Positions 1-64,000 of a DNA stretch of 64,000 bases are shown piece by piece. Position 1 is the first letter of the stretch. The number at the start of each line of letters is the position of its first letter. Origin of the DNA: SAR116 cluster alpha proteobacterium HIMB100 (GTDB lineage Bacteria; Pseudomonadota; Alphaproteobacteria; Puniceispirillales; Puniceispirillaceae); assembly GCA_000238815.2 (NCBI GenBank), contig AFXB01000008.1, positions 62,001 to 126,000 of the forward strand, in the 5' to 3' direction. The notes under the pieces were generated by a model, which was not told the origin of the DNA, did not search any database, and saw only the letters and a list, made by a program, of their open reading frames with translations. Made by a program: the position numbers and the translations under genes.

Positions 1-135
1 CTGACTGAACGGAATATGAATTTTTTCACGTTCATTTTGGATATTGATGTGAAAAATCTCGAACATATTCATTCTATTATTGCAGTTTTGCGGTCCAACA
101 AATACATAGAATCCGTAGAAAGAAGAGGATTGTAG
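1..135 (+). CDS. rsh: C-terminal end of RelA/SpoT-type (p)ppGpp synthetase/hydrolase (partial)
   Basis: Frame 1 is open from the first base to TAG at 133-135 and gives 44 residues ending in IIAVLRSNKYIESVERRGL. This fits the last beta-alpha-beta unit of the ACT domain that closes Rel/SpoT proteins, where a paired ACT module senses nutrient signals. The catalytic HD and synthetase domains would lie upstream of the window. The position fits the alphaproteobacterial order rsh, DUF2062, pdxJ, acpS, lepB. Recognition rests on a short tail plus gene order, so the family call is likely but not certain. The next gene starts 23 bases after the stop. Confidence 0.6.
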   Translation: MTERNMNFFTFILDIDVKNLEHIHSIIAVLRSNKYIESVERRGL

Positions 136-158
136 CTCTTGTCTGCGGGAAGAATGTA

Positions 159-704
159 ATGTTTCGACGGCGTGTACCTCTCAGCTTTTGGGCTAAAGTC
201 AGGGAAATCCTCTGGCCGCGCAAAGGGTTTTCGCGTCTGTACAGCTATCTTGTGCAACGTGTATTGCGGATGCCGGGCTCTGCTTATTCTCTGGCCAGCG
301 GCTTTGCTTCTGGTGTGGCGGTATCGTTTACGCCCTTGATTGGCTTTCATTTGCTGCTGGCTTTTGGTGTGGCGTATTTTCTGCGTGGCAATATGGTTAC
401 GGCTTTCCTTGGAACGCTGGTGGGCAATCCGTGGACCTTTCCGTTGATTTTTGTTCTGCTTCAGGCGGTTGGCGACGGTCTGATTAATTATTTTGGCATT
501 ACTGCCTTTTCTGGTCTGGCTGAAGCAACCGGTGTTTATGATCAATTTTTGGCGTATTTTATGCCGATGGCGGTCGGCGGCATGCTCTTGTTTGTACTGT
601 CATGGCTAGTCAGCTTTTCAGTCTGTTATTGGGGTGTTATCAGTTGGCGCGCGCACCGGCTGCGGAAAAAGCAACAACGTCAGCAAATGGAAAAAGTAAT
701 ATGA
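159..704 (+). CDS. DUF2062 integral membrane protein
   Basis: 181 residues. A basic N-terminus ([20 protein letters not shown]) leads into a hydrophobic core typical of DUF2062: a segment with [14 protein letters not shown] near residues 50-65, a second with [14 protein letters not shown] near 88-101, and a C-terminal transmembrane helix near 135-160, closed by a basic tail. The function of the family is not established. In many alphaproteobacteria it lies between rsh and pdxJ, as here. ATG 159 follows GGGAAG at about 148-153, which fits a ribosome site. Its TGA overlaps the pdxJ ATG in the sequence ATGA at 701-704, so translation is probably coupled. Confidence 0.8.
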
Positions 705-1438
705 ATCCACTTCGGCTTGGGGTCAATATTGATCACATTGCAACGCTCAGAAATGCCCGTGGGGGCACACATCCTGATCCTGTTTCTGCAGCACTTCTGG
801 CGCAGTCGGCTGGTGCAGATGGAATTACAGCTCACTTGCGAGAGGATCGCCGCCACATTCGTGATGAAGATATTTATGCGCTGAAACAGGCAATTGCCTT
901 GCCACTGAATTTTGAAATGGCGGCTACAGATGAAATGGTGAATATTGCCTGTGATGTGAAGCCAAACGCAGCATGTCTTGTGCCTGAAAAAAGAGAAGAG
1001 CTGACCACTGAAGGCGGATTGGCAGTCGCCCGTCAAAAAGACAGGCTGTCGGGCCAGATCGACAAATTAAAGGCCGCAGGGATAAAGGTCTCGCTATTTG
1101 TTGATGCTGATGCTGACGATTTATCTGCTGCCGCACAGATTGGTGCAGATATTGTTGAGCTGCATACTGGCCGATTTTGTGATTTGCCTGCCGGGGCAGA
1201 ACGTGACACTGAATATGACCGTATTGTCTCTGCAGCCCGCTTTGCCAGCACCTGTGGCCTTGAGGTTCATGCCGGACATGGGCTGTCATTTGAAACTGCT
1301 GGACCGATTTCCCGTATCCCTGAAATTGTTGAACTGAATATTGGTCATTTTTTGATGGGCGCGGCTATGTTTACCGGCTTGTCTGACGCCATTACACAGA
1401 TGCGCCAGATCATGGATGAGGGCAGGGCGGCCATATGA
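701..1438 (+). CDS. pdxJ: Pyridoxine 5'-phosphate synthase
   Basis: 245 residues. PdxJ condenses 1-deoxyxylulose 5-phosphate with aminoacetone 3-phosphate, the last ring-forming step of DXP-dependent vitamin B6 synthesis in the cytoplasm. The start [20 protein letters not shown] matches the family N-terminus exactly, so ATG 701 is chosen over an in-frame start at 602 that would run inside the DUF2062 gene. Further landmarks are HLREDRRHI, the ELHTG segment near residue 150 and [10 protein letters not shown] near 190, all parts of the TIM-barrel active site. Length is normal. Start and stop both use ATGA overlaps with the flanking genes, which points to one transcript. Dxr, which consumes the same DXP substrate, is encoded at 22.6 kb. 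Confidence 0.96.
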
Positions 1439-1860
1439 TTATCGGCATCGGTCATGATATCTGTGACCAGCGGCGAATATCTCGTCTGTTTGACCGTTTT
1501 GGCCAACGTTTTGTCGGGCGTGTTTACACTGCTGACGAACAGGCAGAACTGGCCAGCCGGTCAAATAAGGCTGCCTATTTGGCGGGCCGTTTTGCGGTGA
1601 AAGAAGCTGTGTATAAAGCGTTGGCGTCAGCTGATCAAACTGGCATGCAGTGGCAACATGCACAAACTTTATCTACGGCTTCAGGCGCGCCTGCACTGAC
1701 CTTATCCGGGGCGTGTCTTGCCGGGCTGAAGAATGTATGTCCGACCGGATTTAGCCCTCATCTGCATCTATCTATCAGTGACGAGCCGCCCTATTCTTCT
1801 GCCTTTGTGGTTTTTAGTGCGCTTGCCTCTGAACAGGTCCGTCAACTTCCGCCTACTTGA
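1435..1860 (+). CDS. acpS: Holo-[acyl-carrier-protein] synthase
   Basis: 141 residues. AcpS moves 4'-phosphopantetheine from CoA to the serine of apo-ACP, which fatty acid and lipid A synthesis need. The N-terminal [15 protein letters not shown] carries the Mg-binding aspartate (D8), and [13 protein letters not shown] near residues 50-62 carries the second metal/CoA signature. Length suits the short bacterial AcpS class. ATG 1435 overlaps the pdxJ TGA as ATGA, so the two are probably translationally coupled. A gap of 64 bases separates it from lepB. Confidence 0.94.
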
Positions 1861-1924
1861 TGTCGGCCTGTAACTGTGTTTAAAGCAAACAAGGCCCGCA
1901 TCGATAGCAAAATAGAGAACGCTC

Positions 1925-2674
1925 ATGTCATCTGAAAAACAGTCATCCTCTTCGGGTATTGTGGATACGCTGAAAACCCTTTTGATTGCTGGTGCTATTG
2001 CATTGGGGTTCCGTTCACTGGTTGCTGAACCGTTTAATATCCCGTCAGGGTCAATGATTCCCTCTCTTCTGGTTGGGGATTATTTGTTTGTGACGAAATA
2101 CAGCTATGGCTATTCACGCTATTCTTTCCCCTTTGGACTGGCCCCAATTGACGGCCGTTTATTTTCTGGTGACAGCCAGCCCCAGCGTGGGCAGGTAGCG
2201 GTGTTTCGCCTGCCATCTGACACATCTGTTGATTATATCAAGCGTGTCATCGGTGTACCGGGAGACAGAATTCAGGTCAGACAGGGGGTGTTGCATATAA
2301 ATGGTCAAGCCGTAGAACGTCGCTTAGTAGGTAATGGCAGGCAGGACCTGTCACGTGGTGGCCAGATCACAACACTCTACCAGGAAACGCTGCCAGGAGG
2401 GGGGACTCATCTGATTCAGGAAATCAGCGACCGCCAGACGTTTGATAACACGCCTGAATATCTGGTCCCGCCCGGACACTATTTTATGATGGGGGATAAT
2501 CGGGATAATTCCCGTGACAGCCGTTCGTCATCTGTGGGGTTTGTGCCCATTGAAAATTTCATTGGCGAAGCACGGTTTCTGTTCTTCAGCCACGACAGCT
2601 CTGCATCTGTCTGGGAGCTGTGGAAATGGCCATCTGCGGTCCGTTTTGAGCGGCTTGGGAACACTATTGAATGA
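1925..2674 (+). CDS. lepB: Signal peptidase I
   Basis: 249 residues. LepB is the inner-membrane protease that cuts signal peptides from exported proteins. After a short cytoplasmic stretch, one hydrophobic helix (about residues 15-32) anchors the protein. The catalytic Ser43 lies in IPSGSMIPSLLVGDY and the general base Lys106 in VDYIKRVIGVPGDR. The late GDNRDNSRDSR box near residue 190 is the third conserved signature. Length is usual for alphaproteobacteria. Its stop overlaps the rnc start in ATGA (2671-2674), and the lepB-rnc-era order is widespread. Confidence 0.95.
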   Translation: MSSEKQSSSSGIVDTLKTLLIAGAIALGFRSLVAEPFNIPSGSMIPSLLVGDYLFVTKYSYGYSRYSFPFGLAPIDGRLFSGDSQPQRGQVAVFRLPSDTSVDYIKRVIGVPGDRIQVRQGVLHINGQAVERRLVGNGRQDLSRGGQITTLYQETLPGGGTHLIQEISDRQTFDNTPEYLVPPGHYFMMGDNRDNSRDSRSSSVGFVPIENFIGEARFLFFSHDSSASVWELWKWPSAVRFERLGNTIE

Positions 2675-3390
2675 TCAAGACACCGCTTTCAGAACGCTCT
2701 GAAGCCCATCAGGTGGTAAAGGCAGAACAGCTGCTTGGCCACAAATTTACCGATAAGACTATTCTGCGTACAGCATTGACTCATGCCAGCTGGACCGGCT
2801 GGACAGAGGATTACGAACGGCTTGAATTTCTGGGCGACCGTGTCCTGGGGCTGGTGCTGACCGACCATCTGTTTAACCGGTTTCCAAAGGCGGATCAGGG
2901 CGAGCTGACCAAACGTTATCATCATCTTTCAAATGAGGCTGCGCTGGCCGCGATTTGTCAGGCTTTGAACATAGATGATTTTATCATTTGCGATCCGGCG
3001 CAAACAGGGCTGACCATGCGTGCGTCTGTTCAGGCAGATGTGATAGAGGCTGTTATCGCTGCGCTGTATCTGGATGGAGGGCTGGCTGTTGCCCGCCAGT
3101 TCATTTTATCTACCTGGACCGTCCCGGAAGAGCTGCCGAATGAGCTGGACAGTAACCCGAAGTCAGAACTTCAGGAATGGGCGGCATCAGCAAAATATGA
3201 CCGGCCACTTTATCATCTTGTCAGTCAAACAGGCTCAGCGCATGAACCTATGTTCACGATGTCTGTTGAAGTCAGTGGTCTCGGTGTCTCTGCCGGTGAA
3301 GGGCGGACCCGCAAACAGGCGGAACGGGAAGCTGCACGACAGTTTTTGTTGCACTATGTTCATAAAAACAAAGGACAGACCTCATTATGA
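2671..3390 (+). CDS. rnc: Ribonuclease III
   Basis: 239 residues. RNase III cleaves double-stranded RNA in rRNA maturation and mRNA control. The catalytic signature ERLEFLGDR is at residues 49-57, with the second acidic site in ADVIEAVIAALYLDGG. A C-terminal double-stranded RNA-binding domain begins near PKSELQEWA (about 160) and includes GEGRTRKQAEREAA. The start overlaps lepB and the end overlaps era, each by the four bases ATGA, so the three probably share a transcript and coupled translation. Confidence 0.95.
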   Translation: MIKTPLSERSEAHQVVKAEQLLGHKFTDKTILRTALTHASWTGWTEDYERLEFLGDRVLGLVLTDHLFNRFPKADQGELTKRYHHLSNEAALAAICQALNIDDFIICDPAQTGLTMRASVQADVIEAVIAALYLDGGLAVARQFILSTWTVPEELPNELDSNPKSELQEWAASAKYDRPLYHLVSQTGSAHEPMFTMSVEVSGLGVSAGEGRTRKQAEREAARQFLLHYVHKNKGQTSL

Positions 3391-4301
3391 TCTCTTCATC
3401 ACAGACCGGCCAACGTGCCGGCTTTGTAACGCTTATCGGTGCACCGAATGCAGGCAAATCAACGCTGATGAATGCGATGGTTGGCCAAAAAGTCTCTATT
3501 GTAACCCCAAAAGTACAGACTACCCGCAGCCGCATCAGGGGTATAGCGATGCAGGATGAGGCACAAATCGTCTTTGTTGACACTCCTGGTATTTTTACAC
3601 CAAAGCGCCGTTTGGATAGGGCTATGGTGAATGCGGCCTGGCAGGGCGCGGCGGATAATGATGTTTTGCTGCTGCTTCATGACTGTGCGCGCGCGCGTCT
3701 GGATGATGAAACCAAAATGATCATCGCCAAACTGGCTGAACAGAGCCAAAATGCAGCTCTGGTGCTGAACAAAATTGACTTGGCCAAGCCAGATCAATAT
3801 CTGGCGCGTACAGCAGAATTATCTGAACTGTTTGGCTTTGAAAAAGTATTTATGATTTCGGCCCAAACCGGGAATGGGATCGATGATTTGAAATCCTGGC
3901 TTGCGGCCCGCATGCCCGCAGGACCATATCTGTTTGACCCAGATGATTTATCCGATTTGCCGGTACGTTTGCTGGCTGCTGAAATCATGCGGGAAAAGCT
4001 GTTTTTGAATCTGCATCAGGAATTGCCTTACCAAATGACAGTAGAAACCGAAAGCTGGGTCGAAAGAGAAGATGGCAGTGCAGAAGTGCGTTTGTCAGTC
4101 TTTGTGGCCCGTGAGGGCCACCGCGGAATTGTCCTTGGAAAAGGCGGACAGACGATTAAACGTATTGGTCAGGCGGCCCGACGCGAGCTGGAACAGGCTT
4201 TAGAACGGCGTGTGCATCTGATCAGCCATGTGAAATACCGGAAAGACTGGATGGACGATAAAGACCGCTACGCGACCTGGGATCTGGATTTCGATGCCTG
4301 A
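3387..4301 (+). CDS. era: GTPase Era, 30S ribosome assembly factor
   Basis: 304 residues. Era binds the 3' end of 16S rRNA and checks small-subunit maturation. The P-loop GAPNAGKST is at residues 18-26. The G2 region has TPKVQTTRSRI, G3 is DTPGIF, G4 is NKID and G5 lies near ISAQTG. The C-terminal KH domain contains VLGKGGQTIKRIG and ends in HVKYRKDWMDD. Length is normal. It starts in an ATGA overlap with rnc and overlaps recO by 8 bases. Confidence 0.96.
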   Translation: MISSSQTGQRAGFVTLIGAPNAGKSTLMNAMVGQKVSIVTPKVQTTRSRIRGIAMQDEAQIVFVDTPGIFTPKRRLDRAMVNAAWQGAADNDVLLLLHDCARARLDDETKMIIAKLAEQSQNAALVLNKIDLAKPDQYLARTAELSELFGFEKVFMISAQTGNGIDDLKSWLAARMPAGPYLFDPDDLSDLPVRLLAAEIMREKLFLNLHQELPYQMTVETESWVEREDGSAEVRLSVFVAREGHRGIVLGKGGQTIKRIGQAARRELEQALERRVHLISHVKYRKDWMDDKDRYATWDLDFDA

Positions 4302-5046
4302 ATGGACCGACCAGGGGATTATTCTGTCCATTCGTCCTCATGGTGAACGGAATGCTGTAGTCAGCTTACTGACCTTGGATAATGGGCGGCATGCTGGTCT
4401 TGTTCATGCCTATGATGCCTCATCAAAGCGTGGCACAGTCCAGATTGGCAATCTGGTACAGGCACATTGGCGGGCCCGGTTAACAGATCAACTGGGGACC
4501 TTCCAGCTGGAATTGGCCAAAAACCCGTCAGCTGTGTTTCTGGATGATCCGGTCAAGCTGGCAGGCTTGGCATCCTGTTGTGCTATATTGGAGGTCGGGC
4601 TTCCTGAACGGGAAGCAAACCTGTCCATCTGGCAGGCGACCACCGCTTTGATAGAAATTATCAGCCTTGCTGACGACCTTGAAGACTGGCTTGGGTTTTA
4701 CATCAAATGGGAGATGAACCTGTTGTCACAGTTGGGGTTTGCGCTGAATCTCAGCAGTTGTGCTGTATCTGGACTGACAGAACCCCTGATGTATGTCAGC
4801 CCGCGATCCGGGCGGGCTGTTCACAAAGACTATGCAGGCGATTATGCTGACCGTCTGCTGCGCCTGCCTGGTTTTTTGCTCCCTGATGCTGATCTGGAAA
4901 CCACGCCGCAAGCCGCCCTGACAGATGGGCTTACCTTGACCGGACATTTCATTTCACGCCGTGTCTTCAGCCTGATTCATAAAGACCTGCCACAAGCACG
5001 TTTGAGGCTGGCACATTTGGTCTCTAAACGCTATAACATCACATGA
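4294..5046 (+). CDS. recO: DNA repair protein RecO
   Basis: 250 residues. RecO loads RecA onto SSB-coated single-stranded DNA within the RecFOR recombination pathway. The N-terminal OB fold is recognisable from WTDQGIILSIRPHGERNAVV and the following GLVHAYDASSKRG. The C-terminal helical part has LLSQLGFALNLSSCAVSG, in the usual place of the RecO zinc-site region. The full four-cysteine pattern is not seen, which is common in proteobacteria. Placement directly after era is typical. Translation starts inside the era 3' end. Confidence 0.88.
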   Translation: MPEWTDQGIILSIRPHGERNAVVSLLTLDNGRHAGLVHAYDASSKRGTVQIGNLVQAHWRARLTDQLGTFQLELAKNPSAVFLDDPVKLAGLASCCAILEVGLPEREANLSIWQATTALIEIISLADDLEDWLGFYIKWEMNLLSQLGFALNLSSCAVSGLTEPLMYVSPRSGRAVHKDYAGDYADRLLRLPGFLLPDADLETTPQAALTDGLTLTGHFISRRVFSLIHKDLPQARLRLAHLVSKRYNIT

Positions 5047-5050
5047 TATA

Positions 5051-5070
5051 GAGGCAATTAGAATTGCCTC
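5051..5070 (+). terminator. Stem-loop after recO, possible terminator
   Basis: A near-perfect inverted repeat, GAGGCAATT / AATTGCCTC, lies 4 bases after the recO stop. Only a short, broken T-rich stretch follows (GATTTTGTTGG from about 5077), so termination may be weak. It would separate the lepB-recO transcript from parC. Confidence 0.5.
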
Positions 5071-5136
5071 ACACTAGATTTTGTTGGTCTCAGCCATTTC
5101 AAGCCTGAAGCTTGTTGGCTTTTGAGAGGGGGCGTT

Positions 5137-7350
5137 ATGTCAGAAGATATTCTGAGCCAGGAACAATCAGCGGAAACCGAATTCTCATCGGCCTTATCTG
5201 AGCGCTATCTGGCTTATGCGCTGTCGACCATTACCTCTCGTTCCCTGCCTGATGTTCGGGACGGGCTGAAACCAGTTCACCGGCGGTTGCTGTTTGCCAT
5301 GCGCCAATTGAAGCTTGACCCGGATCAGGGGTTTAAGAAATCCGCCCGTGTTGTGGGTGATGTTATGGGTAAATTTCACCCGCATGGCGATGCTGCGATT
5401 TATGATGCGATGGTCAGATTGGCGCAGGATTTTGCCATGCGCTACCAATTGGTTGATGGGCAGGGGAATTTTGGCAATATCGATGGTGATAATGCTGCCG
5501 CCATGCGCTACACCGAAGCCCGTATGACGGATGTGGCCAGACTGTTGCTTGACGGAATAGACGAAGATGCAATTGATTTCCGGCCGACCTATGATGGTGA
5601 ATCTGAAGAGCCGGTTCTGCTTCCTGCGGGATTTCCGAATTTGTTGGCAAATGGGGCGCAAGGGATTGCAGTGGGGATGGCAACGGCTATTCCGCCTCAC
5701 AATGTCATTGAACTTGCAGACGCAGCCCTGCATTTGGTGAAATATCCCAACGCTTCGGTTGATACGCTGTTGAATTACGTCAAAGGACCAGACCTGCCAA
5801 CTGGCGGCGTATTGGTTGAACCTGCTGACCAAATCCGCCAGGCATATACCACCGGAAGAGGGGGCTTTCGGCTTCGTGCCCGTTGGGAGGTTGAAAAGCT
5901 AAAAGGGGGCAGCTGGCAGATTGTAGTCAGTGAAATTCCATATCAAATTCAAAAATCACGCCTGATTGAGAAGATGGCAGAAATGCTGCAGGCGCGTAAA
6001 TTGCCTGTCCTGGCCGATATTCGCGATGAATCAGCAGAAGATATTCGCATTGTTCTGGAGCCCAAATCACGCCGGCTTGATCCTGAGGCGGTGATGGAAA
6101 GCCTGTTTAAATTAACAGAGCTGGAAAGCCGGATTTCGCTCAATCTGAATGTTCTGGACAGCACTGGACGGCCCTCTGTTTTGTCGTTGAAAGATGCGTT
6201 GAAAGAATGGCTTGCCCATCGGCGTGAGGTATTGGTGCGGCGCAGCCGTCATCGTCTGGCAAAAATTCAGCGCCGTCTGGAAATCCTTGACGGCTACCTG
6301 ATTGTGTTCTTGAATCTGGATGAAGTGATTGCAATCATCCGGGAATCTGATCACCCGCGTGACGAGCTGATGTCCAGATTCAGCCTGACAGAGATTCAGG
6401 CAAACGCAATATTGGATATGCGGTTGCGCTCGCTTCGCCGTCTGGAGGAAGATGGGCTGCGGGCAGAACGAGATGCGTTACGCTCAGAACAGGACAGTCT
6501 GAACAAATTATTGGGTGACGAGGCCCAGCAATGGCAGACCGTATCTGGTCAGATTAAACAAATGCGCGGTGATTTTGTAAAAACAGATCGGCGCCGAACC
6601 ACGCTAGCTGACGCCCCGACAGTTGATTTTGATGTCACTGAAATGCTGATTGAAAAAGAGCCAATTACGGTTATCTGCTCTGAAAAAGGTTGGGTCAGAG
6701 CCATGAAAGGTCATCTTGACCTGAAATCAGAATTTAAATTTAAGGACGGGGATGGTCCGTGCTTTTGTCTGCATGCAGAAACGACAGATAAGCTGCTGAT
6801 TTTTGCCGAAAATGGACGCTTTTACACACTTGGCTGCGATAAATTGCCAAAAGGGCGTGGCTTTGGAGAGCCGCTCAGCCTGATGCTTGATATCCCCGCA
6901 GAAGTGGCATTGGTGAATATTCTGAAAGCCGTGAGTGGCAAGCTTGTGGTGGCATCAGATAAAGGTCATGGTGTGGTAGTGGATATGGACAGCGCGATGG
7001 CCCAGACCCGCGGCGGCAAACAGGTTCTGAACCTGCCATCAGGTGCGCGCGCGGTCGTCTGTTGTCCTGCGGATGGGGACCATGTCGCCGTCGTTGGCCA
7101 GAACAGACGTTTATTGGTTTTTCCCCTTAATGAACTTCCGGAAATGACCAGAGGTAAGGGTGTTATCCTGCAGCGTTATAAAGATGGTCTGCTGGCTGAT
7201 GTGAAGGTCTTCCGCCTTGCTGACGGGTTATCCTGGCAGATGGGAGAGCGGACCCGCACCGAGACAGATCTGCTGGCCTGGCAGGGACGGCGCGGCAGTG
7301 CAGGACGTTTGCCGCCAACAGGGTTTCCGCGGCCCGCCCGCTTCACCTGA
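5137..7350 (+). CDS. parC: DNA topoisomerase IV subunit A
   Basis: 737 residues. With ParE it decatenates daughter chromosomes. ATG 5137 is preferred because GAGAGGGGG precedes it; an in-frame TTG at 5122 is less likely. The type IIA core starts with [20 protein letters not shown]. The catalytic tyrosine is Tyr125 in [10 protein letters not shown]. The quinolone-region helix reads [12 protein letters not shown] (81-92). The tail is a beta-propeller with weak blade repeats such as [10 protein letters not shown] and ENGRFYTLG. Its short length and lack of a canonical GyrA box favour ParC over GyrA. It converges on bpt with a 14-base gap. Confidence 0.92.
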
Positions 7351-7364
7351 TAAATGCGCTGGCT

Positions 7365-8084
7365 TTACTGATCCCGCCAGACCCCGTCGATGAACATTTG
7401 ATAGGGTTTGAAGCGGGCCTTATAAGACATTTTTCGGCTTTGTTCGATATAATAGCCCAGATAAACATAAGGCAGCCCGATATCTTTACAGCGGTCAATC
7501 AAATCGACAATCATAAAACTGCCTAATGACCGTTTGGTCTGGTCTGGTTGAAAAAAGCTGTAAACGGCGCTCAGCCCGTCTCGTTGTTTGTCGATAAGAA
7601 TACAGCCCATCAACCGGTCATCTTGATCTCTGTATTCAGTCAGCCTTGTGTCTATCGGGCTGTTCAGGATCATGGCAGAGAATTCTTCAAAGCTCATACT
7701 GGCCATTTGGCCGTCCTCATGACGAAACCCCAGATAACGCTGAAACATATCATAATGGTCGAGGGTAAGCTGGCCATGCGAGTCAAACCGGTGCAAATCT
7801 TTGTTTGCGGCTCTTATGCGGGCAATATTACGTGACCCGGCAAATTCGTCTGCTTTTACGCGGATTGGCAGACAGGCGTTACAACCAGGGCAGGCGGGCT
7901 TATAGACCCAATTCTCAACGCGTCTGAATCCCGTTTCCGCTAAGCGGTCATGACTGTCTGGATAGTCGGATATATCAGTTGCCAGCCGTTGCTCTGTCTG
8001 ATCAGGCAAATAGGCACATTTCTGGCTGCGGGTGACGCGTAAACGTAACGGTAACTTTGAAAATATTGTTTTTGCCTGATCCAT
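7365..8084 (-). CDS. bpt: Aspartate/glutamate leucyltransferase (arginyltransferase family)
   Basis: 239 residues from ATG 8084; an in-frame GTG at 8090 would add two. Bpt moves leucine from Leu-tRNA to N-terminal Asp or Glu of proteins, marking them for ClpS/ClpAP degradation (bacterial N-end rule). The N-terminal domain has the family cysteine cluster in PACPGCNACLPIRV. The GNAT-like C-terminal domain has SAVYSFFQPDQTKRSLG and YVYLGYYIEQSRKMSYK. Length matches Bpt rather than the longer eukaryotic Ate1, so leucyl transfer is the likelier activity; this follows from family knowledge. It is convergent with parC. Confidence 0.88.
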   Translation of the reverse strand: MDQAKTIFSKLPLRLRVTRSQKCAYLPDQTEQRLATDISDYPDSHDRLAETGFRRVENWVYKPACPGCNACLPIRVKADEFAGSRNIARIRAANKDLHRFDSHGQLTLDHYDMFQRYLGFRHEDGQMASMSFEEFSAMILNSPIDTRLTEYRDQDDRLMGCILIDKQRDGLSAVYSFFQPDQTKRSLGSFMIVDLIDRCKDIGLPYVYLGYYIEQSRKMSYKARFKPYQMFIDGVWRDQ

Positions 8085-8161
8085 CTTCACACTGTCAGAT
8101 AAATTTACCGTAATGACAAGTTTTTAACGCCTGCCTTTTCATGGGGTGGGGTAAGCAGACC

Positions 8162-9382
8162 TTATGAGGATTGCTCATCAATAACAGCTACGCTGAAGTT
8201 GCGTTCTGTTAATGCTGCGATGATTTCCTGGACATGGGCAGTGCCTCTGGTATCCACAACCGCGTCAATTTTAGCCAGCTTTGCGGGCACGTCATAGAAC
8301 ATTCGCTGATGGTAAATCTCAACGATATTGCCGCCACATCCGCCAATAGCTGTCGAAATTGAGGCCAGCATGCCTGGCTCATCTGAAATATCAATACGCA
8401 ATCTGACCAAACGTCCGTCTGACATCATGTTTCTGTTCAATATTGTGCCCAGCAAGCGCATATCAATATTGCCGCCACAAATCACAATGCCGACTTTCTT
8501 TCCTGCAAATCTGCTCTGATTGGCATATAGGGCGGCAATGCCTGCTGCCCCGGCTCCTTCAGCGATGATGCGCTGTTGCTCTGCCAAGCTGCCTACGGCC
8601 CATTCCAGCTGCTGTTCAGTGACCAGCAAAATATCATCCACATGGGCTTTTGCCAGCGGAATTGTCAATTCGCCGGGAACTTTCACTGCGATCCCTTCTG
8701 CGATGGTTTCTCCCCCCACAGATGGGCGTTGTCCAGCCAGGGTCTGCGACATAGAGGCATAGAGTTCAGCCTCCACCCCGATAATCTCAATATCTGGCCG
8801 TAAATGCTTGGCCACTACCGAAATGCCGCCGATTAATCCGCCGCCGCCAATGGGAACAATCAGACAGTCAAGCTCAGGCACAGCCTGCAGAATTTCTAGG
8901 CCAACTGTACCCTGACCGCGGATAACGTGAAAATCATTATAAGGATGGATAAGGGTGTATCCATGTTGTTCTTGAAGCGTGGCAACGGTTTGTTCACATT
9001 CATTCAGATTACGGCCTTCCAGAACAATTTCCGCACCATAAGCCCGTGTTCTTTCCACTTTGGCAAAAGGGGTTTGTTGTGGCATTACGATAGTGGCGTG
9101 AATACCTAAATTCTGGGCGTGGAACGCAACAGCCTGAGCATGATTGCCAGCAGACATTGTGATCACACCTTTTTTGCGTTGGTCTTCATTCAGCGCCACC
9201 ATTGCTAAATAAGCCCCGCGCGCTTTGAATGAGGATGTATATTGCAGCTGCTCATGCTTCAGATGCACCTCACAGCCCAATAAACGGGACAGGGCTGGGG
9301 CGGGAAGCGTGGGGGTAGCGATAATCTGGCCGGACAATTCGTCTGCGGCGGCACGAATATCATCTGCTGAGGGGCCGGTCAT
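8162..9382 (-). CDS. ilvA: Threonine ammonia-lyase with C-terminal ACT domain
   Basis: 406 residues. A PLP enzyme turning threonine into 2-oxobutyrate, the entry to isoleucine synthesis or to threonine breakdown. The PLP lysine is K53 in SSFKARGAY, and the phosphate-binding glycine loop is IVPIGGGGLIGG near 175. A single ACT domain follows residue 325 (RIDISDEPGMLASIS). At about 400 residues with one ACT domain it is shorter than classical allosteric IlvA (about 500), so it could be either the biosynthetic or the TdcB-like form. The symbol is tentative. GAAGGAG sits just upstream of ATG 9382. Confidence 0.85.
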   Translation of the reverse strand: MTGPSADDIRAAADELSGQIIATPTLPAPALSRLLGCEVHLKHEQLQYTSSFKARGAYLAMVALNEDQRKKGVITMSAGNHAQAVAFHAQNLGIHATIVMPQQTPFAKVERTRAYGAEIVLEGRNLNECEQTVATLQEQHGYTLIHPYNDFHVIRGQGTVGLEILQAVPELDCLIVPIGGGGLIGGISVVAKHLRPDIEIIGVEAELYASMSQTLAGQRPSVGGETIAEGIAVKVPGELTIPLAKAHVDDILLVTEQQLEWAVGSLAEQQRIIAEGAGAAGIAALYANQSRFAGKKVGIVICGGNIDMRLLGTILNRNMMSDGRLVRLRIDISDEPGMLASISTAIGGCGGNIVEIYHQRMFYDVPAKLAKIDAVVDTRGTAHVQEIIAALTERNFSVAVIDEQSS

Positions 9383-9489
9383 ATCAGTCTCCTTCGCGGT
9401 ATATCATTGCTGAAAGACTAACGCGATCAAAGCCCTCTCTTATCCGAAAATCCGACCAGTTTTTGCTCAGAACAGAAGCTTCAGTCAGC

Positions 9490-10491
<1,002 letters not shown>

Positions 10492-10638
10492 CTATCTGAT
10501 CTCATTAGACGGGATGTAGGGCGGTCTTGGGCAAGCCGGTGGATGTCATATCTCAGCTGTATCACAATTTTTCAGCAGAATACATATACAGCTCTGATAA
10601 ACCAGCAGAAGATGCCCGTACCTGCCCTTGAAGAATAC

Positions 10639-10668
10639 TTGCATACATAGCCCGATTCCTCGTACAGT
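10639..10668 (+). promoter_or_regulatory. Possible promoter upstream of proS
   Basis: TTGCAT and TACAGT are spaced by 18 bases in the 270-base gap between hemB and proS, about 95 bases before the proS ATG. The match to the sigma-70 consensus is fair only. The rest of the gap (10492-10761) shows no gene, tRNA or clear hairpin. Confidence 0.3.
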
Positions 10669-10761
10669 GTAGCGGTTTTTACCAGCAGATAACGTCCTGA
10701 TATACAGGGGCTCTGCTTTGCCTGTTAACTATGCTGTTTTTTGTTTTGGAGCTTAAGGTTT

Positions 10762-12084
10762 ATGCGTCTGACCCAGTATTTTCTGCCCATGTTAAAAGAA
10801 AACCCGAAAGAGGCGCAAATTGTCTCCCACCGTTTGATGTTGAGAGCGGGGATGATCCAACAATCAAGTGCGGGCATTTATTCCTGGCTCCCCTTTGGTC
10901 TAAGGGTGCTTAACAAAATAGAGCAGATTGTGCGTGAAGAACAAAATGCGGCTGGGGCGCATGAAATTAAAATGCCGACAATTCAGCCAGCTGAGTTGTG
11001 GCAGGAATCAGGCCGCTATGATGATTACGGTCTGGAAATGCTGCGGATCAATGACAGACATGATCGGGATATGCTTTATGGTCCGACCAATGAAGAGCAG
11101 GTAACCGATATTTGTCGAACGCATCTGAAAAGCTACAAATCTCTGCCGCTGAATCTATATCACATCCAGTGGAAGTTCCGGGATGAGGTGCGTCCGCGTT
11201 TTGGGGTGATGCGGGGGCGTGAATTTCTGATGAAAGACGCCTATTCCTTCGATCTGACGAAAGAAGATGCACGCCAGGCCTATAACAGGATGTTTGTATC
11301 CTACCTGAAAACCTTTGCCCGGCTGGGGCTGACGGCCATCCCTATGGAAGCTGATACCGGACCTATTGGCGGTGACCTGAGCCACGAATTTATTATTCTG
11401 GCGGATACCGGGGAAAGTGGCGTCTTTTTTCATAAAGATTGGGAACAAACCAATCTGGTAGCAGAGATCAATTATGGTGATGATCTGCAGCCCGTGGTTG
11501 ACCGGTTTACATCACTTTATGCCAAGACAGATGAAACCCATGACCCGAAAAGCTGTCCTGTGGCTGAAGGGGATCTGTTGACACGGCGGGGCATTGAGGT
11601 TGGCCATATTTTTTATTTTGGCACGAAATACTCTGCGAAAATGGGGGCAGCTGTCTCTGGTCCTGATGGCGCAATGACAGAACTCCATATGGGCTCATAT
11701 GGCATTGGCGTGTCTCGTTTGGTGGGGGCAATTATTGAAGCCAGCCACGATGATAAGGGCATTATCTGGCCAGCCAGTATCAGCCCGTTTGATGCCGGGA
11801 TTGTCAATCTGAAGCCAGGTCATGAAAGCACTGATAATGTCACTGAGGCCATCTATGCGAAATGTCGTGAAGCTGGTTTTGATGTGCTTCTTGATGACAG
11901 CTCAGATTCAGCTGGTGCAAAATTAGCGTCAATGGATTTGATTGGTCTGCCATGGCAGATTGTGGCTGGTCCCCGATCTGTTGATCGCGGCGTGGTCGAA
12001 CTGAAAAACAGAAAGACAGGCCAGACAGAAGAGGTTGGGGTGGATGAGGCCCCGGCCCGTCTGATCGCCGCCTTATCTGGCTGA
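10762..12084 (+). CDS. proS: Prolyl-tRNA synthetase, short alphaproteobacterial form
   Basis: 440 residues from ATG 10762 ([19 protein letters not shown]), preceded by GGAGCTTAAGG; an earlier in-frame TTG at 10741 is rejected. It charges tRNA-Pro. Class II motif 2 is visible in [19 protein letters not shown] and motif 3 in [16 protein letters not shown]. The enzyme goes from [12 protein letters not shown] to the anticodon-binding domain without the roughly 180-residue editing insertion of E. coli ProRS, as is usual in alphaproteobacteria. Proofreading of Ala-tRNA-Pro would then need a separate YbaK/ProX-type protein, not seen here. It is the first gene of the proS-lolC-lolD-dnaE series. Confidence 0.95.
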
Positions 12085-12120
12085 AAGGTCCGTTAATGGG
12101 CAGGAACATGAAAAACCAAA

Positions 12121-13386
12121 ATGGCGGGGGGCGCTATGATCATCAGGCCTGTTGAACGGTTTCTGGCGTTCCGTTATCTGCGTGCAAGGCGGGCTGAGGG
12201 GTTCATTTCTGTTATTGCCTGGTTTTCCTTTCTGGGCATAACCCTTGGCGTGGCGACCTTGATCATCGTGATGAGCGTGATGAACGGGTTTCGCGCAGAA
12301 CTGATTGACCGGATTTTGGGCCTGAACGGGCATATCGGCGTGTTCACCTCAGACGGACGTCCTTTGGAAGAGTATGAGAAAGTCTCGTTTCGTTTGTCTG
12401 AAATTCCGACAATCGTTGCCGCGACCCCTCAGGTGCAAGGCCAGGTTATGGTCACGTCTCCGCGGAATGCGCTTGGTGGTGTGGTGCGTGGAGTGATTTG
12501 GTCTGATTTGGCCGCACGGAAGCCGCTTTGGGACAGCCTGTCTCAACAAGCCATATCAGCATTCCGGGACGAGGGCGGGCTCTTAATCGGCGAGACCATG
12601 GCGTTTCGTCTTGGGGTAAAGCCAGGTGATAAAATCAGCCTGCTTTCTGCCAAGGGACGCACGACTGCCTTTGGCTCTGTGCCGACGCGTCGGTCCTATG
12701 TGGTTGCGGGTTTGTTTAAAGTGGGGATGCATGAATATGACAGCAGCTTTATTTTCATGCCCTTATCTTCAGCTCAATCCTTTTTTGCTCTGCCTGATGC
12801 GGTAACAGGGATCGAACTCTATTCCAGCAGCCCTTTGCAGATCGATCGTGTTTCAGCCGCTGTCCGGGCCCAGCTTGGCCAGTCTTACCGCCTGTTCGAC
12901 TGGCAGGAAAAAAACCGCACCTTCATAAATGCGCTTCAGGTCGAACGGAATGTGATGTTTTTAATTTTGACGCTGATTATTTTGGTCGCCGCGTTCAATA
13001 TCGTCTCATCTATGATCATGCTGGTCAGGTCAAAAAATGCAGATATTGCGGTGCTGCGGTCAATGGGTGCCAGCTCGGCATCTGTGATGCGGATTTTTCT
13101 TGTTACTGGCGCCAGTATCGGCAGCATAGGCACTTTGTTCGGGACTGTCCTTGGTCTGCTAGTTTGCTGGAACATCGACAGTATTAAACAGTTTGTGGAA
13201 CGGCTTGCAGATACCACCTTATTCCCGGCTGAAATTTACTATCTTTCGAAATTGCCGGCGGTAGTGGATATCTCAGAGATCATCTCTGTGGTGGCGATGG
13301 CTCTGGTCCTCAGCTTTGTGGCCAGCCTTTATCCGGCTTGGCGCGCTGCCAGCATTTCCCCGGCCGAGGTGTTGCGTTATGAATGA
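12121..13386 (+). CDS. lolC: Lipoprotein-releasing ABC transporter permease (LolC/LolE)
   Basis: 421 residues from ATG 12121; ATG 12136, after a G-rich run, is a good alternative start. With LolD it extracts outer-membrane lipoproteins from the inner membrane and hands them to LolA. The first membrane helix carries the family hallmark GFISVIAWFSFLGI and VIVMSVMNGFRAEL-like residues 30-60. A large periplasmic domain follows, then three C-terminal helices in a FtsX/MacB fold (about 275-410). Only one permease gene is present, so it likely acts as a homodimer (LolC/LolE/LolF type). It overlaps lolD by 8 bases. Confidence 0.93.
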   Translation: MAGGAMIIRPVERFLAFRYLRARRAEGFISVIAWFSFLGITLGVATLIIVMSVMNGFRAELIDRILGLNGHIGVFTSDGRPLEEYEKVSFRLSEIPTIVAATPQVQGQVMVTSPRNALGGVVRGVIWSDLAARKPLWDSLSQQAISAFRDEGGLLIGETMAFRLGVKPGDKISLLSAKGRTTAFGSVPTRRSYVVAGLFKVGMHEYDSSFIFMPLSSAQSFFALPDAVTGIELYSSSPLQIDRVSAAVRAQLGQSYRLFDWQEKNRTFINALQVERNVMFLILTLIILVAAFNIVSSMIMLVRSKNADIAVLRSMGASSASVMRIFLVTGASIGSIGTLFGTVLGLLVCWNIDSIKQFVERLADTTLFPAEIYYLSKLPAVVDISEIISVVAMALVLSFVASLYPAWRAASISPAEVLRYE

Positions 13387-14074
13387 GGCTAATCCGATTC
13401 TGAAACTTGCCTCTGTCAGCCATGGTTATGTTCAGGCCAGCCGGCGGATTGATGTGTTGACAGATGTGAATCTGGAACTGAAAGCAGGTCGGATCACGGC
13501 TCTTGTTGGTCCATCTGGTGCGGGTAAGACCACTTTGCTGAATCTGGCCGGACTTCTTGAACAGCCAGGCTCAGGCCAGATTTGGGTTGCGGGCACAAAT
13601 GCCAGCAACCTGTCAGAACGTAAACGTACGCAGCTGCGCAGACGTCACATTGGAATGGTGTTTCAGTTTCACCGCCTGTTTCCCGAATTCAGTGCAACCG
13701 AAAACATTATGATTCCACAGATGTTGAATGGCTTGTCCAGGGCTGAAGCAGAAAAACGTGCCCAGCTGCTTCTTAGTATGGTTGGGTTATCTGAACGGGC
13801 TGCTCATCGTCCTGGCCTGCTTTCTGGCGGCGAACAGCAGCGCGTGGCAATTGCCCGTGCTGTGGCGAATGCCCCGGATATTTTGCTTGCTGATGAGCCA
13901 ACAGGAAATCTTGATCCTGAAACTGGCGAGGTCGTTTTTCAAGCTCTCCAGAAAATCATTCACGGCACACAAACGGCTGCGCTTATTGTTACCCATAATC
14001 AAAAGCTGGCCACTATGATGGATGAAGTGCTTGAACTTGAAAGCGGTCAGATTGTGCGAAAGATACGGTCATGA
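13379..14074 (+). CDS. lolD: Lipoprotein-releasing system ATP-binding protein LolD
   Basis: 231 residues from ATG 13379, inside the lolC 3' end. This is the ATPase that powers lipoprotein release. Walker A is GPSGAGKTT, the signature is [14 protein letters not shown], and Walker B with its extension is [16 protein letters not shown]. The Q-loop sits in [18 protein letters not shown] is characteristic of the MacB/LolD/FtsE family. It ends in an ATGA overlap with dnaE. Confidence 0.94.
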
Positions 14075-17000
14075 ACGAGCTGAGCCCCATAGCCTCACCT
14101 GCTGACAATGAGCGAACAGGTGGATGTGCGGGCTTTGTGCATTTGCGGGTGCATTCGGCTTATTCTTTGTCTGAAAGTACTTTGCGTCTGAACACTCTGG
14201 CTGAACTTGCGGCGGCTGATCATCAGCCAGCTGTGGCCATCACCGACAGCTTTAATCTGTTTGGCGCGTTTGAATTTTCCCAGAAAATGATGAAGGCCGG
14301 TGTTCAGCCGATAATTGGCGCAGTGGTCACTTTGCGGGATGCTGAAGGCACAGGCGAGGTGGTTCTGCTGGCTCAAACTGAGATGGGTTATGTTCATCTC
14401 AGCGATATGGTTTCCCAGGCCTTGCTGGCAACAGACCCTGCCCAGAAACCAGAGATTTCAACAGACTTGCTGGCTGAAAAACAGGCTGGCTTGCTGTTAT
14501 TATCCGGTGGGTATCGGCACGGGTTTTTGGGCGGGCCAGCCGCTCAGGGCCAGCAGAAAACAGCCTCAAGGCGGGCCGAGTGGCTGACATCTGTGTTTGG
14601 CAACCGGGCATTTGTCGAACTTCAGCGTCACGGCCACCCCGAAGAAGCGGCAGCTGAGCAGATGTTATTAGATTTGGCTGATGAGACTGGTCTGCCGCTG
14701 GTCGCGACAAATGACTGTCATTTTGAAAATGAACAGATGCATGTTCCGCAACGCGTGTTGCAATGTATTGCAAATTCTGACCGTTTGGCCAGCATGGCGG
14801 AAACAGGCATAACGCCCCAGCATTATTATAAAACTGCCGAACAGATGACACAGGTATTTGCCGATCTGCCTGAAGCAGTCCAGAATACCGTTCTGATTGC
14901 AAAACGCTGCTCTTTTGTTGTTGGCCAGCGTCAGCCCATTCTGCCGTCAACTGAGGCTGAGGACGAAAATACACAGCTGAGGCGGCTGGCTGAAGCAGGG
15001 TTGCGGGATCGGCTTGATACTCTGAAAATCTTGCCGAACAGTTATTTTGACGGCAGTCCTGAGCAAGAAAAAATCTATACAGACAGGCTGACCACAGAGC
15101 TGGACATCATCATCAATATGGGATTTCCGGGATATTTTCTGATCGTGTCTGATTTTATTCGGTGGGCGAAGCAGGAAAATATTCCTGTCGGTCCCGGGCG
15201 CGGGTCAGGGGCAGGTTCGGTCGTCGCCTGGGCTTTGCTGATCACTGATCTTGATCCTATTCGCTGGGGCTTGTTGTTTGAACGGTTTTTGAATCCTGAA
15301 CGGGTTTCTATGCCTGACTTCGATATCGATTTCTGTCAGGAACGGCGCGAAGAAGTGATCCGCTATGTACAGCAAAAATACGGCAGTGACCGGGTCGCCC
15401 AGATCATTACCTTCGGTACATTGCAGGCGCGCGCTGCCTTGCGTGATGTGGGACGTGTATTGGATATGCCTTATGGCCAGGTTGACCGGATTGCCAAGCT
15501 GGTGCCTAATAATCCGGCAAAACCAACCACAATTCAGCAGGCGCTGGCCTCAGAAGATGAACTGCGCGCGTTGCATGATACAGAAGAACAGGTCGCACAT
15601 CTCATCTCAACAGCGATTAAGCTTGAAGGGCTGTACCGTCATGCCTCAACTCATGCGGCAGGCTTGGTAATCGCTGACCGGTATCTGCCAGAACTTGTGC
15701 CTGTCTATCGTGACCCCCGCTCTGATATGCCCGTAACACAATTTAATATGAAGGCTGTGGAACAGGTCGGGCTGGTTAAATTTGACTTTCTGGGGCTGAA
15801 AACCCTCACTGTGATTGACAAGGCAGTGGCCTTAATCAAACAGCGTGGGATTGATCTGGATATTAACAGCATTCCTCTGGATGACGCTAAAACCTTCCAG
15901 ATGCTCACAAATGGCGACACCGTCGGTGTGTTCCAGCTGGAATCAAGCGGTATGCGTGATGTATTGCGCGGCCTGAAGCCTGACCGATTTGAAGATATCA
16001 TCGCTGTGGTCGCTTTATATCGCCCCGGGCCGATGGAAAATATCCCGACCTATATCAGCCGCAAACATGGCCGCGAAGATGTGGTCTATATGCATGACCT
16101 GCTGGAACCTATTCTGTCAGAGACCTATGGGATTATGATTTATCAGGAACAGGTCCAGCAGGCGGCACGTGATTTGGCGGGCTACACATTGGGCGGTGCT
16201 GACTTGCTTCGTCGTGCGATGGGTAAAAAAATCAAAGAAGAAATGGACCAGCAACGGGACATTTTTGTGAAAGGCTCAGGACAGAATGGTATTGATGCTC
16301 AGCTGGCCTCTGACATTTTTGACCAGATTGCTTCATTTGCGGGATATGGGTTCAATAAATCGCATGCTGCTGCTTATGCACTTGTCTGTTATCAGACCGC
16401 TTGGCTGAAAGCCAATTTCCCGGTTGAATTCATGGCCGCATCTATGACCCTTGATTACGGGAATACTGATAAATTGGCGGTTTTCCGGCAAGATTGCCGC
16501 CATCAACAGATTGATGTTCTGCCGCCGGATATAAACCAGTCCAGCCCGGCCTTTACCGTTGAAAAGGGTGCGGAGGACAAACTGTCCCTGCGTTATGCCC
16601 TTGGGGCGGTGCGGAATGTTGGCGCGGACGCAATGGATAAGCTGACAAGAGAACGTGTCCAGAACGGGCCGTTTACCTCGCTTGTCGATTTGGCCAAACG
16701 CATGCCCCGTGATGCGTGTAATAAGCGTCAGCTGGAAAATCTGGTTAAGGCAGGGGCGTTGGATTCTGTTAATCATAACCGGCGTCAGACATTTGAAGCA
16801 ATTGAACAGCTTTTGTCTCAGGCAGAGTTTTTTCGCCGTGAAGCTGAATCTGACCAAAACAGTCTGTTTGGCAGCGATGCGCCTGATGCTGTGCCTGCAT
16901 TTCGGTTTGTGGACGGGGCAGACTGGACACAGACAGACAAGCTGAGGCAAGAATTTGAGGCTTTGGGCCTTTATCTGTCATCACATCCGATGGATGAATA

Positions 17001-17553
17001 TGAAGCGCATCTCGACAGGTTGTCTATTGTCCGCTCGGATCGGCTGGAAGAGGCTATGAAGGGCCAGGCCACAGCACGCTTGCGCCTTGCAGGCCAGATT
17101 TCCTCAGTTCAGGAGCGTGTATCAGGTAAAGGAAACCGCTTTGCATTTGTACAGCTGACAGATAAAGCCGGCCTCTTTGAAGTGACATTGTTTTCGGAGG
17201 CCTTGCAGCAACATCGTGACGTGCTCAAAAGCGAGGCAGCATTGTTGGTTACAGCAGATGCGCGGGTTGAAAATGATACTATCAGGTTGCTCGGCGTGCG
17301 TCTGCAGCCTTTGGAAGAGGTCATTGCCCAACAGCATACCGGGTTGGGGCTCTGGATTGAAGATGCGCGGTGTTTAGAGGACATCAAAGCAGTGTTGCGC
17401 GAGGACGGTGGAGGGCACGCACCTTTGAAATTCTTTGTCGAGACGGGTGCTGAGCTTGTTGAAATTTCTCTGGCTTACAAATTCCGGCTCAGCGGTGCGC
17501 TGCGTGAAAAATTAAAATCTATCAGGGGGATCAGCCGGATAAAGGATATCTGA
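14071..17553 (+). CDS. dnaE: DNA polymerase III alpha subunit
   Basis: 1160 residues, the normal size of DnaE. It is the replicative polymerase subunit. An N-terminal PHP domain starts with FVHLRVHSAYSLSES. The polymerase core has VGPGRGSGAGSVVAWAL, then the catalytic aspartates in PDFDIDF at about 415-421. Later landmarks are GFNKSHAAAYALVCYQTAWL and a tandem helix-hairpin-helix region near KRQLENLVKAGALD. An OB-fold domain follows near ATARLRLAGQISSVQERVSG. Start ATG 14071 overlaps lolD in ATGA. A replication gene behind lolCD is a common alphaproteobacterial arrangement. Confidence 0.96.
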   Translation: MNELSPIASPADNERTGGCAGFVHLRVHSAYSLSESTLRLNTLAELAAADHQPAVAITDSFNLFGAFEFSQKMMKAGVQPIIGAVVTLRDAEGTGEVVLLAQTEMGYVHLSDMVSQALLATDPAQKPEISTDLLAEKQAGLLLLSGGYRHGFLGGPAAQGQQKTASRRAEWLTSVFGNRAFVELQRHGHPEEAAAEQMLLDLADETGLPLVATNDCHFENEQMHVPQRVLQCIANSDRLASMAETGITPQHYYKTAEQMTQVFADLPEAVQNTVLIAKRCSFVVGQRQPILPSTEAEDENTQLRRLAEAGLRDRLDTLKILPNSYFDGSPEQEKIYTDRLTTELDIIINMGFPGYFLIVSDFIRWAKQENIPVGPGRGSGAGSVVAWALLITDLDPIRWGLLFERFLNPERVSMPDFDIDFCQERREEVIRYVQQKYGSDRVAQIITFGTLQARAALRDVGRVLDMPYGQVDRIAKLVPNNPAKPTTIQQALASEDELRALHDTEEQVAHLISTAIKLEGLYRHASTHAAGLVIADRYLPELVPVYRDPRSDMPVTQFNMKAVEQVGLVKFDFLGLKTLTVIDKAVALIKQRGIDLDINSIPLDDAKTFQMLTNGDTVGVFQLESSGMRDVLRGLKPDRFEDIIAVVALYRPGPMENIPTYISRKHGREDVVYMHDLLEPILSETYGIMIYQEQVQQAARDLAGYTLGGADLLRRAMGKKIKEEMDQQRDIFVKGSGQNGIDAQLASDIFDQIASFAGYGFNKSHAAAYALVCYQTAWLKANFPVEFMAASMTLDYGNTDKLAVFRQDCRHQQIDVLPPDINQSSPAFTVEKGAEDKLSLRYALGAVRNVGADAMDKLTRERVQNGPFTSLVDLAKRMPRDACNKRQLENLVKAGALDSVNHNRRQTFEAIEQLLSQAEFFRREAESDQNSLFGSDAPDAVPAFRFVDGADWTQTDKLRQEFEALGLYLSSHPMDEYEAHLDRLSIVRSDRLEEAMKGQATARLRLAGQISSVQERVSGKGNRFAFVQLTDKAGLFEVTLFSEALQQHRDVLKSEAALLVTADARVENDTIRLLGVRLQPLEEVIAQQHTGLGLWIEDARCLEDIKAVLREDGGGHAPLKFFVETGAELVEISLAYKFRLSGALREKLKSIRGISRIKDI

Positions 17554-17591
17554 CCGCCGCTGCGACCTTATCTCACCACATATGTCTAAGC

Positions 17592-17620
17592 TTGCTTTTT
17601 TCCGCTCAACAGGCTATAAG
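17592..17620 (+). promoter_or_regulatory. Sigma-70-type promoter of rpsB-tsf
   Basis: TTGCTT (17592-17597) and TATAAG (17615-17620) are separated by exactly 17 bases. The start of transcription would fall near 17627, leaving a leader of about 110 bases before the rpsB ATG. The leader contains a short AGAGA/TCTCT stem near 17681-17693 and ends with AAAAGGAG as ribosome site. It could host S2 autoregulation, but no known leader motif was identified. Confidence 0.65.
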
Positions 17621-17736
17621 CACGCCATCGTCACACATGAGAGCGGCCTGAACAGCAAATTCTGTCCAGACCATCCGGTGAGAGATTATCTCTTTATCAA
17701 CTCTCATGGAGGTTCAACCGGAAAAGGAGTTAACAC

Positions 17737-18558
17737 ATGGCTGCGCCTACTTTTACTATGCGCCAACTGCTCGAAGCAGGGGTTCATTTCGGACATCACA
17801 CCAGACGCTGGAACCCAAAAATGGAACCGTTCATTTTTGGTGAGCGTAATGGTATCCACATTCTTGACTTGCAACAGACCGTGCCGCTTCTGGGTCGGGC
17901 ACTGACAGCGATGCGTGATACCGCAGCAAAAGGTGGCCGGATTTTGTTCGTCGGAACCAAGCGGGCTGCGTCTGACAAGATTGCTGAAACAGCCAAGGCG
18001 TGTGGTCAGTATTATGTGAACCACAGATGGCTTGGCGGCATGCTGACCAACTGGGCAACAGTTTCTCAGTCGATCAAGCGTCTGCGTGACCTGGAAGCGC
18101 GCCTGTCCAGTGATGAGGTTAACCAGCTGGGTAAGAAAGAAATTCTGCAGCTGACCCGCGAGCGGGACAAGCTGGAGCTGACACTTGGCGGAATCAAGGA
18201 AATGGGCGGTCTGCCAGACATGCTGTTCATTCTGGATACCAATAAAGAAGATATCGCCGTATTGGAAGCGAACAAGCTGAACATTCCTGTGGTTGCTGTA
18301 ATTGACAGTAATGCCAGCCCGGCTGGTGTTGATTTTCCAATCCCGGGCAATGATGATGCGATGCGGGCAATCACATTATATTGTGAATTGGCTCAGGCGA
18401 CTGTGCTGGACGGGTTGCAGGCTGAAATGATGGCCAGTGGTTCTGATGTTGGCGCCGCTGAGGTTGCACCGCAGGAGCCAGCTGTTGCCGAAGCCGCAGC
18501 TGAGGCTGAGCAAGCTTCAGAAGCTGCTGCTGAAGCAACTGAACAGGCATCAGCTTAA
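17737..18558 (+). CDS. rpsB: 30S ribosomal protein S2
   Basis: 273 residues. S2 binds late to the 30S head. Family landmarks are the N-terminal [20 protein letters not shown], then [21 protein letters not shown] and VDTNKE-like [14 protein letters not shown], with [11 protein letters not shown] near residue 205. The last 40 residues are an Ala/Glu-rich, acidic low-complexity tail of a kind often seen in alphaproteobacterial S2. AAAAGGAG lies just upstream of ATG 17737. It is followed by tsf, the near-universal partner. Confidence 0.97.
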
Positions 18559-18615
18559 ATTGCAGATTGTCTCTGAAGGGACGCTTTCGCCTGAAGGGTG
18601 AATTGTTTTGAGACC

Positions 18616-18637
18616 GGCCACATCTGATGAAGTGGCC
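18616..18637 (+). terminator. Stem-loop between rpsB and tsf
   Basis: GGCCAC (18616-18621) pairs with GTGGCC (18632-18637) over a 10-base loop, followed by CTCTCTGTTTGTC. With no solid T run it looks more like a processing or partial attenuation hairpin that tunes tsf against rpsB than a full terminator. Confidence 0.4.
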
Positions 18638-18677
18638 CTCTCTGTTTGTCTTCTGGATTGATAAGGAAATGAAGAAA

Positions 18678-19598
18678 ATGAGCGTAACTGCTGCACAAGT
18701 TAAAGAACTTCGCGAAAAGTCCGGCGCTGGCATGATGGATTGCAAAAAAGCGCTGAACGAAACAAACGGCGATATGGATGCCGCGGTTGATTGGCTGCGC
18801 ACCAAAGGGCTCGCCGCGGCGGCTAAGAAATCTGGTCGTGTGGCCTCTGAAGGTCTGGTTGCTGCCAGCGTTTCAGGCACAACAGGTGCTCTGGTCGAGC
18901 TGAATTCTGAAACAGACTTTGTCTCACGTAACGATGAATTCCAAGGCTTTGCAAAGACGTTGTCAGAGCTGGCCCTCGGGGTTAATGACCTGGACGCGCT
19001 CAAAGCAGCTGACTTCCCGGGCACAGGTCGTACGGTTGAAGAAGAGCTGACCCAGAAGATCGCCACCATTGGCGAGAATATGACCTTGCGCCGGATGCAG
19101 AAAGTCTCTGTTGATACCGGTCTTGTGGTGCCTTACATGCACAATGCCGTGGCGGACGGTTTGGGCCGTATTGGTGTTTTGGTTGGCCTGAACTCATCTG
19201 CAGATGAAGCCGCGCTGACAGCTCTTGGCAAGCAGCTTGCCATGCATATCGCCGCAACATCTCCGGCGTCTTTGTCAGTGGATGACCTGGACCCTGCCAT
19301 GGTGCAGCGTGAGCGTGATGTGCTGATTGAACAAGCCAAAGCTTCAGGCAAGCCTCAGGAAATTGCTGAAAAGATGGTTGAGGGCCGGATGCGCAAATAT
19401 TATGAAGAAGTTGTTCTTCTTGAACAGACCTTTGTGATTGACGGCGAAAGCAAGGTTAAAGCGGTTATTGACCAGGCAGCAAAAGATGCCGGTGCAGATA
19501 TCGCCATGTCTGGTTTCGGCCAGTTCAGCCTTGGTGAAGGCGTTGAAAAAGAAGAGACAGATTTTGCTGCTGAAGTTGCCGCTCAGCTCGGCGGCTAA
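18678..19598 (+). CDS. tsf: Elongation factor Ts
   Basis: 306 residues. EF-Ts exchanges GDP for GTP on EF-Tu. The UBA-like N-terminal module and the TDFVSRN contact to EF-Tu are clear ([19 protein letters not shown], then [12 protein letters not shown] near 75-86). ATG 18678 gives the family start MSVTAAQV with AAGGAA at a good distance; ATG 18669 in the same frame is possible. A run-on start at 18627 is rejected. Length is normal. It shares a transcript with rpsB. Confidence 0.96.
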
Positions 19599-19626
19599 CA
19601 CCGTCTGTTTTCGGTAGCAAACAAAA

Positions 19627-19658
19627 TTGCCCTCAAGCCGCTATCGGTTTGGGGGCAA
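19627..19658 (+). terminator. Long stem-loop after tsf, probable terminator
   Basis: A 14-base-pair stem with G-U pairs (TTGCCCTCAAGCCG against CGGTTTGGGGGCAA) closes on a four-base CTAT loop 28 bases after the tsf stop. The following ATTCTTT is only moderately T-rich. It would end the rpsB-tsf unit before pyrH. Confidence 0.65.
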
Positions 19659-19757
19659 ATTCTTTGTGCAGACCTTTTCTAGTGACAGCTTTAATGTCAT
19701 GATAATCAAAACCGGCTATACAGGCCCGGTCACCCATTTGTCAGGAACAGACCCGAA

Positions 19758-20486
19758 ATGTCCAGCTTCAATTATAAACGCGTCTTGCTGAAAATATCCG
19801 GTGAATCTCTGATGGGCAAACAAGCCTATGGGATCGATACAGATATGGTGTCGCGTGTTGCAGATGAAATCAAAGCTGTTGTTGACCAAGGTATGCAGGT
19901 CTGTCTTGTGATTGGCGGCGGTAATATCTTCCGCGGCGTTTCTGGCGCAGCAGCAGGAATGGAGCGGGCCACAGGTGATTATATGGGCATGCTGGCAACG
20001 GTCATGAACGCGCTGGCAATGCAAAGCGCGCTCGAACAGAAAGACGTTCCTGTCAGGGTGATGTCTGCTCTGCCGATAAGTGCTGTATGTGAGCCCTATA
20101 TCCGCCGCCGGGCGATGCGGCACATGGAAAAGGGCCGAATCGTTATCTTTGCTGCGGGTACAGGAAATCCGTTTTTCACCACTGACACAGCAGCGGCGCT
20201 CAGGGCGTCAGAAATGAATTGTGATGCATTGTTGAAAGGCACACGTGTTGACGGTGTATATGATTCTGATCCGGAAAAGGACCAGAATGCACGTCGCTTT
20301 GACGCCCTCAGCTATATGGATGTTCTGTCTCGTGACCTGAAGGTTATGGATGCATCTGCAATTTCTCTCTCGCGTGAGAACCATATTCCTATATTGGTTT
20401 TCTCCATCTCTGATCCTGGCGGTTTTCAGCGTGTTTTACAGCATGATGGTGCATTTACCCTTGTCAATGAAGCGGGTAGTCGGTAG
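19758..20486 (+). CDS. pyrH: Uridylate kinase
   Basis: 242 residues. It makes UDP from UMP. The amino-acid-kinase fold starts with [20 protein letters not shown] and continues with [12 protein letters not shown] near 50-61. The late [16 protein letters not shown] marks the ATP/UMP region. Length is normal for bacterial PyrH. Position between tsf and frr is the standard bacterial order. Its promoter was not resolved in the 159-base gap upstream beyond the tsf stem-loop. Confidence 0.96.
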
Positions 20487-20542
20487 TAGGTCAGGCGGGG
20501 GATTATGCACCCTGCACCGAATCATACATAAAAGAGGACCCT

Positions 20543-21094
20543 ATGGTTGATATGAATGATGTAAGCCGCAGAATGGACGCTTCTGTATCCAGTCTGTCGA
20601 ACGATTTTTCGGGTCTGCGGGCGGGCAGAGCTTCAACGGCTATGCTTGATCCGGTTTCTGTTGATGCCTATGGCTCCAAGATGCCGCTTAATCAGGTCAG
20701 TAATATTTCAGTACCTGAATCGCGGTTGCTTACCGTTACTGTCTGGGATGCAGGCCTGACCGAACTGGTGGAAAAAGCAATCCGTGAATCTGGCTTGGGC
20801 CTGAACCCGCAAACAGAAGGGAATGTGATCCGCGTCCCGGTTCCGGACCTCAGCGAGGAGCGGCGTAAAGAGATGGTCAAAGTTGCCGGAAAATATGCAG
20901 AAGCTGGCCGTGTTGCGATCAGAAATATCCGCCGTGATGCTATTGAGGCTGTCCGCAAGGCCGAAAAGGAAGGTGGTATGTCAGAAGATGAGCGTCATGG
21001 ATTGGAAAATGATGTTCAGAAGCTGACTGACAGCCATATTGCAAATATCGATGATATGCTGGCCCAAAAGGAAAAAGATATACTCAGCGTATAA
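20543..21094 (+). CDS. frr: Ribosome recycling factor
   Basis: 183 residues, about the family's usual 185. With EF-G it splits post-termination ribosomes. The conserved LRAGRASTAMLDPVSVDAYG (residues 27-46) and the C-terminal NIRRDAIEAVRKAEKEG box are present. AAAGAGG sits just before ATG 20543. It is followed 10 bases later by uppS. Confidence 0.96.
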   Translation: MVDMNDVSRRMDASVSSLSNDFSGLRAGRASTAMLDPVSVDAYGSKMPLNQVSNISVPESRLLTVTVWDAGLTELVEKAIRESGLGLNPQTEGNVIRVPVPDLSEERRKEMVKVAGKYAEAGRVAIRNIRRDAIEAVRKAEKEGGMSEDERHGLENDVQKLTDSHIANIDDMLAQKEKDILSV

Positions 21095-21104
21095 GGTTAA
21101 GGTC

Positions 21105-21830
21105 ATGGCGTTAACGCATCTCGCAATCATTATGGATGGCAACAGGCGTTGGGCGCGCCAACATACCCTGCGTGCGCTTGCTGGCCATGATAAAGGCGCA
21201 CAAAATCTGAAAGATATTGCGCGGGCGGTTGCTGAACATGGTGTGACTTATCTGACTGTATTTGCTTTTTCCTCAGAAAACTGGAAACGCTCACAAGCAG
21301 AGGTTTCAGGCTTGATAAGCCTGATGCGGGGATTCCTGCAGAATGATGTCCAGCAACTGATCGATGATAATATTCGTTTATTGATTATCGGTGACAGAAG
21401 TGCCTTTGATGATGATTTACAGGCGCTGTTCGCTGCGGCAGAACAAAAAACCAGCAGCTGTACGCGCCTAACCCTTACCATTGCCTTGAATTACGGAGGG
21501 CGTCAGGATATTCTGAATGCGGCTCAGGCTGTTCTGCAGGACCAACATGCAGGCGTCACACTTGAACAGCATGATTTTGAGATGAAGCTCAATACGCGAC
21601 AGCTTCCGGATGTTGACCTTTTGGTGCGTACCGGAGGCGAGCGGCGCCTGTCTAATTTCCTGCTTTGGGAAATGAGCTATGCTGAACTGTATTTCACAGA
21701 TGTGTTATGGCCAGATTTTACAACCCAAGATTTGTCATCTGCGATTAAGGATTATTACAGCAGAGACAGACGATATGGCGGTGACCCAGTACCTATTGCT
21801 GGTGATGTAGAAGCCGGCAAACGAGCCTGA
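21105..21830 (+). CDS. uppS: Undecaprenyl diphosphate synthase
   Basis: 241 residues from ATG 21105, with AAGGTTAAGG upstream; an in-frame ATG at 21039 inside frr is rejected. UppS makes the C55 carrier lipid for cell-wall and O-antigen synthesis from FPP and IPP. The catalytic aspartate lies in IIMDGNRRWARQ. Other cis-prenyltransferase boxes are FAFSSENWKRS, NYGGRQDILNA and VRTGGERRLSNFLLWE. Order frr-uppS-cdsA-dxr is typical. Confidence 0.96.
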   Translation: MALTHLAIIMDGNRRWARQHTLRALAGHDKGAQNLKDIARAVAEHGVTYLTVFAFSSENWKRSQAEVSGLISLMRGFLQNDVQQLIDDNIRLLIIGDRSAFDDDLQALFAAAEQKTSSCTRLTLTIALNYGGRQDILNAAQAVLQDQHAGVTLEQHDFEMKLNTRQLPDVDLLVRTGGERRLSNFLLWEMSYAELYFTDVLWPDFTTQDLSSAIKDYYSRDRRYGGDPVPIAGDVEAGKRA

Positions 21831-21831
21831 T

Positions 21832-22632
21832 ATGTCGTCCTCTGGGGATTTGCGGGCACGTCTGGTCGGTTCGATTTATTTTATTCCTTTGCTGGTGATG
21901 ATCATCCTTGGTCATCCTTTTTCTGTGATCGCTGGTTGGATGGCGATAGGCTGGGCGGCCTATGAAGCGGTCTCCATTCTGACAGCGGGCAAATCAGGTT
22001 GGCCCCAGCGGCTATTCTGGTTGGCGATTCTGCTGCCTTTTGGGATTGTGTTTTTGCCTGTACCCCCTGCCTTTATGGTCGCTGTCGGGGGCGGGCTGTG
22101 GACAGCAGCCTTGTTGCTGAATAACAGGCGTGAGCCCGGCTTTGTTAGTCTTATGGTGTGCGCCAGTGCCAGCTTAGGTGTGCTGCTGGCAAAGGAAAAT
22201 GGTCATCTTGTCCTGATTTGTCTTTCTGCGGTGGTTTCTGCTGGTGACGTCGGGGCTTACGTGTCAGGCCGGCTTTTGGGTGGGCCAAAATTAGCACCTC
22301 AAATCAGCCCCTCCAAAACATGGTCAGGGGCAATTGGTGGTCTGGGATCATCTTTTGCAGTGGTGGCTGGTCTGGCTGTATGGCTTGGCACGGATGTTTC
22401 TGCGTTCTCGGGCTGGGGCTTTGCGGTTTTGGTTTGCGTGCTGGCACAATCCGGTGATTTATTTGAATCAGGATTGAAACGTCGACTGGGGATCAAAGAT
22501 AGCGGATCCTTGGTTCCCGGGCATGGCGGCGCGTTGGACAGGTTTGATGGATATATGGCTGTATTGCCTGTAGTAATAGTGGCTGACATGCTTCACTACA
22601 CGCCCTTCTGGCTTCGGGTAACGGGGCAATAG
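21832..22632 (+). CDS. cdsA: Phosphatidate cytidylyltransferase
   Basis: 266 residues. CdsA makes CDP-diacylglycerol from phosphatidate and CTP in the inner membrane. Several hydrophobic helices fill the N-terminal two thirds. The diagnostic C-terminal signature starts with GDLFESGLKRRLGIKDSG and ends in PGHGGALDRFD. ATG 21832 lies one base after the uppS stop, implying coupling. Confidence 0.94.
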   Translation: MSSSGDLRARLVGSIYFIPLLVMIILGHPFSVIAGWMAIGWAAYEAVSILTAGKSGWPQRLFWLAILLPFGIVFLPVPPAFMVAVGGGLWTAALLLNNRREPGFVSLMVCASASLGVLLAKENGHLVLICLSAVVSAGDVGAYVSGRLLGGPKLAPQISPSKTWSGAIGGLGSSFAVVAGLAVWLGTDVSAFSGWGFAVLVCVLAQSGDLFESGLKRRLGIKDSGSLVPGHGGALDRFDGYMAVLPVVIVADMLHYTPFWLRVTGQ

Positions 22633-22653
22633 CGAGTGGATAAAGGGGCAGGG

Positions 22654-23817
22654 ATGACACAAACACGCTCACTCACCATATTTGGGGCTACCGGGTCGGT
22701 TGGTGAAAGCACCCTAAACCTTGTTCGTGAATGCACGGGGCGGTTCGGGATAAAAGGGCTGACCGCACACAGTAATTATCAGAAGCTCAGCCAACTGGCT
22801 CTGGAATTCAGACCGGACTGTGTGGTCATCGCTGACGATGCCTATTACCGGCCACTGGCAGACAGCTTGTCCGGAACCGGCATTGACGTTCGTGCAGGCC
22901 ATCAAGCGCTGATTGAGCTGGCAGGCGAGCCCGTGGATTGTGTGATTGGGGCAATTGTGGGTATAGCGGGGCTGGCGCCTGTTTATGCTGCGGTTCAGGC
23001 AGGTCAGCAGATCGCGCTTGCCAATAAAGAAACGCTTGTGGCCGCCGGTCACATTATCATGCCTTTGGTAAAAGAGGCCGGGGCCACTCTGCTCCCTATT
23101 GATTCTGAACATAGCGCGATTTTTCAATGTTTAAAAAACGAGTCGTCAGCAGCAATACAGGACACCACTTTAACGGCATCTGGAGGGCCCTTTCGGCAGT
23201 TGACGCGTCAGCAAATGGGGCAGGTAAGCCGGGCGCAGGCCTTGGCGCATCCAAACTGGTCAATGGGCCCGAAAGTCACCATTGACAGTGCCACATTGAT
23301 GAATAAAGGGCTGGAATTGATTGAGGCCAAATGGCTGTTTGGGTTGGCGCCAGACGATATCAAAGCTGTCATCCATCCGCAATCTGTGGTGCATGGCTTG
23401 GTGAATTTCAAAGATGGCAGTTGTCTTGCCCATCTGGGGGCAGCAGATATGCGGATTCCGATATCCTATGCTTTGGATTATCCTCACCGTCTGTCATGGC
23501 AGGCAGAAAGGCTTGACCTTATCCAGCTGGCGCAGCTTGATTTTGCTGCCATAGATACAGACAGATTTCCTTGTTTTGCTTTAGCACGACAGGTGATGGC
23601 AGCAGAACCAGAACAGGCGGTGGTTTTAAATGCTGCGAACGAAATTGCTGTCGCGGCATTTTTAGCCGATGATATCCGCTATTTGCAGATTGCTGATGTT
23701 GTTGACAGCGCGCTTGCGCACTTCTCAGGTTGTGCGCCAACGACAAGCATTGATGATGTCATCTCTCTTGACCAGACTGTCCGTCGTTTCTTATCTGCTC
23801 AGCCCAATCTTTGCTGA
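22654..23817 (+). CDS. dxr: 1-deoxy-D-xylulose 5-phosphate reductoisomerase
   Basis: 387 residues from ATG 22654, preceded by AAAGGGG; an in-frame GTG at 22636 is less likely. Dxr converts DXP to MEP, the first committed step of non-mevalonate isoprenoid synthesis. The NADPH site is FGATGSVGESTLNL. The metal site is DSEHSAIFQCL, the active loop has TASGGPFR, and HPNWSMGPKVTIDSATLMNKG is largely conserved around 200-220. Length is normal. It supplies isoprenoid precursors to UppS, encoded two genes upstream. Confidence 0.96.
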   Translation: MTQTRSLTIFGATGSVGESTLNLVRECTGRFGIKGLTAHSNYQKLSQLALEFRPDCVVIADDAYYRPLADSLSGTGIDVRAGHQALIELAGEPVDCVIGAIVGIAGLAPVYAAVQAGQQIALANKETLVAAGHIIMPLVKEAGATLLPIDSEHSAIFQCLKNESSAAIQDTTLTASGGPFRQLTRQQMGQVSRAQALAHPNWSMGPKVTIDSATLMNKGLELIEAKWLFGLAPDDIKAVIHPQSVVHGLVNFKDGSCLAHLGAADMRIPISYALDYPHRLSWQAERLDLIQLAQLDFAAIDTDRFPCFALARQVMAAEPEQAVVLNAANEIAVAAFLADDIRYLQIADVVDSALAHFSGCAPTTSIDDVISLDQTVRRFLSAQPNLC

Positions 23818-23916
23818 AGACAGACGCGCAAACCCTTGTTAAAGGCATGAATTTTGCTGTAGAGAATACTACAAGACTTTACGTTCAGATATTTGACTTT
23901 ACCAAAGGCGACGGCT

Positions 23917-24978
23917 GTGGACTATATCCTAGCATTTCTGGCAATACTGACACCTGTCGTGTTTATCCATGAATTCGGGCATTATTGGGTTGCGCTTAAG
24001 TCAGGTGTTGTAGTTGAGGTATTTTCAATTGGTTTTGGCCCTGAGCTGTTTTCACGTGTTGATCGTCATGGCACGCGGTGGCGTGTGGCGGCTTTGCCGT
24101 TAGGCGGTTATGTCAAGATGCGTGGGGATGAAAACGCCGCAAGCGTGCCGACAGCTGGTGCTGCTGCTGTTACCGGCAGTTTTGCCGCTGCCTCTGTCTG
24201 GGCGCGTATGGCGATTGTTGCTGCTGGACCTGCCGCCAATTTCATTTTTGGCATGATGCTTTTTGCAGGTGTCTATATGGGGGTCGGTAAAGCCTTTATT
24301 CCCCCTACAATTGGCGAGGTCATTGAAGGCAGCGCGGCACAGGAAGCAGGTCTGCAAACAGGTGATCGGGTCTTGTTTGTGGATGGGGTGGAGATTGACG
24401 ACTTCAACACATTGCGGTCGATTGTTTTTGAAAATCCGGGACGCCCATTGGTCTTTGAAGTTGACCGGTTTGACGTCCCCACATCAGTGACAGTTACGCC
24501 GAAAACAGTGTATTCAGAACAGCTGAAAGTCGATTATGGCCAGTTGGGTGTTCGCTCTGCTGAGGGCGAGTTCAGGCGCCTAGGGCTTTCAGAGTCTGCC
24601 ATTCACGCTACCACTGACACCGTGCAAATGACGTATATGATGGTGCGCGGATTAGCCCGTCTGGTCACTGGCCAGGCAAATGAAGGTGAAATTGGCGGGC
24701 CTGTGCGGATAGCTGAATTTTCGGCTGATGCGGCACGCCAAGGGGTAGTTGGGTTTTTGATTTTTATGGCGCTGATATCAATCAACTTGGGCCTTGTAAA
24801 TCTGATCCCCATTCCAGCCTTGGATGGCGGACATTTATTGTTTTTTGGGATTGAGGCGGTGATTGGCAGGCCGTTGCCAGAGGCATTTCAGGCTGTGTTG
24901 ATGCGTGGCGGGATTGCGTTGCTTTTAGCGCTGATGGTTTGCGTAACGGTTTATGACATTATGCGCCAATTTTCGTGA
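23917..24978 (+). CDS. rseP: Site-2 intramembrane zinc protease RseP
   Basis: 353 residues from GTG 23917, which has AAAGG nine bases upstream; TTG 23893 in the same frame lacks a ribosome site. RseP cuts anti-sigma factors and cleared signal peptides inside the inner membrane. The zinc motif HEFGH is at 18-22, in the first helix. A PDZ domain is visible around GSAAQEAGLQTGDRVLFVDG. The second metal motif is NLIPIPALDGGHL near 300. The neighbours bamA and ompH belong to the envelope-stress set that RseP serves. Confidence 0.93.
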   Translation: MDYILAFLAILTPVVFIHEFGHYWVALKSGVVVEVFSIGFGPELFSRVDRHGTRWRVAALPLGGYVKMRGDENAASVPTAGAAAVTGSFAAASVWARMAIVAAGPAANFIFGMMLFAGVYMGVGKAFIPPTIGEVIEGSAAQEAGLQTGDRVLFVDGVEIDDFNTLRSIVFENPGRPLVFEVDRFDVPTSVTVTPKTVYSEQLKVDYGQLGVRSAEGEFRRLGLSESAIHATTDTVQMTYMMVRGLARLVTGQANEGEIGGPVRIAEFSADAARQGVVGFLIFMALISINLGLVNLIPIPALDGGHLLFFGIEAVIGRPLPEAFQAVLMRGGIALLLALMVCVTVYDIMRQFS

Positions 24979-25039
24979 CCGCTAAACCAGAACGGGATTT
25001 GGGCGTAATGTTCACTACACAATTTGTTCATAATCTGAT

Positions 25040-25045
25040 TATAAT
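25040..25045 (+). promoter_or_regulatory. Consensus -10 element upstream of bamA
   Basis: A perfect TATAAT lies 35 bases before the bamA start, in the 101-base gap after rseP. No good -35 element was found 16-18 bases upstream, so this is a tentative bamA promoter. Confidence 0.4.
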
Positions 25046-25079
25046 GGCGCAAAGCTGATCAGGTAGGGATGATCTAAAG

Positions 25080-27362
25080 ATGATGAAATTGAAATATGTG
25101 ATTATTTTCTGCTTCCTGCTTGTCAGCACATTGTCAGCAGACCGCGCAGAGGCACAATCGACGTCTGCGGAACGGTTTCGTGTCGATGCCATTGATATCC
25201 AGGGTAATGAGCGGGTCACTGATGGCACTGTTTTGGCCTATCTGCCGCTTCAGGTCGGCGACGATATTTCGCTGGCCACACTTGATCAGGCGATTTCGGC
25301 CCTGTTTGCCACTGATTTGTTCCAGGATGTGTCGATTGCGCGAGACGGCAATAAAGTTGTCATTACAATCCAGGAAAATCCCATCATTAACCGGATCAGC
25401 ATTGAAGGCAATGATGTTCTTTCAGATGAACGGTTGCTTGAAGAATTAGATATTCAGCCTCGCCGTGTATATACACGTGACGTTGCGGTTAATGCGTCGA
25501 AAAGGCTGCTGACCATTTACCGGTTGTCTGGCCGGTTTGCGGCAGAGGTTGTGCCAAAGGTTATCCGGCTGGAAAACAACCGGGTCGATTTGATTTTTGA
25601 GGTCAATGAAGGCGAATTGATTAAAATCGAATCCATCCGCTTCATCGGTAATCAGCAATTTTCTGATTATGCGCTTCGGCAAGTGATCTCCAGCCGTGAG
25701 CGGAGGTGGTGGGCGTTCCTGTCTAGCTCAGACAAATATGATCCAGGCCGCCTTGATTTTGATGTGCGGCTCCTTCGTCAGTTCTATTTGGCCAGAGGCT
25801 ATGCAGATATCTCAGTTGAGCGGGCACAAGGCGGTTTATTGCCGGATCGGTCTGGATTTGCGGTGACTTTTGCGATTAATGAAGGTCCGCGCTACAAGCT
25901 CCGGGATATTTCCTTTACTTCAGAAATTGAAAATCTCGATCTTGCTGCTCTGCGTGATGAAGTGCCCATTGATAAAGATGACTGGTATGATTCTCGGCTG
26001 ATTGAAGAAGGCTTGCTGAACATCACCAATGCACTGGGGAATATTGGGTACGCATTCGTCAATATCGTGCCAGAGCCAAGCACATATCCTGAAGATCAGT
26101 ATGTCGATATAATGCTTCGGATCGGGACAGCGCAGAAAAACTATATTGAGCGCATCGAAGTGGTGAACAACACCCGTACATTGGACAGTGTTATCCGCCG
26201 TGAACTGGATATTGTTGAGGGTGATTCATTTAATCAGCTGAAAATAGACCGCTCTTTGCGGAAAATCAGAGGGTTGGGTTACTTCCGAAACGTGAATGTG
26301 GAGGCATTGCCTGGTAGTGCTGAAGATACGTCTGTACTCAGGGTTGACGTTGAAGAACAGCCTACAGGTGATTTTTCTGTCGGTGTTGGTTATTCCAGTA
26401 TTGATAAAGGTACAGTCACTCTCGGCATTAATGAGAAGAATTTTCTGGGGTCTGGCCGTGCGGTGAAATTTGCCGCCTCTGTATCTGATACGCGCGCAGA
26501 TTATCGGATTGGCCTGACTGAACCTTACTTTCTTGATCGGAGTTTGCGGGGCAGCATTGAGGTGTTTAACGAAAGCGTTGAAGCTGACACTGTTGATCTG
26601 GAAAGCACAGGCTTCTCAACATCTGTCTTCTTCAATGCTGCTGATGATTTTTACCACCGCATCGGCTATGATCTGGCCTCAAACACAGCCAAGCAGAAGA
26701 GCACTAAAGCGACCTCTCTGACAGGCGAGGAGAATAAAACACTCACTTCTTCTGTTGCGCGTTACACCTTGGGCAGAAGCACGCTGGATAACAGATTTGA
26801 TCCGACCGAAGGCAGCCTTTATGAGCTCACGGAAGAATATTCGGGGCTGGGCGGGGATGTAACCTATTTGAAATCACGTTTCCGTGCAGCCTATTACAAG
26901 CCATTCGCTTTCCGCAAGCTTGTGTTGGGTGTGCGTGGTGAGCTCGGTTATGTTGATGGTTTGGGTGAGAAAGTTACGCAGAGCTCACGCTTTACCTTAG
27001 GTGGGCGCAAAGTACGTGGTTTTGACGGCGGCGGTATCGGCCCACGCGATACAGGGGCTAATTCGGCTGTTGGAGGCAATAAAGCGTACTCAGGTTCTGT
27101 TGAGGTTATTTCCAGCTTAGGCCTGAGCGATGACTTAGGTGTGCGCTGGACGGTGTTTTCTGATTTCGGCTCCGTTTGGGATACTGACTTTCCTGATGGG
27201 GTAACAAAGCCAAATGACAGTACGATGCGTCAGACGGTTGGTTTTGGGTTTCTGTGGGATACAGCTATTGGTCCTTTGACGTTCTACTGGGCTGATCCGG
27301 TCAGCAAAGAAAGCCACGACAGAACAAAACGTTTCCAGTTTAACATTGGTACACGCTTCTAA
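25080..27362 (+). CDS. bamA: Outer membrane protein assembly factor BamA
   Basis: 760 residues. BamA inserts beta-barrel proteins into the outer membrane. A signal peptide (MMKLKYVIIFCFLLVSTLSA, cleavage near AEA-QS) is followed by five POTRA domains from RVDAIDIQGNERV to about residue 420. A 16-strand C-terminal barrel follows; its VRGF loop motif is seen as KVRGFDGGG near 645. The last residue is phenylalanine (FNIGTRF), as BAM substrates require. ATG 25083 is an alternative start. Order rseP-bamA-ompH-lpxD is standard. Confidence 0.96.
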   Translation: MMKLKYVIIFCFLLVSTLSADRAEAQSTSAERFRVDAIDIQGNERVTDGTVLAYLPLQVGDDISLATLDQAISALFATDLFQDVSIARDGNKVVITIQENPIINRISIEGNDVLSDERLLEELDIQPRRVYTRDVAVNASKRLLTIYRLSGRFAAEVVPKVIRLENNRVDLIFEVNEGELIKIESIRFIGNQQFSDYALRQVISSRERRWWAFLSSSDKYDPGRLDFDVRLLRQFYLARGYADISVERAQGGLLPDRSGFAVTFAINEGPRYKLRDISFTSEIENLDLAALRDEVPIDKDDWYDSRLIEEGLLNITNALGNIGYAFVNIVPEPSTYPEDQYVDIMLRIGTAQKNYIERIEVVNNTRTLDSVIRRELDIVEGDSFNQLKIDRSLRKIRGLGYFRNVNVEALPGSAEDTSVLRVDVEEQPTGDFSVGVGYSSIDKGTVTLGINEKNFLGSGRAVKFAASVSDTRADYRIGLTEPYFLDRSLRGSIEVFNESVEADTVDLESTGFSTSVFFNAADDFYHRIGYDLASNTAKQKSTKATSLTGEENKTLTSSVARYTLGRSTLDNRFDPTEGSLYELTEEYSGLGGDVTYLKSRFRAAYYKPFAFRKLVLGVRGELGYVDGLGEKVTQSSRFTLGGRKVRGFDGGGIGPRDTGANSAVGGNKAYSGSVEVISSLGLSDDLGVRWTVFSDFGSVWDTDFPDGVTKPNDSTMRQTVGFGFLWDTAIGPLTFYWADPVSKESHDRTKRFQFNIGTRF

Positions 27363-27373
27363 AGGGGAAGAAT

Positions 27374-27982
27374 ATGCAAAGACGCCTTGTCCGCAATATT
27401 GCCTGGATTGGCTTTGCGTTAACCCTTGTCATAGGGGGGGCTTTGCCGGCAAAAGCTCAACAATCAGAAGCATCTGATGATGGAGTGTTTTCTATCGAGC
27501 GTGTGGGGACGATTGATCTTGTAGAGGTGTTGCGTCAGTCCACTGCGACCAGCAGTGTGCGCACTCTTCTGGATGAAAAGCGTGCGCAATTCCAGGAAGA
27601 GTTTGCAGCTCGTGAAGTCGACCTTATGGCCCGCGAGAAGGCATTGCAAAGTAAACGTGATATCATGTCAGCAGAAGCGTTTGGTGAAGAAGTCAGATTA
27701 TTTCAGGCCGAAGTTGCGGATGTTCAGCGCGAAATTCAGCGAAAACGCAAATCTCTGGATAATGCGTTTCAGCAGGCGCAGGATAAATTACGTGAACTGG
27801 CGCTTGAGATTGTTGGCGATGTAGCCAAGGAACGCCAGCTTGACCTTGTGCTGAACCGGGACAATGTGTTGATTTTCAGAAATCAGTTGGATTTGACAAC
27901 TATTGTTCTTGACCGTTTGAATGAGCGTACCAAAGATGCCCGTTTTGAAGTGACTGAGGTCGCCCCGCCCAAAGATAATTAG
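27374..27982 (+). CDS. ompH: OmpH/Skp family periplasmic chaperone
   Basis: 202 residues. It is probably the periplasmic holdase that carries outer-membrane proteins to BamA. A signal peptide spans about residues 1-28 and ends in ALPAKAQQ. A beta-strand with VGTIDLVEVLRQS follows, then a long charged coiled coil (about 55-145), the tentacle region of Skp, and a short closing strand near LDLVLNRDNVLIFRN. It lies 12 bases after bamA, whose product it serves. The family is divergent, so the call leans on architecture and gene order. Confidence 0.85.
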   Translation: MQRRLVRNIAWIGFALTLVIGGALPAKAQQSEASDDGVFSIERVGTIDLVEVLRQSTATSSVRTLLDEKRAQFQEEFAAREVDLMAREKALQSKRDIMSAEAFGEEVRLFQAEVADVQREIQRKRKSLDNAFQQAQDKLRELALEIVGDVAKERQLDLVLNRDNVLIFRNQLDLTTIVLDRLNERTKDARFEVTEVAPPKDN

Positions 27983-28005
27983 GCTGTAAAGGGAGTGACA
28001 GAACA

Positions 28006-29043
28006 GTGAGCGCCCCACCAGAGCATCTGAGTTTTGCGAGCTCGCTGACTGTGGCTGACCTTGTTGGCCAGTTTGATGTGGAGCTGGTTGCGGGTCCCAG
28101 CGACATGGTGCTGACACATGTCAGCTCAGCGCATACTGTCACTGCAGGCAGCTTTATAGCGCTTTATGATGATCGTCTTATCGAACATTTGCCTGCCGCG
28201 CACAGATTTGCCTGCCTGACCACATCTGCCCGTGCTGAACAACTGACCTCTTTATGTCCACAAGCTGCGATTTTGGTGTGTGATAACCCGCGCCAGCTTT
28301 ACGCTGATATGTTAACCTCGCTGTTCAAGCCAAAGGCTCAAACAGCTCTGTCAGGCGGCGATTCGGTATCTATTGATGCCTCTGCTTCAGTCCACCCTGA
28401 GGCAGTTCTCGGCCCTTATGTGTTTGTTGGTCCTCATTGTGTGGTTGACGCAGGTGCAGTGATTGGCGCGCATGCGGTGTTAGCTGGTGATGTTCATGTG
28501 GGTGCTGAATGTCATGTGTCTGAACAGTGTTGGCTCGGTCACAGCATTCTTGGTGCGCGTACCCGCCTGGCGCAGAATACAGTGATAGGCAAACGCGGTT
28601 TTGGTTTTGAAGGGCAGGGTGCTGAAGCGCGATTTATACCTCACCTTGGGCGGGTGATTACAGGTGAGGGCTGTGACATTGGTGCGGGTGTCACCATTGA
28701 CAGAGGTGTTCTTGATGACACACTGATCGGCGCTCATGTGATGATCGATAATCAGGTTCATATCGCGCATAACGTAACCATCGGGGATAATTGCATCATT
28801 CTGGCTCAGGCGGGCATTGCAGGCAGTGCCCGGATTGGCGCTAATTGTATAATTGGCGGACAAGTCGGTATCGCTGACCATGTCAGCCTTTGTGAGGGTG
28901 TGACAGTGGCTTCAAAATCTGGCATTACCAAAGATATAGATATGCCAGGCACATATGCGGGCTTTCCGGCTGAACCTGCCCGCAAATTTTGGACCCAGCA
29001 AGCGGCCTTGCGGCGTCTGGCAAAAGCAAAGGCAGAAAAATAA
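28006..29043 (+). CDS. lpxD: UDP-3-O-acylglucosamine N-acyltransferase
   Basis: 345 residues from GTG 28006; AAAGGGAG lies upstream. LpxD adds the second acyl chain in lipid A synthesis. The N-terminal UDP-binding domain leads to a left-handed beta-helix of hexapeptide repeats (IGAHAVLAG, VGAECHVSE, IGDNCIILA and others) from about residue 120 to 310, and a C-terminal helix ends the protein. The catalytic histidine region is QVHIAHNVTIG. It starts the lpxD-fabZ-lpxA-lpxI-lpxB run. Confidence 0.95.
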   Translation: MSAPPEHLSFASSLTVADLVGQFDVELVAGPSDMVLTHVSSAHTVTAGSFIALYDDRLIEHLPAAHRFACLTTSARAEQLTSLCPQAAILVCDNPRQLYADMLTSLFKPKAQTALSGGDSVSIDASASVHPEAVLGPYVFVGPHCVVDAGAVIGAHAVLAGDVHVGAECHVSEQCWLGHSILGARTRLAQNTVIGKRGFGFEGQGAEARFIPHLGRVITGEGCDIGAGVTIDRGVLDDTLIGAHVMIDNQVHIAHNVTIGDNCIILAQAGIAGSARIGANCIIGGQVGIADHVSLCEGVTVASKSGITKDIDMPGTYAGFPAEPARKFWTQQAALRRLAKAKAEK

Positions 29044-29079
29044 GCAACCATCATCTGTTAAGGGACTGAAGATTATAAA

Positions 29080-29538
29080 ATGACAAGTGAAAATAAGGTT
29101 TTTGAATATACAGATATTGAAAAGCTGATCCCTCACCGGGCGCCTTTTCTTCTGATTGATAAACTCACCAACGCTGTGCCAGGCGAGTCTGCGACAGGGA
29201 TCAAAGCAGTCAGTGGCTGCGAGCCCTATTTTGCGGGTCATTTTCCGGGAAATCCGGTTATGCCAGGTGTCTTGATTGTTGAGGCTCTGGCTCAGGTTGC
29301 GTCTTGTGTTGCTTCTTTGACCCTGTCAGATGACGACAGAGATACGCTGGTCTTTTTTGCGACGATAGACAAAACACGCTTTCGTCAGCCGGTGCGTCCG
29401 GGTGATGTCCTGATGCTCGATGTTCAGAAAACCGCGGCCAAGGCGAATTTGTGGAAGTTCACCGGCAAGGCCAGTGTAGACACAAAGATAGTTGCACAAA
29501 CTGAATTTTCAGCCATGATCGTCGAAAAAGACAGGTAA
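29080..29538 (+). CDS. fabZ: 3-hydroxyacyl-ACP dehydratase FabZ
   Basis: 152 residues. It dehydrates 3-hydroxyacyl-ACP in fatty acid elongation, competing with LpxA and LpxD for the same substrates. The hot-dog fold has catalytic His54 in YFAGHFPGNPVMPGVL and Glu68 in IVEALAQ. The N-terminal IEKLIPHRAPFLLID is typical. Position among the lpx genes is widely conserved and helps balance phospholipid and lipid A supply. Confidence 0.96.
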   Translation: MTSENKVFEYTDIEKLIPHRAPFLLIDKLTNAVPGESATGIKAVSGCEPYFAGHFPGNPVMPGVLIVEALAQVASCVASLTLSDDDRDTLVFFATIDKTRFRQPVRPGDVLMLDVQKTAAKANLWKFTGKASVDTKIVAQTEFSAMIVEKDR

Positions 29539-29546
29539 GACGGACG

Positions 29547-30338
29547 ATGCAAACAGCAATCCATCCCACAGCTCTTGTGTCTGATCAGGCTGTTCTGGGT
29601 CAGAATGTGACCATCGGGGCCTATTGTGTGATTGGCGATAAGGTAAAGCTTGGTGATAATGTAACCCTGCACAGTCACGTTGTTATTGACGGCAACACCT
29701 CTGTGGGTGAGGGGTGTGAGGTTTTTTCCTTTGCCGCACTTGGTCTTGCCCCCCAGCATACGCGGTATGAGGGTGAAGACTCAGAGCTGATCATTGGCCG
29801 CCACAACGTCATCAGAGAATATGTAACGTTCCATCCGGGTACGGCCGTAGGGAATATGCGCACTATCATCGGTGATCATAATTTATTTTATGTCGGCTCT
29901 CATATTGCGCATGACTGTATTGTCGGCAACCACATTATCCTGGCGAATGGGGTAAATGTCGGCGGGCATGTGGAAATTGGAGACTATGCCTATTTCGGCG
30001 GGAATTCAGCGATACATCCTTTTGTGCGTATTGGTGGGCATTCTATCATTGGCGGCGGTACAGCTGTCACTGCTGACGTCATCCCCTTTGGCCTGGCGTC
30101 AGGGCCGCGTGCAGCTTTACATGGGCTGAATTTGGTTGGTTTGCGCCGCCGCGGGTTTAGCGCATCTCAAATTTCTGCTGTGCGGTCTGCCTATAGCGAT
30201 TTATTCGTTAAGGACGGTTTGTTTGCTGACAAGCTGGATCAGCTGAAAACAAAGCGTGGTGAAGATGAAATGGTGTCATTATTAATCAGCTTCATTGAAG
30301 GTGGGCAGGATAAAAATCTTTGCCAGCCGTTGAAATAA
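29547..30338 (+). CDS. lpxA: UDP-N-acetylglucosamine acyltransferase
   Basis: 263 residues. LpxA performs the first acylation of lipid A synthesis. Hexapeptide repeats begin at once (LGQNVTIGAYCVIGD) and form a beta-helix to about residue 190. The catalytic histidine lies in SHIAHDCIVGNHI. The C-terminal helical part starts at GLNLVGLRRRGFS. Length fits the family. It starts 8 bases after fabZ. Confidence 0.95.
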   Translation: MQTAIHPTALVSDQAVLGQNVTIGAYCVIGDKVKLGDNVTLHSHVVIDGNTSVGEGCEVFSFAALGLAPQHTRYEGEDSELIIGRHNVIREYVTFHPGTAVGNMRTIIGDHNLFYVGSHIAHDCIVGNHIILANGVNVGGHVEIGDYAYFGGNSAIHPFVRIGGHSIIGGGTAVTADVIPFGLASGPRAALHGLNLVGLRRRGFSASQISAVRSAYSDLFVKDGLFADKLDQLKTKRGEDEMVSLLISFIEGGQDKNLCQPLK

Positions 30339-30347
30339 GGCGGGCAG

Positions 30348-31178
30348 ATGGGGCGACTTGGCATTATTGCAGCCCGGGGTCCCCTGCCGCTTCAGCTGGC
30401 GCTGGCAGCACGTGATCAGGGTGAAAACCCCTATATCATTCGCCTGAAGGGGCAATGTGAGCGTGATTTTAGCGGCTTTGAAACTGTTTGCCTTCCGGTA
30501 GGCAAGGTGGGGGCAATCACAAATCATCTGCGTCAGGCAGATTGTGATAAGCTGGCGCTGGTTGGTCAGTTCAAACGCCCATCTGTTGCGGATATCAGCT
30601 TTGATAAAGTCGGTTTGGCCTTAATGGGTAAGCTGATGCTGACAGGTGATGATACCGCCCTGCGGATTGTTGCAGCCCATTTTGCTGAGCATGGTATTTC
30701 TGTGGTGGCAAATGCAGACTATCTGCCAGACAGCATTTTGCCCCTTCAGTTTCAGACCGCCCGTGCCCTGACCCCGGGTGAGGTTCTGGCGGCGCATCAT
30801 GCCTGTCATGTACTTGATCAGTTAGGCGATATGGATGTCGGCCAATCGGTCGTTGTTCAGCAAAAACGTGTCCTGGCGATTGAAGGGGCAGAAGGCACGA
30901 ACGAAATGATCGATCGTGTTGCCTCTCTGATCGATAGATCACAGCCTGACACTGTTTTTGTGAAGCTGGCAAAATCAGGCCAGGATATCAGCCTCGACAT
31001 ACCGGTATTTGGCCTTGATACGCTTTCTCACTTACAGCAAGCAGGCATCAGGGCTGTCTGTCTTGATGGCGGACGGCTGATGCTTGCTAACCCGCTGGAG
31101 GAAGTTGTAGCTGCAGCAGACAAGCTGGACATGTCTGTTTTCAGCCGTGCGAGCCTGCCTGAGATAAGTGATGACTAG
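30348..31178 (+). CDS. lpxI: UDP-2,3-diacylglucosamine pyrophosphatase LpxI
   Basis: 276 residues of the DUF1009 family, shown in Caulobacter to hydrolyse UDP-2,3-diacylglucosamine to lipid X in place of LpxH. Recognisable parts are the N-terminal LGIIAARGPLPLQLALAARD, the middle LPDSILPLQFQTARALTPGE, and KLAKSGQDISLDIPVFGLDT near the active-site aspartates. Placement between lpxA and lpxB supports the role. Overlap with lpxB is 8 bases if that gene starts at 31171. Confidence 0.92.
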   Translation: MGRLGIIAARGPLPLQLALAARDQGENPYIIRLKGQCERDFSGFETVCLPVGKVGAITNHLRQADCDKLALVGQFKRPSVADISFDKVGLALMGKLMLTGDDTALRIVAAHFAEHGISVVANADYLPDSILPLQFQTARALTPGEVLAAHHACHVLDQLGDMDVGQSVVVQQKRVLAIEGAEGTNEMIDRVASLIDRSQPDTVFVKLAKSGQDISLDIPVFGLDTLSHLQQAGIRAVCLDGGRLMLANPLEEVVAAADKLDMSVFSRASLPEISDD

Positions 31179-32304
31179 CCGTATGTTCATTCTGGCTGGC
31201 GAGGCGTCCGGAGATGTGCTGGCCGCGCAGCTGATGCAAGCGATAGAACAGATCAAGGGCACAGTAGACTGGTCCGGCATGGGTGGCCCGCAAATGGCAG
31301 CAGCAGGCCTTGTTTCTGATGAGGATATGAGCCAATTATCCGTCATTGGACTAGGCGAAGCCTTAACGTCTCTGCCGCGGCTGTCTCGTCTGGCAGACAG
31401 GTTGATTGACCAGATTTTGGATGTCCGTCCGGATTGTGTGTTTACGGTTGATTCAAAGGCCTTTTCTGTACGGTTTGCTCGCCGCTTGCGCCGCCGTCTG
31501 GCAGGTGAGCAATGGCGGCCAAAATTGATTCATATGGTAGCTCCGACCATTTGGGCGTGGGGCGGATGGCGCAAGACCGCATTTGAAGACGCATTTGATG
31601 TGTTGTTATGTCTGTTCCCCTTCGAAGCAGATATGTTTGACAAGAGTAGAGTTCAGCCTGTGTTTGTTGGTCATCCTCAGGCAGATTTTCCCTCTGATCA
31701 GACCAGCACAGAAACAAAGACATATGATTTGGCTGTTTTGCCTGGCAGCCGCCGAAGTGAAATAAAGCATCATTTGCCACTGATGTTACCTGCTCTGGCT
31801 AGGTTGCAGGATAAACACGGACCGCTGTGCATGACGATACCAGCTGTGCCACATCTTTATGAGGTGATTGCTGAACAGATCAAAGCGGCTGACATGGCGC
31901 AGCTGGTCACTGTGCAACAGGCTCCTGCAAAACAGGTTCTGGACCGCTCAGCAGCGATGATTGCTGCATCTGGTACGGTTACCCTCGAAGCGGCGATCAG
32001 CGGCGTGCCTGGTGTGGTGATTTATCATCTCAGCCTGCTAAACAGAATGTTTACCAGCATGTTTTATAAAAAAGACACGCCTGTTTTGCCTGATCTCATC
32101 CTCGGGCGTCAGTATTATCCTTTTCTGCTGCCACCGCGCCTTAACGCCGACAATCTGTTCCATCTTGCAGATCAGATGCTGAAAGAACTGCCCGCTCGTC
32201 AGGCCGAAATGTGGTCGGCATCCGCCCAGCTTTGCAGCATGCTGCGTGCCGGGCATGGACAATTTGCCGATAATCTTGTTATGCGTTTGCGCCCGCTGAT
32301 TTAG
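31171..32304 (+). CDS. lpxB: Lipid A disaccharide synthase
   Basis: 377 residues from ATG 31171; an in-frame GTG lies just before at 31168. LpxB joins UDP-diacylglucosamine and lipid X into the tetra-acyl disaccharide. The start [18 protein letters not shown] is the family hallmark, with [13 protein letters not shown] near residue 120 and [20 protein letters not shown] near 270 in the GT-B fold. Its TAG overlaps the gltA stop codon on the other strand by four bases. Confidence 0.95.
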
Positions 32305-33605
32305 CGCTTGTTGAGCGGCACGAATTCACGATGCGCAGGCCCGGTATAAAGCTGGCGTGGACGGCCAATCCGCTGGGTGTCGTCCTCAATCATTTCCTTC
32401 CATTGCGAAATCCACCCCACAGTACGTGCCACAGCAAACAGCACTGTAAACATTGAGGTCGGGAAATTCATCGCCTTCAGGATGATGCCGGAATAAAAAT
32501 CAACATTGGGATAAAGCTTTTTATCAATGAAATAAGGGTCTTTAAGTGCCAGCTCTTCCAGCTCCATTGCCAGTTCCAGAAGTGGATCATTAATCCCCAT
32601 CTTGCCCAGGACTTCATGACAGGATTTGCGCAGAACCTGTGCGCGTGGGTCATAATTTTTATAGACCCGGTGACCAAATCCAAACAGACGGAACGGATCA
32701 TCCTTATCCTTCGCCTTATTCACGAAAGTCGCAATGTTTGATTTATCCCCAATTTCATTCAGCATGTTCAGAACGGCTTCATTTGCTCCACCATGAGCAG
32801 GCCCCCATAGAGAAGCGATGCCAGCCGCAATACAGGCAAACGGGTTTGCGCCAGATGATCCGGCTAGCCGCACTGTAGAGGTGGAGGCATTTTGTTCATG
32901 GTCAGCATGCAGGATGAAAATTTTATCCATCGCATCTGCAACCACAGGGTCAATTTCATACGCTTCAGCCGGGACCGAAAAACACATATGCAGGAAGTTT
33001 TCTGCATAACCCAGATCATTGCGCGGGTAGTTGAAGGGCTGGCCAATTGAATATTTATAGGCCATCGCTGCCAGGGTTGGCATTTTGGCAATCAGGCGCC
33101 GAGACGCGATCATCCGTTGTGTTTCATCATTAATATCAGTTGAATCATGATAAAAGGCAGACAGTGCGCCAGTGACCCCGCATAAGATGGCCATAGGGTG
33201 TGCATCACGCCGGAAGCCCCGGAAAAAAGTTGATAGCTGTTCATGGACCATGGTGTGCCGGGTAATCGCGTCGACAAATTCATCACTTTCCGCCTGATTG
33301 GGCAGCTCGCCATTGAGCAGCAAATAAGCCACCTCCAAAAAGCTGGATTGGTCAGCCAGCTGTTCAATTGGGTAACCGCGATGCAGCAGCACACCTTTAT
33401 CCCCGTCAATGAAGGTCAGTCCGGACAAGCAAGACCCGGTCGCCCCATAGCCAGGATCAAAGGTAAAGCGGCCGGTTGCGCTGTAAAGTTTGCGGATATC
33501 AATAACATCAGGACCAACAGATCCGCTCAGGACAGGAAGCTCACAACTCTCACCAGACTGATTATCGGTCAGGGTCACTGATTTTGTGTTTGATGTAGTC
33601 GCCAT
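32301..33605 (-). CDS. gltA: Citrate synthase
   Basis: 434 residues from ATG 33605 ([12 protein letters not shown]) with GGAG six bases upstream; a longer frame to 33674 would run into gltX and is rejected. It condenses oxaloacetate and acetyl-CoA at the head of the citric acid cycle. Catalytic parts seen are [34 protein letters not shown] and [14 protein letters not shown]. Length fits hexameric Gram-negative type II citrate synthase. Downstream of gltX on the same strand with a 59-base gap. Confidence 0.96.
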
Positions 33606-33664
33606 GTCAATCTCCGGTCCAGTACAATAAATTTTGTTTGGCGCAGTATAGTCCAAATACAGGC

Positions 33665-35041
33665 TTAAGTGCAAATCTGATTTATGCGTTTCACAGTCTC
33701 GTCTGTCCCCAGGCCACGTACAATATCCAAAATGGATGGGGCGGTTTTTGTGCCGGTCAGAGCCGCCCGCAGCGGCAAACCAACATCACGCATTTTCAAG
33801 CCTTGTGTCTCCATCCAGCCCTTAAAGGCGGCGTCAAAGGCATCTGCCTCAGCCGGTGCGTCTACAAAAAACAGAGCAGCTTTGCACAGGGTGTGTTTGG
33901 CCTCATCGGTAAGCAGAGCAGCAGCGTCATCTGTCAGCTGTGGAGCGCCTGAATGAAACAGCCAACCCGTCATTGCGGCAAGTTCTGTTAAGGTTTGCGC
34001 CCGTTCTGTGAATAAAGGCATCAGGCGGGTCAGCCAGCCCCTGGTCTGATCAGCTGCAGGACCGTCATGAAGCGCTAACAGCTGGTCAGCCAATTCATCA
34101 GAAGCGGTCTGGCGCAGCCAATATTGATTCACCGCCTTCAGCTTGTCCATGTCAAACCGGGCTGGGGCCTTGCCAATATGCTGGCCGTCAAACCAGCTGA
34201 TCGCCTGCTCGCGGCTGAACAGCTCGTCATCGCCATGTGACCAGCCCAGACGCGACAAATAATTCACAAGAGCTTCAGGTAAAATGCCCATATCCCGATA
34301 CGCATCGACCCCTAATGCGCCATGCCGCTTTGATAATTTGGCTCCGTCTGGTCCGTGGATCAAAGGGATATGGCCGAATACAGGTACAGACCAGCCTGCA
34401 GCCTGATAAATATGATATTGGCGAAAGGCGTTATTCAGATGGTCATCACCGCGGATGACATGGGTAATGCCCATATCATGATCATCCACCACCACTGCCA
34501 GCATATAGGTCGGGCTGCCGTCACTGCGCAACAGAACCAAATCATCCAGCTGGTCATTCTGCACTGTTACCTCGCCTTGCACCATATCTGCAATGCTGGT
34601 GATGCCCTGATCTGGCATTTTCAGGCGCACAACAAACGGCGCATCAGCAGATGGCGGATTGCCCCCGTCACGCCAGGGCGAGCGTACGGGCCTGCCTTCT
34701 TCACGCGCTTCAGTACGGATATTGTCCAGCTTAGCGTCGCTGAGAAAGCATTTATAGGCTGTGCCACTGGCCAGCATTTGCAAGGCAACCTCGCGGTGAC
34801 GGCCAGCCTGTTCAGATTGCAGCACAGCTTCTTTATCACCGTTCAGCCCCAGCCAGTTCAGACCGTCATGAATGGCGGTGATCGCTTCAGCCGTCGATCG
34901 CTTTTTGTCTGTATCCTCAATCCGCAGCAGATAGCGACCGCCATGATGGGCGGCAAACAGATAATTGAACAAGGCGGTTCTGGCCCCGCCAATATGCAGA
35001 AATCCGGTTGGGGAGGGCGCAAAACGTGTCACAACGCTCAT
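33665..35041 (-). CDS. gltX: Glutamyl-tRNA synthetase
   Basis: 458 residues. It charges tRNA-Glu, and possibly tRNA-Gln if the organism uses the amidotransferase route. The class I HIGH box is in [20 protein letters not shown] (about 6-25) and the KMSKS box is [10 protein letters not shown] near 240. The anticodon-binding helical domain fills the C-terminus. Many alphaproteobacteria carry two GltX copies; which copy this is cannot be told. Divergent from comEC over 57 bases. Confidence 0.95.
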
Positions 35042-35098
35042 CTTTTTTTAACCTTATGCTGTTAGGCTGAACGACAGGCAAAAGCCTGACATATAGTG

Positions 35099-37013
35099 AT
35101 GGTAAATGGATATAGCATGTCTGCTGTCAAAAGGGCACTCCAGATGCTCAAAAATCCAGATATGGCCGCTCTTTCAGATGCCTTTATCCTGGCGGACAGC
35201 CATAAGCTGGTCTGGGCGGCGGTGTGTCTGGTCAGTGGTTGTGTGTTACATGAAAGTCTGTCTCCTTCTGTGCTGACCATAATCATAGTCGTCATTGGGC
35301 TATGTTGTGGTCCGTCAGCGTTGCGGCGCCAGTTAACGCTGTGTTTTTGCCTGTTTGCGGTGATTGCCGGACTGATTTCCAGTGAAGCAGAGATCAGGCG
35401 GGCTGATCATATCATGCTGGCTGAACCGGTTACAGCAGAGCTGAGCGGTATTGTGCAGACAAAAATTGTGCGCAGCTCTGAGCGGTTATCGCTCACACTG
35501 AAGGATATAAGCAGTTCGGAGCCGCGTCTGGCCGCCCTGCATAAGGTCAGGTTCAGCATTGCCGCTGATGCGCTGTCGGTGCTGCCTGGTGACAAGGTGC
35601 GCGCCCGAGTCAGGCTGTTTCCTTTGTCCCCGCCTGCTTTTGCTGGTCGTCCGGATTATGCCCGCAACCAGTTTTTGTCAGGCTTGTCTGCTACCGGATT
35701 TGCCTATCAGGCCGGCCTGGCAGAGGCGCAGGCAGATAAAAGCTGGTCAATGCGCCTGAACAGATGGCGGCATCAGTTTGCAGCAGATCTCAACGCATAT
35801 ATGGGCCCGCCCTATGGTGGTCTGGCCGCCGCGCTGTTGGTGGGTGTGCGCGATCATATTCCCGCGCCTGTCTATGACAGCTTCAGAGCCTCTGGCCTGG
35901 CGCATCTTCTGGCTATCTCAGGCCTGCATATGGGGCTGTTTTGCCTGTCTGTGCTGATGGTCATTCGGGCGGGTTTTGCCTGTTTTCCCCGTTTGTGCCA
36001 GCGCTGGTCGCCACGCCGGTTTGCGGCCGTCATGGCGCTGCTGTGCGGCTTTTTCTATCTGCTGATTTCTGGTGGCCCGGTGAGCGCGATACGCGCTTTT
36101 GTCATGGCCATGATTATCTTGCTGGCGGTGCTGGCTGACCGGCCGGCCCTTACCTTGCGCAATCTGGCTCTGGCAGCGTTTTGTTTGTTGCTTGTCTCTC
36201 CTTCTTTTGTTTATGCGGCCGGATTTCAGCTTTCCTTTGTGGCCAGTTTCGCGATCATCGCCGGGTTGGAGATAATCAGCACACATAGTCCGGCAAACCG
36301 GGTCCTGCATTATGTATTTTTTGTCCTGCTGACATCTGCCCTTGCAGGGATGGTGACGATACCGTTTATTGCCTATCACTTTGGCCAGTTTACCTTATGA
36401 GGCATTCTGGCCAATCTGATCGCACTGCCGCTGACCGCGTTATTCATCATGCCAGCAGGTATCCTGGTTCTGCTGAGCGAGGCGGCCGGGCTTTCCGGAG
36501 TTGCAAATCAATTCATGATTTGGCCACTTCACATTTTAACGGTTACCGCAGACCTGTTTGCCGGGCTGCCCTATGCAGGCAGTTTTCTAGCTCCGCCACC
36601 TGCTGTCCTGCTGATCGCCTTTATCTAGGCCCTTGTAAGCCTGGCCACCCCAGGCCGGATTTACCGACTCAGCGGGCTTGCCGGATTGTGTGTGCGGCCT
36701 GTTCTGGGCCGGACAGCCACACTATCAGGCGGCCGTATTTTTTGTGCGGGGGCCGGTTCTGGCTGTTGTTACCCCGTCTGGCCAGATTGAGACCAGTGCA
36801 CCTGTGTCCCCCTGGTGGCAGGATAATTTGCGCTTTGCTTTGCGCAGACCCCTTGTTCGTGAGCTGTCTGGCCAGCGCCATGAGAAGATCTATCTGGTCA
36901 GGCGGCGAGGCCAGCTCAGCACTGCCTGTGACAGTGATGCTGCGCTCATCATTACCTTTGCAGAGCCGTTATATCCTCGCCGGACAGGTCGGCCCTTGGT
37001 CTTTATTGCCTAG
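35099..37013 (+). pseudogene. comEC: comEC DNA-uptake channel gene, disrupted by two stops and a frameshift
   Basis: ComEC/Rec2 is the inner-membrane channel for DNA uptake. The first 434 codons show the N-terminal domain and the Competence core (VGVRDHIPAPVYDSFRASGL, then AHLLAISGLHMGLFCLSVLM). TGA at 36398 breaks it at HFGQFTL. The same frame goes on with GILANLIALPLTALFIMPAG, the expected next helix, until TAG at 36626. Family-like C-terminal sequence (GPVLAVVTPSGQIETSAP) then appears in the +1 frame from about 36690 to 37013. An intact protein would have about 650-700 residues. The gene lies between gltX and lexA, its usual alphaproteobacterial place. Sequencing error is possible but must explain three lesions. 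Confidence 0.82.
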
Positions 37014-37120
37014 AAAGGGAGGGAAAGCTGGCTGTTGCAACTGCCGGATACGGCCACAGGGTCTGTTCCGCCACCATTGTCCAATCTGCTTACATAGAGG
37101 CGGCCCTGGCGCAGGTCACA

Positions 37121-37783
37121 TCAATAACGACGGATGAGCCCAGTAAGACGGCCTTGTATCCGCACTTTATCTGTTGAGAAATAGCGCGTTTCATAAGCCG
37201 CATTTGCCGGTTCCAGAGCCACACGGCCAGCTTCCCGGCGAAAGGTCTTCAAGGTCGCTTCACTTTCTTCAATAAGGGCGACAACAATCTCGCCACTGGA
37301 GGCGGTGTCCGCCCGGCGGATAATCACCGTATCCCCATCATGAATGCCAGCCTCAACCATTGAGTCCCCGACGATTTCAAGTGCAAAATGATCCCCACCT
37401 GCCACCAGCCCGGCCGGGACGTCCAGATAGCTGGAAGGGTCAGATAACGCCTCAATCGGGGTGCCGGCCGCGATGCGACCCAGAAGCGGAAGTGCGACAA
37501 CAGAAGACGAAGATGCGGTAAAGTCAGCTTCCACTACATTTGATGACTGACCATCGGCAGCAGACGGACTGCCCGGATGACGCAGAATTTCTATCGCACG
37601 GGCCCGGTTGGGCAACCGCCTGATATAGCCGCGTTCCTCTAGTGCAGAGACCAGCCTGTGAATGCCAGATTTACTGGCAAGCCCAACCGCCTGGCGCATC
37701 TCGTCAAAAGAGGGGGTGATGTCCTTATCTGCCTGATAGTCGATCAGAAACGTCAAAAGCTGATGTTGTTTACCTGTCAGCAT
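37121..37783 (-). CDS. lexA: LexA repressor
   Basis: 220 residues from ATG 37783 (MLTGKQHQLLTFL), with GAGG upstream; ATG 37798 is possible. LexA represses the DNA-damage regulon until RecA filaments trigger its self-cleavage. The winged-helix domain covers about 1-70 (SKSGIHRLVSALEERGYI is the recognition part). The Ala-Gly cleavage site is in GRIAAGTPIEA, the catalytic Ser in IVGDSMVEAGIHDGD and Lys in EATLKTFRRE. Two LexA boxes overlap its own promoter just upstream, implying autoregulation. It converges on the comEC remnant. Confidence 0.96.
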   Translation of the reverse strand: MLTGKQHQLLTFLIDYQADKDITPSFDEMRQAVGLASKSGIHRLVSALEERGYIRRLPNRARAIEILRHPGSPSAADGQSSNVVEADFTASSSSVVALPLLGRIAAGTPIEALSDPSSYLDVPAGLVAGGDHFALEIVGDSMVEAGIHDGDTVIIRRADTASSGEIVVALIEESEATLKTFRREAGRVALEPANAAYETRYFSTDKVRIQGRLTGLIRRY

Positions 37784-37846
37784 AATCTGTTGCCTCATTC
37801 ATCATTAAGCGCTGTGCTTATGTGAGCCGTCATGTCTTCCACGAAC

Positions 37847-37861
37847 GTTCTTGTTTCGTTC
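37847..37861 (-). promoter_or_regulatory. LexA box 2 in the lexA promoter
   Basis: On the plus strand it reads GTTC-TTGTTTC-GTTC, an exact match to the alphaproteobacterial direct-repeat operator GTTC-N7-GTTC. On the coding (minus) strand it covers the end of the -10 element and the expected start of transcription. Confidence 0.88.
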
Positions 37862-37886
37862 TAAACTCTTTAAGCGAACAAGTCAA
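37858..37886 (-). promoter_or_regulatory. lexA promoter
   Basis: On the minus strand TTGACT (37886-37881) and TAGAAC (37863-37858) are separated by exactly 17 bases, about 75 bases before the lexA ATG. Both elements lie within LexA boxes, so bound repressor would block RNA polymerase. Confidence 0.8.
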
Positions 37887-37890
37887 GAAC
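37876..37890 (-). promoter_or_regulatory. LexA box 1 in the lexA promoter
   Basis: On the minus strand it reads GTTC-TTGACTT-GTTC, a second exact GTTC-N7-GTTC operator. It contains the -35 hexamer. The two boxes have opposite orientation, with their starts 29 bases apart. Confidence 0.88.
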
Positions 37891-37919
37891 AAAAATGCAG
37901 GGTGTGGTAAATTATTTTT

Positions 37920-39155
37920 TCAAAGTTGTTCTGGCAGGATCAGGACGGGGACGTCCTGGCCGGCATCAAGGGCAGGGGCGTGCGGCGGGCGGATGATCAG
38001 CCCGTCTGCTTCTGAAAACGCTCTCAGCATAGAGGAATCCTGACGGCCAAGCGGCCGGATGGTGCGCATTAATCCCTTGCCGACAAAGACGCTGCGCAGA
38101 TAATCCTGGCGGAGGTCATTTTCAGGGACAGGCGCGGCCAGCGGCAGCGTGCGGATATCAGCTTCAGCAGACTGGCCCAGTAATGTCTTGATGGCAGGCA
38201 GGCCAAACACCGTCATACAGACCCCGGCAGAGACCGGATTGCCCGGCAGACCCAGAAGCGGAATATCTTGCCACTGGCCGAAGATAAGCGGTTTGCCCGG
38301 ACGCATGGCAATTTTCCAAAATGACAGGGCAGCCGGATTTGATGCGGTCAGATCAGAGACCAGATGGTCATGGCTGCCAACAGAAGCCCCGCCAGTTGTC
38401 AGGATCAGATCAAAGGGGCGGTTCTGTTCAGCCTGAGCAGCAGCAAGCCGGTCCGTCAACGCGCCAGGCTGGTCAGCAACAATGCCAAGATTAACAGGCT
38501 CTGCCCCACAGGACCGCACAGCATGTGCAAGAAAGGTGCTGTTTGAATTGACCAGCTGGCCCGGGGCAGGGGTCTTGCCCGGGGGGACAAGTTCATCCCC
38601 GGACGACAGGATCGCCACAAGCGGCCTGCGCCGTACTGTCAGCCTGTCGGTCTGGCCAGATAAGGCGGCAAGCGCCATCTGGCGCGCGCCAAGCCGGGTT
38701 CCGGGGGCAATCACTGTCTGGCCAGAGGTGAAATCAAGTCCGGCAGGGCGGATGAATTGGCCCGGGCGGATTGTATCCTGCACAATGATGGTGGTTTTAT
38801 CAGCCTGAACATCTTCCTGCAGGACCACCGCATCTGCCCCGTCAGGTACATGACCGCCAGTGAAAATACGGACCGCCTGGCCACTGGTTAAGCTGGCTGT
38901 GAACAGATGTCCTGCTGCTGCCTCTCCGATGACGTCAAACCGGCTTTGTGCAGGTAATGTCTGGCCAGAGCTATGTACCGCATATCCGTCCATGGCAGAT
39001 ACCGCGGCAGGCGGATGATCATAAGCTGCAACAATATCTTTCGCCAGGATTCTGTCGGCGGCGTCATCAAGGCTGAGTGTTTCTGTGTCGACCGGTGTCA
39101 AGGCTGTACAGATGGTCGCCAATGCGTCGGCCACAGATTTCAGTTCAGCTGGCAT
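37920..39155 (-). CDS. moeA: Molybdopterin molybdenumtransferase MoeA
   Basis: 411 residues from ATG 39155 (MPAELKSVADAL). MoeA inserts molybdate into adenylated molybdopterin to finish Mo cofactor. Seen are the N-terminal DAADRILAKDIVAAYDHPP and SAMDGYAVHS, the central IFTGGHVPDGADAVVLQED, and the MoaB/MogA-like fold with TTGGASVGSHDHL and KPLIFGQW. It overlaps moaC by 11 bases. The molybdoenzyme SoeA at 45.8 kb is one likely client. Confidence 0.93.
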   Translation of the reverse strand: MPAELKSVADALATICTALTPVDTETLSLDDAADRILAKDIVAAYDHPPAAVSAMDGYAVHSSGQTLPAQSRFDVIGEAAAGHLFTASLTSGQAVRIFTGGHVPDGADAVVLQEDVQADKTTIIVQDTIRPGQFIRPAGLDFTSGQTVIAPGTRLGARQMALAALSGQTDRLTVRRRPLVAILSSGDELVPPGKTPAPGQLVNSNSTFLAHAVRSCGAEPVNLGIVADQPGALTDRLAAAQAEQNRPFDLILTTGGASVGSHDHLVSDLTASNPAALSFWKIAMRPGKPLIFGQWQDIPLLGLPGNPVSAGVCMTVFGLPAIKTLLGQSAEADIRTLPLAAPVPENDLRQDYLRSVFVGKGLMRTIRPLGRQDSSMLRAFSEADGLIIRPPHAPALDAGQDVPVLILPEQL

Positions 39156-39621
39156 TAAACGTCCCTGATTTGCCGCCTGATTTGTGCAGCAGGCGGATAT
39201 CACGGATGATCATCGCTTTATCCACCGCCTTGCACATATCATAGACCGTCAATGCCGCAACCGATACCGCTGTCAGGGCTTCCATCTCTACGCCGGTTTT
39301 GCCGTCAAGACGGCATTCAGCCCGGATGTCGATGGCGTTGTCTGTTTCGTTCAGGCTGAGCTGGACATCCACATGAGAGAGCGCCAGAGGATGGCAGAGC
39401 GGGATCAGCTGGGCGGTCTGTTTGGCGCCCATAATCCCTGCCAGCTGGGCCACGGACAGAACATCGCCTTTTTTCAGCCCGCCTGATTTCACCGTCTGTA
39501 GCGTGTCTGGTGACATCACCACCTGGCCGCCGGCAATCGCGATGCGGCGGGTTTCGGTTTTGTTGCCCACATTGACCATCTGTGGGCGGCCATCATCGGT
39601 AAAATGCGTAAAATCTGACAT
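39145..39621 (-). CDS. moaC: Cyclic pyranopterin monophosphate synthase
   Basis: 158 residues. MoaC, with MoaA, turns GTP-derived 3',8-cH2GTP into cyclic pyranopterin monophosphate, the first Mo cofactor intermediate. The family motifs MVNVGNKTETRRIAIA, LIPLCHPLALSHVDV and TGVEMEALTAVSVAALTVYD are all present, including the catalytic lysine in DMCKAVDKAM. Length is normal. It lies 12 bases after trpC in the trp-moa run. Confidence 0.96.
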   Translation of the reverse strand: MSDFTHFTDDGRPQMVNVGNKTETRRIAIAGGQVVMSPDTLQTVKSGGLKKGDVLSVAQLAGIMGAKQTAQLIPLCHPLALSHVDVQLSLNETDNAIDIRAECRLDGKTGVEMEALTAVSVAALTVYDMCKAVDKAMIIRDIRLLHKSGGKSGTFNAS

Positions 39622-39633
39622 CTTTATTCAGCC

Positions 39634-40440
39634 TTATGCTACTGCCGGAATGGGGTTCGCTAGCAAAGCAGCCGTTGCCGCGGCAACATCATCTGCCCGC
39701 ATCAGGGATTCACCAATCAGGAAACAGCGTGCCCCGGTCCCGGCCATAAGGGCCAGATCATCTGGTGTGAACAGCCCGCTTTCAGCAACCGCAATCCGGT
39801 CACTGGGAAGGCGAGGCAGCATTTCAAGCCCGACATCAAGCGATATTTCCATCGTCTTCAGGTTGCGGTTGTTTATGCCCATCAGCGGCGAGGAGAGGCG
39901 GCAGGCCCGATCAAGTTCTGAGCTGTCATGAACCTCTATCAGCACATCCATGCCCAGCTCATGCGCAGCTGCTTCAAGCTCAAGCGCCTGTTCATCAGAT
40001 AAAGCAGCCATAATCAGCAGGATGCAATCTGCGCCCAGCGCGCGGGACTGAATAATCTGTATCGGGTCAATCATGAAATCCTTGCGCAGCACAGGCAGGT
40101 TTGATGCAGTGCGCGCCGCCATCAAAAAAGCATCATCACCTTGGAAATAATGCTGGTCTGTCAGCACAGACAAACAGGTCGCCCCACCTGTCGCATACGC
40201 CTTGGACAGGGTCGGGATTTCAAAATCAGCCCTGATCAGCCCTTTGGATGGAGAGGCTTTCTTCAGCTCAGCAATCAAGCCATAGCCTTTTGATGAGGCG
40301 GTTTTCAGCGCATCTGCAAAACCCGCTGGCGCCGGAGCCGCTGCCGCCTGGGTGGTCAAATCAGACAGGCTGACAGCTGATTTCAGGGCGCTAACTTCCT
40401 GTTTTTTTGTTTCAATTATTTTATTAAGAACGTCTGTCAT
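39634..40440 (-). CDS. trpC: Indole-3-glycerol phosphate synthase
   Basis: 268 residues. TrpC closes the indole ring in tryptophan synthesis. TIM-barrel motifs are AELKKASPSKGLIRADF, LSVLTDQHYFQG, LPVLRKDFMIDPIQI, and GINNRNLKTMEISLD. It is the single-function form, without fused PRAI (TrpF). ATG 40440 follows trpD by 11 bases. Confidence 0.95.
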   Translation of the reverse strand: MTDVLNKIIETKKQEVSALKSAVSLSDLTTQAAAAPAPAGFADALKTASSKGYGLIAELKKASPSKGLIRADFEIPTLSKAYATGGATCLSVLTDQHYFQGDDAFLMAARTASNLPVLRKDFMIDPIQIIQSRALGADCILLIMAALSDEQALELEAAAHELGMDVLIEVHDSSELDRACRLSSPLMGINNRNLKTMEISLDVGLEMLPRLPSDRIAVAESGLFTPDDLALMAGTGARCFLIGESLMRADDVAAATAALLANPIPAVA

Positions 40441-40451
40441 CTATTTGATTT

Positions 40452-41468
40452 TTAATTGTTAGTTATTGAAATAAGCTGTTCAAGTGCGGATTTTGCTGCG
40501 CCGCTGTCAATGGCTTGTGTTGCGCGTTCCAGTCCGACCGATAATTCTGTTTCATGCCCGCCCGCCACAAAACCAGCTGCCGCATTCAGCAGCACAATAT
40601 CGCGGTAGGGTCCGGTTGCCCCGTCCAGCAGGGCGCGCAGGGCTGTTGCATTTTCTTCAGCAGAGCCGCCTTTAATTTCGTCAAGGCTGGCCACTGGCAG
40701 ACTCAGGTCAGACGGATGCAGCTGGGCTTCAGACATCTGGCCATGTTTTAAAATGGCAATGTGGTTTGTGCCTGTAGTGGATAGCTCATCCAGCCCGTCT
40801 GCCCCATGTACAACCCAGGCATGAGTTGTGCCCAGGGTGCTCAGGGCCTCAGCAAAAGGGGTCAGCCAGCGCGCATCAAACACCCCCACCAATATCCGCT
40901 TTACCAGAGCCGGATTAGAAAGCGGGCCAAGCAGATTAAAAATGGTCCGCACCCCCAATTCGGCCCGGACCGGTCCGACATGCCGCATCGCGCTATGGTG
41001 GCGCGGGGCCATCAGAAAAGCGATTTTGGCTGTGTTCAGCGCTTGTGAGAGCGCGTCAAACGGGCAGTCCAGATTAATGCCCAGGGCCGTCAGCACATCT
41101 GCTGCCCCGCTTTTGGATGACACTGCCCTGTTGCCATGTTTGGCAACAGGAATGCCTGCACCGGCCAGAACAAGGGCGGTAGCGGTAGAGATATTATAGG
41201 TGCCAATGCCATCTCCGCCTGTGCCGACAATATCCATTGAATCTTCAGGAGCGGTGAGGGTAAGGGCATGACGGCGCAGTGAGGCTGCCCCGGCGGCGAT
41301 ATCAGAGGGCACCTCGCCACGCATTTTCAGCGCGATTAAAAAAGCCGCGATCTGGACCGGGCTGGCCTCTCCTGCCATCATCTGATCAAAGCCAGCGCTC
41401 ATCTGCTCTGGTGGCAGAACCGAGCCTTCGGTTATCTGTTTGGTGAGGGTGTTGAGATGATCAGACAT
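40452..41468 (-). CDS. trpD: Anthranilate phosphoribosyltransferase
   Basis: 338 residues. It attaches phosphoribose to anthranilate. The PRPP loop reads DIVGTGGDGIGTYNISTA, followed by VAKHGNRAVSSKSGAADVL, both hallmarks of TrpD. HHSAMRHVGPVRAELGVRT also fits. Its start overlaps the trpG stop by 8 bases, indicating coupled expression. Confidence 0.96.
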   Translation of the reverse strand: MSDHLNTLTKQITEGSVLPPEQMSAGFDQMMAGEASPVQIAAFLIALKMRGEVPSDIAAGAASLRRHALTLTAPEDSMDIVGTGGDGIGTYNISTATALVLAGAGIPVAKHGNRAVSSKSGAADVLTALGINLDCPFDALSQALNTAKIAFLMAPRHHSAMRHVGPVRAELGVRTIFNLLGPLSNPALVKRILVGVFDARWLTPFAEALSTLGTTHAWVVHGADGLDELSTTGTNHIAILKHGQMSEAQLHPSDLSLPVASLDEIKGGSAEENATALRALLDGATGPYRDIVLLNAAAGFVAGGHETELSVGLERATQAIDSGAAKSALEQLISITNN

Positions 41469-42120
41469 GAACTTGATCCGGAAATTTCTGATTCAGCCGT
41501 AACAGCTGGGATTCAAGAGATGAGAGACGGGCGTTATCAACAACGCTGTTGAGCCCACATGTGGTCAGAAACGCCGCCAGCATCCGGTATCCCCCAGATG
41601 AGGCAATCGATTCAGGGTGAAACTGGAGCCCAAAAATCGGGTGCGTGTTGTGCGCCAGCCCCATAATCTTGCCATCATGTGTGCGGGCGGTGATGGTCAG
41701 CTGGTCAGGCTGGCTGGCCTCATCAGCCACCAGAGAATGATAGCGGGTGATCACCAGATCCTGATCCAGGCCGGCAAACAACCCGTCGGCTGAATGGGTG
41801 ATGTGCGACAGCTTGCCATGCATTGGCGGGTCCACCCGCATCAGCTGGCCCCCGAAAGCTGTCCAGATCGCCTGATGGCCCAGGCATACGCCCAGGATAG
41901 GTGTGCGGCCGGCCATGCTGCTGATCAGCTGTTCTGATATGCCCGCATCCACAGGCGTGCCCGGCCCGGGTGAAATCACAATCCCGTCCGGCGCCATTGC
42001 CATAACCTCATCCACACTGACCGCATCATTACGTATTGTGGTGACCTCTGCGCCTAAATCAGACAGGAAATGCCATAAATTCCAGGTGAAGCTGTCATAA
42101 TTATCAAGAAGCAGGATCAT
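41461..42120 (-). CDS. trpG: Anthranilate synthase component II (glutamine amidotransferase)
   Basis: 219 residues. It supplies ammonia from glutamine to anthranilate synthase TrpE, or possibly to aminodeoxychorismate synthase PabB. The nucleophile lies in ILGVCLGHQAI and the His-Glu pair in GLQFHPESI. N-terminal MILLLDNYDSFTWNLWHFL is typical. trpE is not in the window. It leads the minus-strand series trpG-trpD-trpC-moaC-moeA. Confidence 0.94.
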   Translation of the reverse strand: MILLLDNYDSFTWNLWHFLSDLGAEVTTIRNDAVSVDEVMAMAPDGIVISPGPGTPVDAGISEQLISSMAGRTPILGVCLGHQAIWTAFGGQLMRVDPPMHGKLSHITHSADGLFAGLDQDLVITRYHSLVADEASQPDQLTITARTHDGKIMGLAHNTHPIFGLQFHPESIASSGGYRMLAAFLTTCGLNSVVDNARLSSLESQLLRLNQKFPDQVHV

Positions 42121-42173
42121 CGCTCAGGCCGCGCAAAGTGAAAAAAGGGGTGTGTCTGCTGGTTATACGAAAA

Positions 42174-42208
42174 ACCGGGGCCGCCGGTCAAACCTTAATG
42201 CCAGCCAT
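42174..42208 (-). promoter_or_regulatory. Possible trpG leader: six-codon ORF abutting a hairpin
   Basis: Upstream of trpG on the minus strand, a tiny frame (42208-42188, MAGIKV) stops at TGA right at the foot of a stem ACCGG/CCGGT (42188-42174) that is followed by TTTT. The layout resembles an attenuator, but the peptide has no tryptophan codon and the stem has only five base pairs. Low certainty. Confidence 0.25.
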
Positions 42209-42339
42209 CAGGCCAGCTGTTATGCCGGGACAGGGCAGATTGTGCTGAATTGCGCTGAAATAAGATGTGGTAAAATAGTACCGTATTGTCAGGGTATTGA
42301 TTTTATTTATCATTTCAGAATTTAATGATTTTTTTAACC

Positions 42340-42368
42340 TTGACCTTGGGGACAGAACAGCTTAAACA
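42340..42368 (+). promoter_or_regulatory. Promoter of rplM-rpsI
   Basis: TTGACC (42340-42345) and TAAACA (42363-42368) are separated by 17 bases, leaving a leader of about 78 bases before the rplM ATG. The rest of the 332-base gap 42121-42452 is AT-rich around 42270-42335 and holds no gene that can be supported. Confidence 0.6.
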
Positions 42369-42452
42369 GAACGCCAGATACCCGCCTACGCCAGTTTTTT
42401 GTTCTGGCTGGCCGGCATGTCAGTTGTAAACCCTTTATGAGATGAGAGTATC

Positions 42453-42920
42453 ATGCCCCTACCTCGTACCTATGTGGCAACACCAAAAGATATCGAGAAG
42501 AAATGGATTCTTGTCGATGCTGAGGATGTTGTTCTGGGCCGTCTGGCCTCTGTGTTGGCGATGCGCCTGCGCGGCAAGCACAAAGCGACCTACACACCAA
42601 ATATGGATTGCGGTGATCATGTAATCGTGATCAATGCTGAAAAAGTCAAGCTGACCGGCGGTAAGCGCAAGTCGAAGACCTATTATTGGCACACCGGCTA
42701 TCCGGGCGGCATCAAAGACCGCACAGCAGATAAAATTCTGGACGGCCAGTTCCCCGAACGTGTGCTGTCAAAAGCGGTTGAGCGGATGATCCCGCGCGGG
42801 CCCCTGGGCCGCAAGGTGATGAGCCACTTACATATCTATGCCGGGCCAAACCACCCGCATGACGCCCAGCAGCCAGAAGTGCTGGATGTCGCCGCAATGA
42901 ACCCGAAAAATAAGAGATAG
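42453..42920 (+). CDS. rplM: 50S ribosomal protein L13
   Basis: 155 residues. L13 is an early assembly protein of the large subunit. The N-terminal [18 protein letters not shown], then [20 protein letters not shown] and [17 protein letters not shown], match the family. The tail [20 protein letters not shown] is typical of alphaproteobacteria. It is followed 10 bases later by rpsI, the universal partner. Confidence 0.97.
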
Positions 42921-42930
42921 GGGCTGAACA

Positions 42931-43449
42931 ATGGCAGACGAAACACAAGTTGTTGAAGGTGAGGCCGTTCAGGCTGAAGGTATGGCCGCTCTTGGTGCGC
43001 TGAATGAGAGCGCCAGTGAAGTGGTTGAAGCCGCCGCACCGGCTGAACCAAAGATTGACAAGCAGGGCCGGGCCTATGCCACCGGGCGGCGCAAAAACGC
43101 CATCGCCCGTGTCTGGATTAAGCGCGGCACAGGCCAGATTACGGTCAATGGCCGGGATATCTCCGCTTATTTTGCGCGTCCTGTCCTGCAGATGGTTCTG
43201 CAGCAGCCGTTTGAGGCAGCTGAGCGGACAGGCGAATTTGATGTGATTGCAACTGTTGTCGGTGGCGGCCTGTCTGGCCAGGCCGGCGCGGTTCGTCACG
43301 GTATTTCGCGTGCACTGACCCATTTTGAGCCTGGCCTGCGCCCGGCGCTGAAGGCAGGCGGCTTTATGACGCGTGACCCACGGGTTGTGGAACGGAAAAA
43401 ATACGGCAAGGCAAAAGCCCGCCGGTCTTTTCAGTTCTCAAAGCGTTAA
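42931..43449 (+). CDS. rpsI: 30S ribosomal protein S9
   Basis: 172 residues. The core starts at [19 protein letters not shown] near residue 50 and ends with the strongly basic tail [17 protein letters not shown], whose last residues reach the P-site tRNA. The first 45 residues are an acidic, Ala/Glu-rich extension, common in alphaproteobacterial S9 and absent from E. coli. A clear terminator follows. Confidence 0.97.
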
Positions 43450-43478
43450 GCGGAGTTTTATCCCCTACATTTTTTCCG

Positions 43479-43506
43479 AAAGGCCGCCACTGGGCGGCCT
43501 TTTTTT
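43479..43506 (+). terminator. Intrinsic terminator after rpsI
   Basis: AGGCCGCC (43481-43488) pairs perfectly with GGCGGCCT (43493-43500) over a four-base loop and runs straight into six T residues. This ends the rplM-rpsI transcript. Confidence 0.92.
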
Positions 43507-43548
43507 ATGGCCTTGACCTGATTATCGTCTCTCCGGCAGGGTTGGGGG

Positions 43549-44013
43549 ATGGAAAAAATCTTCACCCTCCGCCGGGCCAGCCCGCAAGATGCTCCTATCC
43601 TCGCCCGAATCGCAGGCGAGGCGTACAGCCCGTATATCCCCCTGATGGGCAAAGAGCCGGCGCCGATGGGCGCGGATTATGCGGGCCATATTGCGCAGGA
43701 CACCTGTTTTGTGGCGGTGCTGAGCGAACAGGTGGCCGCTTTTGCCGTGCTGATCCAAAAACCTGATGGCTGGTGGCTGGAGACGATTGCCACAGACCCC
43801 AAATATCAGAGGGGCGGGGCAGGGGCCGCGCTTCTGGCCAGGTGTGGGCGGTTTTTGCGGGCTGAGGGCGCATCATCCTATCAGCTCTATACCAATGAGG
43901 TGATGAGCGGCCCGTATGGCTGGTATCTGCGTTGCGGCTTTGTTGAAACCCGCCGCGGCACCCAAGACGGGTTTGCCCGTATTTTCATGGCTAAAGACCT
44001 GGCGCAAGGCTAA
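43549..44013 (+). CDS. GNAT-family N-acetyltransferase
   Basis: 154 residues. The start FTLRRASPQDAPILARIAG and the acetyl-CoA loop YQRGGAGAALLARCGRFLRA (about residues 85-105) mark a GNAT fold. A late WYLRCGFVETRR is the usual final beta-strand region. The substrate cannot be told; a small molecule or amine is as likely as a protein. It stands alone after the rpsI terminator. Confidence 0.85.
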   Translation: MEKIFTLRRASPQDAPILARIAGEAYSPYIPLMGKEPAPMGADYAGHIAQDTCFVAVLSEQVAAFAVLIQKPDGWWLETIATDPKYQRGGAGAALLARCGRFLRAEGASSYQLYTNEVMSGPYGWYLRCGFVETRRGTQDGFARIFMAKDLAQG

Positions 44014-44144
44014 AGACCTAATGCGCGGCTAACCACCTGGACTGATAAAGATTTGGACTTATATGGCTGGTTTATCGTATTCATGAGGGGCGCGATTATC
44101 CCGCCCGTCTTTGTTCATCTTATCAGTAAGTGTTGAGTTCGCCC

Positions 44145-44753
44145 ATGTTTGCTTTCGCAATGGCTGTTTTTTTGTTGATCATCACGCCGGGACCGGGGGT
44201 GTTGTCCACTGCCGGGGTCGGCGCGGCGTTTGGCTGGCGGCAGGGGGTCATCTATGTGGCGGGCTTATGTGCAGGCACGAACCTGGTCAGTCTGGCGGTA
44301 ATCACCGGCCTGGCGGCGATTATTCTGGCTGAACCTGTGGTGCGGACGGTGCTGCTGTTTGCCTCTGCCGGATATTTAAGCTATCTGGCGGTCAGGATCG
44401 CCACAGCCGGGGCGAAAATTGCCTTCATCCATACTGCTGCGCCCGGGTTTCTGGCAGGGATGATGCTGCAGTTTATTAATCCTAAGGCCTATGCGGTCAA
44501 CACAACGCTGTTTACCAGCTTCGCCCTCTATCCAGACAGTTTCGCGGTGGAAACCGGCCTGAAGCTGATCATCATGAATATGATCTGGCTGCCGCTGCAT
44601 CTGGTCTGGCTTTATGCCGGGGTGAAGCTGCATGCGCTGAATTTGCCTGCGCGAACGCAACGGCTGATTAATTTAGGGATGGCCACCTGTCTTTTGGCGG
44701 TTGTGGTCCTGTCGGTCTGGTCTGTTTTGATGCTGTCTGGCGGGGCCGGATGA
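44145..44753 (+). CDS. LysE/RhtB-family exporter
   Basis: 202 residues from ATG 44145; GTG 44130 is an alternative. Five to six hydrophobic helices and the family signature LLIITPGPGVLSTAGVGAAF near the N-terminus, with GWRQGVIYVAGLCAGTNL after it, indicate a LysE/RhtB amino-acid exporter. The midpoint FINPKAYAVN is also a family mark. The substrate is not predictable. It ends in an ATGA overlap with the next transporter gene. Confidence 0.85.
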   Translation: MFAFAMAVFLLIITPGPGVLSTAGVGAAFGWRQGVIYVAGLCAGTNLVSLAVITGLAAIILAEPVVRTVLLFASAGYLSYLAVRIATAGAKIAFIHTAAPGFLAGMMLQFINPKAYAVNTTLFTSFALYPDSFAVETGLKLIIMNMIWLPLHLVWLYAGVKLHALNLPARTQRLINLGMATCLLAVVVLSVWSVLMLSGGAG

Positions 44754-45655
44754 TGGGCGCGGTCCTGGCAGCGATATCAGGCTGGCCTGCAGCCATCCGG
44801 GCGGGGATGTGGATGACCGGGGCAATGGTGTCCTTCACCTGCATGGCCATATCCGGGCGCGCGCTGGCTGACCGGCTGGATACGTTTGAAATTATGACTT
44901 ACCGGTCGATCATCGGGATTGTGATTGTGCTGGTCGTGGCAAAATGTGCTGGAACCATGGGCCAGATTACAACCCGCCGGATGGGGCTTCATATCATCCG
45001 TAACCTGTTTCATTTCACCGGTCAGAATTTATGGTTTTTTGCGGTGATCTATGTGCCATTATCGCAATTATTCGTGTTTGAATTTTCAACCCCGTTATGG
45101 GTGGCGGCTTTTGCCCCTCTGTTTCTGGCAGAACGTCTGACCCTGACCCGGTTTGCCGCAGCAGCCGTGGGGTTTGTCGGGATTTTGGTGGTGGTGCGGC
45201 CTGATTTTTCGGCTCTGCCGCCAGAGATTATTGCAGCTGCATTATGTGCGGTTGGTTTCGCCGGAGCGACCATCGCGACAAAGCTGCTGACAAGAACGGA
45301 AACCGTCACCTGTATCTTGTTCTGGCTGGTGATGTGGCAGGCTCTGTTCGGGCTGGTGATGGCCGGATATGACGGGCAGATGGCGTTTCCGAGCGGGGCT
45401 GAATGGGGATGGGTGAGCCTGATCGGCGTGTGCGGGCTGTGTGCGCATTTTTGCATCACATCTGCCCTGCAGCTGGCCCCGGCAACAGTCGTCACGCCGT
45501 TTGAATTCCTGCGTCTGCCAATGGTCTCTGTGGTGGGGGTCTGGTTGTACAATGAAGGGCTGGAATGGCAGGTATTTGCCGGTGCGCTGGTGGTGTTGTG
45601 GGCAAACTGGCTGAATATTCGCGCAGAGACCTCTGCCAAGCCCAAGCTGCGCTGA
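44750..45655 (+). CDS. EamA/DMT-family transporter
   Basis: 301 residues with ten hydrophobic segments in two homologous halves, as in the drug/metabolite transporter (EamA) family. Typical pieces are TYRSIIGIVIVLVV, PLSQLFVFEFSTPLWVAAFA and a second-half ALQLAPATVVTPFEFLRLP. The substrate is unknown. ATG 44750 overlaps the upstream exporter gene in ATGA, so the two are co-expressed. It precedes soeABC on the same strand but a promoter lies between. Confidence 0.85.
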   Translation: MMGAVLAAISGWPAAIRAGMWMTGAMVSFTCMAISGRALADRLDTFEIMTYRSIIGIVIVLVVAKCAGTMGQITTRRMGLHIIRNLFHFTGQNLWFFAVIYVPLSQLFVFEFSTPLWVAAFAPLFLAERLTLTRFAAAAVGFVGILVVVRPDFSALPPEIIAAALCAVGFAGATIATKLLTRTETVTCILFWLVMWQALFGLVMAGYDGQMAFPSGAEWGWVSLIGVCGLCAHFCITSALQLAPATVVTPFEFLRLPMVSVVGVWLYNEGLEWQVFAGALVVLWANWLNIRAETSAKPKLR

Positions 45656-45721
45656 TCTGGCTAAGATGATCCGGCCAGCCTTCGCCAGGCGGAATGATGG
45701 CCGTTACAATGAAATCAACAA

Positions 45722-45750
45722 TTGACCTTGAGGCGTTGAAAAACTAATCT
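45722..45750 (+). promoter_or_regulatory. Promoter of soeABC
   Basis: TTGACC (45722-45727) and TAATCT (45745-45750) lie 17 bases apart, about 65 bases before the soeA ATG. The match to sigma-70 consensus is good. No operator was recognised in the 159-base gap. Confidence 0.6.
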
Positions 45751-45814
45751 CGACGCCAGTGTGGGTGGGAAGAAAATCTTGCCCTGAATTGGTTTTTTTC
45801 AACAGGTCTGTTTC

Positions 45815-48652
45815 ATGTCACAACCTCAGCTTAACCCGTCTCCGCCAGTCTCTGACGAGGTCCGGAAAACTACCTGCTATATGTGTGCCTGCCGGTGCGG
45901 GATCAATGTGCATTTACGTGATGGCAAAGTCCGTTATATCGAGGGTAATCGTGACCATCCGGTCAATCAGGGTGTGTTGTGTGCCAAAGGCAGCGCAGGC
46001 ATTATGCAGCATTATGCGCCGTCACGGCTGACCAGCCCCATGCGCCGGGTGGGTGAGCGCGGCGAAGGTAAGTTTGAGCCGATCAGCTGGGAAGAAGCGA
46101 TGGCTATGGCAACAGACTGGCTGGACCCTATCCGCAAGTCAGATCCGTCGCGGCTGGCGTTTTTCACAGGCCGTGATCAGTCGCAAGGGCTGACCGGCTG
46201 GTGGGCACAGCAGTTCGGGACTCATAATTTTGCAGCGCATGGCGGTTTTTGTTCAGTGAATATGGCGGCAGCCGGTATTTACACTATGGGCGGGGCGTTC
46301 TGGGAGTTTGGTTCGCCAGACTGGGAGCGTACCAAGCTGTTTATGATTTTTGGCGTGGCTGAAGATCATGACAGTAACCCGATTAAAATGGGGCTGTCCC
46401 GCCTGAAAGCTAGAGGCGCAAAAGTGGTGGCAGTAAACCCTGTGCGCACAGGCTATAACGCGATTGCAGATGAATGGGTGGGCATTACGCCGGGAACAGA
46501 CGGTCTGTTTGTGCTGGCCCTTATCCATGAGCTGTTCTGTGCAGGTAAGATAGATCTGGATTACCTGATCCGCTACACCAACGCGCCATGGCTGGTTATT
46601 GACAGCCCCGAACATGAGCAGCATGGCCTGTTTTTACGCGACAAGGACGGCGTTCCGCAGGTGCTTGACCGCAAAACAGGAAAAGCTGTTTCGAAGGATA
46701 AAAAGGCGGTGAAGCCTGATCTGAAAGGTGAGGTGGTCACAAAAGACGGGCTGCGGGCTGTACCTGTCTTCATGAAGATGGCTGAAGCCTATATGGATGA
46801 CGGCTATGCCCCTGAGGCAGTTGCTGAGGCCACAGGCGTGTCAGCAGCCCAGATCAAAGCGATTGCTGCAGAATTGGCGCGGGTTGCGTTTGAAGAAGAA
46901 ATTGTCATTGACCAGCCCTGGACAGATTTCAAGGGTGAGCAGCATGACAAGATGATCGGCCGTCCGGTCTCTATGCATGCGATGCGCGGGATTTCGGCTC
47001 ATTCAAATGGGTTTCAGACCTGCCGGGCTATACATCTGTTGCAGATTCTGCTGGGTTCTATTGAATGTCCGGGCGGTTTCCGCTTCAAGCCGCCTTATCC
47101 GAAGCCATCAACAGCCCATCCGGCCCCTGGCCGCATTACAGAGGCAGGCAAGCCAGCATCCGGCCCGCCTTTGGGCTATATTCACGGACCAGAAGACCTG
47201 TTGATTGACGAGACAGGCGCGCCATTGCGTATCGATAAGGCCTATAGCTGGGATGCGCCTTTTTCCGCGCATGGTCTGATGCATATGGTGATTTCAAACG
47301 CCTATGCAGGTGATCCGTATCCGGTGGATGTGTTGTTTATGTATATGGCCAATATGTCGTGGAATTCATCAATGAATTCCGGCGGTGTGATGGAGATGTT
47401 GAAGGCAAAGCGGGAAGATGGCAAATATGTCATCCCGAAGATTATCTATTCTGATGCCTATTCTTCAGAAATGGTGGCTTTTGCAGATTTGATCCTGCCT
47501 GACACCACCTATCTGGAACGCCATGACTGTATTTCGCTTCTTGACCGGCCCATTTGTGAAACAGATGCGGTAGCAGACAGTATCCGCTGGCCGGTTGTTG
47601 AGCCTGACCGTGATGTGCGCGGGTTCCAGTCTGTGCTGCTTGATTTGGGTGCACGTCTTGGCTTGCCGGGCATGACAAATGAAGATGGCAGTCCGAAATT
47701 TGCAGATTATGCGGATTATATGGTCAATCATCAGCGCAAACCAGGGATTGGACCTCTGGCCGGATTCCGCGGCGAAGAGGGGGATAAGATGGGGCGCGGT
47801 GAGCCGAACCCTGACCAAATTGAGCGCTATATTGAAAATGGCGGTTTTTGGGTTGAAGAAATTCCGGAAGGTGCGAAGTTCTACAAACATGCCAATACAG
47901 CATATCAGGACTGGGCTGTGGAAATGGGCTTTTTTGATGCGCCGCAGCCCGTGACCTTCCAGCTCTGGCTGGAACCGCTGGCCAAATTCCAGCTGGCCGC
48001 AGGCGGACATGGCCCGCACACAGCCCCTGAGCATGTGAAAGACCGGATAAAGGCCCATTTCACACCGCTGCCGCATTGGTATGCGCCTTATGAAGGGGCT
48101 GCGCTGGGCACAGATGAGGCCGATTACCCGTATCATGCGATCACACAACGCCCGGCAGCGATGTATCACAGCTGGGGATCACAGAATGCCTGGCTGCGCC
48201 AAATCCATACCCATAACCCGTTATATGTGCCCGGGCCAGTCTGTGATGAGGCCGGGTTAACAGATGGAGACTGGGCCTGGGTGTCGTCTCATCACGGGCG
48301 CATTAAGGTACAGGTTAAGCGTATGGAAGCGGTAAATTCACGCACGCTGTGGACCTGGAATGCGATTGGTAAGCGGCGGGGGGCCTGGGCCCTTTCCCCA
48401 GATGCGCCAGAGGCCAAAAAAGGGTTTTTGCTGAACCATCTGATCCATGAATTGCTGCCAGGCAGCGAGGATGGGTTGCGGATGTCAAATTCAGATCCCA
48501 TAACTGGCCAGGCGGCCTGGTATGATTTGCGGGTGAAGATTGAAAAGGCCGAGGAAGGGGCAGGGGTAACAGAACCTGTGACCGGCACACAAGCCGGACC
48601 AAACAGCCCGCCTGAAGGCTCATTGCGTTACGGACAGGAGTGGTCAAAATGA
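45815..48652 (+). CDS. soeA: Sulfite dehydrogenase, molybdopterin subunit SoeA
   Basis: 945 residues of the DMSO-reductase (complex iron-sulfur molybdoenzyme) family. SoeA oxidises sulfite to sulfate in the cytoplasm. A 4Fe-4S site is bound by C21, C24, C28 and C56 (TTCYMCACRCGINV, then GVLCAKGS). Cys146 in HGGFCSVNMAAAG is the probable Mo ligand. There is no twin-arginine signal, which separates it from periplasmic relatives. With a four-cluster SoeB and a DmsC-like SoeC next to it, and Xsc producing sulfite nearby, sulfite is the best substrate. Other cytoplasmic CISM enzymes remain possible. Overlap with soeB is ATGA. Confidence 0.85.
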   Translation: MSQPQLNPSPPVSDEVRKTTCYMCACRCGINVHLRDGKVRYIEGNRDHPVNQGVLCAKGSAGIMQHYAPSRLTSPMRRVGERGEGKFEPISWEEAMAMATDWLDPIRKSDPSRLAFFTGRDQSQGLTGWWAQQFGTHNFAAHGGFCSVNMAAAGIYTMGGAFWEFGSPDWERTKLFMIFGVAEDHDSNPIKMGLSRLKARGAKVVAVNPVRTGYNAIADEWVGITPGTDGLFVLALIHELFCAGKIDLDYLIRYTNAPWLVIDSPEHEQHGLFLRDKDGVPQVLDRKTGKAVSKDKKAVKPDLKGEVVTKDGLRAVPVFMKMAEAYMDDGYAPEAVAEATGVSAAQIKAIAAELARVAFEEEIVIDQPWTDFKGEQHDKMIGRPVSMHAMRGISAHSNGFQTCRAIHLLQILLGSIECPGGFRFKPPYPKPSTAHPAPGRITEAGKPASGPPLGYIHGPEDLLIDETGAPLRIDKAYSWDAPFSAHGLMHMVISNAYAGDPYPVDVLFMYMANMSWNSSMNSGGVMEMLKAKREDGKYVIPKIIYSDAYSSEMVAFADLILPDTTYLERHDCISLLDRPICETDAVADSIRWPVVEPDRDVRGFQSVLLDLGARLGLPGMTNEDGSPKFADYADYMVNHQRKPGIGPLAGFRGEEGDKMGRGEPNPDQIERYIENGGFWVEEIPEGAKFYKHANTAYQDWAVEMGFFDAPQPVTFQLWLEPLAKFQLAAGGHGPHTAPEHVKDRIKAHFTPLPHWYAPYEGAALGTDEADYPYHAITQRPAAMYHSWGSQNAWLRQIHTHNPLYVPGPVCDEAGLTDGDWAWVSSHHGRIKVQVKRMEAVNSRTLWTWNAIGKRRGAWALSPDAPEAKKGFLLNHLIHELLPGSEDGLRMSNSDPITGQAAWYDLRVKIEKAEEGAGVTEPVTGTQAGPNSPPEGSLRYGQEWSK

Positions 48653-49434
48653 CGATGCTGCCAATGGAATCACCCAAAAAGCTGGGCCTAGTGATTGACC
48701 TGGATATCTGTGTGGGCTGTCATGCTTGTGCGGTCAATTGTAAGGAATGGAATACAGGCGGTTATGGCAATGCGTTGTCTGATCAGGCCCCCTATGGCGA
48801 GGACCCGGCCGGAACATGGCTGAACCGGATCCATTCGTTTGAGGCAATCCCGTTTGATGATGCCGGTAATGCCGCCCCACAGGATGCACGGATTGTCCAT
48901 TTTCCGAAATCATGCCTGCATTGTGATGATGCCCCTTGTGTGACGGTTTGCCCGACAGGTGCAAGCTACAAGCGGGCTGAAGACGGGATTGTGCTGGTCA
49001 ATGAAGATGCCTGTATTGGTTGCGGATTATGTGCCTGGTCATGTGCCTATGGCGCGCGTGAGATGGATGCAGAGGCAGGGGTGATGAAAAAATGCACGCT
49101 CTGTGTTGACCGGATTTATAATGATAATCTGCCTGAAGAAGATCGGGTTCCGGCTTGTGTGAAATCTTGTCCGGCGAGCGCGCGTCATTTCGGTGATTTG
49201 GCAGACCCGACTTCAGATGTGTCGGTAATGGTTGCAGAGCGCGGCGGCATCGATCTGATGCCAGAACAGGGCAACCGGCCGGTAAACAAATATCTGCCGC
49301 CACGGCCAAAATCAGGAACACAAGCCTGCGGGGCCGGCCGTGAGGAAGAATTATCGCTGGTGAAGATGGCTGATACCCCGAAAGCAGACGGTTTTGTGGG
49401 CTGGCTGGATTCTGCCTTGTCAAAGCTGGGTTAA
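48649..49434 (+). CDS. soeB: Sulfite dehydrogenase, iron-sulfur subunit SoeB
   Basis: 261 residues from ATG 48649, with AGGAG nine bases upstream. It passes electrons from the Mo site to the membrane subunit. Four cysteine groups are seen: ICVGCHACAVNC, CLHCDDAPCVTVC, ACIGCGLCAWSC, and a split set in KKCTLCVDR with ACVKSC. The pattern matches DmsB/NrfC-type four-cluster ferredoxins. It has no export signal, so it stays in the cytoplasm with SoeA. Confidence 0.88.
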   Translation: MTMLPMESPKKLGLVIDLDICVGCHACAVNCKEWNTGGYGNALSDQAPYGEDPAGTWLNRIHSFEAIPFDDAGNAAPQDARIVHFPKSCLHCDDAPCVTVCPTGASYKRAEDGIVLVNEDACIGCGLCAWSCAYGAREMDAEAGVMKKCTLCVDRIYNDNLPEEDRVPACVKSCPASARHFGDLADPTSDVSVMVAERGGIDLMPEQGNRPVNKYLPPRPKSGTQACGAGREEELSLVKMADTPKADGFVGWLDSALSKLG

Positions 49435-49486
49435 CAAAGAATAAAAAAACAGCCGTCAACGGCCGTAAGAATTAAGGGTTGATAGG

Positions 49487-50401
49487 ATGCATCCTGCAAA
49501 ATCAGTTATCTTTTTCACCACCATTTCAGGGGCCGGATTTGGTCTTATTGCTTTATTGGCCCTGACTGCGGGCATGGGGCATATCAGCTGGGACAAAAGC
49601 TGGCCATTGGCAGCTGTTGGCCTTGTCCTGGCGGTGGCCGGGCTTGTTTCGTCAACCTTCCACCTGGGTAACCCGCAGCGGGCCTGGCGTGCCTTCAGCC
49701 AATGGCAGTCCAGCTGGTTGTCCCGTGAAGGCGTGCTGGCTGTGGTGACCTGCGGGCTGTTCGGGCTGTGGGTTGCGGGCGGCATGACCGGCTATATCCT
49801 GCCAAATGAAACCGGCTTTGCGGTCGCCGCCTTATGCGTGCTGACCGTCTTTGCCACAGCCATGATTTATGCCCAATTGCGTCCTGTTCCGCGCTGGCAT
49901 AGCTGGCTGACCCCGGCCAGCTATCTGGGTTTTGCGCTGTCTTCAGGCATGTTGCTGATGGTTATGCTGCACCCGCATTATGACGGTATGGCAGGTGGCG
50001 CGCTGGGTTGTCTTGTGCTGGCCTGGGCGGTTAAGGCGATGTGGTGGTCACGGGCAGCTAAAACAGATGTCCGTTCCAGCGGGTCTGATACCGCAACAGC
50101 GACTGGCCTTGCCGGCTATGCGGATATAAAGCTGTTTGAAAAACCGCATATGACAAAAAATTACCTGATGAAGGAAATGGTCTTTGAAGTGGGCCGCAAA
50201 CATGGCCGAAAATTACGCGTGATTGCGTTATTGCTGGGGGCGGTGATACCTGCGCTATTGTTAGGCCTCAGCCTTGTCATTGGCGGGCATGTGGCGGTGA
50301 TGGTGCTGGCGGTGGCCGCGCATTTATGCGGGCTGTTTGTTGAACGCTGGCTGTTCTTTGCTGAAGCTGAACATGTGGTGTCTTTATATTACGGCCGGTG
50401 A
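49487..50401 (+). CDS. soeC: Sulfite dehydrogenase, membrane anchor SoeC (DmsC family)
   Basis: 304 residues with about eight hydrophobic helices. It anchors SoeAB to the inner membrane and hands electrons to quinone. The N-terminal SVIFFTTISGAGFGLIALL and SSTFHLGNPQRAWRAFSQW match the DmsC family, and SSWLSREGVLAVVT follows. FVERWLFFAEAEHVVSLYYG closes the protein. It lies 52 bases after soeB. Confidence 0.85.
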   Translation: MHPAKSVIFFTTISGAGFGLIALLALTAGMGHISWDKSWPLAAVGLVLAVAGLVSSTFHLGNPQRAWRAFSQWQSSWLSREGVLAVVTCGLFGLWVAGGMTGYILPNETGFAVAALCVLTVFATAMIYAQLRPVPRWHSWLTPASYLGFALSSGMLLMVMLHPHYDGMAGGALGCLVLAWAVKAMWWSRAAKTDVRSSGSDTATATGLAGYADIKLFEKPHMTKNYLMKEMVFEVGRKHGRKLRVIALLLGAVIPALLLGLSLVIGGHVAVMVLAVAAHLCGLFVERWLFFAEAEHVVSLYYGR

Positions 50402-50410
50402 GGGGGACTG

Positions 50411-50459
50411 CTGCCTTTTATGAGCACTCACAGACGCTGCGCAGTCAGGATAAAGGCAG
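50411..50459 (+). terminator. Long hairpin after soeC, possible terminator
   Basis: CTGCCTTTTAT (50411-50421) can pair with ATAAAGGCAG (50450-50459). A competing pair GACTGC/GCAGTC (50406-50411 and 50441-50446) shares part of the first arm. No T run follows, so mRNA-end protection is as likely as termination. Confidence 0.4.
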
Positions 50460-50507
50460 GTTGGATTGGCGGCTTATACGCTTTAGTTTTTCAATTGGTA
50501 TAGCTGA

Positions 50508-50990
50508 CTAACCCCGCCCAGCTAGAACGCCGTGCCCGTGATAACGCTGTTTTTTAAAAATACGGTGACGGTTACTTTGTCTGACTTGGTTGAAGCCATG
50601 TTTCCTCAGAGCCAGTTCAACAGGATTAAAGGTTAAATTGGCCGCCAATTCTTGCCACGTCCGTCTCTCGGTTCTGAATGGCTGACGCCATATCCACCGA
50701 AGCACGCAATACATAACCCAACGCAAATAATATTCGGTCTTCGTTGTTAAGGGCATATGATAACAGCGTAATTCTTTTGCAGATATCTCGCCAGCCTCAA
50801 AATCCCTGGCCTATTCCTCTATGCAGGTCAGCCATGATTTTGTGGCTGCCTCCACATTACTTTCAACGTCTGAAAGATAAGGATAGCTGGTGAACACCTC
50901 AACCTGGCCGTCTTCGTGGAAAAATACGAAATAGGATTGTCAGCGACATGGGCTTCAAGCGCATGGCGAACAGACTTGCATATCTAACAT
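50508..50990 (-). pseudogene. Decayed small gene, unidentified
   Basis: On the minus strand one frame codes continuously from 50939 (SYFVFFHEDGQVEVFTSYPY) to 50508 except for TAG at 50813-50811. Just upstream, coding-like VRHALEAHVADNP sits in another frame, and a start ATG lies at 50990, so a frameshift near 50940 is also implied. An intact product would have about 155-160 residues. The late part has RRTWQELAANLTFNPVELAL. I do not recognise the family. It occupies most of the 676-base gap between soeC and tauC. Confidence 0.5.
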
Positions 50991-51077
50991 GTCTTTATGC
51001 CTGCCAGTAAGGAGAGCGTCTTGAGACACACGCCAAAAGGCGTAAGTATCAAGACAATTCCCCTTAACAGGAAAGGC

Positions 51078-53006
51078 TTACCCCTTGCCGCGCCACGGGA
51101 TGGTTTTATTAATCACCCAGCGCATGATGAGGTCAAACACCAGTCCCAATATTCCCATGATCAAGATGGTCACCCAGATCAGCTCATAGTCTGACACCGT
51201 CCGGGCCACATTTTCAATAAAGCCCACACCAGTTGTACCGGCCAGCATCTCAGCTGCCACCAATGTGCCCCAGCACACCCCGATAGCAATCCGGATTCCG
51301 GTCAGGATTTCCGGCATTGCATTTGGCAGGATGACATGACGCAGGATTTGATTATCTGTCGCGCCCAAAGAATGCGAGGCACGGATTTTTGAGAGTTGCG
51401 TGCCAGATGCACCGGTCCGGGCAGAAATCACCATAATCGCGAAGGCCACCATGAACAGCAAGAAGATCTTGCCATCATCCTGAATCCCGAAAATGGTCAG
51501 AATAAGCGGAGCCCAGGCCAGTGGCGGCACAGGACGGTAAAGTTCAATCAACGGGTCAAAGAAGGATTTGAAGAAGCGTGAGACGCCCATATAAATACCC
51601 AATGGCACACCCAGCAGAATTCCGAAGCCCATCGCCACAATTACCCGGAACAAAGAATCCCAGATATGGCCGTCCAGCATAGGCACAGAGCCTAAGTAGA
51701 CTTCGCCTTGCGCAAAGGCCAGCAGTTTGTCTTTATAATTCGGTACAAAGCTGCCATCCGGCTGATGCCGGGCATAGTCACCAGGCAGCATGTCAATCAG
51801 ACCATCAGGGATTAAGAAGGCCACAACATCGGCCACAGGCAGCCATTTCCACCATAATAAGGTGGTCCCTTTATAGCCGCCGCCCGCCTCCAGGTCAGGA
51901 TTTGCTAATTTGCCGAAAGTAGCGACAACATCAGTTGGCTTTGGCAGCCAGCGTCCGGGACCCTGTTCAGAACAAATGGTCTTGGATTTGACCACACCTT
52001 CGCCAGGGAAGAACACCGCTTCAATGAAGCCAAGGCTGCCCTTGGTGTCGTCAACAGTCCGGTACAGGGTCTGCACAGATGCATTTACCGTATCCAGCGC
52101 ATCAGCAGGGAATATGGTGCCGTCATCAACACGTTTGTAAATCCGTTCAACGGCCTTGATATAGGCTGCCCGCGCCTTGTCCACAGCCTCATCGCCTGTT
52201 GGCTGTTTATTACCCTCTTTCAGGGCAGCGATATCAGCTTTGGTTGCGGCGATCAGCTGGTCAGCTTCAGCAGATTTATTGCGCAGTTTCAAAAAGCGTT
52301 TTGCCACATCTTTGATGTCCTGGGATACAGCGTCAAACAGCACCCCCTTAGGCGTCATGGGCAGCAGCCCGATTTCTTCGTCAGCTACCCCCCATTTTGG
52401 CTGGGCAAGAGCGTCTGATGTCGGGGTCAGACCGTCATATCCGGCGCTGATTCTGTTGGTGATCTGATCCAGGTCTGCGGCCACCCGGTCTAGAGCGGCA
52501 AAGGATTCAGGAGCCTGGTTATCCGGATTTGAAAAAGCAGAGATAATGGCTCTGGTCTGGTCAATGGCGGCTAGCAGGCGGCGTTGTTCTGCAGCAGAAA
52601 ATACAGCTTCAGGCAAACGTGCTTCAAGCTCATCCAGCTGCTGGACGTTACGGACCACCAATGTGGTCGACTTGTAATAGCGAGACTGCATCGGCAGGGC
52701 AGCAGTAATCGGTGACATGGCTTCATCGATTTTTGCCACCTGACACATTTCATTGCCAGCATCAGGGAAATAAGCCCGGCCCATACCCCAGGAAAAATAG
52801 AACCAGATCAGAAGCAGAGCCGATACCCCGCATAATGCCCAGTACCAGCCCCCTTTGGTGCGTTCAGGGTCGCCAAATACTTCATCCTTGGCCCGCAGAA
52901 CAGATTGTTTCAGGCCAATGTAAAGTGAAACACCTAAAGTGACAAACAGGCCGAAAATGATAAAAGCGGCAATCAGCGCGCGTTCTTGTGATAAAAAGTC
53001 AAGCAC
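51078..53006 (-). CDS. tauC: Taurine ABC transporter permease with large N-terminal periplasmic domain
   Basis: 642 residues, against about 250-280 for ordinary TauC/SsuC. The C-terminal 200 residues (from about 445) are a normal permease: WDSLFRVIVAMGFGILLGVP, the YRPVPPLAWAPLILTIFG segment, and the EAA loop SHSLGATDNQILRHVILPNA. Before it lie two helices (about 10-31 and 53-75) with a basic loop between, then about 320 mostly helical residues. The positive-inside rule puts that domain in the periplasm. The start overlaps tauB by 8 bases. The taurine call follows from tpa/xsc next door; another sulfonate is possible. Confidence 0.8.
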   Translation of the reverse strand: MLDFLSQERALIAAFIIFGLFVTLGVSLYIGLKQSVLRAKDEVFGDPERTKGGWYWALCGVSALLLIWFYFSWGMGRAYFPDAGNEMCQVAKIDEAMSPITAALPMQSRYYKSTTLVVRNVQQLDELEARLPEAVFSAAEQRRLLAAIDQTRAIISAFSNPDNQAPESFAALDRVAADLDQITNRISAGYDGLTPTSDALAQPKWGVADEEIGLLPMTPKGVLFDAVSQDIKDVAKRFLKLRNKSAEADQLIAATKADIAALKEGNKQPTGDEAVDKARAAYIKAVERIYKRVDDGTIFPADALDTVNASVQTLYRTVDDTKGSLGFIEAVFFPGEGVVKSKTICSEQGPGRWLPKPTDVVATFGKLANPDLEAGGGYKGTTLLWWKWLPVADVVAFLIPDGLIDMLPGDYARHQPDGSFVPNYKDKLLAFAQGEVYLGSVPMLDGHIWDSLFRVIVAMGFGILLGVPLGIYMGVSRFFKSFFDPLIELYRPVPPLAWAPLILTIFGIQDDGKIFLLFMVAFAIMVISARTGASGTQLSKIRASHSLGATDNQILRHVILPNAMPEILTGIRIAIGVCWGTLVAAEMLAGTTGVGFIENVARTVSDYELIWVTILIMGILGLVFDLIMRWVINKTIPWRGKG

Positions 53007-53796
53007 CGCCCATAATCTCCTCTTCCATATCCCAGATCATGGTCAGAATTTCTTCACGGACTGAGCTGAATTCAGGGAGTTTTTTAATCTCGCGCAAAGA
53101 ATCGGTCAGTCCTTTTTCTGCAAAGGGAAGGTGGTATTCTTTATGAATCCGGCCCGGGCGCGGGGCCATAACAAACAGCCGTTCACCCAACAACAACGCT
53201 TCTTCCACAGAATGGGTGATGATCATAATCGTCTTGCCTGTTTCTTTCCAGAGTTCGAGAATCAGAGACTGCATTTTTTCGCGTGTCAGCGCATCCAGCG
53301 CACCCAAAGGTTCATCCATCAAAATGACATCAGGGTCATTGACCAGACAACGGGCAAGGGCCACACGTTGCTGCATGCCACCTGACAGCTGATATGTCGG
53401 AGTATCGCCAAAGCCCTGAAGGCCAACAATGTCCAGCCATTTCAGGACAAGGGCCTCAGCCTCAGCGTCATTCATTTTTTTCATGCGCAGGCCAAAATCA
53501 ACATTCTTGGCAACCGGCAGCCATTCAAATAAGGCGCCTTGCTGGAATACCATGCCGCGTTCCACGCCTGGCCCGTCAATAACCTGCTGGCCCAATGACA
53601 CAGAGCCGCCTGTGGGGTTGATAAAGCCAGCGACCATATTCAGCAAGGTTGTCTTGCCACAGCCTGATGGCCCCAGAACGGACAGTAATTCACCCTGTTT
53701 CAGCGTAAAGCTGACATTTTTGAGTGCCTCTACCGCATCACCCGTTTGCGGGTTGGTAAAGGTCATGCACAGATTGTCACAGATTAAGTCTGACAT
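52999..53796 (-). CDS. tauB: Taurine ABC transporter ATP-binding protein
   Basis: 265 residues. Walker A GPSGCGKTT is at residues 42-50, the Q-loop in VFQQGALFEWLPV, the signature LSGGMQQRVALARCL and Walker B VILMDEPLGALD. It belongs to the nitrate/sulfonate/taurine (SsuB/TauB) group. It energises uptake with TauC, which it overlaps by 8 bases. It lies 95 bases after tauA, with a strong hairpin between. Confidence 0.9.
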   Translation of the reverse strand: MSDLICDNLCMTFTNPQTGDAVEALKNVSFTLKQGELLSVLGPSGCGKTTLLNMVAGFINPTGGSVSLGQQVIDGPGVERGMVFQQGALFEWLPVAKNVDFGLRMKKMNDAEAEALVLKWLDIVGLQGFGDTPTYQLSGGMQQRVALARCLVNDPDVILMDEPLGALDALTREKMQSLILELWKETGKTIMIITHSVEEALLLGERLFVMAPRPGRIHKEYHLPFAEKGLTDSLREIKKLPEFSSVREEILTMIWDMEEEIMGGA

Positions 53797-53837
53797 ATCC
53801 GTCTTGCTCCCCCTTGGAATTCTAGACGTCAGGCAAA

Positions 53838-53868
53838 GAATAAGGCCCCACGATGCAGGGCCTTATTC
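53838..53868 (-). terminator. Hairpin between tauA and tauB
   Basis: A perfect 11-base-pair stem (GAATAAGGCCC / GGGCCTTATTC) with a nine-base loop lies in the tauA-tauB gap. Read on the minus strand it is followed by TTTGCC, a weak T run. It probably protects the tauA 3' end or lets only part of the transcription through, giving more binding protein than permease. Confidence 0.65.
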
Positions 53869-53891
53869 CTATCATAATTTAACTTTTATTC

Positions 53892-54866
53892 CTACTGCAG
53901 GAATGAGCCGTCGATCGCAGCGCCAACAGACCCCTTGTAGTTCTTGATGTTTGTCTTCACAAACACTGCACCAAGAGATTCTGCTGCTGCTGCAGCAATC
54001 CCGTCATTACCGAAATAATCAGCAGCCTGTTCTGCTACGGTCGGGAACAGGAAACCAGCCATTTGGTTCTGTGTTGTTGTGAAATCCATACCAGCATCGC
54101 TTGCCACTTTGCGGATCTGCTCAGGAGTCGCCATCCATGCGGCGTTAGCTTCTTCTGTCACTTCCAGGAAAGAGCTGACCAGCTCAGGATTTTCGTTGGC
54201 AAATTTTTCGGTCACAGAAATCACGTCAAATGAGCCGATACCTGCATCTGTCTTCTGTTGGGTTGACATAATAGGCGTACCCACTTCGCCAGCAGCTTTC
54301 GCAGATGCACCGCCAAAGATACAGGCCATGTCAACAGATCCGTCAGCCAGAGAAACCGCACCGTCAGGTGGAGCCTGGTCAACAATTGTCATGGTTGATG
54401 TGTCTACATTCAGAGCAGCCATCTGTTTGCGGAAAGAGAAGTCAGCCATGGTGTTCAATGGCACAGCAACTGTCTTACCTTCCAGTTCAGATGCGTTAGA
54501 TGAATCAATGCCCAGGCCGTTTGCAACAAAACAGTCATTTGCTTCATAAACAACAGCCACACCAACCATCTTCAGTGGTGCGCCCTGCTGAATCGCAGTT
54601 ACGAATGGCGCCAGACCCTGTGAGTAGGCAATATCGATGTCACCTGCCAGCATGGCTTCTGTCATTGCCACACCAGTTGAAAAATCTGTCCAGTTAACGT
54701 CAACACCCATAGCTTCGTCGTAAGCCTTGTCGACCTTAGCGATCTGGTTTGGTGTTGCCCATTCCAGGAAGAAAGCGACATTCACGCTGTCTGCGGCCTG
54801 TGCAGCCCCTGACAATGTGAGGGCCGCAACGGCTGCTGCCGCTGTCCGTGTGATGAAAGATTTCAT
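53892..54866 (-). CDS. tauA: Taurine ABC transporter substrate-binding protein
   Basis: 324 residues from ATG 54866 with GGAGAGG just upstream; ATG 54878 is possible. A signal peptide (MKSFITRTAAAAVAALTLSG, cleavage near AQA-AD) sends it to the periplasm. The mature start VNVAFFLEWATPNQIAKVDK and later DIDIAYSQGLAPFVTA, EGKTVAVPLNTMADFSFR and PPDGAVSLADGSVDMACIFG match TauA-type sulfonate-binding proteins of the NMT1/SsuA fold. A terminator upstream separates it from tpa, so it likely has its own promoter. Confidence 0.88.
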   Translation of the reverse strand: MKSFITRTAAAAVAALTLSGAAQAADSVNVAFFLEWATPNQIAKVDKAYDEAMGVDVNWTDFSTGVAMTEAMLAGDIDIAYSQGLAPFVTAIQQGAPLKMVGVAVVYEANDCFVANGLGIDSSNASELEGKTVAVPLNTMADFSFRKQMAALNVDTSTMTIVDQAPPDGAVSLADGSVDMACIFGGASAKAAGEVGTPIMSTQQKTDAGIGSFDVISVTEKFANENPELVSSFLEVTEEANAAWMATPEQIRKVASDAGMDFTTTQNQMAGFLFPTVAEQAADYFGNDGIAAAAAESLGAVFVKTNIKNYKGSVGAAIDGSFLQ

Positions 54867-54929
54867 AATCCTCTCCATAAACTTGGTTTTTGTCGAAAAA
54901 CCGTACCATAGGGTGTAGAAAAGACAAAC

Positions 54930-54963
54930 GAATTTTTAGCGAAATATGTGATGAATTTTTGGC
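54930..54963 (-). repeat. Direct repeat upstream of tauA
   Basis: GAATTTTTAGC (54930-54940) recurs as GAATTTTTGGC (54953-54963), 10 of 11 bases alike, with starts 23 bases apart (about two helical turns). It lies 64-97 bases before the tauA ATG and may be an operator. No known TauR-site consensus was recognised. Confidence 0.45.
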
Positions 54964-55002
54964 AAAAAGCGACCCAAAAACTCACCAAAAAGCAATAAAA
55001 AT

Positions 55003-55022
55003 CCTGCCCCAGAAGAGGCAGG
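55003..55022 (-). terminator. Terminator after tpa
   Basis: CCTGCC/GGCAGG with an eight-base loop, 30 bases past the tpa stop. On the minus strand ATTTTTATTG follows; on the plus strand TTTTTT follows. It can therefore stop transcripts in either direction. Confidence 0.75.
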
Positions 55023-55051
55023 TTTTTTGACGAGCGTGTCTGTTGTTCTGA

Positions 55052-56368
55052 TCAGCTTACATGCTGGTCGAGTGTTTTGCGGAATTTGTCAATAATTTCA
55101 TCAATATGAGTTTTTTCCGCAATAAAGGCAGGGGCTAAAATCCCGTTATCACCTGTGAATTTGACATGCAGACCGTTCCAGAACATGTCTTTCTGCATCT
55201 GCGTGCCGCGGCGACCAGGCACCCCATCATGGTGAAGTTCAATCCCCGCCATCATGCCATAGCCGCGCAAATCGGCGACCAGCGGATGATCTTTAAGAGA
55301 CCAGACCGCATCCAGGAAATAGCCTGACATATCAGCCGCCCGATCAAACAGGCCTTCTTCTTCGTAAATTTTCTGAGTCGCAATCCCTGCAGCACAAGCT
55401 GCCGGATGTGCAGAATAGGTATATCCATGGAAGAATTCGATCGCATTTTCAGGCGACGCGTTTGTTACTGTGTCATAAATTTCGTCTTTCACGGCAACCG
55501 CGCCCATTGGGATCGCCCCGTTGGTCAGGGCTTTGGCCATAGTGATGATGTCTGGTGTGACGTCATAGCTTTGCGAGGCAAACGCATTGCCGGTTCGGCC
55601 AAAGCCGGTGATGACCTCGTCAAACACCAGCAAAATGCCATGTTCGTCACAAATTTCGCGCAGACGCTGAAGATAGCCTTGCGGGGGTACCAATGTCCCG
55701 GTTGAGCCTGCAATTGGCTCAACAAAAACAGCGGCAATGGTTGAGCCGCCATAGGTTTCACAAATACGGGTCAGATCTTCAGCCAGTTCAGCACCTGTTG
55801 CCGGCTGGCCTTTGGTGAAGCCCTGTTCCGGGGTATGGGTATGACGCATAGTCACAATATTTGGCAGCGTGACCGGGAAGGTTTCTCTGTTCTTCACCAT
55901 GCCTGCCAGTGAGACACCACCCATGTTTACGCCATGATAGGCCCGCTCGCGGCTGACAAAGCGCAGACGCTGAGACTGGCCATTGGCGCGGTGATAAGCC
56001 ATGACAATTTTCATCGCTGTTTCAACTGACTCAGAGCCAGAATTCACAAAAAACACATGATTCAGCGGATCCGGCAAGATGCGGGCCACACGAGAGGCCA
56101 GTTCAAATGAACCCGGATGGCCCAGCTGGAAGTGCGGTATGTAATCATTATCCAGCATCTGTTTATACACAGCCTCGGCAATTTCCCGGCGCCCATGACC
56201 AGCAGGGGTGCAGAACAGGCCTGAAGAGCCGTCGATTAATTGACCGCCTTTGTAATCCCAGCAATACATGCCTTCTGATTTGACCACCAGGCGTGGATTC
56301 GTTTTAAAATCACGGTTACCTGAAAATGGCATCCAGTGATTTTCAAGTGAGTTAATATCAAATGGCAT
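55052..56368 (-). CDS. tpa: Taurine:pyruvate aminotransferase
   Basis: 438 residues, class III PLP aminotransferase. It moves the amino group of taurine to pyruvate, giving sulfoacetaldehyde and alanine. The N-terminal HWMPFSGNRDFKTNPRLVVK, the GSESVETAMKIVMAYHRANG region near 115, VFDEVITGFGRTGNAFA, and the PLP lysine in ITMAKALTNGAIPMGAV all fit omega-amino-acid:pyruvate aminotransferases. Within that family, taurine is chosen because xsc is divergent next to it and tauABC follows. Beta-alanine or other amines cannot be excluded from sequence alone. GGGAGAA precedes the ATG. Confidence 0.85.
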   Translation of the reverse strand: MPFDINSLENHWMPFSGNRDFKTNPRLVVKSEGMYCWDYKGGQLIDGSSGLFCTPAGHGRREIAEAVYKQMLDNDYIPHFQLGHPGSFELASRVARILPDPLNHVFFVNSGSESVETAMKIVMAYHRANGQSQRLRFVSRERAYHGVNMGGVSLAGMVKNRETFPVTLPNIVTMRHTHTPEQGFTKGQPATGAELAEDLTRICETYGGSTIAAVFVEPIAGSTGTLVPPQGYLQRLREICDEHGILLVFDEVITGFGRTGNAFASQSYDVTPDIITMAKALTNGAIPMGAVAVKDEIYDTVTNASPENAIEFFHGYTYSAHPAACAAGIATQKIYEEEGLFDRAADMSGYFLDAVWSLKDHPLVADLRGYGMMAGIELHHDGVPGRRGTQMQKDMFWNGLHVKFTGDNGILAPAFIAEKTHIDEIIDKFRKTLDQHVS

Positions 56369-56426
56369 AACATGTTCTCCCTACAAGATCCGCCAAGCAA
56401 AACGGAGCTCCCCAAAATCGACCTCC

Positions 56427-56456
56427 ACTAAGGGGGAAGACGGGCAGCTTTGTCAA
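56427..56456 (-). promoter_or_regulatory. Promoter of tpa
   Basis: On the minus strand a perfect TTGACA (56456-56451) and CTTAGT (56432-56427) are 18 bases apart, about 60 bases before the tpa start. The 320-base tpa-xsc gap holds divergent promoters and no supported gene. Confidence 0.55.
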
Positions 56457-56597
56457 ATCAAATGCGCACATCTTTGTCGGCTAAGCGACATCCCGCCAGC
56501 CCACTATATGTGGCCTATGATAACGGCGTTAATCCATGTATGAAAAGAGCCAGGAACGAGACGATTTCACGGGGCGGAATGAGAGATGAAGTTTCGG

Positions 56598-56626
56598 TTG
56601 TTCTTTTGCTGAAAATCTCCTATGAC
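56598..56626 (+). promoter_or_regulatory. Promoter of xsc-pta
   Basis: TTGTTC (56598-56603) and TATGAC (56621-56626) are 17 bases apart, 63 bases before the xsc ATG. It is divergent from the tpa promoter, so one regulator could serve both. Confidence 0.55.
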
Positions 56627-56688
56627 AGGCGTGTTACATTCGGGGGCCGCGCTGTAGCAGGCCTGATTTACTGGGAAGGAATAGCCAG

Positions 56689-58470
56689 ATGAAAATGACC
56701 ACTGAAGAAGCCTTTGTAAAAGTACTGCAACGACATGGGATTGAGCATGCGTTTGGGATTATCGGGTCAGCAATGATGCCGATTTCAGATTTGTTTCCGC
56801 AAGCTGGGATCACCTTCTGGGATGCTGCGCATGAGTGTAATGCGGGCATGATGGCTGATGGCTATACACGTGCTTCTGGCAAGGTCTGTATGATGGTTGC
56901 CCAGAACGGCCCGGGGATCACCAATTTCGTTACACCAGTGAAGACTGCTTACTGGAACCACACGCCCTTGCTGTTGGTCACACCACAGGCGGCAAATAAA
57001 ACAATCGGGCAGGGTGGCTTCCAGGAAGTTGAACAGATGGCCCTGTTTAAAGATATGGTCTGCTATCAAGAAGAGGTGCGTGACCCGTCACGTGTGGCCG
57101 AAGTTCTGAACCGGGTGATCACACAAGCGATTCGTCTGAGCGCCCCTGCACAGATTAATATCCCACGCGATTTCTGGACCCAGGTGGTGGATATTAACAT
57201 CCCTGAAATCCTCAGCTTTGAACGTCCAGGCGGGGGTGATGATGCCATTTCACAAGCCGCTCAGCTGCTCAGCGAGGCTGAGTTTCCTGTGATTTTGAAC
57301 GGGGCTGGTGTTGTTATTGGCGGTGCGATCCCTGCGTCTATGGCGCTGGCTGAACGGCTGGATGCGCCGGTTTGCTGTGGTTATCAGCATAATGATGCTT
57401 TTCCGGGCTCTCATCCCCTGGCCGTCGGGCCGTTGGGCTATAACGGCTCGAAAGCCGGTATGGAGCTGATCGCGAAAGCAGATGTTGTGCTGGCTTTGGG
57501 CACACGCCTGAATCCCTTTTCTACCCTGCCAGGTTATGGCATTGATTACTGGCCAAAAGACGCCAAAATCATTCAGGTCGACATTAACCCTGACCGTATC
57601 GGCCTGACCAAACCTGTATCAGTTGGGATTGTTGGTGATGCAAAGAAAGTTGCTGAATCGCTGTTAGCCAAGCTGGGCCCTCAGGCTGGTGAAAAAGGCC
57701 GGTCAAGCCGGACAGCTGTTATTGCCAAGACCAAATCTGCGTGGGCACAGGAATTGACCAGCCTGGATCATGAGGATGATGATCCGGGCACAACCTGGAA
57801 TGAGCGGGCCCGCACAAGAGAGCCAGGAAAGATGAGCCCGCGTATGGCATGGCGTGCAATTACGTCAGTGTTGCCAAAGGATGCGATTATCAGCTCTGAC
57901 ATCGGCAATAACTGTGCAATCGGGAACGCCTATCCAACTTTTGAAGAAGGGCGCAAATATCTGGCCCCTGGCTTGTTTGGTCCATGCGGTTATGGCTTCC
58001 CGGCCATTTGCGGGGCAAAGATTGCGCAGCCTGATGTGCCTGTTGTCGGTTTTGCCGGTGATGGCGCTTTCGGGATTTCAATGAATGAAATGGTGTCTGT
58101 CGGACGTGATGAATGGCCGCCCATCACCATGATCATTTTCCGCAATTACCAGTGGGGGGCTGAAAAGCGCAACACAACATTGTGGTTCGAAGATAATTTC
58201 GTCGGCACCGAGCTGGATACAGATGTGACGTACGCCGGTATTGCCCAGCAGTGCGGTGTGAAAGGCGTCCAGGTTAATGGTATGGACGCGCTGTCTGATG
58301 CGCTGGATAAGGCAATTGAAGACCAGATGAAGAACAACACAACAACCTTTATCGAAGTTGTGCTGAATCAGGAACTGGGTGAGCCGTTCCGCCGTGATGC
58401 GATGAAAAAGCCCGTTGCGGTAGCAGGTATTGACCCTGCTGACTTCCGCCCACAGCAGCCGATCCTGTAA
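56689..58470 (+). CDS. xsc: Sulfoacetaldehyde acetyltransferase
   Basis: 593 residues, thiamine-diphosphate enzyme that splits sulfoacetaldehyde with phosphate into acetyl phosphate and sulfite. The first-domain glutamate region is HECNAGMMADGYTRASGKVC, followed by VAQNGPGITNFVTP. The ThDP/Mg motif begins with GDG at 457-459 (GFAGDGAFGISMNEMVSVG) and ends in NYQWGAEKRN. Length and these motifs match Xsc rather than acetolactate synthase. GGAAGGAAT lies just before the ATG. pta follows directly, as in many Xsc loci. Confidence 0.93.
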   Translation: MKMTTEEAFVKVLQRHGIEHAFGIIGSAMMPISDLFPQAGITFWDAAHECNAGMMADGYTRASGKVCMMVAQNGPGITNFVTPVKTAYWNHTPLLLVTPQAANKTIGQGGFQEVEQMALFKDMVCYQEEVRDPSRVAEVLNRVITQAIRLSAPAQINIPRDFWTQVVDINIPEILSFERPGGGDDAISQAAQLLSEAEFPVILNGAGVVIGGAIPASMALAERLDAPVCCGYQHNDAFPGSHPLAVGPLGYNGSKAGMELIAKADVVLALGTRLNPFSTLPGYGIDYWPKDAKIIQVDINPDRIGLTKPVSVGIVGDAKKVAESLLAKLGPQAGEKGRSSRTAVIAKTKSAWAQELTSLDHEDDDPGTTWNERARTREPGKMSPRMAWRAITSVLPKDAIISSDIGNNCAIGNAYPTFEEGRKYLAPGLFGPCGYGFPAICGAKIAQPDVPVVGFAGDGAFGISMNEMVSVGRDEWPPITMIIFRNYQWGAEKRNTTLWFEDNFVGTELDTDVTYAGIAQQCGVKGVQVNGMDALSDALDKAIEDQMKNNTTTFIEVVLNQELGEPFRRDAMKKPVAVAGIDPADFRPQQPIL

Positions 58471-58484
58471 GGCCAGCCTGGGCT

Positions 58485-59426
58485 GTGTCCGCAGGATTTA
58501 TCAATAAGGTTAAGGCGGCCTGTCCGCCTGACCTGCTGAACCGGGCGAAGGCGCGGGATAAGTGCCGTTTGCTGGTGGTTCGTGCATCCGCGCCCCTGCC
58601 AATGCAAGCGTCGTTTGATGCGGTACAGGCCGGTATTGCTGAGCCAGTTCTGGTGGGCGAGCCTCAAAAGATCAAGGCTGAGGCAGATAAATTAGGCTGG
58701 GATGTTCATAATGATATGATTGTCCCTGCTACCGGAGAGGCAGAAGCTGCGGCCGTTTCTGCTGATCTGATCCGGTCAGGTCTTGCCGGCGACAGCCCTG
58801 CCATAGGGGCGGTTATGAAAGGCCAGCTTCATACTGATGTCTTTATGGGCGCGCTGCTGGATAAAACAGTCGGGCTGCGCACAGGCGGCCGATTGGTGCA
58901 TTTGTTTGCGATTTTCCCGCCTGACGGTTCTGCGCCTGTGCTGGTGTCTGATGCGGCCGTCAATGTCAGCCCTGATGACAAAACCAAACAGCAGAGCATG
59001 GCTGAAATGGTGCGACTTTCAACCTTGATTGGTCAGGATAGAGCCCGTCTGGCTGTACTGTCAGCTACAGAAACGCCCATTGACAGCATGCCTGCCTCAC
59101 AAGAGGCTGCACGGCAAGCAGACTGGGCGCGTGATAACTTAAGCGGGGCAGATATTTCCGGGCCCCTGTCACTTGATCTGGCTCTGTCAGAAGCCTCTGT
59201 TGCATTAAAGGGCCTAACAGATGATCCGGTTGCCGGCCGTGCCAATTGTTTTCTGATGCCTGAAATAGTCGCTGGCAATCTTCTGTATAAGGCTTTTGTG
59301 TATCTGGGCGGCGGTTGTGCGGCCGGGATTGTTGTTGGCGGGTCCATACCTGTACTGCTGACCAGCCGGGCCGACCCCCCTGAAGCACGGCTGGCGTCAA
59401 TCGCGCTGGCCGCCGTTGCCAGATAG
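58485..59426 (+). CDS. pta: Phosphate acetyltransferase
   Basis: 313 residues from GTG 58485, 14 bases after xsc. It turns the acetyl phosphate released by Xsc into acetyl-CoA. The phosphotransacetylase fold is seen in PEIVAGNLLYKAFVYLGGGC and AAGIVVGGSIPVLLTSRADP near the C-terminus, and AVMKGQLHTDVFMGALLDK in the middle. It is the short form without the DRTGG regulatory domain. The phosphate butyryltransferase subfamily is similar, but gene context favours acetyl phosphate. Its 3' end overlaps the convergent DUF2335 gene by 30 bases. Confidence 0.9.
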   Translation: MSAGFINKVKAACPPDLLNRAKARDKCRLLVVRASAPLPMQASFDAVQAGIAEPVLVGEPQKIKAEADKLGWDVHNDMIVPATGEAEAAAVSADLIRSGLAGDSPAIGAVMKGQLHTDVFMGALLDKTVGLRTGGRLVHLFAIFPPDGSAPVLVSDAAVNVSPDDKTKQQSMAEMVRLSTLIGQDRARLAVLSATETPIDSMPASQEAARQADWARDNLSGADISGPLSLDLALSEASVALKGLTDDPVAGRANCFLMPEIVAGNLLYKAFVYLGGGCAAGIVVGGSIPVLLTSRADPPEARLASIALAAVAR

Positions 59427-59795
59427 AGGGTGTTTTCCGGCTGAGGAAGATAAGTCCTGTGCTGGCGCGAAGATTTCTCTGAATAAAGCATGGATAATCG
59501 TTGGTGATAACGCCACTGATATAATAAATACAGCGGCAATCGGATGCCCAGTCCAAATGGCAAAAACGGCAGCCCCGGTGAGTGAAAGAGAGACTAAAGT
59601 ACTTCCTCTGATCCGTCTGGTATCATTTTTCAGTGATTCCATTTCCTGCTGATGAAGCAGGCTTTGTTTTTGTTCAGCCATAGTCAGAAAGCGATCTGCA
59701 CTTCCGGGAAGCAGTTTTTCATAACCTTCGGCCATGTCAGCAGAGGGCACAGGTCCAGAATAAGACGATTTTACCCTGAGCAAAGTAGTTTCCAC
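59397..59795 (-). CDS. DUF2335 membrane protein, N-terminus uncertain
   Basis: 132 residues from GTG 59795. The segment YSGPVPSADMAEGYEKLLPG followed by SADRFLTMAEQKQS is the mark of DUF2335, and two hydrophobic helices (about 65-100, VSLSLTGAAVFAIWTGHPIA) follow. The function is unknown. The frame stays open upstream to about 59886 with a lysine-rich stretch (KTKKKQPARKTFIKKSSEK) but no ATG, so the true start may be lost by a frameshift in the decayed sequence upstream. Confidence 0.6.
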   Translation of the reverse strand: METTLLRVKSSYSGPVPSADMAEGYEKLLPGSADRFLTMAEQKQSLLHQQEMESLKNDTRRIRGSTLVSLSLTGAAVFAIWTGHPIAAVFIISVALSPTIIHALFREIFAPAQDLSSSAGKHPLSGNGGQRD

Positions 59796-59853
59796 CCTGC
59801 TCAGTTGTTGCAGTAATTCTCCGTCAAGGTCTGCGTTCTTTTCAGAAGATTTC

Positions 59854-60168
59854 TTAATAAATGTTTTGCGGGCTGGCTGTTTCTTTTTCGTCTTTGCAAT
59901 TTTTCAACCTCGTTCTGCTCTTCGCAAAATGAGCAGCGAGCACAGCTTCAAGGTCTGTTATGGCTTCCTGCATTTTGGCTTTCTGGTCTTCCTATTCTTG
60001 GCGGAAGTCCTCAGCCATATCCGGATATATGGCCGCACATGCTGCCATAAAAGAAGAGGCGATACCGTTATAGCAATTTTTATTGAACTCTTCTTCAGAT
60101 GGCACTTTATGCAGGTCAATCTCATCAGGCATGAGATGTATTGAGGCCAGCTCATCAAAAAATTTGCG
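59854..60168 (-). pseudogene. Degenerate coding remnant upstream of the DUF2335 gene
   Basis: On the minus strand one frame reads protein-like from 60168 (FFDELASIHLMPDEIDLHK, then SFMAACAAIYPDMAEDFRQE), meets TAG at 59994-59992, and continues with EDQKAKMQEAITDLEAVLAA to TAA at 59856-59854. The second part may be the lost N-terminus of the DUF2335 gene in a shifted frame. I do not recognise the first part. The rest of the 551-base gap (60169-60346) shows nothing more. Confidence 0.45.
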
Positions 60169-60346
60169 TTAAAAAAGCATATTTGTTTTTCCGTTATTCA
60201 GCGTTCAAGAAGAAAACTGCCGGACGCAACACAGGCAAGCCACAACTTATTCTAGGAAAGATATCCTCCTCTAACTCCTATAGGCGAAAAGAATGTACCC
60301 TTTGTTTGCGCCTGTCAAGGTGAAGGAAGGGCACGAGGGTGTGCCC

Positions 60347-62839
60347 TTACCCTTTCATTCGCTCACCAGTTGGATCATATAGCGGCTTCAAGCTGGCTTT
60401 GGCGGCACAAATCTGGCCTGCAACATCAATTTCATAGGTTGAGCTAAGCATATCGCTTGCGCTTTCCCCTGCCGTGCAAGAGACATAGCCAAGCCCGATA
60501 GCACTACCCAAATGATGGCCATAATTGCCAGAGGTGAGATAGCCTGTAATTTCGCCATCACGCAGAATAGGCTCATTATGATAGAGCAGGGGCTGGTTGT
60601 CCTCCAGCTGGAACTGGACCAGACGTTTGCTGAGGCCCGATTCCCGTTTTGCCAGCACAGCATCCCGGCCGATAAACTGGCCCAGCTGCGAGACAGGCTT
60701 GTCTGTCTTCACCGCGAAGCCAAGCCCGGCTTCGAGAATATGATCCTCATCAGAGATGTCATGTCCGAAATGGCGGAAGGCTTTTTCGATACGGCAGCTG
60801 TCCAGAACATGCAATCCGGCAAGAGATAATCCATGTTCCTGGCCGGACTGCCAGACCGCATCAAAGACATGCTCGGCCAGCTCTGCGGACACATACAGCT
60901 CCCAGCCCAGCTCGCCCACATAAGAGACGCGATGCGCACGGGCCACAGCCTGGCCTATATAGATGTTCTGGGCCCGGCCAAAGCCGAAATCAGCATTATC
61001 AAGAGACTGGTCAATGACAGGTTGCAGCACAGAGCGTGCGTTTGGCCCCATTACCGCGATGACTGCCTCATTCACAGTCATATCGACGGCCACGCATTGC
61101 GCATGTTCGGGGATATGACGTTGCAGCCAGCTCATCTCGCGCCGGATGGTGGCAGCAGGGGTGACAACCAGAAATTCGTCTGATGAGAGGCGGGTAACCG
61201 TCACATCAGCTTCGATGCCGCCAGCTTCATTCAGCCATTGTGTATAGACAATACGGCCAGGTTCAACCGCCACATCATTTGCGCAGACCAGCTGCAGGAC
61301 TTTTTCTGCATCACGGCCGATCACCCTGATTTTGCCAAATGTGGACAAATCAAACAGCCCAGCTGTTTCGCGCACAGCCTTATGTTCAGCAGCAGCATAG
61401 TCAAACCAGTTCTGGCGGCCCCAGCTATATTCATATTCAGCTGTTTTGCCTTGCTCAGCTTCGCTTTTCGGCAAGAACCAGTTGGCCCGCTCCCAGCCGT
61501 AAAGTTCGCCAAAACAAGCACCATTTTCAGCCAGCTTGTGATGCAGAGGCGTGCGGCGCAGACCGCGGGCAGAGGCAAATTGCCGGTAAGGATAATGGTC
61601 AGCATAGAGAAGACCAAGTGTTTCGGTCACTCGTGCAGACAGATAATGACGGTTTGCCTGGAAGGGGTGCATACGCCGGATATCCACATCCCAGATATCC
61701 ATTTGCGGGCGGCCTGTATCCATCCATTGGGCCAGCGCCATTCCGGCCCCGCCTGCGGACTGGATGCCAACCGAATTAAATCCGGCCGCAATATAGAAGT
61801 TACCCAGTTCCGGGGCTTCGCCCAAGAGATAGCGATCATCTGGTGTGAAGCTTTCCGGACCGTTAAAAAAGGTCTGAATGCCGGTTGTCTCCAAAAGTGG
61901 CAGACGCGCTGTCGCGGTTTCCAGAATCGGCATGAAATGGTCGAAATCATCAGGCAGGGTAGTGAATTCAAAATCCTCTGAAATCCCGTCACCGCCCCAG
62001 GGCTTGGCCACAGGTTCAAATGCGCCCAGCAACAGCTTGCCCGCATCCTCTTTATAATAGGCACATTCATCTGGTACACGCAGAACAGGCAGATTACGCT
62101 GAAGCCCGTCAATCTGTTCAGTGACAATATAGAAATGCTCACAGGCATGAAGCGGGACAGTGACACCTGCCATCTGGCCAATTTCGCGGGCCCACATCCC
62201 GCCGCAATTCACCACATAGTCAGCCGTGATGTCACCCTGATCTGTTGATACGCCCGTGACAACAGGGCCGCTGGCCCCCTGTTTTTTGTGAATGGCGGTG
62301 ACTTTCACCCCTTCGATGATTTTTGCGCCTTTTGCCCGTGCCCCTTTTGCCAGAGCCTGGGTGATATTCACAGGATCAGCCTGGCCGTCCTTGGCCAGAT
62401 ACACCCCGCCCTTGCTGTCTTCCACATTCAGGCCCGGATAACGCGCTGCGATATCAGCAGGGCTGATTTCGTCAATCTCTACACCAAAGGCGCGAGCCAT
62501 AGCCGCGCCCCGGCGCAGCTCTTCCATCCGCGCGTCTGTCAGCGCAACCGTAATCGAACCGTTTTGACGGAAGCCTGTGGCGACGCCGGTTTTTTCTTCT
62601 AAGCTGGCGTAAAGTTCTTGTGAATATTTGGCCAGACGGGTCATGTTCTGGGTTGCGCGCAGCTGAGCAATCAGACCAGCTGCATGCCAGGTGGTCCCGC
62701 AGGTCAGTGATTTGCGTTCCAGCAACACAATGTCTGTCCAGCCCAGCTCAGCCAGATGATAGGCCACTGAGCAGCCGACAACGCCGCCGCCAACAATAAC
62801 AACACGGGCCTGTGAAGGAAGAGATTTATCAGCCATCAT
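60347..62839 (-). CDS. FAD-dependent dehydrogenase with C-terminal GcvT domain, sarcosine/dimethylglycine dehydrogenase type
   Basis: 830 residues. It probably removes methyl groups from N-methylglycines, passing one-carbon units to tetrahydrofolate. The Rossmann FAD site is VVIVGGGVVGCSVAYHLAEL (13-32), and TTWHAAGLIAQLRATQNMTR holds the histidine that is flavin-linked in relatives. The DAO domain ends near 390. The middle FAO_M-like linker has GWERANWFLPKSEAEQGK, and the GcvT aminomethyltransferase domain runs from about 440 to the end (GELGWELYV, LHVLDSCRIEKAFRHFGHDI). AAAGGA precedes the start, two bases after the upstream gene. Substrate within the family is not decided. Confidence 0.85.
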   Translation of the reverse strand: MMADKSLPSQARVVIVGGGVVGCSVAYHLAELGWTDIVLLERKSLTCGTTWHAAGLIAQLRATQNMTRLAKYSQELYASLEEKTGVATGFRQNGSITVALTDARMEELRRGAAMARAFGVEIDEISPADIAARYPGLNVEDSKGGVYLAKDGQADPVNITQALAKGARAKGAKIIEGVKVTAIHKKQGASGPVVTGVSTDQGDITADYVVNCGGMWAREIGQMAGVTVPLHACEHFYIVTEQIDGLQRNLPVLRVPDECAYYKEDAGKLLLGAFEPVAKPWGGDGISEDFEFTTLPDDFDHFMPILETATARLPLLETTGIQTFFNGPESFTPDDRYLLGEAPELGNFYIAAGFNSVGIQSAGGAGMALAQWMDTGRPQMDIWDVDIRRMHPFQANRHYLSARVTETLGLLYADHYPYRQFASARGLRRTPLHHKLAENGACFGELYGWERANWFLPKSEAEQGKTAEYEYSWGRQNWFDYAAAEHKAVRETAGLFDLSTFGKIRVIGRDAEKVLQLVCANDVAVEPGRIVYTQWLNEAGGIEADVTVTRLSSDEFLVVTPAATIRREMSWLQRHIPEHAQCVAVDMTVNEAVIAVMGPNARSVLQPVIDQSLDNADFGFGRAQNIYIGQAVARAHRVSYVGELGWELYVSAELAEHVFDAVWQSGQEHGLSLAGLHVLDSCRIEKAFRHFGHDISDEDHILEAGLGFAVKTDKPVSQLGQFIGRDAVLAKRESGLSKRLVQFQLEDNQPLLYHNEPILRDGEITGYLTSGNYGHHLGSAIGLGYVSCTAGESASDMLSSTYEIDVAGQICAAKASLKPLYDPTGERMKG

Positions 62840-62841
62840 AA

Positions 62842-64000
62842 CTATCCTTTCAAGAGTAGGTTGTCTTTATCGTAAGAGGCTTGTGTATGGGCGATAATGC
62901 GGGCATTGCGCATACGTCCCACCACTTCAACAGACAGCTCGCGGCCGATTGTGGTGTCTTCTCCGGCTTCCAGAACAGCCAGCGCCAGTGATGTGCGGGT
63001 CCGGTGCCCATAGCCGCCAGACAGCACGAGCCCTGCAATGTCTGTACCGCTGTCATCTGTAAAGACAGAGGAAAGATACACAGCTTCGCCAAAACCGACA
63101 CCATCTTCTGCATCATCCAGTGCGAGTGTGACAAACTGGCGACGCGGCCCTTCTTTTAATTCAGCCAGCGCGTCACGCCCGACAAAATTTTCTTTTGACA
63201 AATGCACCCAGCGGCCAAGACCGCAATCATACATGCTGTAATCAGAGGTCAGGTCACCTTTCCAGGACCGATATCCTTTTTCAAGGCGCATACTGTCAAG
63301 AGCCAGCATACCAAATGGTTTTAACCTGACATCAGCCCCGGCGGCAAACAGCGCGTCATAAACGGCCTCTGTTTCGCTGACAGGCAGGTGCAGCTCCCAG
63401 CCCATCTCGCCAGTGAAAGAAACGCGCAGGGCTGTCATCGCCACACCAGCAACGGTTACAGACCGGTGCGTCAGCCACGGGAAAGCATTATTTCCGAAAT
63501 CATCATCTGACAGGCTGGAGAGCAGGTCACGCGAGCGCGGACCGGTTACCAGCAATGTTGAATAGTCACGGGTTTCATCTGTCAGCGTAATCGTGCTGCC
63601 TTCAGGCAGAGCCGTGCTGAGCAAATCACGATCATGCCAGTAAGCGCCCGCCCCGAAAATCAGCCAGAATTCGTCCTCAGCAAAGCGGCTGATGGACATC
63701 TCTGACAAGATTTTACCCTTCACAGAAGCAAAGTAGCCCAGCCCTGTGCGGCCAATGGCAGGCAGTTTGTTTGTCATCAGCCCGGACAGCCAGTCTGCGG
63801 CACCTGCCCCGGACAGGCGTGTGCGGGAAAAGCCAGGCAGGTCCAGAACACCCACATGTTCGGCCACATGGCGGCATTCAGCGCCCACAATGTCAAAGAA
63901 AGGCTGGCGATCATAGCTGTCCACCTGAGCAGCTTCAAACCCGTCAGGCGCGTAATAATCAGCCCGCTCCCAACCACCATAAGATCCCATCACACCGCCA
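62842..64000 (-). CDS. GcvT-domain part of a second sarcosine/dimethylglycine dehydrogenase-like protein (partial at window end)
   Basis: The frame is open through the window edge, giving at least 386 codons. It begins with SYGGWERADYYAPDGFEAAQ, which corresponds to the internal linker GWERANWF of the downstream gene. The full protein therefore very likely has an N-terminal FAD domain outside the window, and ATG 63990 is probably internal. GcvT features are LDLPGFSRTRLSGAGAADWL, FTGEMGWELHLPVS and LDSMRLEKGYRSWKGDLT. It ends two bases before the downstream paralogue, so both are on one transcript. It lacks the N-terminal features of DmdA. Confidence 0.8.
   Translation of the reverse strand, partial: GGVMGSYGGWERADYYAPDGFEAAQVDSYDRQPFFDIVGAECRHVAEHVGVLDLPGFSRTRLSGAGAADWLSGLMTNKLPAIGRTGLGYFASVKGKILSEMSISRFAEDEFWLIFGAGAYWHDRDLLSTALPEGSTITLTDETRDYSTLLVTGPRSRDLLSSLSDDDFGNNAFPWLTHRSVTVAGVAMTALRVSFTGEMGWELHLPVSETEAVYDALFAAGADVRLKPFGMLALDSMRLEKGYRSWKGDLTSDYSMYDCGLGRWVHLSKENFVGRDALAELKEGPRRQFVTLALDDAEDGVGFGEAVYLSSVFTDDSGTDIAGLVLSGGYGHRTRTSLALAVLEAGEDTTIGRELSVEVVGRMRNARIIAHTQASYDKDNLLLKG

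Follow-up and report, generated by a model that had tools for sequence, protein, structure and literature searches.

Marine prokaryotes are reported to draw on taurine as a major source of both carbon and energy, and a large part of the cells importing it belong to SAR11 (PMC6647121). Among described importers, E. coli TauC (NF007545; TauC-SsuC-NrtB group) combines a first transmembrane helix (TM1), an LPxP motif and the permease core in this order, and its gene stands last in tauABC. The nearest solved cores, by sequence as well as by fold, are those of cyanobacterial CmpB and NrtB (cryo-EM of CmpBCD and NrtBCD), whose three entries hold two permease chains each (six in all) of 279–280 residues, too short for the insert described below. 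MalF, a type I permease, carries a large periplasmic domain, P2, which has an Ig-like fold and lies in another loop than the domain studied here, and for which we claim no homology. P2 is described as contacting the binding protein throughout the transport cycle (PMC3150292, PMC8134467). Helical or other periplasmic domains that read binding proteins are likewise reported from signalling proteins, with structures of TorS with TorT and of LytS with XylFII, and with activation of CtpL, an HBM receptor, by PstS (PMC6321045, PMC9769921).

The window analysed here, a 64,000-nucleotide stretch of SAR116 cluster alpha proteobacterium HIMB100 (contig AFXB01000008.1), contains a tauABC locus whose permease departs from all of these. 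The 642-residue frame proposed by the first-pass annotation was verified as open, with zero internal stops, and lies on the minus strand. As in E. coli, tauC comes last, with tauB and tauA upstream and an aminotransferase gene before them; xsc and a pta-like gene diverge from this group:

51078..53006, minus strand: tauC-like permease gene (642 aa, GTG start, 8-base overlap with tauB)
52999..53796, minus strand: tauB-like ATPase gene
53892..54878, minus strand: gene of a tauA-like substrate-binding protein (Sec-type signal judged by eye)
55052..56368, minus strand: omega-aminotransferase gene, AptA family (NF052567, 606 bits against a cut-off of 500); from its gene context the product is a probable taurine aminotransferase
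56689..58470, plus strand: xsc, sulfoacetaldehyde acetyltransferase gene (TIGR03457, 928 bits against a cut-off of 676)
58485..59426, plus strand: pta-like phosphate acyltransferase gene (top score 230 bits, under cut-offs)

A BPD_transp_1 match well above its threshold (87.6 bits, cut-off 26.4), together with the matching tauB- and tauA-like genes, identifies a type I importer. In agreement with the earlier assignment to the TauC type, NF007545 was the top NCBIfam match of the permease, though at 177.7 bits it stayed below the curated equivalog cut-off of 342. TauA scored 104 bits against TIGR01729 (cut-off 304), and for TauA, TauB and TauC alike the taurine models were the best or near-best matches, all under the NCBIfam equivalog cut-offs. 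Because of these scores the substrate was assigned from gene context, in which it is most likely taurine.

Alignment with ordinary TauC, to which the core is 43% identical over 195 residues (E. coli), divided the long permease into the following parts:

52923..52979, minus strand: extra N-terminal transmembrane helix, residues 10–28, missing in the insert-free TauC compared
52845..52907, minus strand: segment with the VFGD motif, residues 34–54, probably cytoplasmic, common to insert-free and Ig-insert sisters
52782..52838, minus strand: native TM1 of TauC, residues 57–75, by alignment with ordinary TauC
51951..52775, minus strand: inserted helical domain, residues 78–352, predicted periplasmic
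52743..52745, minus strand: Cys88, kept in 47 of 47 sequences
52107..52133, minus strand: R-x-D-D-G-x-I-F-P turn, residues 292–300, between the last two long helices
51972..51974, minus strand: Cys345, in the C-terminal hairpin, kept in 47 of 47 sequences
51927..51950, minus strand: W-L-P-K-P-T-D-V motif, residues 353–360, counterpart of the LPxP that follows TM1 in ordinary TauC
51669..51893, minus strand: second insert, ~65 residues within ~372–446, long form only
51108..51611, minus strand: BPD_transp_1 core, residues 466–633, the sole Pfam match in the protein

The domain of ~275 residues sits inside loop 1, between TM1 and the LPxP motif. The gap from TM1 to W-L-P-x-P measured 277–288 residues in two long forms, 130–138 in four permeases with an Ig-type insert and 3–8 in five insert-free ones. 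Furthermore, the distance from the motif to the core (taken as the last 205 residues) was 81–85 residues in long forms against 18–32 in the others, from which we recognize a second insert of ~65 residues; E. coli TauC lacks both inserts as well as the extra N-terminal helix. Several parts of the first-pass annotation had to be redrawn accordingly. It had counted two extra helices, one of which (57–75) aligns with TM1 of ordinary TauC, leaving only helix 10–28; its ~320-residue domain shrinks to ~275 residues plus the separate second insert; and its helix-rich domain ahead of the core is indeed helix-rich, but is placed after TM1 within loop 1. The charged stretch it had quoted, EADQLIAATKADIAALKEGN, falls within the predicted helix 246–266.

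Provided that TM1 and TM2 share ancestry with their counterparts in six-helix permeases, and barring two membrane crossings, we strongly infer that the stretch 76–446 is periplasmic, the side proposed earlier from the positive-inside rule. The sole further hydrophobic stretch (389–407, mean hydropathy 1.63) does not form a long helix in the model, where confidence is low. Mean net charges across 47 sequences (−6.0 for the domain, −5.0 for the second insert, +3.6 for the C-tail) point the same way; the loop between helix 10–28 and TM1, expected to be cytoplasmic, is only neutral (−0.1), yet its K+R richness is exceeded only by that of the C-tail and of the loop following TM2. Both the periplasmic placement and a disulfide are supported by C88 and C345, since no other cysteine outside the core is invariant (each 47/47) and both are also retained in two loci from a small-genome family (L122, L123); a C88–C345 disulfide probably closes the base of the domain. 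These placements are sequence-based. The alignment of 47 rows used here comprises the window's own sequence plus 46 of the 78 listed loci, with L067 (one stop) and L099 (a frameshift) excluded and others dropped by hand as partial or similar; a subset of 27 rows was obtained with a 68% identity filter.

AlphaFold modelling gave moderate confidence for the full-length protein (pLDDT 71.7, pTM 0.55; 47 sequences) and good confidence for the domain by itself (pLDDT 86.6, pTM 0.80; 27 sequences). The domain model has ten helices, eight of them 18–23 residues long and two short, and at its C-terminus a beta hairpin that holds C345. Residues 292–300 contain an R, a DDG and an FP that are invariant in the 47-row alignment, a pattern not retained in L122 and L123. 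Residues 80–430 alone had no Pfam match above cut-off, in line with the first-pass annotation, which could name no function for the region, and found nothing better than E 0.45 in a PDB sequence search; NCBIfam likewise offered no family for the domain. A Pfam search with the 27 domain members returned 30 families at E ≤0.1, each in at most two members. In a PDB search with the domain profile the top entry was 9r1o (sc-apCC-6-DPH-NR; E 4.7e-05), none of its stretches passing alone; 4psl came next at E 0.0018, followed by short or scattered matches, and BFVD yielded zero domain matches at E ≤0.001. Because the Pfam, PDB and BFVD searches gave no convincing family, no known accessory domain was identified.

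Structural comparison provided a faint lead. Foldseek against solved structures returned nothing at E ≤0.001, its top two rows, at E 0.058, being the ligand-binding domain of McpS. In a second fold comparison the best-ranked entry was the sensor domain of TorS (Z 10.8, rmsd 9.6, 154 aligned), followed by TTYH3, talin and a designed chimera and, lower down, by TorS of the TorS–TorT entry (8.7), McpZ (8.3), PilJ (8.0) and McpS (7.5), values to be read with the caution that, for helical bundles, a Z below ~13 may reflect merely a common arrangement. The modelled domain thus weakly resembles helical sensor domains (TorS, McpS), a likeness we treat as a lead only. Like the TauC domain, HBM and TorS-type sensors are all or nearly all helical and have both ends at the membrane; the TauC domain differs in sitting in a transporter, in its C-terminal hairpin and bracketing cysteine pair and in showing no sequence match to them, and they reside in kinases and chemoreceptors. 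An HBM profile matched only one of the 27 members (E 0.0074), and hhalign to E. coli TorS gave a probability of 0.14%, under the 0.5% of a TolA control; as sequence comparison gave no signal, membership of either group is not claimed.

Three further origins were tried and set aside. Internal duplication of a four-helix half received probabilities of 0.5–2.3% in four hhalign comparisons (best P 0.0095). A fused substrate-binding domain of the OpuA or GlnPQ type disagrees with residues 80–430, which contain no such family and which the model builds from helices and one hairpin. Two wrongly joined genes, and likewise a fused substrate-binding domain, disagree with the uninterrupted frame and with the listed loci, in 67 of 78 of which the match spans the whole protein (at least residues 5–639, counted from the table). 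Among the papers listed by a literature search covering titles and the beginnings of abstracts, with few subscription journals among them, none gave an account of such a TauC domain. We therefore describe the long TauC as a type I importer permease whose loop-1 domain, on this weak evidence of absence, appears so far undescribed.

To describe its distribution, genome contigs were scanned, and among 96 pattern matches at least 78 loci encode relatives. Their titles name SAR116, Rhodobacteraceae, Puniceispirillum, Silicimonas, Planktomarina, Granulosicoccaceae and Pseudomonadales; the closest TauC relative among the matches listed is 85% identical and comes from a SAR116 genome, and the long form also occurs in some gammaproteobacterial and Rhodobacteraceae metagenome-assembled genomes. 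Within the window's own SAR116-like family, residues 80–430 matched 35 of 61 genomes (21 of 28 when restricted to genomes ≥90% complete and ≤5% contaminated). With the domain profile, matches came from 23 of 60 genomes in the small-genome family (~0.8–1.6 Mb) and from a single one of 397 in a sample of the phylum, namely the window's own. Full-length long TauC was present in 10 of 387 genomes of the class, one with an internal stop as read (counted from the table), and zero of 1468 matching plasmid records covered 80% of the protein. The family and phylum scans returned one match per matching genome, mostly in frames of 632–653 residues, and among the frames inspected no other kind of protein was seen to contain the domain; some frames were shorter, perhaps cut by contig ends. 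Given its presence in SAR116-like, small-genome and Rhodobacteraceae genomes, one of the busier marine importers may carry a periplasmic domain that is so far undescribed. Two listed loci from metagenome assemblies carry broken copies, L099:2018-3930 with a frameshift (34 stops as read) and L067:360-2285 with one stop; both breaks may be sequencing errors.

The same loop hosts a different domain in sister permeases of ~420 residues (L145:7326-8591, L146:7323-8591 and L148–L151). The representatives from Ruegeria conchae (421 aa) and Paracoccus aminovorans (422 aa) share with the long form the extra N-terminal helix, TM1, the insertion site and tauA- and tauB-like genes upstream, and have a TFGD segment, but their insert spans only ~130 residues and is Big_9-like, there is no second insert, and they form a separate clade. 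Pfam was run on these two inserts, with one of the two above cut-off (32.7 bits for R. conchae and 18.8 for P. aminovorans, cut-off 23.6), and the remaining rows were assigned to the Ig type by similarity to them. Permeases of this type were matched along their length in 4 of 387 genomes of the class.

In a core tree of 48 hand-chosen rows (L003 omitted), the long form was one clade of 21 rows (100/100, branch 2.26) that adjoins a group (96/93) of insert-free permeases with V-F-G-D and Ig-insert permeases (six rows, 99/99); long and Ig forms did not group together. The TauA tree sorted by TauC architecture, with long-form loci at 100/100 and Ig-insert loci at 100/99, and joined these two at 95/90, apart from the insert-free sisters. 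Each group likewise stayed a clade in the TauB tree, which favours neither arrangement of the two. The trees are midpoint-rooted, with long-branch warnings for L002, L170, L113 and L147. In the core tree, none of the 27 selected rows that lack the helical insert fell inside the long clade, so no loss of this insert is seen; for loop 1 as a whole, two independent insertions, or one insertion replaced later, are possible.

We next consider whether the extension follows the degradation pathway, a survey the first-pass annotation had proposed. Among the 36 loci with ~6 kb on both flanks, tauB accompanied the long tauC in all 36 and tauA in 34; under thresholds we set ourselves, 24 had one or more of seven markers of taurine catabolism, and 12 had none within reach. 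L111 has the long tauC and tauB and no tauA recognisable in the locus by the thresholds used. For the sisters, an aminotransferase and a tauR-type gene are adjacent in the Ig-insert loci L189 and L190 (the latter also with xsc), and a DAO-type gene in L188 and L146, also Ig-insert; xsc adjoins the insert-free L194 and L195 (in L195 together with an aminotransferase and a gene of the tauR type). In L192 the neighbour is an aminotransferase, and L145, L191 and L193 show tauABC only. Helical-insert, Ig-insert and insert-free TauC thus each occur in the neighbourhood of tpa, xsc or tauR-type genes, while each kind also has some tauABC loci with no such gene within reach. Since the sisters share such loci, the insert does not track tpa/xsc; the extension tracks its own transporter clade. 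Because insert-free sisters occupy the same kind of loci, the domain is also not needed for uptake as such.

That sister pumps carry another domain in this position suggests a part for the loop in handling the binding protein that delivers taurine. Of the three roles suggested in the first-pass annotation (docking TauA, gating substrate entry, sensing the ligand), docking seems the likeliest from position and analogy. Our first choice, a tentative one with less than half of our confidence, is that the loop-1 domain is a platform that docks or orients TauA, working like MalF-P2. Under this scheme, the first periplasmic loop of a type I ABC importer permease, most likely for taurine, is enlarged by a helical domain; the permease would probably be a homodimer, by analogy with CmpB and NrtB, and so present twice per complex; the two domain copies would flank the TauA docking site, where they would hold or orient TauA and help to couple its closed, loaded state to permease opening, as MalF-P2 is reported to do for MalE. 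TauA docking is preferred because the insert lies in the periplasmic loop next to where the binding protein must dock, because a sister clade has a domain of another fold class exactly there, as if the site had been reused, because tauA and tauB are constant company, and because MalF-P2 sets an example; the sorting of TauA sequences by TauC architecture, the weak fold likeness to sensor domains and the two permease chains in CmpB and NrtB entries also speak for it. The natural series at one site (no insert, Ig-like insert, helical insert) makes the role of this loop in binding-protein docking directly testable. A wider version would make loop 1 in taurine permeases a socket for docking that alphaproteobacteria filled at least twice, by a helical sensor-like bundle and by an Ig-like domain, each tuned to its TauA; it strikes us as unlikely. 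If true, it would mean in the helical case that a module of the kind by which histidine kinases and chemoreceptors read binding proteins has been built into a transporter.

Evolutionary rates sit less comfortably with docking. In a distance-matrix test on the 40 loci with usable TauA and TauB, the partial correlation of the domain with TauA (given TauB) was 0.41, lower than the 0.69 between domain and TauB (given TauA), and partial correlations with TauA were 0.62 for the core, 0.54 for the second insert and 0.53 for the N-terminal helices; removal of a far group (37 loci) reduced the domain–TauA value to 0.29. Judged from these distances, co-evolution does not favour contact between domain and TauA. 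The domain also had the lowest mean pairwise identity (48%, against 61% for the second insert, 70% for TauA, 82% for TauB and 88% for the core), which argues against docking, since the least conserved part would be an odd docking surface. Also counting against docking are the insert-free sisters in similar loci, the separate placement of long and Ig forms in the core tree, and fold matches too weak to mean much for helical bundles. The distances and identities fit at least as well a clamp, in which the pair of inserted domains in a TauC homodimer would hold on to each other and stiffen the permease on its periplasmic face, with TauA docking below or between them and making no specific contact: rapid evolution and a correlation stronger with TauB than with TauA suit a part that touches the transporter, and four-helix-bundle modules of receptors are reported to tend strongly to dimerise (PMC9769921). 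CmpB and NrtB, however, make two-permease complexes with no such insert, and we consider the clamp unlikely.

Alternatively, loop 1 may simply tolerate insertions, the domain being an evolutionary ornament that is at most mildly stabilising. The finding of two unlike domains at a single site, the sisters that serve this pathway with no insert and the greatest divergence of all parts would be expected of such an ornament, yet none of the chosen permeases that lack the helical insert falls inside the long clade of the core tree, the domain keeps its invariant residues and cysteines, and its pN lies well under its pS against the nearest relative (0.156 and 0.73). The latter is one comparison with synonymous sites near saturation, L035 and L006 having given identical numbers and being evidently one genome in two collections, and it plainly points to purifying selection on the domain; we regard the ornament as improbable. 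A domain that binds taurine or senses the periplasm, as a ligand or osmotic sensor that adjusts transport by trans-inhibition or gating, would draw on the weak likeness to chemoreceptor ligand-binding domains and TorS and on six polar residues invariant in the 47 rows (N85, K92, R119, R292, D294, D295). Three of these (R119, D294 and D295) differ in L122 and L123, no signalling output domain was found in the protein by Pfam search, and the single HBM match and missing TorS sequence match also speak against a sensor, which appears quite improbable. A scaffold that reaches peptidoglycan or an outer-membrane channel and so places the importer is very improbable: a large, mainly helical extension might reach far if its bundles stack (judged from helix lengths only), but no peptidoglycan- or porin-binding family is prominent among the Pfam matches and nothing positive speaks for it.

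Several neighbouring features deserve mention in their own right. Convergent with tauC, a molybdopterin oxidoreductase operon (45815–50401; a 945-aa subunit, an Fe-S subunit and a third reading frame) perhaps encodes a sulfite dehydrogenase like SoeABC, with no NCBIfam cut-off reached; a large subunit of similar kind, judged by eye from its first residues, occurs in 11 of the 78 listed long-tauC loci. For Ruegeria pomeroyi, adjacent locus numbers are given for soeA, pta and tauR (PMC4334477). The AptA-family aminotransferase at 55052–56368 is only ~29% identical to the one that accompanies tauC and xsc in L048 and further loci, and the two divergent types seem to serve one and the same pathway. 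Finally, the genome of the window holds a second long frame outside it (L003, contig 8, 11202–11735; 622 aa), with a permease-like core (24% identical over 451–629) and long extra stretches, which we would guess is perhaps a betaine-type permease.
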